IMG/VR virus record: IMGVR_UViG_3300027736_000153
Coordinates: 1 to 31,873 of that record
Strand: one strand, 5' to 3'
DNA length: 31,873 bases
From: a virus
A program made the position numbers and the translations under genes. The notes under the pieces were generated by a model. That model was not told the DNA's origin and made no database searches. It saw nothing but the letters and a program-made list of their open reading frames with translations. The stretch's first letter is position 1; each line of letters starts with the position of its first letter. Below are positions 1 through 31,873 of this stretch, piece by piece.

Positions 1-2
1 CA

Positions 3-521
3 ACACCAGATAAACTAATTATCTACAATTATCAGACACAAAAATGGACAAGTGGCACAACCGATGTAAGTAGGATTGCAAGCGCATCAACACCAGCAGT
101 AACCCTTGAGGGTATGGATGTATATGGTAATTTAGATACCATTCTTACTTCCTTTGATAGCCGACTTTGGTTAGGCGGTAAGTTACAGTTAGCTGGTGTG
201 CATGATGCAAAAATTGTTACATTTACCGGTGCAAATGCTACAGCTACATTAGAAACTGGCGATTTAGAAATGTCTGGTTCTACATCTAGTGTAACTATGC
301 TAAAGCCAACTGTAGATAATGGTTCAGCATCGATGGGAATTGCTACCAGAAGGCTGTTAAATGAAACAATTACCTATACATCACAAACTGCGGCAGATGC
401 AGAAAATCGCATCGCTTTAAGAAGCATTGGGCGCTATCATCGTCTACAATTAACACCTACAGGATCATGGACATCTGTTGTAGGGTTTGATATGGATATT
501 AATAAATTAGGTAGTAGATAA
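3..521 (+). CDS. Tail / DNA-stabilisation-like protein, C-terminal part (5' end outside window)
   Basis: The frame is open from base 3, so the 135 codons after the first visible ATG (114) are only the tail of a longer protein. The first visible residues (YNYQTQKWTS, then TLEGMDVYGNLDTI) look like the blade-type beta repeats of P22 gp10-like packaged-DNA stabilisation proteins, which close the portal and link it to the tail needle. That match is from memory of the family and is tentative. Its stop overlaps the next start (TAATG at 519-523), so the two are translationally coupled. Its place just before fibre and ejection genes fits a structural tail role. Confidence 0.6.
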   Translation, partial: TPDKLIIYNYQTQKWTSGTTDVSRIASASTPAVTLEGMDVYGNLDTILTSFDSRLWLGGKLQLAGVHDAKIVTFTGANATATLETGDLEMSGSTSSVTMLKPTVDNGSASMGIATRRLLNETITYTSQTAADAENRIALRSIGRYHRLQLTPTGSWTSVVGFDMDINKLGSR

Positions 522-1318
522 TGTTTAGGCGATTACCTCCCTTTGGTGGAGATCAGCGAGCTACTGCTGAAGTTGTTAATAACATTATGGATGGCAAGAC
601 CAACAATACTGGTACTGTATCTTTATCTACTGGCGGTGCAACATCTACTACCCTTACAGATGCAAGAATTGGTATAGATTCAGTTATTACTTTAGTACCA
701 TCAAGCATGACATCGGCAGCAGCTTATTTTCCTTATGGCGCATTTCAGGATAGCACTACCCAAACCATAGCAAGCACTACAACTGCTTACTCAATGGGTT
801 TGAATACTACTGATATGGCTTTAGGGGTGTCTTTAGTAAGCGGTTCAAGGATAACAGTAGGCTACTCTGGTTTGTATAACTTGCAATTTAGCGCACAGCT
901 AGAAAATCAAGATAATGCACAGCATAATGTCAGTATTTGGTTTAGTAAGAATGGTACAAATATTGCTAAGTCTAATAGCGAATTTACAGTACCAGCAAGA
1001 AAAAGCTCAAGCATTTATGGGAATGTAGTTGCTGCGCTGAATTTTTATACTGAGTTAGCAAAAGATGATTATGTAGAGATTAAATGGTCGGCAACAAGCA
1101 CCTTAATTGCTATGCCAAATGTAGCAGCACAAACAAGCCCTACAAGGCCAGCAACACCATCAGTTATAGCAACAATTCAGTATTTATCACCAAATTCATT
1201 TACTACTAACCTGTTTGCTGGTGCTTATGTAAGCGCACAAACAAGCGGTAGTGCAACTATTACTCATCCAGCAAACACAGTATCAGGTGTAACTTACAAA
1301 TATATCATAGTAGGATAA
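521..1318 (+). CDS. Phage fibre-like protein with C-terminal C1q/TNF-like jelly roll
   Basis: 265 aa. The N-terminus (RLPPFGGDQRATAEVVNNIMDGKTN) is a conserved attachment segment that I recall from many podovirus structural proteins. Residues about 85-195 form a beta-rich block with the alternating pattern of a C1q/TNF-like jelly roll (GYSGLYNLQFSAQLEN ... VSIWFSKNGTNIAKS ... DDYVEIKWSA), a fold common in phage fibres and head decorations. The start overlaps the previous stop by one base. It is probably on the virion surface and may bind receptors or glycans. No enzymatic motif is visible. The jelly-roll call is moderately sure; the exact position on the virion is unknown. Confidence 0.6.
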   Translation: MFRRLPPFGGDQRATAEVVNNIMDGKTNNTGTVSLSTGGATSTTLTDARIGIDSVITLVPSSMTSAAAYFPYGAFQDSTTQTIASTTTAYSMGLNTTDMALGVSLVSGSRITVGYSGLYNLQFSAQLENQDNAQHNVSIWFSKNGTNIAKSNSEFTVPARKSSSIYGNVVAALNFYTELAKDDYVEIKWSATSTLIAMPNVAAQTSPTRPATPSVIATIQYLSPNSFTTNLFAGAYVSAQTSGSATITHPANTVSGVTYKYIIVG

Positions 1319-1328
1319 AAGGAAAATC

Positions 1329-2258
1329 ATGGCAACAGCTACTACCACATCAAGCTCGACAATTGACCCAACAATACAACCATATTTGGCTCAAGGACTA
1401 GAGGCTGCTAGAAACCTATTTATGGGTGGATATAGCCCATCTCTTTATCCTGGTCAAATGTATGTAAGCCCATCGGAAGCTACTATGCTTTCTTTGGAGC
1501 AGCAGAAGAATATTGCATTGCAACCAAATGCTAATCTACAAGCTGGTCAGAATGCTTATCAACAATCTTTAGCTGGAATTGGCAATACTGCTGCTGGTGG
1601 GTTTTTAAATCAAAACCCCTACCAACAACAGATGATGGAAGCGGCTACTCGGCCATTGCAGCAACAGTTTAGTAACCAAATCTTGCCTGGTGTAGCTAGT
1701 CTTTATTCTAAGTCTGGTCGCTATGGTTCAGGTTCTATGGCCAATGCACTAGGTCAGTCAACAGAAGCCTATACAAGAGCATTAGGCGATGTTACAGGCA
1801 CTATGGCTGGTCAACAGTACCAAGCAGAGCGCCAACTACAACAACAGGCTCAATTAGGTCAGGCTCAGTTAGCAGGACAAGCGCCATCAATGTATGCAGC
1901 ACAATATCTGCCATCGCAAGCATTAGCTCAGATTGGCCAGCAACAAGAGGCAATTGCCAACCAACCTTTACAAGAGGCTATGCAGCGCTACTCTTATGGC
2001 CAACAGTTACCTTATCAACAACTTTCTGGATACCTATCATCTGTCTATGGTTCGCCAATGGCAGGATATGGCACACAAACACAAAGCCAAAATATGCCTA
2101 CAAATCAAACTGTAGGTATCTTAGGTGGTGCTGGTTTAGGTGGTTTATTAGGTAGCTATGCTGGAAAAATGCTAGGTGATACATTTGGTCAATACACTCC
2201 ACAAATTGCTACAGGTGGAGGTGCAGTTCTTGGTGGATTGTTAGGAGGCTTGTTTTAA
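1329..2258 (+). CDS. Putative internal virion / ejection protein, Gln-rich with glycine zipper
   Basis: 309 aa. It is rich in Gln, Ala and Tyr between residues 85 and 240 and ends in a glycine-zipper-like hydrophobic segment (about 262-309, repeated GGxxGG and GLGGLLG) that could insert in a membrane. AAGGAAAATCATGG provides a good ribosome site, and nearly the same sequence precedes the fibre gene at 7573. It is the first of four similar Gly/Ala/Gln-rich proteins with GNAT between them. This resembles the P22 gp7-gp20-gp16 or T7 gp14-gp15-gp16 sets that are ejected to form a DNA channel. The ejection role is inferred from composition and order. Confidence 0.5.
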   Translation: MATATTTSSSTIDPTIQPYLAQGLEAARNLFMGGYSPSLYPGQMYVSPSEATMLSLEQQKNIALQPNANLQAGQNAYQQSLAGIGNTAAGGFLNQNPYQQQMMEAATRPLQQQFSNQILPGVASLYSKSGRYGSGSMANALGQSTEAYTRALGDVTGTMAGQQYQAERQLQQQAQLGQAQLAGQAPSMYAAQYLPSQALAQIGQQQEAIANQPLQEAMQRYSYGQQLPYQQLSGYLSSVYGSPMAGYGTQTQSQNMPTNQTVGILGGAGLGGLLGSYAGKMLGDTFGQYTPQIATGGGAVLGGLLGGLF

Positions 2259-2263
2259 GTTAA

Positions 2264-2716
2264 ATGTTTATTTACCAAGAAGAACAATTAAAAGATTTTG
2301 TTTGTGAATTTGATGAGTTGTTAAAAACTCATATGACTGAGGTTAATAAAACTCAGCAATATGGATTTAAATGTAACCCTAATTATGGGGCTTATATTAA
2401 ACAACAAGAGTCAGGTTTTTTATATGTATTAACTTGTAGAAATGACACAGAGTTAATTGGTTATATGGTATTTAGTATTTTCCCTAGTATTCGGTATCCT
2501 GATTGTATTATGTCAAGAGAAGAACTCTGCTACATAAAACCAGAGTTTAGAAATAGAGGATTAGGTAAAAAGTTATTTATTGAAACAGAAAAGCTGTTAA
2601 AAGAAAAAGGGGCTAATCAGGTTGTTTTTACTACTAAAACTTACAAAGATCATTCTTATATATTAGAAGATTTAGGATATGAGTTTTATGAAAAACACTT
2701 TATTAAAAAATTATGA
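2264..2716 (+). CDS. GNAT-family N-acetyltransferase
   Basis: 150 aa. GNAT motif A is clear: YIKPEFRNRGLGKKLF with the acetyl-CoA pyrophosphate loop RNRGLG at 96-101, a preceding beta strand (residues 62-72) and a C-terminal motif-B-like segment (DLGYEFYEKHF). Catalysis would be transfer of an acetyl group from acetyl-CoA to an amine. The substrate cannot be read from the sequence. GNAT-like genes occur in podovirus internal-virion clusters (T7 gp13 is GNAT-like), and this one lies between two ejection-type genes. It is more AT-rich by eye than its neighbours, which may point to separate acquisition. Confidence 0.85.
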   Translation: MFIYQEEQLKDFVCEFDELLKTHMTEVNKTQQYGFKCNPNYGAYIKQQESGFLYVLTCRNDTELIGYMVFSIFPSIRYPDCIMSREELCYIKPEFRNRGLGKKLFIETEKLLKEKGANQVVFTTKTYKDHSYILEDLGYEFYEKHFIKKL

Positions 2717-2734
2717 AAGCTAAAAAGATAATAT

Positions 2735-4729
2735 ATGGCCGGTGAATATTATAATGGCCCAGTTTCCTGGGATCCGTCAACATGGGGTACTGGCACTTTT
2801 ACAGGTGGTAGTGGTGATAGCCCCGGTGTCTTTGTATCTTTAGCAGATCAAATTGCTGCTGCTGCAACAGCCCCATCTTGGTTAGCTCCAGAAGATTATG
2901 TTGCTAGTGGTTATACTCCAGAAGGTATTAGCACAGCTATTGCACCTAGTAACCCATATGAAAGCTATAGCCAAGCTCCAGCTTTTTTGTCCCCAAATGA
3001 ATATTTTGCTACTGGATTTTCTCCATCGGGTGAAAATTTATATTTTAAACCAAGCAATAGAGATTTATCTCAACTTTCTACAAACCCAGACCCAAAACAA
3101 GCATTCAACTTTGTAGCAAACCCACTTGTAAGTGATGCCAATCCTTTTGGAAAGCCAATTAATAATGCTATTCAAGCCTATTTAGGTAGGCCAGCTAATG
3201 CTTTAGAGTTGTCGCAATATTCAACAATTTTAGCTAAGAATCCAGATGATTACAGTTGGGTAGTAAACAATATTCAAAATAGTCCAGAAGCTGCAAAAGC
3301 AATTCTACAAAACAAGCAAAATTTAATCATTGATCCAAAAAAAGGTGATATGACTAATATGTGGCTTGGTGCAGACTATGCATTATGGAAGCCATCGGAA
3401 GAAAGCGGATTTTCAAAAATAACCAATGCTATTGGTGGTGCTATTCCTTTTGCTGCATTAGCAGCAATGACTGGCGGTGCTGGTGCTGCTGCTGGTTTGG
3501 GTGCTATTGGTGCTGGTGCTTTAGCTGGTGGTGTTTCTAATGCCGCTAGAGCCGCAATAGAAGGTGGCAATATTGGTACAAGCGCTTTAACAGGTGCATT
3601 GACAGGTGCTTTAGGCGCTGGCGCATTAGATTATTTAAGCGCATCACCTAGTTTACAATTTGGCCCATCTTATGCAGAATTAGGTTATTCGCCACAATTT
3701 GGCCCAACTTATTCAGACTTAGGATACACACCACAATTTGGCCCATCTTATGCAGAATTGAGTTACTCACCACCATTAGGCAATCAATCGCTTTCAACTT
3801 TTACACAAAATAATATGGTTGGGCCATTTGATCAAATGCAGCCTGGCGATGTTCAAGTATCAAGTATTGATCCTAATAGTTATTTTATTAAAAACCCAAA
3901 TGGAACATTATCTGCTGTTACTCCAACAGGAACAATACAAGTACCTGTAGGGTCTGAGAATCAAATTCTTGCTCAAGCATCTGAGGTTCTGCCTATTGAT
4001 TGGACTAAAGGCGATCAATATATAGCCGATGCAAGCGCTCGCGCTGCCGACATTCAAAGGTCAACACAACCTATTCCGCTAGGAACTCCAAATGAACCAT
4101 ATGGTTCAGGAAGATTTTTAGGTATGGATCAACCTAGAGATGTTCTTGGAGCAAATGCTAATGAAGAATTTATGCAGCAAATTGTTGGTCGACCTAATGT
4201 AACAATGGAATTTACTACTAAGCCACAACTTACTGATTTTGGAGGTGTAGCAAATACCCCATTAGAACAATTTGGCCCAAGTTATGCAGATTTAGGCTAT
4301 ACACCACAAGTAGGCCCAAGCTATGCCGAGTTAGGGTATTCACCTTCATTATTTCCAAGTTCTGTTTCTGGTTTTAATCCTTTATCTAGCTTAAGTTATT
4401 TATTAAATAGTCTTACAGGTGGCCCAGGCACAGGCCCTGGTACTGGGCCTGGTAATGGCCCTGGCGGTGATGGTAATGGTACAGGCCCTGGAACTGGGCC
4501 CGGAACTGGCCCAGGCACAGGCCCCGGAACTGGCCCCGGAACTGGCCCTGGAACAACTCCTGGAAAAGTACCAGAGTCTTTACCATTTAAGTTTCCTACT
4601 ATCCCATTACCACCAACAGTTATCCCACCTGCTGCTGCTACATCATTTTATGCACCAAAAGGGCAAGTAGATTACAGACCTATTATTGATTTATTAGGCC
4701 CAAGACAAATTCTCCGCAATCTTTTTTAG
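2735..4729 (+). CDS. Putative large ejection / internal virion protein with tandem QFGPSYAELGYSP repeats and Gly-Pro tract
   Basis: 664 aa. Layout: a Pro/Tyr-rich N-terminus; an alpha-helical block about 125-200; a Gly/Ala hydrophobic stretch about 232-300 suited to membrane insertion; three tandem 13-residue repeats from residue 308; two more copies from residue 512; then a (GTGPGTGP)-type tract at about 563-611 and a Pro-rich tail. The repeats suggest a flexible or assembling protein rather than an enzyme. AGGA sits 7 nt before the following start. An internal virion or ejection role is inferred from position and composition. I recognise no named family. Confidence 0.5.
   Translation: MAGEYYNGPVSWDPSTWGTGTFTGGSGDSPGVFVSLADQIAAAATAPSWLAPEDYVASGYTPEGISTAIAPSNPYESYSQAPAFLSPNEYFATGFSPSGENLYFKPSNRDLSQLSTNPDPKQAFNFVANPLVSDANPFGKPINNAIQAYLGRPANALELSQYSTILAKNPDDYSWVVNNIQNSPEAAKAILQNKQNLIIDPKKGDMTNMWLGADYALWKPSEESGFSKITNAIGGAIPFAALAAMTGGAGAAAGLGAIGAGALAGGVSNAARAAIEGGNIGTSALTGALTGALGAGALDYLSASPSLQFGPSYAELGYSPQFGPTYSDLGYTPQFGPSYAELSYSPPLGNQSLSTFTQNNMVGPFDQMQPGDVQVSSIDPNSYFIKNPNGTLSAVTPTGTIQVPVGSENQILAQASEVLPIDWTKGDQYIADASARAADIQRSTQPIPLGTPNEPYGSGRFLGMDQPRDVLGANANEEFMQQIVGRPNVTMEFTTKPQLTDFGGVANTPLEQFGPSYADLGYTPQVGPSYAELGYSPSLFPSSVSGFNPLSSLSYLLNSLTGGPGTGPGTGPGNGPGGDGNGTGPGTGPGTGPGTGPGTGPGTGPGTTPGKVPESLPFKFPTIPLPPTVIPPAAATSFYAPKGQVDYRPIIDLLGPRQILRNLF
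3656..3772 (+). repeat. Three tandem 39-bp repeats (13 aa: QFGPSYAELGYSP)
   Basis: Three in-frame copies run head to tail inside the 664-aa protein, reading QFGPSYAELGYSP, QFGPTYSDLGYTP and QFGPSYAELSYSP. Differences are mostly conservative (S/T, E/D), so the peptide rather than the DNA appears to be kept. Confidence 0.9.
4268..4345 (+). repeat. Two further 39-bp repeat units of the same family
   Basis: QFGPSYADLGYTP and QVGPSYAELGYSP lie about 165 residues after the first array in the same protein and the same frame. The dispersed second array argues for a functional motif rather than one slippage event. Confidence 0.88.
4421..4564 (+). repeat. GGCCC(A/T)GG(C/A/T)AC short tandem repeats coding (GPGT)n
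   Basis: Degenerate 12-bp units code a Gly-Pro-Gly-Thr tract. The block is much more GC-rich than the surrounding DNA. It probably forms an extended flexible linker and is a likely site for length change by slippage or recombination. Confidence 0.85.
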
Positions 4730-4738
4730 GACAAAAAA

Positions 4739-6013
4739 ATGGCTCAAAATCCCTTTGGTGCGCTTAGCAACAATGATTTTATAACTCAACTTCTTGGTAC
4801 AGCGCCAGACTATTCTGAATCGATTGGTGCTGCTCAACAAAAAAGATTAGTAGATAATGCCCAGCAACAGGCTATGTTGAATGGAGTTATTGCTCTCTTA
4901 GGTCTATCTGGCCCACAAATGAAAAAAGTAGGCACAGGACAAGCTCTAGGTGCAGCATTGGGCGCTGGTGTTGGTGGATACAATGAGTCTATGGATCGCA
5001 CATTAAAACAAGCATTAACAGGTATGCAGTTGCAAGAATATACTGCCAAGCGAGCCAGAGAAGATGCTATGCGAAAAGGTATGGCTAGTGCAATAACAAG
5101 CACACCTCAGTTAACACCAATGGCAAGAACACCAGGATCACAACTAGAAATGCTTTCTAGACCTGAGTTTGGTGGAGAGATGGCAGCACCAGAAACTATT
5201 GGTGCATTACTATCTAATCCTAATCTTCCACAAACAAAAACAGTAAATCAAGAGCAACTACTTGCATTAATAGCAGAAAATGATCCTGTTAAGTATGCTG
5301 AATTAACTGCAAAAGCAGCAAAAGTGCCAGGCAAAGTAGAAGAATTTATGTTTGCAAAAACTCCTGCTGGTGGCAGTTTCCCAGGCACATTTGCACAATT
5401 TATTTCTAGCGGCACTCCATCTACAAATATTTCATTAAGCACAGAAAAAGGATATGGTGGCGAGTTAGCTGGTCAATTAGCAAAAGATGATGCTACCTTA
5501 TATCAAGCTGCAAGAAAAGCCCCACAAGTTCTTGCTAATGTTGAAGCAACAAAACAGTTATTAGATAATAAAAATCTTATTACTGGTGCATTTGCAGATG
5601 AGAAACTTAATATTGCTAGGATAGGACAAGCATTAGGTGTAACTGGAAAAAGCACAGATGAAATGGTAGCAAACACACAGACATTGTTTGCAAATAGGGC
5701 TGGTGCAGTTCTTGATTCTATTAGGGCATCTGGTTTAGGTGCTGGTCAGGGATTTTCTAATGCAGATAGAGATTATTTAGAAAAAGCTAAATTGGGTGGA
5801 ATTAAATTTAGCCCAGAGGCACTTAGAAAACAGTTAGCTATTGAGGAAAGTGTTGCTAGAGCATCAGCAAGTGTATGGAATGAGCGATTTGATGCCATCC
5901 CAGCTAGTGCCAAAACACCACTTGGATTATCTAAGGTTGAATTGCAATCAAAGCAACCAGCAGCACCGGCTGGAGTAAGAAGATTTAACCCTGTAACTAA
6001 TAAGGTTGAATAA
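4739..6013 (+). CDS. Putative internal virion / ejection protein
   Basis: 424 aa. The N-terminal half is helical and Gln/Ala-rich, with a short glycine zipper (ALGAALGAGVGGY, about 68-80). The C-terminal half has a conserved-looking helical block (NADRDYLEKAKLGGIKFSPE) and ends RRFNPVTNKVE, a terminal pattern I associate with phage internal virion proteins. Translation starts 7 nt after an AGGA ribosome site and the stop overlaps the next ATG by one base. It is probably ejected with its neighbours. The assignment rests on context; no catalytic motif is seen. Confidence 0.5.
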   Translation: MAQNPFGALSNNDFITQLLGTAPDYSESIGAAQQKRLVDNAQQQAMLNGVIALLGLSGPQMKKVGTGQALGAALGAGVGGYNESMDRTLKQALTGMQLQEYTAKRAREDAMRKGMASAITSTPQLTPMARTPGSQLEMLSRPEFGGEMAAPETIGALLSNPNLPQTKTVNQEQLLALIAENDPVKYAELTAKAAKVPGKVEEFMFAKTPAGGSFPGTFAQFISSGTPSTNISLSTEKGYGGELAGQLAKDDATLYQAARKAPQVLANVEATKQLLDNKNLITGAFADEKLNIARIGQALGVTGKSTDEMVANTQTLFANRAGAVLDSIRASGLGAGQGFSNADRDYLEKAKLGGIKFSPEALRKQLAIEESVARASASVWNERFDAIPASAKTPLGLSKVELQSKQPAAPAGVRRFNPVTNKVE

Positions 6014-7554
6014 TGATTATTGATATTCCTAAGGTTGGGCAAATTGATTTTCCAGACACCATGTCTGAAAGTGAAATTAATGCGGCTTCTAAGAAGTTAT
6101 ATGATGAAGCAAACATTCCAGAAAAATCAACCTTACAAAGAGTTGGTGAAATAGCAACTAGAGGTGCTGCACAAACAATACCAGGCGCTATGGCTGGTGG
6201 TGCTATAGCTGGGCCTCCAGGTGCATTAGTAGGATCAATGGCACTTCCCATAGGAGATGCATTAAATAGTCTTATTAATATGATTTCTGGTGGTGTTAAC
6301 AAAGTTGCTGGCACTAATATTGGCCAACTGCAAATGCCAAGCCAAGTTGCATCGCAATATTTGACTAGGGCTGGATTAGCAGAGCCACAAAGCACAGGTG
6401 AAAGAATGATTGAGGCTGGTGCTGGCGGTATTAGTTCTACATTAGCCCAATTACCAGCGCTTATGAAATTAGGCGCACAAGCAGTAAGCCCAGTTACTAG
6501 AGAAGTATCTAAAAGATTAGCAGAAGCACCAGGCACTCAAACTGCCATATCTGCTCCTGCTGCTGCTGTTGGTCAATATGTAGCAGAGGCAACTGGCAGT
6601 CCTTTGGCTGGTATGGCTGCTGGTGCTACTACTGGCGGCCTTGCGGGTATTAGAGGCAGAAAAGCAGAATCAGCACCAACTGCTGCCCAATTAAAAGATC
6701 AGGCATCTTTAGCTTATAAAAAATCTGCTGAAGCTGGCGCAGTTATTAAACCAGAAAGCCTTGAGGCTGCTGGTAATAGAATAGTTAATAATGTAACCAG
6801 TAAAATTATTATTGATCCTGAAGTAGATACCGGTGCAATGGCCATCATTCGCAGACTGCAAAAAACCTTTGATGAGCCACAAACATTAGAGCAACTAGAC
6901 TTAACTAGACAATTCATAAGAGATGAACAAGCTGGTGGAGGCAGAAATTCTAAGTTTGCTAGAGAATCATTAAAAGGATTTGATGATTATATTGATTCAA
7001 TTGGTAAAAAAGATATTGTTGCAGGTGATTCTGCTCAAGCAATTGGCTCATTAAAAACTGCTAGGGATTTATGGAAGCGCAGCAATAAAACACAAATTGT
7101 AGAAGATTTATTAGAAAGCGCAGAATTGCGGTCTGGCAACTATTCTCAATCAGGAATAGAAAACTCATTAAGACAAAGACTAGTTAAACTTGCCGATTCG
7201 GAAGATATGAAATTCTTTACTATTGGTGAGCAAGAAGCAATTAAAGCTGCTGCCAAAGGCGGCAAGGTGCAAAATGTTCTTAAATGGATGGGCAAATTAA
7301 GCCCTAGTAGTGTTATTGCTGCTGGCGCTGGCTCATATATTGGCGCAAGTATGTTTGGCCCTGCTGGTGCAGTAATAGCCCCAGCAGTAGGATTTGCATC
7401 AAAACAAGCAGCTACTAAAATGCGGTTAAATGCGGTTCAAAATCTACAAGATATGATTGCATTAGGTCGAATGCCAGAGGCAGATGCTAGGGCTAGATTA
7501 GTCCCTATAACTGGCCTTAGAGGACTTTTATCTACTGCAAATCAACCAAAATAA
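6013..7554 (+). CDS. Putative ejection protein with hydrophobic Gly/Ala segments
   Basis: 513 aa. The N-terminal 40 residues (IDIPKVGQIDFPDTMSESEI) match a short motif often found at the start of phage injection proteins (from memory). Two Gly/Ala hydrophobic blocks (about 50-95 and 175-215) and a third near 435-465 could span membranes, as expected for a protein that forms a channel across the envelope (P22 gp16 or T7 gp16 analogue). The middle, 220-400, is charged and helical. No transglycosylase Glu motif is recognisable. The role is inferred from order and composition. Confidence 0.5.
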   Translation: MIIDIPKVGQIDFPDTMSESEINAASKKLYDEANIPEKSTLQRVGEIATRGAAQTIPGAMAGGAIAGPPGALVGSMALPIGDALNSLINMISGGVNKVAGTNIGQLQMPSQVASQYLTRAGLAEPQSTGERMIEAGAGGISSTLAQLPALMKLGAQAVSPVTREVSKRLAEAPGTQTAISAPAAAVGQYVAEATGSPLAGMAAGATTGGLAGIRGRKAESAPTAAQLKDQASLAYKKSAEAGAVIKPESLEAAGNRIVNNVTSKIIIDPEVDTGAMAIIRRLQKTFDEPQTLEQLDLTRQFIRDEQAGGGRNSKFARESLKGFDDYIDSIGKKDIVAGDSAQAIGSLKTARDLWKRSNKTQIVEDLLESAELRSGNYSQSGIENSLRQRLVKLADSEDMKFFTIGEQEAIKAAAKGGKVQNVLKWMGKLSPSSVIAAGAGSYIGASMFGPAGAVIAPAVGFASKQAATKMRLNAVQNLQDMIALGRMPEADARARLVPITGLRGLLSTANQPK

Positions 7555-7572
7555 GTATAATTAAGGAAAATC

Positions 7573-8349
7573 ATGGCTTATACAAAATACTCACTAACCC
7601 CAGCAAATAATACTAATGCACCTCCAGATGGCGCACCAGAGGGAATGCTACCTTCTGCTGTAAATGACACTATGCGCGATATGATGGCGCAGATTAGAGA
7701 TTGCGGAGATGGTATTAGGGGTGGTACTTATACTATGACTGCTGTAGTTATTACAGGCGGTTCTATTACAGGTATTACCGACCTAGCTGTGGCAGATGGC
7801 GGTACAGGTGCTTCTACCCTTACCGGTGTCTTAAAAGGCAATGGTACTTCAGCCTTTACTGCTGCTACTGCTGGTACAGATTATGTAGCCCCAGGCACAG
7901 CAACAACATTTACAGCCTTACAGACATTTAATGGTACTTCTGCCCTTGGTGCGCTAAAGACAATCAATATTAATGAGCCTGCCACAGTATCGGCAACAGC
8001 TTCTACAGGCACTATTAACTTTGATGTAACTACCCAATCGGTACTGTATTACACAACTAATGCAAGCGGTAACTTTACCCTTAACTTTAGGGCTTCTAGT
8101 GGCACATCACTTAATACCTTGATGGCTACTGGTGACTCGATTTGTGTATCTTTCCTATGCACTAATGGTGCAACTGCTTACTATAACTCTGCTGTAACAG
8201 TAGATGGAAACTCGGTAACTCCTAAGTACCAAGGTGGTACTGCATGGACTAGCGGTAATGCAAGTTCTATTGATTCATATAATTTTGTAATCTTTAAGAC
8301 AGGATCAGCCGCATTTACTATTTTAACCTCCCAGACAAAGTTTGCCTAA
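7573..8349 (+). CDS. Short tail fibre protein
   Basis: 258 aa. Residues 6-47 (LTPANNTNAPPDGAPEGMLP, then SAVNDTMRDMMAQIRD) are the common virion-anchoring segment of phage tail fibres. Residues about 67-110 carry the VADGGTGASTLTGVLKGNG repeat motif typical of fibre shafts. The rest is Thr/Ser/Gly-rich beta sequence likely to trimerise. AAGGAAAATC precedes the ATG. The next gene starts directly after its stop, so this fibre and the glycine-rich protein are probably made together, the latter possibly as a tip adhesin. Confidence 0.75.
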   Translation: MAYTKYSLTPANNTNAPPDGAPEGMLPSAVNDTMRDMMAQIRDCGDGIRGGTYTMTAVVITGGSITGITDLAVADGGTGASTLTGVLKGNGTSAFTAATAGTDYVAPGTATTFTALQTFNGTSALGALKTININEPATVSATASTGTINFDVTTQSVLYYTTNASGNFTLNFRASSGTSLNTLMATGDSICVSFLCTNGATAYYNSAVTVDGNSVTPKYQGGTAWTSGNASSIDSYNFVIFKTGSAAFTILTSQTKFA

Positions 8350-10791
8350 ATGCCTCGCTTATCTAAAATCGGTGCAGCAGCCTTAGCAGCCTTTGGCTTT
8401 AGTTCTGGCGCTGCTGGTGTTACTGCTAGTTATCTAGTTGTTGCTGGTGGTGGCGGTGGTGGTCAATTAGATGGAGGAGGTGGTGGTGCTGGCGGTTATC
8501 AGACAGGTACTACATCTTTAGCTTTAGCTAATTCTTATACAGTCACAGTTGGTGCTGGAGGAACAGGAGCGCCAAGCAATTCTGTTGATGCAACTAATGG
8601 TAGTAATTCTTCTTTTGGCACTTTAACTGCTTCTGTTGGTGGTGGTTTTGGTGGTGGAAATAATACTGCTGGTGGGTATGGTGGAACTAGATTTAGAGGC
8701 GCACCTGGTGGTAGCGGTGGAGGCGGTGGTCCTAGTAATAATATAACTGTTGCAGTTGGGACTAGTGGTCAAGGAAATAATGGTGGTATTGCTACTGGTA
8801 CTGCCGATTCAGGTGGTGGCGGTGGAGGCGCTGGGGCTGTAGGAAGTAATGGTGTAAATGCTATTGCTGGCGCTGGTGGCAATGGAACTGCATCTTCTAT
8901 TTCAGGAACATCAGTAACTTATGCTGGCGGTGGTGGTGCAGGTAGTTCTGGCTCTACAGCAGGGGCAGGAGGTACTGGAGGCGGTGGTTCAGGAACAAAT
9001 AATTCTTCAACTGGCGGTGCTGGTAGTGCGAATTTGGGCGGTGGCGGAGGTGGTGGCGGTTATAGTGGTTCTGGAGGTGCTGGAGGCGCTGGCGGTTCAG
9101 GCATAGTAATTATCAGCTACACAGGCGCACAACAATTTGGTGGCGGTGTAATTACAACAAGCGGTGGTTCGACTATCCACACATTCACTACAAGTGGTGT
9201 TCTTAGTCCTATTAGTTCTTTATCTGCAAGCTATTTAATAGTAGGTGGTGGTGGTGCTGGTGGATATAACGGAGGCGGTGGTGGTGCTGGTGGTTATCAA
9301 ACTTCTTCAGTTACCATTGATACAAATTCAACCTACACAGTTACTGTAGGTGCTGGTGGTACTGGAAGCAACACTAGAAGTATAACTGGTGGCGCTGGTG
9401 GAAATTCAACATTTAGCGCTTTTGCTACTGCTTCTGTAGGTGGCGGTGGTGGTTCTGGAGATACTGTTACTGGTGGAGCAGGAGCATCAGGTGGTTCTGG
9501 TGGCGGTGGCGCAAATGAAACTGGTTCAGGCGGTGCTGGAACTTCAGGTCAAGGATTTGCTGGTGGTAATGCTTCTGGGACAGGAACTTATCAAACTGGC
9601 GGTGGTGGTGGCGCTGGGGCAGTTGGCGCAAATGCTGGATTACTTACAGGCGGTAATGGTGGAGCAGGAACAGCTTCTTCAATCACAGGTTCTTCAGTTA
9701 CCTATGCTGGAGGTGGTGGAGGTTATTGCGATAATACTGGAACTGCTGGCTCTGGCGGTGCTGGTGGCGGTGGTAATGGTGGCAAAGGAAACATATCAAA
9801 TGGAACTGCTGGTACAACCAACACAGGCGGTGGCGGAGGAGGTTCTGGTGGTGGTGGTAATGGACAAAATGGCGGTAGCGGCATAGTAATCATTTCATAC
9901 TCTGGTAGCCAACAATTCTCAGGTGGCACAGTAACTACAAGCGGTGGAAATACTATACATTCATTCACTAGTAGTGGAAGTTTAGTTCCTGTTATTCAAT
10001 ATTTAGTAGTTGCTGGCGGCGGTGCTGGTGGTTCAGGCACTATTAATGATAGTGGTGAAGGTGGCGGTGGCGCTGGTGGTTATTTAACAGGATATTTAGG
10101 ACTTACTGCTGGCGCTCAATACACTATTACTGTAGGCGCTGGTGGCTCTGCTGTTACAGACACTAGAGGTGCAACTGGTTCAAATTCTGTAATAAGTGGA
10201 ACTGGAATTACTACTGTTACTGCTAATGGCGGTGGTGGTGGCGGTGGCACTAATGTTCCAACTGGCGCTAATGGTGGTTCAGGCGGTGGTGGTCGAGGAG
10301 GTAGCGCTTTAAATGCTGGTGGAGTAGGCTCACAAGGAAGCAATGGTGGTAGTGGCGCTGGAGCACCGAATGAAGGTGGTGGAGGTGGTGGAGGTGCTAC
10401 TGCAGTAGGCTCTAATGGAACAACACTTGTTGGTGGTGCTGGAGGAGCAGGTACTGCAAACTCGATAACAGGTTCAAGTGTTACTTATGCAGGAGGAGGT
10501 GGCGGTGGAGTTTTTAGCGCTTCTGGTGCTGGTTCTGGTGGTTCAGGCGGTGGTGGAGCAGGTGGCGCTAATGCTGCAGGAACAGCAGGTACTGCAAATT
10601 TGGGCGGTGGAGGTGGTGGCGCTGGAACAATATCTTCTGCTTATGCTGGAGGCGCAGGAGGTTCAGGAGTGGTTATTTTATCAGTCCCAACTGCTCGATA
10701 TACAGGCACTACTACTGGTTCACCTACAGTCACAACTAGCGGTACAAATACAATCTTAAAATACACAGCATCAGGTACATACACAGCTTAA
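8350..10791 (+). CDS. Glycine-rich tail-tip adhesin candidate with three tandem domains
   Basis: 813 aa, dominated by poly-Gly runs. Three homologous domains begin at residues 28, 295 and 551, each opening Y-L-(V/I)-V-(A/G)-GGG, followed by GAGGYxT and YT(V/I)TVGAGG. Each ends in G(I/V)V(I/L) with a YTG/YSG strand and a TTSG...(I/L)xxFT-type strand. This is the architecture of glycine-rich phage adhesins; Salmonella phage S16 gp38 uses polyglycine-II helices to present specificity loops. Residues 1-24 (PRLSKIGAAALAAFGFSSG) are hydrophobic and may anchor it. Host recognition is inferred from composition and from its place behind the fibre gene. Confidence 0.65.
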   Translation: MPRLSKIGAAALAAFGFSSGAAGVTASYLVVAGGGGGGQLDGGGGGAGGYQTGTTSLALANSYTVTVGAGGTGAPSNSVDATNGSNSSFGTLTASVGGGFGGGNNTAGGYGGTRFRGAPGGSGGGGGPSNNITVAVGTSGQGNNGGIATGTADSGGGGGGAGAVGSNGVNAIAGAGGNGTASSISGTSVTYAGGGGAGSSGSTAGAGGTGGGGSGTNNSSTGGAGSANLGGGGGGGGYSGSGGAGGAGGSGIVIISYTGAQQFGGGVITTSGGSTIHTFTTSGVLSPISSLSASYLIVGGGGAGGYNGGGGGAGGYQTSSVTIDTNSTYTVTVGAGGTGSNTRSITGGAGGNSTFSAFATASVGGGGGSGDTVTGGAGASGGSGGGGANETGSGGAGTSGQGFAGGNASGTGTYQTGGGGGAGAVGANAGLLTGGNGGAGTASSITGSSVTYAGGGGGYCDNTGTAGSGGAGGGGNGGKGNISNGTAGTTNTGGGGGGSGGGGNGQNGGSGIVIISYSGSQQFSGGTVTTSGGNTIHSFTSSGSLVPVIQYLVVAGGGAGGSGTINDSGEGGGGAGGYLTGYLGLTAGAQYTITVGAGGSAVTDTRGATGSNSVISGTGITTVTANGGGGGGGTNVPTGANGGSGGGGRGGSALNAGGVGSQGSNGGSGAGAPNEGGGGGGGATAVGSNGTTLVGGAGGAGTANSITGSSVTYAGGGGGGVFSASGAGSGGSGGGGAGGANAAGTAGTANLGGGGGGAGTISSAYAGGAGGSGVVILSVPTARYTGTTTGSPTVTTSGTNTILKYTASGTYTA
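8431..10791 (+). repeat. Three glycine-rich domain repeats of about 256-267 codons
   Basis: Units start at 8431, 9232 and 10000. Block ends match at the protein level: GIVIISYTG near 9099 and GIVIISYSG near 9879, with GVVILSVPT in the third. The Gly codons vary between copies, so the duplications are old or have been reworked. Confidence 0.8.
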
Positions 10792-10801
10792 AGGAGCAAA
10801 A

Positions 10802-11155
10802 ATGTCGCATTTCGCAAAAGTAGAAAATGGAGTAGTAACCCAAGTCATTGTTGCTGAACAAGACTTTATTGATACAGGTGTATTAGGTCATGGTTGGGTT
10901 CAGACTTCTTATAACACTAGAGGCGGTGTTCACTATGGTATTGATGGTCAACCTGATGGCAAAGAAGCTCTAAATAAAAACTATGCTGGCATTGGCTACA
11001 CTTATGATGGCACAGGCTTTGCTGCACCTAGTCCTTTTCCTAGCTGGACATTAAACTCTGAAAGCTATATTTGGGAAGCACCAACACCAAAGCCAGAAGG
11101 CTTATATGATTGGGATGAAGCTACCCTTTCTTGGAAAGAGTCTGAGGTTGCATAA
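10802..11155 (+). CDS. Small conserved phage tail-associated protein
   Basis: 117 aa. It starts MSHFAKVENGVVTQVIVAEQ and ends with Trp/Pro-rich strands (YIWEAPTPKPEGLYDWDEAT). I recall this family beside tail fibre genes in many marine and freshwater phages. Its role is unproven and may be fibre assembly or a tail component. AAAGGAGCAAAAATG is the strongest ribosome site in the region. The stop overlaps the next start (TAATG), which ties it to the lysis genes. Confidence 0.6.
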   Translation: MSHFAKVENGVVTQVIVAEQDFIDTGVLGHGWVQTSYNTRGGVHYGIDGQPDGKEALNKNYAGIGYTYDGTGFAAPSPFPSWTLNSESYIWEAPTPKPEGLYDWDEATLSWKESEVA

Positions 11156-11370
11156 TGGCTGAAGAATTTTTAGACCCATATAAATATGGCAAACTAGTGG
11201 CTCAGTTTGAAGCAATGGAAAAGAAGATAGATACTATGGAAGTAGATATTAAGATGCTTCTTGGAATGGCAGAGCGCTCTAAAGGTTCACTTTGGGCGCT
11301 TATGGGTGTAGCTTCTGTTGCCGGTGGTGTAATTGCATGGATTACAGGCTTCCTATTCCATAAAGCATGA
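11155..11370 (+). CDS. Small membrane protein, XhlA/holin-accessory-like
   Basis: 71 aa. A short helical, coiled-coil-like N-terminal half (about 12-40) is followed by one transmembrane segment (about 46-68: LWALMGVASVAGGVIAWITG) and a short basic tail. This is the layout of XhlA-type hemolysin/holin-associated proteins. It overlaps the next gene by ATGA and directly precedes the probable holin and endolysin. Confidence 0.6.
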   Translation: MAEEFLDPYKYGKLVAQFEAMEKKIDTMEVDIKMLLGMAERSKGSLWALMGVASVAGGVIAWITGFLFHKA

Positions 11371-11570
11371 AACTCTATCCTAACTGGAAAGACATATTGC
11401 GAAAAGCATGGTCGATTCGGTTTATGGTTATTGCTGCAATACTATCTGGAATTGAAATTGTCTTACCGATCTTTGGCGATCAAATACCTAAGAATCTGTT
11501 TGCTATTCTTTCTTTCTTTTTTGTGGCTGCTGCTTTTATTTCTCGGATTGTGGCTCAGCGAGATGTTTAA
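11367..11570 (+). CDS. Probable holin
   Basis: 67 aa with two predicted membrane helices (about 17-37 and 44-62) joined by a short polar turn, a basic N-terminus and the tail AQRDV. Size and position directly before a SAR-type lysozyme fit a class II or pinholin-like protein. The start overlaps the upstream stop by 4 nt, and the endolysin ATG lies inside its last codons (ATGTTTAA). Holin function is inferred. Confidence 0.65.
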   Translation: MKLYPNWKDILRKAWSIRFMVIAAILSGIEIVLPIFGDQIPKNLFAILSFFFVAAAFISRIVAQRDV

Positions 11571-12021
11571 GCGCAATGAAATAGCCGCTATATCTTTATC
11601 TGCAACTGCCCTAGTTGCTATAGCCTTGCATGAAGGATATAAAGATATGGCTTATATTCCAACCCCAGGCGATGTACCGACCATTGGGTTTGGTACTACT
11701 GGTGGGGTAAAATTAGGCGATAAGACTACCCCTACCCAAGCCCTATCTAGAGCAATGGTAGACATTCAAAAATTTGAGGGTGCTGTTAAAAGCTGTGTGC
11801 AAGTACCCCTAACTCAAGGCGAATATGATGCTTACATTTCTCTTTCTTACAATATTGGTAGTTCTGCTTTTTGTAATAGCACTCTGGTTAAAAGACTCAA
11901 CCAAAGTGAATATGCCCTTGCCTGCCAAGAAATTCTTAAATGGAATCGATTCCAAGGTAAAGAATTGGCTGGGCTAACCAAGCGCAGGCAAGAAGAATAC
12001 CTAAAATGCTCGATCTCTTAA
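11563..12021 (+). CDS. Endolysin, GH24 lysozyme with SAR-like N-terminus
   Basis: 152 aa from the ATG at 11563. The open frame extends upstream, but only through the overlapping holin. Residues 7-22 form a weakly hydrophobic helix rich in Ala/Ser, typical of a signal-arrest-release anchor. The catalytic Glu is E24 (ALHEGY), followed by GDVPTIGFGTT at 36-46, then the lysozyme core EYDAYISLSYNIGSSAFC (87-104) and WNRFQGKELAGLTKRR near the end. It would cleave the MurNAc-GlcNAc bond of peptidoglycan. The Asp (D37) sits nearer the Thr (T40) than in T4 lysozyme. The gene overlaps the holin by 8 nt and Rz by 16 nt. Confidence 0.9.
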   Translation: MFKRNEIAAISLSATALVAIALHEGYKDMAYIPTPGDVPTIGFGTTGGVKLGDKTTPTQALSRAMVDIQKFEGAVKSCVQVPLTQGEYDAYISLSYNIGSSAFCNSTLVKRLNQSEYALACQEILKWNRFQGKELAGLTKRRQEEYLKCSIS

Positions 12022-12428
12022 TTTCCCCATTTGCTAGGATTATTGGCATAATTGCCCTTGTAGGCGCTTTGTTTGGATTTGGCTACTATCGGGGCTACTC
12101 GGCTGAAAAAGAGCGCTATGAGGCATTTAAAGCCCTTGTAGCAGCACAGGCACAGACTCAAGAGATCATTAACCAGAATACCAAGAAAAAACAAGAAATA
12201 ATCGCAGAAAGTGTAAAAAATGAATATCAAGCTAAACTTGCTGCTGTCCGCTCTTATTATGGTGGGCTGCGCTCATCCAGTACCAACAATCTGCCCAGCT
12301 TATCCAACCCCACCAAAGATTCTGTTACAGCCACCTCCGACCCTGTTTTTGTTGGACAATGCGCTGAAACCACAGTAATGCTTGTTTCTCTACAAGATTG
12401 GGCTAAAGCTGTAAGCACCGATAAGTAA
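12006..12428 (+). CDS. Rz: Rz-like inner-membrane spanin
   Basis: 140 aa. One N-terminal transmembrane segment (about 8-29), then a charged, Gln-rich coiled coil (35-80) and a Ser/Thr/Pro-rich periplasmic end. This is the i-spanin plan: it anchors in the inner membrane and joins the Rz1 lipoprotein to fuse the membranes at lysis. Position after the endolysin and the nested Rz1 frame make the call firm, although sequence identity within the family is always low. The 3' end overlaps the convergent nuclease gene by 26 bp, and no clear terminator separates them. Confidence 0.8.
   Translation: MLDLLISPFARIIGIIALVGALFGFGYYRGYSAEKERYEAFKALVAAQAQTQEIINQNTKKKQEIIAESVKNEYQAKLAAVRSYYGGLRSSSTNNLPSLSNPTKDSVTATSDPVFVGQCAETTVMLVSLQDWAKAVSTDK
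12220..12378 (+). CDS. Rz1: Rz1-like outer-membrane lipoprotein spanin, nested in Rz
   Basis: 52 aa in the +1 frame, entirely inside Rz. It reads MNIKLNLLLSALIMVGC, a signal peptide with lipobox IMVGC (acylated Cys17), followed by a short Pro-rich mature protein (PVPTICPAYPTPPK ... QPPPT). These are the defining features of Rz1 o-spanins. The nested arrangement is the one seen in lambda. No strong ribosome site is visible before the ATG. Confidence 0.85.
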   Translation: MNIKLNLLLSALIMVGCAHPVPTICPAYPTPPKILLQPPPTLFLLDNALKPQ

Positions 12429-12834
12429 CTCCATCAGGCCATTGCTGGTCTACTGAGTTTTTATACAGTTCAATTATCTTTTCTGGATACACCATCTGAG
12501 GCGCACAAAAGTCAAAGCAAAAAGCATAGACCAATGGCACTTCTTTGCTAGAAAAATTCTCTAGCATTAGCGGTATTAAATCAATCTCTTTTTTCTTAAA
12601 GTTTGGCGAACTTTTTACCTGCACTAGCAATGCTCCATGTGGTGTATTTACAAAGTAGTCTGGGATGTTTCGCAGCAATGGGTTAATTAAAAAAAACTTG
12701 GGTATATATCCATTTTTTGAATCAAACCCTATCCGCACAAACTCATACCCTTTTTCCTTGCAGTATCGCTCAAACAACATCTCACCTTTGTTATCTACTG
12801 TTAGCCTTTCGGCATAGGTGTTATTACCATTCAT
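12403..12834 (-). CDS. PD-(D/E)XK nuclease-like protein (Holliday-resolvase-like)
   Basis: 143 aa. Pattern: GEMLFERYCKEKGYEFVR (E18, alpha-1), then IPDYFVN (D59) and LLVQVKSS (Q72, K74). The spacing is that of PD-(D/E)XK endonucleases, with Gln replacing the second acidic residue, as in some family members. It is the last gene of the leftward early operon and is coupled by ATGA to a 23-codon frame. Likely roles are DNA repair or resolution next to the ERF and exonuclease genes. Substrate unknown. Confidence 0.55.
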   Translation of the reverse strand: MNGNNTYAERLTVDNKGEMLFERYCKEKGYEFVRIGFDSKNGYIPKFFLINPLLRNIPDYFVNTPHGALLVQVKSSPNFKKKEIDLIPLMLENFSSKEVPLVYAFCFDFCAPQMVYPEKIIELYKNSVDQQWPDGVTYRCLQL

Positions 12835-12902
12835 TGCCAGCCTAATCGGTAGGGGGCTGGCGCTCCTGTGTGAAGGATGTAGCCGATCTCTGGGGTTCTC
12901 AT
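12831..12902 (-). CDS. Tiny protein, 23 aa, unknown
   Basis: ATG at 12902 overlaps the previous stop (ATGA), and its own TGA overlaps the nuclease start (ATGA). It codes MRTPEIGYILHTGAPAPYRL plus three residues. Exact coupling on both sides argues that it is translated, either as a real small protein or as a leader that carries ribosomes through the hairpin at 12836-12861. Confidence 0.5.
   Translation of the reverse strand: MRTPEIGYILHTGAPAPYRLGWQ
12836..12861 (-). promoter_or_regulatory. Hairpin directly upstream of the nuclease start
   Basis: GCCAGCC (12836-12842) and GGCTGGC (12855-12861) are a perfect 7-bp inverted repeat ending 1 nt before the ATG at 12834. The only purine-rich site (TAGG) lies in the stem, so the hairpin would block initiation unless ribosomes translating the 23-codon frame open it. 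Confidence 0.5.
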
Positions 12903-13051
12903 GGCGCTCTGTCAGATTCCTTTTGAGCTTTAAGAAAGGGTTTACTTTTTTCTATTGTCTTTAGTTCATCTAAGAACCATTCTTCAATAGTATTTATTTC
13001 TATACCCATCCTCAAGCACTCAATGACAAATGCTGTTAGTTTGTCCTTCAT
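12899..13051 (-). CDS. Small protein, unknown (50 aa)
   Basis: Starts MKDKLTAFVIECLRMGIEIN and is helical and charged towards the C-terminus. The ATG at 13051 overlaps the upstream TAA (TAATG), which favours this start over one 12 codons earlier inside the neighbour. Not recognised. Confidence 0.55.
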   Translation of the reverse strand: MKDKLTAFVIECLRMGIEINTIEEWFLDELKTIEKSKPFLKAQKESDRAP

Positions 13052-13182
13052 TACATACAACTCACAACCGACCCACAGATAGTGCAAACCCGCATCTTTC
13101 CATCAACAATAATGGTCTGGGTTTGGCAAGCATAAGCTGTAGTAGCTAATGTTAGTAATACTAGTGCGATTAATTTTTTCAT
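13051..13182 (-). CDS. Small secreted Cys-rich peptide
   Basis: 43 aa. MKKLIALVLLTLATTAYAC is a classic signal peptide with an AxA-type cleavage site (a lipobox-like reading TAYAC is also possible). The mature part of about 25 aa has three further Cys (MRVCTICGSVVSC). AAGGAAAACAAA precedes the ATG. Likely exported to the periplasm; function unknown. It could form a disulfide-linked or metal-binding peptide that acts on the envelope early in infection. Confidence 0.65.
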   Translation of the reverse strand: MKKLIALVLLTLATTAYACQTQTIIVDGKMRVCTICGSVVSCM

Positions 13183-13192
13183 TTTGTTTTCC

Positions 13193-13441
13193 TTAGAATG
13201 GGATGTCATCAATAATCTTAGGCATTTCATCTTCACCTTTTGCCTTAAAATTGCTTGCTTCTTTTACCTTACCTATTTGGCCAGAAAAAAACTTCCCATT
13301 CTTGCCATCTTTTAGCCAGGCACTTAGCCAATGCTCTCTGCCATCGACCATAATTGACCCTGTGTAATCTGGGTGCTTTTCTGTTTCCTTGCGAGTATTT
13401 TTAAACAAACTAAATTGCCCATCTTTCATTTCATAAGCCAT
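13193..13441 (-). CDS. Probable single-stranded-DNA-binding-like small protein
   Basis: 82 aa. Starts MAYEMKDGQFSLFKNTRKE, with central HPDYTGSI and EHWLSAWLKDGKNGKFFS strands. It ends DEMPKIIDDIPF, matching the acidic DD(I/L)PF tip by which bacterial SSB proteins recruit partners. It lies directly behind the exonuclease gene (TAATG overlap), where an ssDNA-binding partner of the ERF/exonuclease pair would be expected. The SSB-type role is inferred from the tip and the context, not from a recognised OB-fold alignment. Confidence 0.55.
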   Translation of the reverse strand: MAYEMKDGQFSLFKNTRKETEKHPDYTGSIMVDGREHWLSAWLKDGKNGKFFSGQIGKVKEASNFKAKGEDEMPKIIDDIPF

Positions 13442-14049
13442 TATTTTCTCTCTTTCAATTGGTTAACCATACCTTCAACTTCTGTTAAAAATTCTACTAC
13501 TTCTACTTCCATTGTGCCTATATATTTATCATCTCTTGGCACTCTTACAACAAACAACTGTAAATCCTCTGGCAGCCTTGGATCAAAAGATACAAAGTCG
13601 CACCACTTTCTACCAGTAACTGCCATCTGGCATTGCATCTGGCTTATATACTTTGCTGGTGCTTTGTTATCGGTTAGATACTCTATATGGGTAGCTGAGT
13701 TAGGACACTTGATCTCAATCATGCCATCATGCGCTAGGCCATCTGGGCTACAGCCAAACATCGCTATAGTTGGATGCTCAATAAACCCAACTTGCTCAAC
13801 CAGCACATCTTTTGCTATCTCATAGGCTATTCTTGCCATTGGCTCTGTGGCAGTACCCCACTCCATTGCAGCATTGGTAAAAGACTCGCTAGGCAGCCCA
13901 GTTAGCCTTTGGACTACCAACTCAGCCCTATAGTTCTTTCTGCTGGCTGATTCTCCGGTTTTAATCTTGGCCATAACATCTGAAACCCGACTAGCAGTTA
14001 CCTTGCCTAGCCTAAGTTGATGCCATTCTGGTGTCCCTTGCTCAATCAT
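13441..14049 (-). CDS. YqaJ / lambda-type 5'-3' exonuclease
   Basis: 202 aa. Conserved blocks: GTPEWHQLRLGKVTASR (5-21), MEWGTATEP (E63, 62-70), FGCSPDGL (D103) and MIEIKCP (E112, K114). These are the residues of the PD-(D/E)XK core of lambda exonuclease and YqaJ recombinases. The enzyme resects one strand of dsDNA ends to give 3' overhangs for the annealing protein encoded in the same operon. The start is coupled to the gene upstream by ATGA and the stop to the SSB-like gene by TAATG. Confidence 0.9.
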   Translation of the reverse strand: MIEQGTPEWHQLRLGKVTASRVSDVMAKIKTGESASRKNYRAELVVQRLTGLPSESFTNAAMEWGTATEPMARIAYEIAKDVLVEQVGFIEHPTIAMFGCSPDGLAHDGMIEIKCPNSATHIEYLTDNKAPAKYISQMQCQMAVTGRKWCDFVSFDPRLPEDLQLFVVRVPRDDKYIGTMEVEVVEFLTEVEGMVNQLKERK

Positions 14050-14213
14050 AGTGGTTTCGCCTTTAATATCTCTTTGGTCTGCTCAATATACTGGGTAGCT
14101 GCATCTAAAGCCTTTATTGCAGCCTCTTGATCTCTTAATAAACAAAACTTGTAAAACATATTAATTGCTAACTTAATATCTAAATAACTTTCTGCATAAT
14201 CATCTGTTTTCAT
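14046..14213 (-). CDS. Small helical protein, unknown (55 aa)
   Basis: Codes MKTDDYAESYLDIKLAINMF and a helical remainder ending LKAKPL. ATG at 14213 overlaps the upstream stop by 4 nt, and its TGA overlaps the exonuclease ATG by 3 nt. Coupling on both sides supports expression. No family recognised. Confidence 0.6.
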   Translation of the reverse strand: MKTDDYAESYLDIKLAINMFYKFCLLRDQEAAIKALDAATQYIEQTKEILKAKPL

Positions 14214-14413
14214 TTTTTCTTTGTGCTATTAGTTGAGTTTTTCCTAGCTTCCATAGGGAAGCACCTTTCTTGTCCTACCATCTTTTCCATAAAACTTATT
14301 GTGCAATCATCGCAAACAGTAACAATTTCTTGTGCCTGGCGCTGCTGAAACTTCCATTGCACATAGCTTTCTGAATCAAAACAAACTGGAAACCATTCAT
14401 TCTTTATCATCAT
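14210..14413 (-). CDS. Small protein with CxxC, unknown (67 aa)
   Basis: Starts MMIKNEWFPVCFDSESYVQW. It has one CDDC pair at about 34-37 and a basic Ser/Asn/Lys tail. It overlaps the gene before it by 17 nt and couples to the next one by ATGA. Possibly a metal-binding adaptor; not recognised. Confidence 0.55.
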   Translation of the reverse strand: MMIKNEWFPVCFDSESYVQWKFQQRQAQEIVTVCDDCTISFMEKMVGQERCFPMEARKNSTNSTKKK

Positions 14414-14600
14414 CTGCTAGTGGTTCTGGATCATCTGTCCTAATAAATTGAGCATCTACACCATCTTCTATCCATTGCCTTTGGTAAGACTCAGCCAAGG
14501 CATCGATGGCAGCATTCCAACCCAGCACAAAGTATTCCTGCGGATGATATACAGGCTTATCTAGCTTATTAAATGCTTCTAAACAATGTTTATTTATCAT
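14397..14600 (-). CDS. Small acidic protein, unknown (67 aa)
   Basis: The ATG at 14600 is chosen because GAGGA lies at a good distance and the ATG overlaps the previous stop (ATGA); an in-frame TTG at 14621 is the weaker choice. It contains EYFVLGWNAAIDAL and a very acidic end (DDPEPLADDDKE). Similar small proteins with a 'GWNAA' motif recur in phages. Role unknown. Confidence 0.6.
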   Translation of the reverse strand: MINKHCLEAFNKLDKPVYHPQEYFVLGWNAAIDALAESYQRQWIEDGVDAQFIRTDDPEPLADDDKE

Positions 14601-14713
14601 TTCAAGATTTCCTCTGCCCAAGTCCTAGCCAAACTCCATGCTTCAGCCAATAAAGCAAATGGCAGCAATAGGCACACAATCAACTCTAGGATTGCTTTCG
14701 CAATTTTTTCCAT
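14597..14713 (-). CDS. Tiny membrane peptide (38 aa)
   Basis: Codes MEKIAKAILELIVCLLLPFA and then LLAEAWSLARTWAEEILK. It has a single hydrophobic segment followed by an amphipathic helix. Both ends overlap neighbouring genes (28 nt upstream, ATGA downstream). Probably an inner-membrane peptide; function unknown. Confidence 0.5.
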   Translation of the reverse strand: MEKIAKAILELIVCLLLPFALLAEAWSLARTWAEEILK

Positions 14714-14898
14714 TCGATCACCTTTTCTTGTTTAGCTTCTGGCTCTAAGTCATCTATAGTCTTAGATATGGTGGCCTTAAAATCTCGCCATTTTTTCTGA
14801 TACTTTGCCTGCTCGCTTGCTGGCACATAGTTATACAACTTAGACCACCGCAATGTTATATCGGTGCTGGCTGGTGTGTAAATATAATCTTTATCCAT
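14686..14898 (-). CDS. Small charged protein, unknown (70 aa)
   Basis: Starts MDKDYIYTPASTDITLRWSK and continues with YVPASEQAKYQKKWRDFK and a Lys/Glu-rich helical tail. AAAGGAAAAAAAA precedes the ATG, and the start lies inside the last codons of the zinc-finger gene upstream. No function recognised. Confidence 0.6.
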   Translation of the reverse strand: MDKDYIYTPASTDITLRWSKLYNYVPASEQAKYQKKWRDFKATISKTIDDLEPEAKQEKVIEWKKLRKQS

Positions 14899-15043
14899 TT
14901 TTTTTTCCTTTGTATATTTGAGTTGATGCTCTTTCTAAACAAGTCCCACACTTCCATCTTCTTACATTGTTGGCAGTTGTTACCAACTTAAAACTTTCTT
15001 TAGGCTTTTCAACCTGACAAGAACTACACCACTTCTTCTCCAT
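14891..15043 (-). CDS. Small zinc-finger-like protein (50 aa)
   Basis: Codes MEKKWCSSCQVEKPKESFKL and WKCGTCLERASTQ. Two CxxC pairs (C6/C9 and C32/C35) form a likely zinc ribbon, a layout shared with the ends of phage HNH proteins. AAGG precedes the ATG. It overlaps the genes on either side (20 nt and 8 nt). It may bind nucleic acid or act as an adaptor; unknown. Confidence 0.65.
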   Translation of the reverse strand: MEKKWCSSCQVEKPKESFKLVTTANNVRRWKCGTCLERASTQIYKGKKNG

Positions 15044-15221
15044 CCCAACCTTCCCTTAAAAATCCATATTCCGAAACATCCGCTACTGGTCTGAGCTTTA
15101 AACACACATCGCATTGGTCGATCCATATTCTGTGACTCTCTGTATTTTTTAGATGGTGTATACCCCACTTTTCTCCGCAGGATATACACACATTTTCTGG
15201 TTGCTCATCGGCTAGGTGCAT
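15024..15221 (-). CDS. Small zinc-ribbon-like protein (65 aa)
   Basis: Starts MHLADEQPENVCISCGEKWG. Cys pairs at 12/15 and about 37/40 (CISC, CDVC) fit a zinc ribbon. It overlaps the end of the ERF gene by 10 nt. Two adjacent small CxxC/CxxC proteins behind an annealing protein may be DNA- or RNA-binding cofactors or host-polymerase modifiers (inference only). Confidence 0.6.
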   Translation of the reverse strand: MHLADEQPENVCISCGEKWGIHHLKNTESHRIWIDQCDVCLKLRPVADVSEYGFLREGWDGEEVV

Positions 15222-15781
15222 TTGAGCTTCATTTCCTCATACACCTTTATAATTTGTTCTTGCATCCCTTTGTTGCTATTGAATTTGGTATAAGCATCAG
15301 CATATACAATCTTTAGGCTGGCAATGGTTTTGCTCGCCCTCATTTTGTCTACAATGGCATCGATGTCCACTTCTTGATCAACAGTTAATTTTCCTGATGC
15401 TGCATTGCCATCATCATCTGCCTGAACAATGCCCAAGAAAGCCGCTAAAGCACCTCTCCGCATATAGGTAACAGCAGCTAGGCAGCCATGGGCATCTTGC
15501 TTTGCTACCGGTATAGACATCTCTTGCTCAATCCATTCTCCAGAGCTATGCACAAGTCTAGTAATCAGCCACATTCTGCCCTCAAAATAATTGCCAGGCA
15601 TCTGTATTACTGCAAGGCCATTCTTAGCCAATGCATCTCGACAAGAATCCCACACCGACTCTAGGTCAGCATACTTGCTTTTAAAGAATGGATTAGCAGA
15701 GTCTTTTACTGCAAATGTTAGTTGACCCTGAAGTTTTGAAAGCGCAGTTGCTAACTCTTTAATGCTTTCGCTTGATGCCAT
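15212..15781 (-). CDS. erf: ERF-family single-strand annealing protein
   Basis: 189 aa. Hallmarks of the ERF superfamily are NPFFKSKYADL (30-40), a long beta strand with EMSIPVAKQDAHGCLAAVTY, then TYMRRGALAAFLGI (105-118) and ADDDGN (121-126). ERF proteins anneal complementary single strands, promote phage recombination and can circularise genomes. The canonical GSxxTYxRRY is changed here to LAAVTYMRRGA. It is transcribed with the exonuclease and the SSB-like gene, giving a complete recombination set. AAGGGGAAATA precedes the start. Confidence 0.92.
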   Translation of the reverse strand: MASSESIKELATALSKLQGQLTFAVKDSANPFFKSKYADLESVWDSCRDALAKNGLAVIQMPGNYFEGRMWLITRLVHSSGEWIEQEMSIPVAKQDAHGCLAAVTYMRRGALAAFLGIVQADDDGNAASGKLTVDQEVDIDAIVDKMRASKTIASLKIVYADAYTKFNSNKGMQEQIIKVYEEMKLKCT

Positions 15782-15792
15782 ATTATTTCCCC

Positions 15793-16065
15793 TTAAAATT
15801 CATTAGTGCGATACAACTCGGACTCGGCAAAACCTTCTTGATACTCATAACTCATGTTATAGAGCTTGCGACCAAGGTTTGCCCAATCTCGCTTTTCAAC
15901 TAAGTCTTGAATAATCTCAGCATTTGCTGGAGATGCATTTTGAATAGCCTCTCCCATCTTGAAAGAATCTGCTGGATCATATTCTTTAGTTCGCAGCATC
16001 TGAAACACTTTGTGATCAAAGCGCTCTTTTGCTGCTACTTCATCATGCGAATAGTTGTTATTCAT
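15793..16065 (-). CDS. Unknown early protein (90 aa)
   Basis: Start chosen at the ATG at 16065, which overlaps the stop of the membrane peptide upstream (ATGA). The longer frame would run through that gene. It codes MNNNYSHDEVAAKERFDHKV and is helical and acidic, ending ESELYRTNEF. No motif or family recognised. Confidence 0.6.
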   Translation of the reverse strand: MNNNYSHDEVAAKERFDHKVFQMLRTKEYDPADSFKMGEAIQNASPANAEIIQDLVEKRDWANLGRKLYNMSYEYQEGFAESELYRTNEF

Positions 16066-16157
16066 AGTGTATATACTCCAATCCGCAGGCCATAAGTAAC
16101 AACTACAATTAGCGCAATCAGCGCACCAAAACAACCTCCTAGTAAAATTTCTTTCAT
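16062..16157 (-). CDS. Tiny membrane peptide (31 aa), first gene of the leftward operon
   Basis: Codes MKEILLGGCFGALIALIVVV then TYGLRIGVYTL, a single transmembrane helix. GAAGGG lies about 6 nt before the ATG. The TGA overlaps the next start. Being first in the operon with a strong ribosome site suggests abundant early expression. Confidence 0.55.
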   Translation of the reverse strand: MKEILLGGCFGALIALIVVVTYGLRIGVYTL

Positions 16158-16178
16158 TTTTTAACCCTTCACAGTTAA

Positions 16179-16194
16179 TAAGCAAGATTGCTTA
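16179..16194. promoter_or_regulatory. Perfect palindrome, candidate repressor operator
   Basis: TAAGCAAGATTGCTTA has two perfect 7-bp arms around GA. It lies 22 bp before the first leftward gene. On the minus strand it sits between TTGTGT and TTAACT, spaced 17 bp, so a bound dimer would block the leftward promoter. Likely ligand: the Cro/YdaS-like product of 16315-16518 (inference). Confidence 0.5.
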
Positions 16195-16201
16195 AACACA
16201 A

Positions 16202-16230
16202 ATATATAGCAAAAATGTAGAGATTTAAAC
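16202..16230 (-). promoter_or_regulatory. Candidate leftward early promoter
   Basis: On the minus strand, TTTAAA and TATATT are separated by 17 bp, about 45-70 bp before the first leftward gene. The region is very AT-rich. The match is fair, not perfect; another candidate overlaps the palindrome. Confidence 0.35.
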
Positions 16231-16273
16231 ATTTATTTTCTAAGTAGTTTCCCTAGTATGGTTTTGGCCTTTA

Positions 16274-16293
16274 TCTACAAGGTTTGATGTAGA
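16274..16293. promoter_or_regulatory. Inverted repeat TCTACA-N8-TGTAGA, candidate operator
   Basis: Two perfect 6-bp arms lie 22 bp before the start of the Cro-like gene. A further TGTAGA half-site lies at 16216-16221. The sequence differs from the 16179 palindrome, so there may be two regulators or promoter elements. Position fits autoregulation of the Cro-like gene. Confidence 0.4.
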
Positions 16294-16314
16294 ATTATTG
16301 ATTTGGGAGGCATT

Positions 16315-16518
16315 ATGGATAATGTTGCAAATACACAACAAAGCGCTTTTGATCGATTAATTGAGGTATTTGGCACAATTAAGGGTATCTGCGCTGCCAT
16401 TGGGGTTAAGTATGTAACCTGCTATGCCTGGAAGATGAGAAATGGAATTCCTGCCAAATGGCACAAAGCCATCATAGAGGCATCCAATGGCAAGCTAACA
16501 GAATCAGACCTTGCCTAG
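16315..16518 (+). CDS. Cro / YdaS-like helix-turn-helix regulator
   Basis: 67 aa. ATG at 16315 is preceded by GGGAGG at 4-nt spacing; an in-frame TTG four codons upstream lacks this. Residues about 12-60 (FDRLIEVFGTIKGICAAIGV ... TCYAWKMRNGIPAKWHKAI) match the small Cro/YdaS HTH pattern, with 'W+MRNGIP' as the end of the recognition helix and wing. It stands alone divergently from the recombination operon, as Cro does, and probably represses one or both early promoters through the inverted repeats between the operons. No CI-like partner is visible. Confidence 0.75.
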   Translation: MDNVANTQQSAFDRLIEVFGTIKGICAAIGVKYVTCYAWKMRNGIPAKWHKAIIEASNGKLTESDLA

Positions 16519-16822
16519 CTTAAATCAGCGCACAATCGCGCTATTCGAGTCTAAAGGCTATAAGTGCGATGTAGTAGAGTCTTACAATGCTTTTACCAAG
16601 CGGAAAAAGGACTTGTTTGGCATATTTGACATTTTAGCTATTGGGAATGGGGAAACAATAGGCATTCAACTCACCAGCAAAAGCAATATGTCAGCTAGAA
16701 AAAAGAAGATAGAGGATAGCGATTTGCTGCCAGAAATCCTAAGAAGCCATTGGCGCATTATTATTATTGGATGGTTTAAGAAAGAAAATGGCCGATTTGA
16801 TTACAAAGAGTTTGAGTTTTAG
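16511..16822 (+). CDS. PD-(D/E)XK-like / VRR-NUC-like protein
   Basis: 103 aa from a TTG start that overlaps the regulator stop (TTGCCTAG); no ATG or GTG is available. It contains KRKKDLFGIFDILAI (D40) and ETIGIQLTSKSN (Q53, K57), followed by SARKKKIED, the order of a small PD-(D/E)XK nuclease fold in which the usual ExK is changed to QLTS(K). I recall close relatives as phage 'VRR-NUC-like' or hypothetical proteins. It may be a nuclease or a degenerate DNA-binding version. No strong ribosome site, so translation probably depends on coupling. Confidence 0.55.
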   Translation: MPSLNQRTIALFESKGYKCDVVESYNAFTKRKKDLFGIFDILAIGNGETIGIQLTSKSNMSARKKKIEDSDLLPEILRSHWRIIIIGWFKKENGRFDYKEFEF

Positions 16823-16824
16823 TT

Positions 16825-16830
16825 TATAAT
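16825..16830 (+). promoter_or_regulatory. Perfect -10 box (TATAAT) upstream of the structured RNA
   Basis: TATAAT overlaps the end region of the 16511 gene. TTACAA at 16801-16806 (18-bp spacer) is a weak -35. A start near 16837 would place the RNA 5' end just before the first stem (16842). Confidence 0.5.
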
Positions 16831-16836
16831 TTAGGT

Positions 16837-16962
16837 GCAGAGTGAGATCTGTTTAGTAAGTACCCTATACAAGACCCCTTCGGTCTGATCTGAGTGTTTA
16901 TTAAATATCATAGGGTTATTTACTAAGCAATCTCACCTTAGATCAGTCCCAAGGGGTTTTTC
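16837..16962 (+). ncRNA. Strongly structured RNA with terminator-like end; bistable or pseudoknotted
   Basis: Fold B is a long hairpin: 16871-16880 pairs with 16951-16960, 16882-16894 with 16937-16949, and 16895-16907 with 16917-16929, about 34 bp with few mismatches. It ends in GGGG and a T run (16957-16961) like an intrinsic terminator. Fold A uses 16842-16848 with 16930-16936, 16853-16859 with 16920-16926 and 16862-16868 with 16910-16916, 21 bp in three perfect stems. The strands left open in fold B (bulge 16930-16936, loop 16908-16916) are exactly two of the fold A partners, so either a switch or a pseudoknot is possible. It could be a small RNA, an attenuator or a plain terminator; no known family recognised. 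Confidence 0.6.
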
Positions 16963-17176
16963 TATTTCTGCCGCACTCCAGGCGAAACACAGAGCTTAAA
17001 TCGGCTGCATGGAAGAAAAGATAGGCTTCATTACCCGATGCTAGCCTCGCAGACTTAAATGGGTACTGCACAAGTTTATAGATATATGGGTGATACAGTC
17101 TATAAATGAATGAACATTATCTTAGGAAGGATTAGTCCTTGCATCTGGCAAGGATGGATCAGGTGAGTTCACCCTT
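16963..17176 (+). other. Gene-free structured leader between the RNA and the DUF268 gene
   Basis: No convincing gene or tRNA. It holds several inverted repeats: GCAT...ATGC with GAAG/CTTC (17007-17041), TTTATAGA/TCTATAAA (17075-17082 with 17099-17106), AAGGA/TCCTT (17127-17140), TCCTTGC/GCAAGGA (17136-17142 with 17148-17154) and GGTG/CACC (17162-17173) over the AGGTGA ribosome site. A possible 18-codon leader frame runs 17113-17169. It may be a 5' UTR that controls translation, or a remnant region. Confidence 0.45.
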
Positions 17177-17857
17177 GTGGATGCTATTGTTAAAAGAATG
17201 ACAGAAGAAGAATATATAAAACAAGCAACAGAGTTTGCATTAGGCGAAACAAGGTTCTCTCTACAACCCTTTCCATGCTTAGATGACAACTCAGGCCATG
17301 GGTTCGACCAACACTACATTTATCATGTAGCTTGGGCATTAAAAAAGATAAGAGAAATAAACCCTAAAAGCCACACAGACATTAGCTCTAGCCTACATCT
17401 ATCTACTTGTGCAAGCGCCTTTTATCCTACTACTTACCTAGACTATAGAAAACCAGACCTCCAGTTAGAAAACCTAACAGTTGGCGAAATAGATTTAGCA
17501 ACACAATCTATAGAACCAGTAGAGTGCCTAAGTTGCTGCCATGTAGTCGAGCATATTGGGCTAGGTAGATATGGCGATAGGATAGACAACACCGGTGATC
17601 TAAAAGCCATAGAAAACCTAAAACTAAGCGCTGCAAGCCATTTACTATTTGTAGTGCCTGTAGGTATCCCAACTGTTATGTTCAATGCCCACAGAGTCTA
17701 TAGCCCTGTCTATATTAGAAACCTATTCTCAGAGTTTGATTGCGAGTTTTATCTTATTCCTAATACTAGGGATTATCCCTATATTGCGGAAATTGTAGAA
17801 CTTGATATACCATATGGATGCGGATGTTTCTATTTTAGAAGGAAGATAAATGTTTAA
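17177..17857 (+). CDS. DUF268-like protein (SAM-methyltransferase-like fold)
   Basis: 226 aa from GTG at 17177 (AGGTGA 10 nt upstream); an ATG at codon 8 has no ribosome site. The family block is CLSCCHVVEHIGLGRYGD (117-134), then ID...GDLKAIENL (136-148), LLFVVPVG (156-163) and FNAHRVYSP (169-177). DUF268 proteins resemble class I methyltransferases and are often found in surface-glycan loci, but no reaction is established and the SAM-binding GxGxG loop is not obvious here. It lies between the structured RNA and the replication gene (8-nt overlap). Its presence fits the glycan theme of the window. Confidence 0.7.
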   Translation: MDAIVKRMTEEEYIKQATEFALGETRFSLQPFPCLDDNSGHGFDQHYIYHVAWALKKIREINPKSHTDISSSLHLSTCASAFYPTTYLDYRKPDLQLENLTVGEIDLATQSIEPVECLSCCHVVEHIGLGRYGDRIDNTGDLKAIENLKLSAASHLLFVVPVGIPTVMFNAHRVYSPVYIRNLFSEFDCEFYLIPNTRDYPYIAEIVELDIPYGCGCFYFRRKINV

Positions 17858-18224
17858 TGAGTTTTGGAGTCTGTATCCTAAAAAGATGGCAAAGGGCGCA
17901 GCTAGAAAAGCATTTGAGCGACTGACAGAAGCAAACAAACAGTTGGCCATACAAGCACTACCAAACCATATTAAATATTGGAAGTCTACAAATACAGAGT
18001 TAATGTATACACCTCATGCTAGTAGCTGGCTTAATGGTGAAAGATGGGAAGATGAGTTGGTAATAGAAGATAAGAAAAAAGAAGTAGTTGGCTGGCATAA
18101 GACCGAGGCAGGAACAATGGCCAAGGGTAGAGAGATAAACTTTAACCCAGCACCAGGCGAATCAATGGATATGTATAGACAAAGATTACACAGAAGGATA
18201 CTAGAGCTTGAAGGACAAATGTGA
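17850..18224 (+). CDS. Replication protein O/DnaT-like C-terminal domain protein (probable helicase loader or organiser)
   Basis: 124 aa. FWSLYPKKMAKGAARKAFERL (5-25) and YTPHASSWLNGERWEDEL (53-70) are the conserved elements of the C-terminal domain found in phage replisome organisers and DnaT-like proteins. The usual N-terminal winged-helix origin-binding part is absent, so this is a short version. It probably recruits the host DnaB helicase. It overlaps the DUF268 gene by 8 nt (ATGTTTAA), and its stop overlaps a GTG that once started the methyltransferase (see 18221-18253). Confidence 0.65.
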   Translation: MFNEFWSLYPKKMAKGAARKAFERLTEANKQLAIQALPNHIKYWKSTNTELMYTPHASSWLNGERWEDELVIEDKKKEVVGWHKTEAGTMAKGREINFNPAPGESMDMYRQRLHRRILELEGQM

Positions 18225-18253
18225 ATGAGTTGGCTCTTTTCGCAGGCGCAAAT
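18221..18253 (+). pseudogene. Orphan 5' end of the methyltransferase gene (duplicated start)
   Basis: GTG at 18221, coupled to the previous stop (GTGA), codes MNELALFAGAN. ELALFAGA is exactly the motif I segment at residues 13-20 of the methyltransferase that resumes at 18621. The two 23-nt segments differ only at synonymous third or first codon bases. In the next frame this fragment reads MSWLFSQAQI and then a stop, while the second frame at 18616 begins MSWLISQA. The simplest reading is that an endonuclease gene was inserted here and split both frames. Confidence 0.7.
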
Positions 18254-18628
18254 ATGAAAACACATTGGAAAAGTTCTGTATATGCTAGAGAAAAAGCTAA
18301 AGCATGGAGATTATCTAATCCTGAAAAAGTTAAAGAATATCGCATAAAAAATCGCCAAAAAAATTATCACCAAGAGATTGTTCGCTAATATAAAATTAAT
18401 TTTGATTGGTTTGATAAGCAATTTGAATTACAAAAAGGATTGTGTATGACCTGCTCTAAAGAATTATTGGGAACAGATAAACAAAACAAGCCTCATATAA
18501 ACCATTGCCACACAACAGGAAAAGTAAGAGGAATTCTTTGCAACCGATGCAATACAGTTTTGGGTTTATGTTTAGATAACAAGGAACTATTTGTAAATTT
18601 AAAAGGGTATTTGGAATGTCATGGTTAA
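18254..18628 (+). pseudogene. Recombination endonuclease VII-like (homing-type) gene with in-frame stop
   Basis: ATG at 18254 opens MKTHWKSSVYAREKAKAWRL and a basic helix to codon 44. TAA at 18386-18388 (codon 45) interrupts; the same frame then continues without further stops to 18628. The downstream part has the endonuclease VII zinc/HNH core: GLCMTC, INHCHTTGKVRGILCNRC (catalytic His, second CxxC), NTVLGLCLDN. A single base change (AAA or CAA to TAA) explains the stop. It may be dead, read through, or an assembly or population variant; a restart at 18440/18446 would keep most of the nuclease core. Its end overlaps the methyltransferase start by 8 nt. Confidence 0.75.
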
Positions 18629-19488
18629 TAAGTCAGGCGATGATGAGGGATTACGGGAACTCGCCCTCTTTGCAGGGGCTGGTGGAGGAATACTTGGGGG
18701 ACATCTCCTTGGATGGAGAACAGTCTGTGCAGTCGAATGGGAAGCCTACCCAGCTAGCATACTTGTCGCCAGACAAAATGACAAAATACTCCCGCCTTTC
18801 CCGATTTGGGATGATGTTCAAACCTTTGACGGAAAACCATGGCAAGGAATTGTTGATGTTGTATCTGGAGGATTTCCATGCCAAGACATCAGCGCTGCTG
18901 GAAAGGGGGGGGGTATTACTGCAAGCCGAAGTTCAATGTGGAAACACATGGCGAGAATTATTGGCGAAGTTCGACCCAAATACTGCTTTGTGGAAAACAG
19001 CCCAATGCTCACTAATAGAGGACTTGGAGTTGTCCTTGGAGATTTGGCCGAGATGGGGTTCAATGCGGAATGGGGAGTGTTATCGGCAGCCGATGTTGGT
19101 GCAAAACATCTTAGAGAAAGAATCTGGATTGTGGGCTACTCCAAATTGCATGGACACATTGCCTCCATTGATAAGCAAGTCATATCAAGAAAGCCAAACA
19201 GGCCGAAGGGAAATATCAAGCAATTTGAGAGACCAAGTATTTCAAAGATTTCCAACTCCACAAGCATCGGACAACAGAGACAGGGGAAACATGAGCAATC
19301 CATCGATTCAGCGAAGAATTGCCAAGGGCAAACAAATTATGCTGAGTCAATCGGTAGACCAGAATTCTGGGCAATTGAACCCAATGTGGGTCGAGTGGCT
19401 AATGGGGTGGCCGCAAGGGTGGACAGACTTAAAGCCATTGGAAATGGACAAGTGCCTTTATGTGCAGCAACAGCCTGGGAATTGTTAA
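18616..19488 (+). CDS. Second long reading frame overlapping the methyltransferase (conserved phage protein of unknown function)
   Basis: 290 codons open in the +1 frame relative to the methyltransferase, over almost its whole length. It begins MSWLISQAMMRDYGNS and contains LEDFHAKTSAL, LWKTAQCSLIEDLE, WPRWGSMRNGE, SGLWATP, FPTPQASDNRDRG and, near 254-272, LNPMWVEWLMG and GWTDL. I recall phage proteins with these blocks, usually called hypothetical or methylase-associated. The PCQDIS motif of the enzyme is read here as FHAKTSA. A frame this long is unexpected by chance in AT-rich DNA, so dual coding is likely. Function unknown. Confidence 0.55.
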   Translation: MSWLISQAMMRDYGNSPSLQGLVEEYLGDISLDGEQSVQSNGKPTQLAYLSPDKMTKYSRLSRFGMMFKPLTENHGKELLMLYLEDFHAKTSALLERGGVLLQAEVQCGNTWRELLAKFDPNTALWKTAQCSLIEDLELSLEIWPRWGSMRNGECYRQPMLVQNILEKESGLWATPNCMDTLPPLISKSYQESQTGRREISSNLRDQVFQRFPTPQASDNRDRGNMSNPSIQRRIAKGKQIMLSQSVDQNSGQLNPMWVEWLMGWPQGWTDLKPLEMDKCLYVQQQPGNC

Positions 19489-19511
19489 AAGCTAGAGTAG
19501 ATGGACAATAG
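18621..19511 (+). CDS. dcm: DNA cytosine-C5 methyltransferase
   Basis: 296 aa. Motif I ALFAGAGGGILGG (15-27), motif IV GGFPCQDIS (83-91, catalytic Cys87), motif VI ENSP (125-128), motif VIII-like RERIWIVG (165-172) and motifs IX-X RVANGVAARVDRLKAIGNGQ near the C-terminus are all present in one frame, so the enzyme looks intact. It would methylate C5 of cytosine in a short site, probably protecting phage DNA from restriction. The variable region (about 173-250) should set specificity. The N-terminal MVNKSGDDEG is atypical and probably new after the upstream insertion. A G9 tract interrupts the region after motif IV. Confidence 0.9.
   Translation: MVNKSGDDEGLRELALFAGAGGGILGGHLLGWRTVCAVEWEAYPASILVARQNDKILPPFPIWDDVQTFDGKPWQGIVDVVSGGFPCQDISAAGKGGGITASRSSMWKHMARIIGEVRPKYCFVENSPMLTNRGLGVVLGDLAEMGFNAEWGVLSAADVGAKHLRERIWIVGYSKLHGHIASIDKQVISRKPNRPKGNIKQFERPSISKISNSTSIGQQRQGKHEQSIDSAKNCQGQTNYAESIGRPEFWAIEPNVGRVANGVAARVDRLKAIGNGQVPLCAATAWELLKARVDGQ
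18905..18913 (+). repeat. G9 homopolymer inside both overlapping frames
   Basis: Nine consecutive G in an AT-rich phage, directly after the PCQDIS motif (KGGGIT in the methyltransferase, RGGV in the other frame). Loss of one G would shift the methyltransferase N-terminal half into the overlapping frame. Candidate for slippage. Confidence 0.8.
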
Positions 19512-19680
19512 TGAGGAATGGCGCAAAGAGTGTGAAGCTAGAGATATTCTTACTAAGCCATTAGCAGATAGAAGAAAGCATTTAGCATTGGTAGAACAAA
19601 AAAGAGGAATTAAGGGAAGAAAAATACTAGAGGATGAGATACTAAGATTATGGCAAATGATGAAAAATCAGCAACATTAG
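19501..19680 (+). CDS. Small conserved phage protein (59 aa), DUF7696-like
   Basis: Codes MDNSEEWRKECEARDILTKP, then RRKHLALVEQKRGIKGRKI. I recall similar 'EWR..CEAR.vl..P...RR.yL..v...RG' proteins from many phages, with no known role. The start lies in the last codons of the methyltransferase (11-nt overlap), and the end overlaps the next gene by 31 nt. Confidence 0.7.
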   Translation: MDNSEEWRKECEARDILTKPLADRRKHLALVEQKRGIKGRKILEDEILRLWQMMKNQQH

Positions 19681-19985
19681 CAAAAGAATACATCTGGGAT
19701 AATGCAGCAGTTTTTGCAAAAGCTAGTTCAGAAAAATCTTACTTAGAAGCATTTTTAAAATCTAAGCTAGCATTGTTAATGAAAGAATCTACAGAGTCTA
19801 GTTTTGTAGGAAAAGAAATGGATGCTAAAGCGCATCCAGAATATATAGCATTGTTAGAAGCAATAAAAACAACACAAGAGCTAGAAATATTATTAAGGTG
19901 GAGAATGGATTCTGCCAAAATAGCTTTTGAAATTTATCGAACAGAAAGTGCTAATAATCGCACTATAGACAGAGCTACACAATGA
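19650..19985 (+). CDS. Conserved phage protein, unknown (111 aa)
   Basis: All-helical, highly charged protein starting MANDEKSATLAKEYIWDNAA and ending IYRTESANNRTIDRATQ. The final 'RTE.A..R..DR' helix recurs in phage proteins next to replication genes. Function unknown. It overlaps the previous frame by 31 nt and the next tiny gene by 4 nt (ATGA). Confidence 0.6.
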   Translation: MANDEKSATLAKEYIWDNAAVFAKASSEKSYLEAFLKSKLALLMKESTESSFVGKEMDAKAHPEYIALLEAIKTTQELEILLRWRMDSAKIAFEIYRTESANNRTIDRATQ

Positions 19986-20056
19986 GTGATCTACCATTCT
20001 ATATTGGCATCTATATTATTCTTGCTTGCATCTTTTCTATTTGGATAGTGCTGTGA
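19982..20056 (+). CDS. Tiny membrane peptide (24 aa)
   Basis: Codes MSDLPFYIGIYIILACIFSI then WIVL, one transmembrane helix. It starts at an ATGA overlap and ends at a GTGA overlap, so it is coupled on both sides. Confidence 0.5.
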   Translation: MSDLPFYIGIYIILACIFSIWIVL

Positions 20057-20199
20057 GTTCTTGGTTAATAATAGTTACCGGATTGATATACTTGTATATC
20101 GGACTAGAGCAAGGTTACAAAGGCAATATACCAATGGCAGTTGTATACACAGGCTATGCATTTAGCAATGTCGGACTCTATATATTGGCTAGTAAGTGA
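20053..20199 (+). CDS. Small membrane protein (48 aa), conserved in phages
   Basis: GTG start in a GTGA overlap. Two hydrophobic segments (SSWLIIVTGLIYLYIGLEQG and MAVVYTGYAFSNVGLYI). I recall closely similar 'GLiYlyia.eq..kGN..ma..y.gYafsNvGLy' proteins in other phages; role unknown. The next gene starts at its own GTGA overlap. Confidence 0.65.
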   Translation: MSSWLIIVTGLIYLYIGLEQGYKGNIPMAVVYTGYAFSNVGLYILASK

Positions 20200-20462
20200 A
20201 AAATAAACACTATGACAAAGTTGCTAGGCTAGGTTGTATTTTATGCTGGCACTTAGGATATGACACAGATGATGTGCAGCCAGAGCTACACCATATTAGG
20301 ACAGGCAATATCCCTAGAAAGATGTGTCCAGTTATCGGACTATGTAGAGAACACCATCGAGGCAATACAGGAATTCATGCTGGCAAAGAATCTTTTAAAG
20401 CTAGATATAAGTTAGATGAAGCAGACTTACTAGAGATTGTATCCAGTCGATTACAACTCTAG
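20196..20462 (+). CDS. Ref-like (RecA-dependent nuclease) HNH protein
   Basis: 88 aa from GTG in a GTGA overlap. LGCILCWHLG (C14, C17), ELHHIRTGN (H32, H33), IGLCREHHRGNTGIHAGKESF (C50, H53, H54, H61) form the zinc-binding HNH-type core of the P1 Ref family, which nicks or cuts DNA at RecA-formed displacement loops. It is much shorter than P1 Ref and close to the compact versions in other phages. It belongs to the recombination functions, although it sits in the rightward operon. Its end overlaps the convergent SprT-like gene by 12 bp. Confidence 0.75.
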   Translation: MKNKHYDKVARLGCILCWHLGYDTDDVQPELHHIRTGNIPRKMCPVIGLCREHHRGNTGIHAGKESFKARYKLDEADLLEIVSSRLQL

Positions 20463-20807
20463 TGGATCAAAAGAGCCAAACTCTTTAGCAATCATCTTAG
20501 CTCTGTTGCGAAACTTAGTATCATGCTTAGACCAGTTATCATTTGGTTCAGCCCAGCGCGAACAATGAATCATCTCATGGGCAATTGTGGCCACAATTGT
20601 TAAGTAGTGCGATAAGCGCTTTCTAGAAATAGTAATGGTATGCGGCACATCTAAGGTTTCATCAAACATATAAGTGCCCAGCGCATCATCAGAATTGTTT
20701 ACTATAAATCGAACCAACTCTACTGGTGGCATATTCCACAACTTAAAAGGATGAACCTTACACAAAGTAATATAGGTATCTTCTAATAGTGTGGGATTTA
20801 TTTTCAT
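20451..20807 (-). CDS. SprT-like zinc metalloprotease
   Basis: 118 aa. HEMIH at 77-81 with a downstream His at 95 (NWSKHDTKFRNRA) is the SprT-like signature; HExxH binds zinc and Glu is the catalytic base. SprT/Spartan relatives cleave proteins bound to DNA, including DNA-protein crosslinks. This one is near minimal length. It is coupled by ATGA to the metallophosphoesterase gene, so the two are co-expressed leftward. Confidence 0.8.
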   Translation of the reverse strand: MKINPTLLEDTYITLCKVHPFKLWNMPPVELVRFIVNNSDDALGTYMFDETLDVPHTITISRKRLSHYLTIVATIAHEMIHCSRWAEPNDNWSKHDTKFRNRAKMIAKEFGSFDPLEL

Positions 20808-22042
20808 TTCCAGCTAATCCATTCATGGTTAAGCTCTACCTTTTTGCGATCTACATACACAGGCATAGAAAATGTCAAACCATGCTCAGGATGTGTAAGC
20901 CATAAAGCCTGTCTGGGCGGCTCAAATCCAAAGTTATTAGTATAGGCATACTCATCATATCCTTTTAGGCTGCCATTTACTATCAGTCGCTCTAACTGTA
21001 TAAGTTGATGCCAATGCCCTAAAAGCATGGTGTCATACTGCATATCTATTTGTGAGTTTCTTGAGCGCTTGCGGTGATCGCCTCGAATGATTGGGCCAAG
21101 AGCGCCAATAACTCCATCACCACCTCTAAATTGATCGCCATGGGTTAATAGGTATCTGTGACCATAAATAGAATAGTAAGCATCAGACCCATCTGGGATA
21201 TGAAAGTGGATTCGCTTATCTCCTTCAAAGCGCTTTGCTAAGAACTGGTATAGCAACCAATCAAAGCTGGTAAAGTTTCTACCTTTTGCCCTAATCTTAT
21301 GAGTATTGCGACCATGGTTTCCAGACACACAAGGAATGAATACTTGCCCAAACTCATCTGCAAGTGTATTGATACACCAAGTCAATATTCCAAATAAGTC
21401 TAATACTGTTGGCATAATCTCCATCTGGTTTGTAGCCATTAATTCTTCATGGATATCACCAGACACCATATCGCCACCAAGCACAAATACAATGCCAGGG
21501 TAGTCTGTATGCGCTATATGGTTTTTAAGTAGGTCAATAGTTTTTTCTATCATTACCCTAGCCCGATCTTGGGCAATCTTTATATTGTAATCATTTACCC
21601 CATTAATTTGATTAGGATCAACAATCTCTCCCCAATGCCAATCTGAGGCAAAGAGAGTTGGCACACCAGCAGAAGTTTTACCTTTTGGCTTCTTAATTAA
21701 CCAGCTTGGTACTGATGGCTTCATATCTGCCATCTTGAGAATATGCTTTTTAATATATTGGGCGGTTAATTCTTCATTTGCCTGAGAAGCCGCAGCAGAC
21801 TCTAGCTGTCTAATCTGGTTGTTAGCTTCTGCCAACTTAACAACTAAATCAGCATCGCCTTTTAATTTAACATTGCTTGCTAGTGTTGGTTTTAATTTTT
21901 CTAATTGAGCCATTCGGAGTCGGCTCAAATAAGTATTAACCTTTAGACCCAGCATTACAGCAGCTTCAGTCTTACTGCCGGTGGCATGAAAAGCATCTAA
22001 AGCTGTTTGTAGTTGCTCTGTAGTCAAAGGGTTTTGAGGCAT
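20804..22042 (-). CDS. Calcineurin-like metallophosphoesterase with N-terminal helix-turn-helix
   Basis: 412 aa. Residues 6-46 form an HTH (TTEQLQTALDAFHATGSK ... AAVMLGLKVNTYLSRLR), followed by a coiled coil (60-95). Metal-binding motifs follow in order: SDWHWG (133-138), GGDMVSGDIH (189-198), GNHGR (241-245), THGDQ (300-304) and GHWH (342-345). This is a complete two-metal phosphoesterase site. Substrate may be DNA (Mre11/SbcD-like) or a phosphodiester signal. The HTH suggests DNA contact. It reads divergently from the late activator across a gap of about 46 bp to the nearest rightward ATG (22089). Confidence 0.85.
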   Translation of the reverse strand: MPQNPLTTEQLQTALDAFHATGSKTEAAVMLGLKVNTYLSRLRMAQLEKLKPTLASNVKLKGDADLVVKLAEANNQIRQLESAAASQANEELTAQYIKKHILKMADMKPSVPSWLIKKPKGKTSAGVPTLFASDWHWGEIVDPNQINGVNDYNIKIAQDRARVMIEKTIDLLKNHIAHTDYPGIVFVLGGDMVSGDIHEELMATNQMEIMPTVLDLFGILTWCINTLADEFGQVFIPCVSGNHGRNTHKIRAKGRNFTSFDWLLYQFLAKRFEGDKRIHFHIPDGSDAYYSIYGHRYLLTHGDQFRGGDGVIGALGPIIRGDHRKRSRNSQIDMQYDTMLLGHWHQLIQLERLIVNGSLKGYDEYAYTNNFGFEPPRQALWLTHPEHGLTFSMPVYVDRKKVELNHEWISWK

Positions 22043-22145
22043 AGCATCCTAGAAGTTTTGTAAGATATTGAAATAATACACTTTTAATATGTTAAATCCA
22101 CAAATTTGTAGCATAATTAAAGATCAACAACAAACTAAAAATACT
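22043..22145. promoter_or_regulatory. Divergent promoter region between metallophosphoesterase and Q-like gene
   Basis: AT-rich. TTGAAA (22068-22073) and TTAAAT (22092-22097), 18-bp spacer, could drive the rightward gene if it starts at 22146. No clear operator is visible. Confidence 0.3.
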
Positions 22146-22553
22146 ATGGATGAAAGACTCAGAAATTGGGCTTGGTATGTTACCTGGGGTGTTATTGGCC
22201 CACAGCCTGATTCCACCTGTAGAAGTTTTGAAAAGAATTATGTGCCAGAGCTAGGCAACCTATATGCAGAAGCCGAGCCAACCTATGAGCCAGACCAAAA
22301 AGATGGAGATTTGATAGAGCAAGCAATTAAGGGTTTACCCTTACAACTAAGACAAGCGCTTAAACTGAGGTATGTATCACATCCTTATGCAACATTAAGC
22401 CAGATAGCCCAAGCAGCCAGAACAACTGCTCACAAGATGGAAGTAGATTTAGCAAATGCAAAAAGAAGACTCCAGCATGAGTTGGATAAAAAAGCCAAAA
22501 GTAATGACTATAAGAGCCTGCTCAAATTGCAAGATAGCCAACAAAACAAATGA
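22146..22553 (+). CDS. Antiterminator Q-like / sigma region 4-like late activator
   Basis: 135 aa from the ATG at 22146; an ATG at 22089 gives 19 extra residues that do not look conserved. MDERLRNWAWYVTWG is the typical opening of phage Q-type antitermination proteins. Residues about 78-125 (KGLPLQLRQALKLRYV ... TLSQIAQAARTTAHKMEVDL) look like a sigma70 region 4 helix-turn-helix. Such proteins modify RNA polymerase to read through terminators into late genes. Placement just before packaging and head genes fits. Neither start has a good ribosome site. Confidence 0.6.
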   Translation: MDERLRNWAWYVTWGVIGPQPDSTCRSFEKNYVPELGNLYAEAEPTYEPDQKDGDLIEQAIKGLPLQLRQALKLRYVSHPYATLSQIAQAARTTAHKMEVDLANAKRRLQHELDKKAKSNDYKSLLKLQDSQQNK

Positions 22554-22635
22554 GGGTGAGTTTCAGGTTTATAACAATGGTTTGAATGAGCGCTTTATTT
22601 GTAAGCCTTGCAGACAATCAAAAAAAGATGTATAG
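22504..22635 (+). CDS. Small zinc-ribbon-like protein (43 aa)
   Basis: Codes MTIRACSNCKIANKTNEGEF, then FICKPCRQSKKDV. Two CxxC pairs (C6/C9 and C34/C37). It overlaps the end of the Q-like gene by 50 nt in another frame. The Cys spacing and the lack of stops support it. Confidence 0.6.
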   Translation: MTIRACSNCKIANKTNEGEFQVYNNGLNERFICKPCRQSKKDV

Positions 22636-22679
22636 TTTTGACAGGGAAACTTTGCCCAAAATTTCTATAAGGTAAACCA

Positions 22680-23036
22680 ATGAAGGACAAGGGTATAACT
22701 GTAATGGTTGGTCTACTAGGCGAAAAGCCCAAAATGGGTGGCAAAGAAGAAGGTGGTCTTTTATCGGAAGATAATAGTTCATGCCCATTAGCTACACAAG
22801 ATGCCGATATCAACAAGGGCAATCAAAAAAAGGCTATTCTTACTGCCAACTATGGTTCTAAGAAAGATGGCGAAGGCAAATGCAAAGCCTGTGAATACTT
22901 CAAGACAGACCTAGACTGCGGAATACCAAAGGATATGGGCTATTGCGAGATATTTGACTTTACTTGCAGCAAAGAAAATGGTTGCGATGCCTGGGAAGCC
23001 ATAGGCGAAGAAGAAACAGAAGAAATGGAAGATTAA
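22680..23036 (+). CDS. Cys-rich conserved phage protein upstream of packaging genes
   Basis: 118 aa. The C-terminal half has C68/C71 (CKACEYF) and then CGIPKDMGYCEIFDFTCSKENGC..W. The GYCxxFxFxC...CDAW pattern resembles small metal-binding or HiPIP-like proteins that I recall from phage genomes just before the terminase. The function is unknown; a [Fe-S] or zinc site is possible. AAGG precedes the ATG. The next ATG follows its stop directly. Confidence 0.6.
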   Translation: MKDKGITVMVGLLGEKPKMGGKEEGGLLSEDNSSCPLATQDADINKGNQKKAILTANYGSKKDGEGKCKACEYFKTDLDCGIPKDMGYCEIFDFTCSKENGCDAWEAIGEEETEEMED

Positions 23037-23189
23037 ATGAAAAATAGTCTTTATGGCAATATTCATGCCAAACAAAAAAGAATAGCTGCTGGTTCAGGCG
23101 AGAAGATGAACAAGGTTGGCAGCAAAGCAGCCCCATCTGCTAAAGACTTTAAACAAGCTGCAAAAACAGCAAAGCCAAAGAAAAAATGA
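23037..23189 (+). CDS. Small basic conserved phage protein (50 aa)
   Basis: Codes MKNSLYGNIHAKQKRIAAGS, GEKMNKVGSKAAPSAKDFKQ and a Lys-rich tail. The 'nIhaKqkRIaaGSGEkM' type is common upstream of phage packaging genes. Role unknown, possibly DNA-associated. Coupled to the glycosyltransferase by ATGA. Confidence 0.75.
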   Translation: MKNSLYGNIHAKQKRIAAGSGEKMNKVGSKAAPSAKDFKQAAKTAKPKKK

Positions 23190-23929
23190 GAATAGGGGTA
23201 ATTATCCCCTACCGAAATCGAGATGAGCATCTAAAACAGATGCTCCCTCATACTGTTAGTTTCTTTCGCAGAAATACAGAAATAGAACCCTTATTTGTAG
23301 TTGCAGAGCAGGCAGATGATTGCCCATTCAATCGAGGCGCACTAAACAACCATGCTTATGTAGCTATGGCTGGTATGGTAGATTATGTTTGTTTCCATGA
23401 TGTAGATTATTTGCCTATGTGGGCAGACTACACAGAGCCTAACTTGCCAAGTAGAATTATTTGGTTCGGACTAGATAACAGACCAGTTGGGCATGGCACA
23501 GACAATGTTATATCGGCACAAAAATATGGATTAGCCGCAGTAGCGGTAATGAAAAAGTGGCACTTTGAGTCAGCTAATGGATATTCTAATAATTATTGGG
23601 GCTGGGGTTATGAGGACACAGACCTAGCCAAGAGGCTTGAATCTGTCGGACTGCCACTAGGGTATAGGAATGGTACATTTATTGCCCTAGACCATGATTC
23701 TAATGGCTACACAGCCTCTGGAAATACAGAAGCAAACACAGATAATGGTAAGCGCTTTGATACTAGGGTTTACCCTGATGTAATGGATGGGCTTAGTAGT
23801 TTAGCTGGAACAGTAGTTAGCATAGAAAAACATATGGCTAAAGGGTTAGCCGAAGAAACAGCACCTCTCTTATGGTGCAAGTATGATTTTAAGGAAATGT
23901 ATGCCATTCAAAAGCAAAAACCAAGCTAG
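23186..23929 (+). CDS. GT7-type (beta-1,4-galactosyltransferase-like) glycosyltransferase
   Basis: 247 aa. Signature blocks of GT7: IPYRNRDEHL (7-16), FNRGALNN (48-55), FHDVDYLP (70-77, DxD metal site) and NYWGWGYEDTDLAKRL (136-151, acceptor and catalytic region). GT7 enzymes transfer galactose or GalNAc from a UDP-sugar. No signal or membrane segment is present, so it acts in the cytoplasm. Sitting among pre-packaging genes, it may modify virion proteins or a host glycan. Acceptor unknown. Its end overlaps the next small gene by 29 nt. Confidence 0.85.
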   Translation: MRIGVIIPYRNRDEHLKQMLPHTVSFFRRNTEIEPLFVVAEQADDCPFNRGALNNHAYVAMAGMVDYVCFHDVDYLPMWADYTEPNLPSRIIWFGLDNRPVGHGTDNVISAQKYGLAAVAVMKKWHFESANGYSNNYWGWGYEDTDLAKRLESVGLPLGYRNGTFIALDHDSNGYTASGNTEANTDNGKRFDTRVYPDVMDGLSSLAGTVVSIEKHMAKGLAEETAPLLWCKYDFKEMYAIQKQKPS

Positions 23930-24059
23930 ATTAATGTATGCAGTAGCAGGAAACAAATCTCTTGCTAAACAACTAGGCATCCCACAATCTACAGCTAAGA
24001 AGATGGTAAAAGAAGGACAATCTTCTATGGCTAAGTTACCTAAAAAAGTAAAGAAGTGA
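23901..24059 (+). CDS. Small basic conserved phage protein (52 aa)
   Basis: MPFKSKNQARLMYAVAGNKS is the start of a widespread phage family ('MPFKSKaQqRlMyA'). AAGGAA lies 4 nt before the ATG, inside the end of the glycosyltransferase gene. Lys-rich tail. Function unknown. Confidence 0.75.
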   Translation: MPFKSKNQARLMYAVAGNKSLAKQLGIPQSTAKKMVKEGQSSMAKLPKKVKK

Positions 24060-24205
24060 AACCAGTTAAGATCGGTGAGGTATTAAAAAGACATCAAACT
24101 ATACCTGCATTTGGTAAAAAAGGATCACCACATATGGCGCACAGCCTAAAGTCTTGGACTGAAGGTGTAGTGCATATGGAAAAGCAGATAAAAAAGAAAA
24201 AGTAA
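24056..24205 (+). CDS. Small basic protein, unknown (49 aa)
   Basis: GTG start in a GTGA overlap. Codes MKPVKIGEVLKRHQTIPAFG, then KKGSPHMAHSLKSW and a Lys-rich end. Third of four small basic proteins in a row (23037-24505), which may all bind DNA or assist packaging (inference). Confidence 0.55.
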   Translation: MKPVKIGEVLKRHQTIPAFGKKGSPHMAHSLKSWTEGVVHMEKQIKKKK

Positions 24206-24214
24206 CTGTTTGTT

Positions 24215-24505
24215 ATGAAAATAAAAGAAGCAGCAGGAATTATAGAAAGAATGGGTGTTGCAGGGTTTAATAAGCCTAAGAGAACACCTAATCATCCTAC
24301 TAAAAGCCATGTAGTAGTAGCAAAAGAAGGCGATAAGGTAAAGACAATTAGATTTGGTCAGCAAGGTGTAAGCGGTAGCCCTGCCAAAGAAGGTGAGTCA
24401 ATGGCAGATAAAGCCAGGCGCAAATCATTCAAAGCTCGCCATGCAAGCAATATTGCTAAAGGCAAGATGAGTGCAGCATTTTGGGCAAACAAAGTTAAGT
24501 GGTAA
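24215..24505 (+). CDS. Conserved basic phage protein (DUF6321-like)
   Basis: 96 aa. KTIRFGQQGVSGSPAKEG ... ARRKSFKARHASNIAKGKMS followed by AAFWANKVKW matches the 'iRFGd...aRrkSFrARH.c..akdkt.a.yW..k.W' family common near phage packaging genes (from memory). Role unknown; conserved His and Lys/Arg content suggests nucleic-acid contact. Confidence 0.7.
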   Translation: MKIKEAAGIIERMGVAGFNKPKRTPNHPTKSHVVVAKEGDKVKTIRFGQQGVSGSPAKEGESMADKARRKSFKARHASNIAKGKMSAAFWANKVKW

Positions 24506-24536
24506 TTCTGTTGTAGAATAGCAACATACCAACAAC

Positions 24537-24549
24537 CCAATGGGATTGG
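24537..24549 (+). repeat. Small inverted repeat before the small terminase start
   Basis: CCAAT-GGG-ATTGG ends 3 nt before the ATG at 24553 and overlaps the GGAAG ribosome site. With a 3-nt loop it is a weak hairpin that might moderate terminase synthesis. Confidence 0.35.
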
Positions 24550-24552
24550 AAG

Positions 24553-24840
24553 ATGGAAACTGATAATTTAGAGAAACAAAAATCAACTAATGGTGGATTG
24601 CGAGCAGGCGCTGGCAGACCAAAAGGCGCTACTAATAAGATACCTAGGGTAGCCAAAGAGAACATTATTAAGGCTTTTGAGGACTTAGGCGCAGTAGAAG
24701 GCTTAGTCAACTGGGCTAAGTTAGACACTAAGAACCAAGGTGAGTTCTACAAGATATACAGCAGACTGCTACCAATAGAGAATAATATCTCTGGTGCAGA
24801 TGGCGAGCCATTTAGCATGGTGGTTTCTTGGGAGAGATAG
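24553..24840 (+). CDS. Terminase small subunit
   Basis: 95 aa. GLRAGAGRPKGATNKIPRVA (basic N-terminal DNA-binding segment), then helical KENIIKAFEDLGAVEGLVNW and FYKIYSRLLP. This matches small phage terminase subunits that recognise pac or cos DNA and bring it to TerL. The large-subunit gene overlaps its end. GGAAG lies just upstream of the ATG. Confidence 0.75.
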   Translation: METDNLEKQKSTNGGLRAGAGRPKGATNKIPRVAKENIIKAFEDLGAVEGLVNWAKLDTKNQGEFYKIYSRLLPIENNISGADGEPFSMVVSWER

Positions 24841-26102
24841 AAGAAGTAAACAGAGTATTTATTCCCTACAAGCCTAGACCACCACAGTTAGAGTTACACA
24901 ATGCTGTAGATGAGTATCGCTTTGTAGTAGGGGTAGCCCACAGAAGAATGGGCAAGACTGTGGCTGCGCTAAACCAGCTTATAAAGTCAGCCCTTGAAAA
25001 TGACAAAGAAGCCCCCAGATATGGTTATATAGCACCGACATATGGACAGGCTAAGAGGGTAGCTTTCGACTACCTTTGTAAATATACAAGGCCGCTAGGT
25101 GCAGTAATCAATGTTGCAGAGCTAAGAGTAGATTTCTTAGGCAGAAGAATACAGTTGTATGGCTCAGATAACCCAGACAGTTTAAGAGGCCAATACTGGG
25201 ATATGGTCTGTATCGATGAGGTAGGCGATCAGAACCCTAAGATATGGAATGAGATTGTTAGACCGGCACTTTCAGACAGAAAGGGTAAATGCCTTTTTAT
25301 CGGCACACCAAAGGGAAATAACCATTTCAAAGAGCTAAGAGATCGGGCAGAGAATGAGCCAGGCTGGAAGCTACTAGAGTTCAAAGCAAGTCAGACTAAC
25401 CTGATTGATGAAGCAGAGTTGCAAGATGCTCGCAAAGAGATGGGCGATGATAAGTTCAACCAAGAGTTTGAGTGCGACTTTTCTGCAAGTGTAGAAGGTA
25501 GCTACTATGGAAAACTTATCAATGATTTAGAAGATAAGGGCAGGATGGTAGAGATAGATCGAGATGATCTATGTAAGACATTTTGTGCTTGGGACTTAGG
25601 AATTGGTGATTCAACTGTTATCTTTGTATTGCAAGTAACAGGACTAGAATATAGGATCATGGATCATGTAGAGAACCATGGCCAAGGATTAGATTGGTAT
25701 GTTAACTGGCTAAAAGATAACAACTGGCACAAGGCAGAGCAACTCCTTCCGCATGATGTGGAAGTAAGAGAGCTAGGCACAGGTAAGAGCAGACTAGAAG
25801 TGTTGAGAGAATCTGGACTAGAGGTTCGGGTTCTGCCAAGACTTGCAGTAGAAGATGGAATACAGGCAGTCAGAAGAATGTTACCTAAGTGCTGGTTCAA
25901 TATGCCAAAGGTTAAACAAGGTTTAGATTGCCTAAGAAACTATAGGCGAGAATATGATGAAAAGCGGAGTGTCTTTTATGACAAGCCTCTGCATGATTGG
26001 GCATCGCACAGCGCAGATAGTTTTAGGTATTTGGCTTTAGGAATGGAGCAGACTACTACTTGGTCTACTCCTCTATCAATTAAAACAAATTGGATTGTGT
26101 AA
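24828..26102 (+). CDS. Terminase large subunit
   Basis: 424 aa from TTG at 24828. A stop at 24813 in the same frame excludes any earlier ATG, and GGTGG lies upstream. ATPase: Walker A AHRRMGKT (37-44), Walker B MVCIDE (126-131), coupling motif GTPKG (159-163). Nuclease: AWDLGIGDST (D256) and the C-terminal DWASHSADSFRYL. It is the packaging motor and cuts the DNA concatemer at the portal. Length is normal for a compact TerL. It is followed directly by the portal gene. Confidence 0.93.
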   Translation: MGEIEEVNRVFIPYKPRPPQLELHNAVDEYRFVVGVAHRRMGKTVAALNQLIKSALENDKEAPRYGYIAPTYGQAKRVAFDYLCKYTRPLGAVINVAELRVDFLGRRIQLYGSDNPDSLRGQYWDMVCIDEVGDQNPKIWNEIVRPALSDRKGKCLFIGTPKGNNHFKELRDRAENEPGWKLLEFKASQTNLIDEAELQDARKEMGDDKFNQEFECDFSASVEGSYYGKLINDLEDKGRMVEIDRDDLCKTFCAWDLGIGDSTVIFVLQVTGLEYRIMDHVENHGQGLDWYVNWLKDNNWHKAEQLLPHDVEVRELGTGKSRLEVLRESGLEVRVLPRLAVEDGIQAVRRMLPKCWFNMPKVKQGLDCLRNYRREYDEKRSVFYDKPLHDWASHSADSFRYLALGMEQTTTWSTPLSIKTNWIV

Positions 26103-28115
26103 ATGGATGAAGGCAAACTAAAAGGTATTCTGGAAGCCGAGATATATAACTCGCTTGGCTATGTTCAGACAGAAACCACCGAGAATCGCAGGGATGCAAT
26201 TAAATTCTACAATCGAGATAAGTATGGCAATGAGGTAGAAGGTCGCTCACAAGTAGTTACTGGTGAGGTGGCTGAAGCCATCGATGGCGCATTACCTCAG
26301 TTGCTTAGAATCTTTACTCAGTCAGATGAGATAGCTTTGTTTGAGCCAAAGATGCCTGGCGATGAAGAAGCCGCTAAACAGGCCACAGAATATTGCAACC
26401 TAGTATTCTTCCAAGATAACCAAGGTGTGCTGCTAATGCATGATTGGTTTAAGGATGCACTTCTACAAAAGAATGGCATTGTTAAGTATTGGTGGGATGA
26501 CTCAGAAGACCCAACAAAAGAGAAATACAAAGATTTAAGCGCAGAAGAATTGCAGATGTTGTTTGCCGATGAGCAAATGGAGTTGGTTAGCCAGACAATG
26601 AATGAGGTTGGCATCGACCCAATGGGCGCACCTGTCTATTCTTATGATGTAGTAATCAAGAAACAAAAGGAAGCTGGTCGGGTTCGCATTGAGAATGTGC
26701 CACCAGAAGAATTCCTAATTAGTAAAAAAGATAAACATATTTCTGATGCTCGCTTTGTAGCCCACAGAACCTTAATGACTCGATCAGAGTTAATCGAGAT
26801 GGGGTTCTCAAAGAAAGAAGTAGAGAAGATACCTTTATATGGTGATCTAACCTATAGCCCAGAGAAAGTAGCTCGCTACAGTCGGGGCGAGCAGCCAGAT
26901 GAGCAACAGTCTTTAGACCCAGCAATGCAAGAAGTAGAAGTTTATGAGATATATATTCGAGTAGACTTTGATGGCGATGGCATGGCAGAGCTAAGAAAGA
27001 TTGTCTATGCTGGCCATCAGATATTAGAGAATGAAGAAGCAGACCATATTCCTTTTGCAAGTGTTTGTCCTATCCCAATGCCACACAAGTTCTTTGGACA
27101 AAGTTTGGCAGATAGATCAATGGATGTGCAGCTAATCAAGTCTACTATTACCAGACAGATTTTAGACAATATGTATCTCAGCAACTTACCCAGAATGACA
27201 GCCATCGATGGCCAAGTCAATATGGATGACTTGCTAACAGTTGCACCAAATAGCATTGTGCGGATGAAATCGCAAGGTGCGGTGCAGCCATTAACAGTAC
27301 CGGCAATTGCTGGACAGTCTTTCCCAATGCTTGAGTATCTAGACTCTGTGCTGCAAAAGCGCACAGGAGTTACAGAAGCAAGCCAAGGATTAGACCCTAA
27401 CATTCTACAAAATACTACTGCCGCAGCCATCGCTATGATGCAAAATGCTGGCGCTAGTAGGGTAGAGATGATTGCTAGAATTTTTGCTGATACCGGTGTA
27501 AAAGACTTATTTACAGGCATCTTCCACTTACTTTGCAAGTATCAAGACAAGGCTCGCATAGTAAGAATGAGAGGCAAGTATGTATCGATTGATCCTAGGG
27601 AATGGAAGAACAACTATGACCTATCTATCAATGTCGGTTTAGGCACAGGAAACAAAGATCAACAGATGGCAATGATTGGTATGGTATTGCAAAAGCAAGA
27701 GCAGATATTACAGACTCAAGGCTATGCAAACCCACTTACCTCTGCTGGTCAGTATCGCAATACTTTAGGTCGCTTTATCGAAGCTGCTGGGTTCAAAGAC
27801 TCAACCGAGTTCTTTAAGGAAATCCCACCAGAACTAGACCAAGCTCTATCTAACCCTCAACCTCAACAACAACAGCCTGACCCAGCAACAATGGCCTATA
27901 TGCAACAAGCACAAGCCCAAATGCAGATGGATCAAGCCAAGGCAGAGAATGAAATTAAGATAGCTAATGCTAAAGCAGCAGCCCAAATTCAACTCGAAAG
28001 AGAAAAGGCAGCAGCACAGCTAGAGCTAAAGACAGCAGAGTTTCAGGCTGAAACCCAATTAAAGGCAGCGCAATTAGGCGCTAAGTTAACTGGTGATGTA
28101 AGGATACCTGGGTGA
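26103..28115 (+). CDS. Portal protein, P22-type
   Basis: 670 aa. The N-terminal block (ENRRDAIKFYNRDKYGNEVE ... SQVVTGEVAEAIDGALPQLL) and central VPPEEFLISK, followed by HKFFGQSLADRSMDVQLIKS and NPLTSAGQYRN, are typical of P22-like portals. The C-terminal 100 residues are a Gln/Ala/Lys/Glu-rich helix (barrel or crown). Twelve copies would form the DNA gate at the capsid vertex that binds terminase. It starts directly after the terminase stop and ends in a GTGA overlap with the next gene. Confidence 0.92.
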   Translation: MDEGKLKGILEAEIYNSLGYVQTETTENRRDAIKFYNRDKYGNEVEGRSQVVTGEVAEAIDGALPQLLRIFTQSDEIALFEPKMPGDEEAAKQATEYCNLVFFQDNQGVLLMHDWFKDALLQKNGIVKYWWDDSEDPTKEKYKDLSAEELQMLFADEQMELVSQTMNEVGIDPMGAPVYSYDVVIKKQKEAGRVRIENVPPEEFLISKKDKHISDARFVAHRTLMTRSELIEMGFSKKEVEKIPLYGDLTYSPEKVARYSRGEQPDEQQSLDPAMQEVEVYEIYIRVDFDGDGMAELRKIVYAGHQILENEEADHIPFASVCPIPMPHKFFGQSLADRSMDVQLIKSTITRQILDNMYLSNLPRMTAIDGQVNMDDLLTVAPNSIVRMKSQGAVQPLTVPAIAGQSFPMLEYLDSVLQKRTGVTEASQGLDPNILQNTTAAAIAMMQNAGASRVEMIARIFADTGVKDLFTGIFHLLCKYQDKARIVRMRGKYVSIDPREWKNNYDLSINVGLGTGNKDQQMAMIGMVLQKQEQILQTQGYANPLTSAGQYRNTLGRFIEAAGFKDSTEFFKEIPPELDQALSNPQPQQQQPDPATMAYMQQAQAQMQMDQAKAENEIKIANAKAAAQIQLEREKAAAQLELKTAEFQAETQLKAAQLGAKLTGDVRIPG

Positions 28116-28342
28116 ATAAAGCCGAAAGAGCAAATACTTATTTAAGAGATGAGTTCTTTATTGAAGTGATAGAGAACCAGAAAATGTTATACAAAAATAT
28201 GATATTTGGTTCAGCAGACCATGATGTAGAAGGCAGAGAAAGAGCCATAGTCAAGCTGCGAGCCATAGAGGAATTTGAAGCGGAACTTCAATCAATGGCG
28301 AATCAACCCAATATTGAAAAGAGCCGCATAAGGATTTTTTAA
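28112..28342 (+). CDS. Small protein between portal and scaffold, unknown (76 aa)
   Basis: GTG start in a GTGA overlap with the portal. Helical, charged protein starting MNKAERANTYLRDEFFIEVI and ending NIEKSRIRIF. Position suggests a head-assembly or structural helper; I do not recognise the family. Confidence 0.6.
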   Translation: MNKAERANTYLRDEFFIEVIENQKMLYKNMIFGSADHDVEGRERAIVKLRAIEEFEAELQSMANQPNIEKSRIRIF

Positions 28343-28361
28343 CTACCATAAAAGGTAAATT

Positions 28362-29306
28362 ATGAGCGATAACACCAACCCACAAGGGAGTGTAGATACA
28401 TCTGTAAGTGGTGCAGCTAATGCATTTATGTCTATTCTTGAGCCACAAACCGAGGAAGCGCAAGCCGACCCAGAGGTTAGTGAAGATGAACAAGCCGAGG
28501 AATTAGACACAAGTGCAGAAGAAACTGTAGATCAAGAAGAAGTTGTAGAAGAACCTTCCAAATACCGAGTGAAAGCTAATGGTGAAGAATTGGAAGTAAG
28601 TCTAGATGAACTTATTAATGGTTACAGTAGGACTGCGGACTATCAGAAAAAGACTCAATCTTTAGCGGAACAGCGCAAGTCAGTAGAATCAGAGCGCATA
28701 AAGATTGATGAAGCTGCTAAGACTCGCGACTTATATGCACAGCGACTGCAACTTATCGATGATATGTTAAGCAAGACCAATCAGGTTGATTTAAGTTCAC
28801 TTAAAGAATCCGATCCTATTGCTTATGCTATTGCGGTAGCAGAGCGCAGCGAAAGTAATGAGAAACAAATGGCTATCAGGGCTGAAAGAGAGCGAGTTGC
28901 ACAAGAGCAACAATCCCATAGAAATCAGGGATTACAAAGCTACATTCAGGCCGAAGCAGAAAAGCTAAAGGCTGCAATACCTGAGTTTAAGGATGAAGCA
29001 AAGGCAGAGGTTCTCAAAAGGGACATCAGAGCTTATGCAAAATCTGCTGGGTATAGCGACCAAGAGTTAGCTAATACTTATGATAGCCGAGCAGTTCGAC
29101 TTCTCTATAATTCAATGCGGTTTGAACAGTTACAAAATGGTAAGGCTGGCCTAAACAAAAAAGTGGTCAGCGCACCTAAGACTATCAGACCAGGCACTTC
29201 TAATCCGAGTAGTGCCGAAAGTGAAGCAACAAAGAAGGACTTTGAAAGACTCCGCAAATCAGGCAACAAAGCGGATGCTGCAAGGTTATTTGAAAAATTT
29301 ATTTAA
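28362..29306 (+). CDS. Scaffolding protein
   Basis: 314 aa. Very acidic N-terminus (residues 30-65 rich in Glu/Asp), then a short motif KYRVKANGEELEVSLDELIN with SRTADYQKKT, and a long coiled coil (about 100-235). The end is basic and helical (KKDFERLRKSGNKADAARLF), as in P22-like scaffolds whose C-terminal helix binds coat. It lies directly before the capsid gene. AAAAGGTAAATT precedes the ATG. It would direct procapsid assembly and then leave or be degraded. Confidence 0.8.
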   Translation: MSDNTNPQGSVDTSVSGAANAFMSILEPQTEEAQADPEVSEDEQAEELDTSAEETVDQEEVVEEPSKYRVKANGEELEVSLDELINGYSRTADYQKKTQSLAEQRKSVESERIKIDEAAKTRDLYAQRLQLIDDMLSKTNQVDLSSLKESDPIAYAIAVAERSESNEKQMAIRAERERVAQEQQSHRNQGLQSYIQAEAEKLKAAIPEFKDEAKAEVLKRDIRAYAKSAGYSDQELANTYDSRAVRLLYNSMRFEQLQNGKAGLNKKVVSAPKTIRPGTSNPSSAESEATKKDFERLRKSGNKADAARLFEKFI

Positions 29307-29318
29307 AGGAATACAGAA

Positions 29319-30269
29319 ATGCCAACATTTACAAGATATGATGCGATTGGATCGCGCGAAGACTTAGCCGATGTTATTTATAACATCTCCCCCCAAGATA
29401 CCCCAATCATGTCATCGATTGGTAAAACCAAAGCTACTGCTGTTTACCATGAATGGCAGACAGATAGCCTTGCTGCTGCAACTACCAGCAATGCTGCTGT
29501 TGAAGGTGCTGATGCAACTTCTGCAACTCTTAGCCCAACAAGCCGAGTCGGTAACTATACACAAATTGTTCAAAAGACAATTCAAGTATCAGGTACTTTA
29601 GAGTCGGTTGACAAAGCTGGTCGCAAGTCTGAAAAGGCTTACCAATTAGCTAAAGCATCTGCTGAAATCAAGCGGGATATGGAAGCAATTATCACAGCTA
29701 ACCAAGCTCAATCTGCTGGCAATAGTTCTACTGCTCGCAAATTAGGCTCATTGCTGTCATGGATTGTTACCAATACTTCCAAAGGTAGCGGCACAACTTC
29801 TGGTGTTGACCCAATTACTTCTGGTGTTTCAGTCCGTACCGATGGTACAACTCGCACATTCACAGAAGCTATGTTGAAGTCAGTAGTAGCTAAAGTGTTT
29901 ACTGCTGGTGGTACACCTGCAACCTTGTTTGTAGCCCCTGGCTTAAAGCAAGATGTATCAAGTTTCGCTGGTATTGCTGCACAGCGCTTTGTTACTGATG
30001 CAAGCCCAACAACCATCATTAGTGCTGCTGATGCTTATTTGAGCGACTTTGGTTTAATCCAAATTGTTCCAAATCGCTTTATGCGGACTCGCGATGCATT
30101 GGTTCTTGATCCTGAGTATGTAGCTTTAGCCTATCTGCGCCCATTCGCAACAAATGAATTGGCAAAGTCTGGTGACAGCGAGAAGACTCAGTTATTGGCT
30201 GAATTCACTCTTGAAGTTAAGAATGAAGCAGCTAATGGCATTATTGCTGACTTAGTAGCAACAGCTTAG
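29319..30269 (+). CDS. Major capsid protein, DUF5309 (SU10-like) family
   Basis: 316 aa. Starts MPTFTRYDAIGSREDLADVI, followed by YNISPQDTPIMSSIGK, the familiar N-terminus of DUF5309 capsids (phage SU10 type). GNYTQIVQKTIQVSGT and the C-terminal DALVLDPEYVALAYLRPF belong to the same HK97-fold family. AAAGGAATACAGAA gives a strong ribosome site, as expected for the most abundant virion protein. A terminator-like hairpin follows the stop. Confidence 0.92.
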   Translation: MPTFTRYDAIGSREDLADVIYNISPQDTPIMSSIGKTKATAVYHEWQTDSLAAATTSNAAVEGADATSATLSPTSRVGNYTQIVQKTIQVSGTLESVDKAGRKSEKAYQLAKASAEIKRDMEAIITANQAQSAGNSSTARKLGSLLSWIVTNTSKGSGTTSGVDPITSGVSVRTDGTTRTFTEAMLKSVVAKVFTAGGTPATLFVAPGLKQDVSSFAGIAAQRFVTDASPTTIISAADAYLSDFGLIQIVPNRFMRTRDALVLDPEYVALAYLRPFATNELAKSGDSEKTQLLAEFTLEVKNEAANGIIADLVATA

Positions 30270-30280
30270 TAGAGTAGAAT

Positions 30281-30303
30281 GGGGGTGGGCAAAACTCACC
30301 TCC
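30281..30303 (+). terminator. Hairpin after the capsid gene, partial terminator
   Basis: GGGGGTGGG (30281-30289) pairs with CTCACCTCC (30295-30303) over a CAAAA loop, 9 bp with two G-U pairs. It is followed by ATTTCT, a weak U-tract, so it may lower read-through from the capsid into the glycosyltransferase genes rather than stop it. Confidence 0.55.
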
Positions 30304-30309
30304 ATTTCT

Positions 30310-31011
30310 ATGATTGTTTATCTGCAAGGCGGTTTAGGTAATCAGATGTTTCAGTATGCGGCTGGTTTAGGCGCAGCTAAGAAGTTGCGGTGCGAGTTAA
30401 TAATTAATAATAGTTTCTATAAAAAACACAAACAAAGGCAGTATGAGCTAGGGGTTTTCCCTATATCAGCATCTACATTTGATAATGTAACTGGTGAGTT
30501 GATAGAGGAAAAGCACTTTGAATACCAAGAAATAACCAAGAATGGAATGATGGTAGGTTATTGGCAATCGGAGAAATACTTTGATAATGTTGCAGAACAA
30601 GTTAGGGCTGAGTTTAAGCTACCTAAACACACAATTGATGAAGGTATGGTGGCAGTTTCGGTCAGGCGAGGTGATTATCTACATTTGCCAGATGTGTTCT
30701 GCTCGCTAGGCGAAGATTATTATTCAAAGGCTAGGGAGATATTCCCAGACTCTACATTTGTAGTATTTTCAGATGATCCAGATTGGGTAGAAGAAAACCT
30801 AAAATGGGCAGATATTGTAATTAAAGGCAATTCAGGTATTGTTGATTTATCTCTACTTTCTTGCTTTAAAAACCATATAATAGCGAATAGTAGTTTTAGT
30901 TGGTGGGGTGCATGGCTGGCCAATGGTGATACAGTTGTAGCACCTAAAGATTGGTTCACTTGTGACTACAATACCAAAGACTTAATTCCTGATAGGTGGA
31001 TCAGAATTTGA
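30310..31011 (+). CDS. GT11-type alpha-1,2-fucosyltransferase-like glycosyltransferase
   Basis: 233 aa. GT11 blocks: GGLGNQMFQYAAG (7-19), VSVRRGDYLHLP (116-127), VVFSDDPDWVEENL (151-164) and ANSSFSWWGAWLA (192-204). These bind GDP-fucose and define the family. It is shorter than most bacterial members (about 270-300 aa), mainly in the middle. It lacks a clear ribosome site and lies behind a hairpin, so expression is probably lower than that of the capsid. Location between capsid and further head genes suggests virion or surface-glycan decoration. Acceptor unknown. Confidence 0.88.
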   Translation: MIVYLQGGLGNQMFQYAAGLGAAKKLRCELIINNSFYKKHKQRQYELGVFPISASTFDNVTGELIEEKHFEYQEITKNGMMVGYWQSEKYFDNVAEQVRAEFKLPKHTIDEGMVAVSVRRGDYLHLPDVFCSLGEDYYSKAREIFPDSTFVVFSDDPDWVEENLKWADIVIKGNSGIVDLSLLSCFKNHIIANSSFSWWGAWLANGDTVVAPKDWFTCDYNTKDLIPDRWIRI

Positions 31012-31337
31012 AGAAGATTTTAGATATAGTAGGCAACAGAATAAGGACTGCATCTTCCGATGGAGAGGGTGGTCTTATCATCGAAACAAAAGAAGATATC
31101 AGCGCTATTATTGAGAACAACAAAGCTCAATATAATCAGATGGATCAGCGCAGTAGATGGGGAGATGATGTATTTGACCCAAGAAACAAAGTAGCATCTA
31201 TTCCCTTAGTTTTATTTCAAGAACTTAATGCTAAAGGAATATGTAGAGGGTTTCATATTATTGACCAAAAGGCTATGAAGGCTTGGTTAAATGATCCTGC
31301 TAATCAGTATTTTAGAACCAGACCAGGCAGAGTCTAA
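31008..31337 (+). CDS. Conserved phage head-region protein (109 aa)
   Basis: TTG at 31008 (TTGA overlap with the previous stop; GGTGGA upstream) gives MKKILDIVGNRIRT, which matches the start of a family I recall in phage head operons; a GTG 4 codons earlier is possible. It ends WLNDPANQYFRTRPGRV, the conserved 'LND..N.yFRT.pG' motif. Function unknown, perhaps a head-completion protein. The stop overlaps the next ATG (TAATG). Confidence 0.65.
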   Translation: MKKILDIVGNRIRTASSDGEGGLIIETKEDISAIIENNKAQYNQMDQRSRWGDDVFDPRNKVASIPLVLFQELNAKGICRGFHIIDQKAMKAWLNDPANQYFRTRPGRV

Positions 31338-31873
31338 TGCATATCGGTATCTGTATCCCAGCAAGAAGTCATATGGAGATTGGCACAGCATTTGATCTGG
31401 CCAATATGTCAGCCTACACAGCAAAGCAGACTAAGCATGATCTGTCGCTATTTACTAGCTCTGGCACTCTTATATTTGACCAAAGAAACAACTTAGTTAA
31501 GGCAGCATTGGAAGCAAAGTGTACCCATATATTGTGGGTAGATGCTGATATGCGCTTTCCTAAAGATACTATTATCAGGCTACTTGCCCATAAGAAGGGT
31601 GTAGTCGGAGTTAATGCAACCACAAGGGTAGAGCCAGTTAAGGCTACTGCTAAGAACTTGTTTATTGACCATGAGAAGAAAGAAGGTCAATGGACTGCTG
31701 TAGATTCTAAGAATAAGACCGGCATTGAGAAAGTATCTGCACTCGGTTGCGGAGTATTACTTGTAGAAACAGAAGTTTATAAGAAGATGGATGAACCTTA
31801 TTTTTGGTTCTATGAAATCCCAGGCGATAAGATTCTGGGTGAGGATGTGTATTTTTGTGTCAAGGCTTTTGAT
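31337..31873 (+). CDS. GT-A fold glycosyltransferase-like protein, N-terminal part (3' end outside window)
   Basis: 179 codons open to the window edge. MHIGICIPARSHMEIGTAFD, FDQRNNLVKAA (51-61), HILWVDADMRFP (67-78, DxD metal site), VVGVNATTR and ALGCGVLLV with a late GEDVYFC (catalytic E-D-type) are the elements of a GT-A glycosyltransferase of the kind seen in phage head operons. It follows two genes after the GT11 enzyme. Donor and acceptor cannot be read. Confidence 0.7.
   Translation, partial: MHIGICIPARSHMEIGTAFDLANMSAYTAKQTKHDLSLFTSSGTLIFDQRNNLVKAALEAKCTHILWVDADMRFPKDTIIRLLAHKKGVVGVNATTRVEPVKATAKNLFIDHEKKEGQWTAVDSKNKTGIEKVSALGCGVLLVETEVYKKMDEPYFWFYEIPGDKILGEDVYFCVKAFD

Follow-up and report, generated by a model that had tools for sequence, protein, structure and literature searches.

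Two overlapping frames at a phage methyltransferase locus

We analyzed a window of 31,873 nucleotides, the stretch of viral DNA that comprises positions 1-31,873 of IMG/VR virus record IMGVR_UViG_3300027736_000153. A family scan of the ORFs between 15212 and 26102 places replication, recombination, exonuclease, and terminase genes around a C5-methyltransferase locus, with no restriction-enzyme family seen among the neighboring ORFs scanned. The same phage genome carries a DUF268 protein (17177-17857) and a group 7 galactosyltransferase-like protein (23186-23929), and a 202-residue ORF on the minus strand (13441-14049) is among the window's other long ORFs. At the methyltransferase locus, a sequence-only reading had proposed two frames offset by +1, and both are open over the proposed spans of 18621-19511 (frame A) and 18616-19488 (frame B). 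Each begins with ATG, and they encode proteins of 296 and 290 residues, respectively (Table 1). The same reading judged the longest non-coding frame elsewhere in the window to be of about 180 codons.

Table 1. Features of the methyltransferase locus in window coordinates, with the evidence for each.
Feature	Position	Strand	Evidence
Frame A: catalytic subunit of the C5-methyltransferase (motifs I-VIII and X present, motif IX not recognizable)	18621..19511	+	PF00145, E 3.5e-32; AlphaFold; HhaI, Z 23
Frame B (+1 relative to A): proposed recognition subunit, 290 aa	18616..19488	+	phrog_1008, E 1.9e-27; conserved +1 overlap
Motifs I-VIII: frame A under most of the constraint, with partial B constraint at about 18942-19091	18660..19139	+	Substitution fractions; sliding window
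VIII-IX interval (proposed target-recognition region): constraint in B, A released	19140..19371	+	Substitution fractions; sliding window; T-P motifs of B with free wobble
Motif IX-like block of B, QLNPMWVEWLMGWPQGWTDL, B residues 253-272	19372..19431	+	Frozen A third positions (up to 2.4 bits); register alignment; motif order in relatives
Motif X and C-terminus of A (RLKAIGNGQVP...), constraint back in A after about 19440	19425..19511	+	Substitution fractions; Asn AAT/AAC 77/77; confident helix
Paired start codons ATGTCATG: B start 18616, A start 18621	18616..18623	+	Second start form, also in L014, L032, L079, and others
Remnant of the common paired start, GTGAATGAGTTGGCTCTTTTCGCAGGCGC	18221..18249	+	5' end as in most relatives; 395-base spacing as in L014 and L343
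Endonuclease VII-like (HNH-type) gene with a single in-frame stop, overlapping both starts at its end	18250..18628	+	PF02945, E 3.1e-14 for 18440-18628

The start codons of the two frames occur in two arrangements. In the common form, NTGAATG (NTGAATGAG), the A start lies four bases before the B start; 171 loci match this form, and 153 of them have a purine-rich stretch upstream. In the second form, ATGTCATGG, which is the one found in the window, B comes first. The window and loci L014 and L343 also carry an Endonuclease VII-like gene flanked by a remnant of the usual start and by the present start. This gene is open in L014 and interrupted by one in-frame stop in the window, and it looks like a homing-endonuclease insertion. 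Comparing the N-terminus of B in L002 (MSWLFSQALV) and L014 (MSWLISKALM), we found seven residues in common (MSWLxSxAL), five of which use different codons (AGT/TCA, CTC/TTA, TCG/AGC, GCG/GCC, and CTG/TTA). The N-terminal peptides of A differ between these two loci. Preservation of the B peptide despite these codon changes, in loci where the A peptide is not preserved, supports a translated B N-terminus.

Frame A matches PF00145 with 112.5 bits (cut-off 22), and the residues of its PC, EN, and RxR motifs (P86 and C87, E125 and N126, R165 and R167) are invariant in 66 relatives. An AlphaFold model of A is confident in an HhaI-like catalytic domain, mostly above 90 over residues 12-175, and in the motif X helix; in the interval between them confidence is low, below 50 at residues 201-237 and 253-269. 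The Z score of the model against HhaI is 23 over 195 residues. Against TIGR00675, A scores 89.8, below the cut-off of 100.65. Because of this low score, and because the interval is disordered in the model and unconstrained in A (see below), we conclude that A does not carry on its own chain the recognition domain and motif IX usual for these enzymes.

Conservation of frame B

Frame B is a real conserved protein. The related phage proteins suspected for it exist: a tblastn search returned 82 matching phage records, every one below 60% identity, and B matches phrog_1008, a family labeled “DNA methyltransferase”. In ten phage records, from ten host genera, the A and B frames are open in all ten; the annotation mostly gives one ORF at the locus, with Paenibacillus phage Leyra giving both. 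B overlaps a methyltransferase in the +1 frame in every one of the 80 viral loci initially retrieved with it. In a set of 296 loci, mostly collected through B and with counts inflated by related sequences, we found 289 full +1 overlaps, three partial overlaps, and two loci in which A's motif X lies in B's ORF; the remaining two lack B and are contig-edge fragments. None of the 294 B-containing loci has B without A. Loci found through A alone do not sample methyltransferases at large, being related to the window and to a mycobacteriophage methyltransferase. Among them, B is present in +1 overlap in 100 of 102, the exceptions being one frameshift and one edge fragment. Three loci (L116, L228, and L276) have a single stop in A between motifs VIII and X with B intact; these are either real three-part genes or sequencing errors.

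We compared both kinds of methyltransferase in 14 bacterial genomes, each picked because it has a B locus. Their canonical single-chain C5-methyltransferases contain 5-34 stops in the corresponding frame, and the best B match there is weak at about 31 bits, whereas in their A-type methyltransferases the +1 frame is nearly unbroken. Stops at random places, which the sequence-only reading had named as evidence against a second gene, are therefore a property of the canonical enzymes and absent from the A-type ones. When the window's methyltransferase was resampled with synonymous codons, about 16 stops were expected in the second frame, which was open in none of 400 trials. For 99 loci less than 60% identical, mostly found through B, the mean probability of an open frame by the same procedure is 0.003, and all 99 are observed to be open. 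The same DNA is shared by two conserved proteins, as the idea of an overprinted gene pair had proposed. Searches of Pfam, NCBIfam, and PADLOC returned nothing significant for B, and single-sequence and profile searches against PDB sequences gave insignificant matches only.

Selection on the two frames

With the +1 offset, the third codon position of A is the second position of B. We compared A codon usage across 155 methyltransferases less than 70% identical. Over B residues 255-272 the third positions of A are nearly fixed (CCC in 144, GGT in 111 of 111, GCT in 125 of 125, and GGG in 153 of 154), and at the T-P motifs of B in the recognition interval the wobble position of B is free. Synonymous codon choice in A stays close to background both at the catalytic PCQDIS (Cys TGC 115/TGT 40; Gln CAG 85/CAA 67) and at the GNG of motif X (Asn AAT/AAC 77/77). 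The suggestion that PCQDIS is also a conserved block in the second frame fails on this measure, and the B peptide read there, FHAKTSA, is largely forced by the methyltransferase residues. A similar suggestion for the C-terminal RVDRLKAIGNG segment stands in part: GWTDL/RVDRL is constrained in B, with frozen third positions, but the adjoining KAIGNG is not.

We measured selection along the locus as raw fractions of substitutions between close pairs at the three codon positions of A (A1/A2/A3), taken without a formal overlapping-gene model. Over motifs I-VIII these fractions are 0.28/0.16/0.56. Over the VIII-IX interval they are 0.757/0.142/0.100, corresponding to 76, 14, and 10% at the third, first, and second positions of B, and come from 51 pairs with shared ancestry, so that they describe a pattern and are not a test statistic. 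The motif IX block gives 0.55/0.23/0.22, and motif X gives 0.25/0.12/0.63. In a sliding window, the switches fall near 19122-19150 and 19425-19450, with partial constraint on B at 18942-19091. On these substitution patterns, B is under purifying selection in the VIII-IX interval and A is not. The patterns further show selection changing frame twice, from A to B and back to A, at the borders between motif VIII and the target-recognition domain (TRD) and between motifs IX and X. As judged from sequence comparison, the two frames are selected in complementary regions, and A lacks a small domain of its own.

Frame B as the proposed recognition half of a split enzyme

The near-invariant block LNPxWVEWLMGxPxGWT of B aligns unguided, and in register, to motif IX of canonical methyltransferases. 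The profile match is weak (E 0.18 with full profiles and 0.021 with the core), and none of 60 column permutations was as good. AlphaFold models B alone poorly, with a pLDDT of 57 and the best values near the C-terminus. In loci L142 and L145, A stops after motif VIII and the ORF of B continues past the IX-like block to include motif X. Four actinophage pairs (L430, L431, L432, and L436) have a second ORF, again in the +1 frame, where PTP repeats are found together with the IX-like block and motif X. A IX-like block followed by X in one frame is the normal motif order, and it strengthens an assignment of motif IX to B that is weak taken alone. The division of the enzyme in these six loci is AquI-like and may be an intermediate form.

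Other long +1 frames were seen in our set. On the minus strand of L306 (1182-1976), a divergent methyltransferase without motif IX has an open +1 frame that reads IRWLSGSERLKMMGFASDW, a textbook-looking motif IX; this may be an independent second instance of the arrangement. The L306 pair had no matches when searched as DNA and as protein against E. coli genomes, plasmids, and phages. The single-chain methyltransferases of L325 (+1 frame) and L433 (1154-1576) have their own motif IX and also long open +1 frames, that of L325 containing PPRYCLSPKACAGILRRAAKRGKTLPPPLARALAAV. Such a frame may represent a further overlapping gene, or else a shadow frame.

We propose, with a probability of roughly 84%, that a single C5-cytosine methyltransferase is encoded at the locus as two polypeptides, each from one of the overlapping frames, with A as the catalytic and B as the recognition half. 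A would form the large catalytic domain from motifs I-VIII and the motif X helix, with a poorly conserved linker between VIII and X that is presumably there because frame B uses this DNA. B would supply the small domain, made up of the variable region for target recognition and of a segment resembling motif IX that packs onto the catalytic domain; in completing an HhaI-like small domain, it would place QLNPMWVEWLMGWP at the motif IX position. Since the starts of A and B are 4-5 bases apart, the subunits are probably made together. From the sequence patterns we infer that B is translated and that A and B form a heterodimer active in methylating phage DNA. The orphan, phage-borne setting suggests that this methylation would most likely serve escape from host restriction.

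A different way to join the two frames would be programmed ribosomal frameshifting, yielding one polypeptide that reads motifs I-VIII in A, moves to B for recognition and motif IX, and returns to A for motif X. The constrained segments do follow one another as A, B, A, the motif order of a single-chain enzyme, and a single shift would suffice for the form seen in L142, L145, and the actinophages. The form in the window would need two shifts, however, and the open frame of B reaches back to a start codon a few bases away from that of A, with the paired starts conserved in the loci of the common form. Frameshifting would also not require that MSWLxSxAL be kept with different codons, and B is partly constrained upstream of the switch. 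We consider this reading very improbable.

It is, in our judgment, highly improbable that B is an independent protein, such as an anti-restriction factor, an inhibitor, or a regulator, that merely overprints the methyltransferase. In favor of such a protein, B is conserved and poorly modeled by AlphaFold, and its N-terminal part, over the catalytic motifs, has some constraint of its own. But B was never found without A in the loci collected, each frame is constrained where the other is not, the recognition domain is missing from A, and in other phages a B-like ORF continues into motif X. Of the roles first suggested for the second product, that of a specificity partner gains support from purifying selection on B in the VIII-IX interval where A is released, and those of an inhibitor or an independent anti-restriction protein are not supported, with B filling the part missing from A and accompanied by it in all 294 loci. 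Least credible is a shadow frame, open and conserved only through conservation of the methyltransferase frame: A largely dictates FHAKTSA and parts of WPRWGSMRNGE, and canonical and divergent methyltransferases give B-profile matches of 30-38 bits in that frame, but true B frames score about 200-360 bits, canonical enzymes are riddled with stops there, and we rejected this reading on the frozen synonymous positions of A in the B block and on third positions of A that are slowest in the recognition interval. B is most likely, on this evidence from sequence and predicted structure, the recognition half of a split C5-methyltransferase and not an unrelated overprinted gene.

In M.EcoHK31I, too, the small subunit is reportedly encoded in an alternative frame within the gene for the large subunit. 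M.EcoHK31I (YGGCCR) is a natural two-polypeptide C5-methyltransferase with motifs I-VIII, X, and a predicted TRD on the large chain and motif IX on the smaller (Lee, Kam and Shaw 1995, as described in PMC3404938). The window's A likewise has motifs I-VIII and X and no recognizable IX. In contrast to M.EcoHK31I, whose predicted TRD is on the large subunit, the constraint between VIII and IX is here in the second frame, and the system is phage-borne, with no restriction-enzyme family among the neighbors scanned. Because of the different TRD placement, we do not assign the window locus to the M.EcoHK31I type, although it would work like it. In M.AquI (CYCGRG), also made of two polypeptides, motifs IX-X are on the second chain with a continued recognition region (PMC3404938). 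The recognition region and a motif IX-like block would likewise be on the second polypeptide here, and L142, L145, and the actinophage pairs match the I-VIII/IX-X division; the window differs in having motif X in frame A and two ORFs that overlap almost completely. Fragments of artificially split M.HhaI and M.SssI can reassemble (PMC3439449, PMC3404938), but these are engineered one-frame fragments without a two-frame coding overlap. The phrog_1008 family, matched by B and by its divergent relatives, carries the label of a methyltransferase only and is silent on the overlapping second frame. In the literature searched, with most subscription papers beyond reach, we found no description of phage-wide overlapping or frame-interleaved methyltransferase subunits.

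The products of overlapping genes are commonly assumed to be unrelated. A and B instead seem to be complementary halves of a single enzyme, an idea that can be tested directly with the substitution map. We lean toward the broader view that these loci form an extensive and ancient class of frame-interleaved C5-methyltransferases in phages and prophages, whose coding constraint changes frame twice within 900 bases and whose specificity lies in the overprinted frame, as a case of gene fission by overprinting. Hundreds of phages share the A/B arrangement, and public records usually annotate one frame. “DNA methyltransferase” entries of this kind may miss the half that decides the target site; if so, methylome predictions or cloning from one-frame entries would fail.
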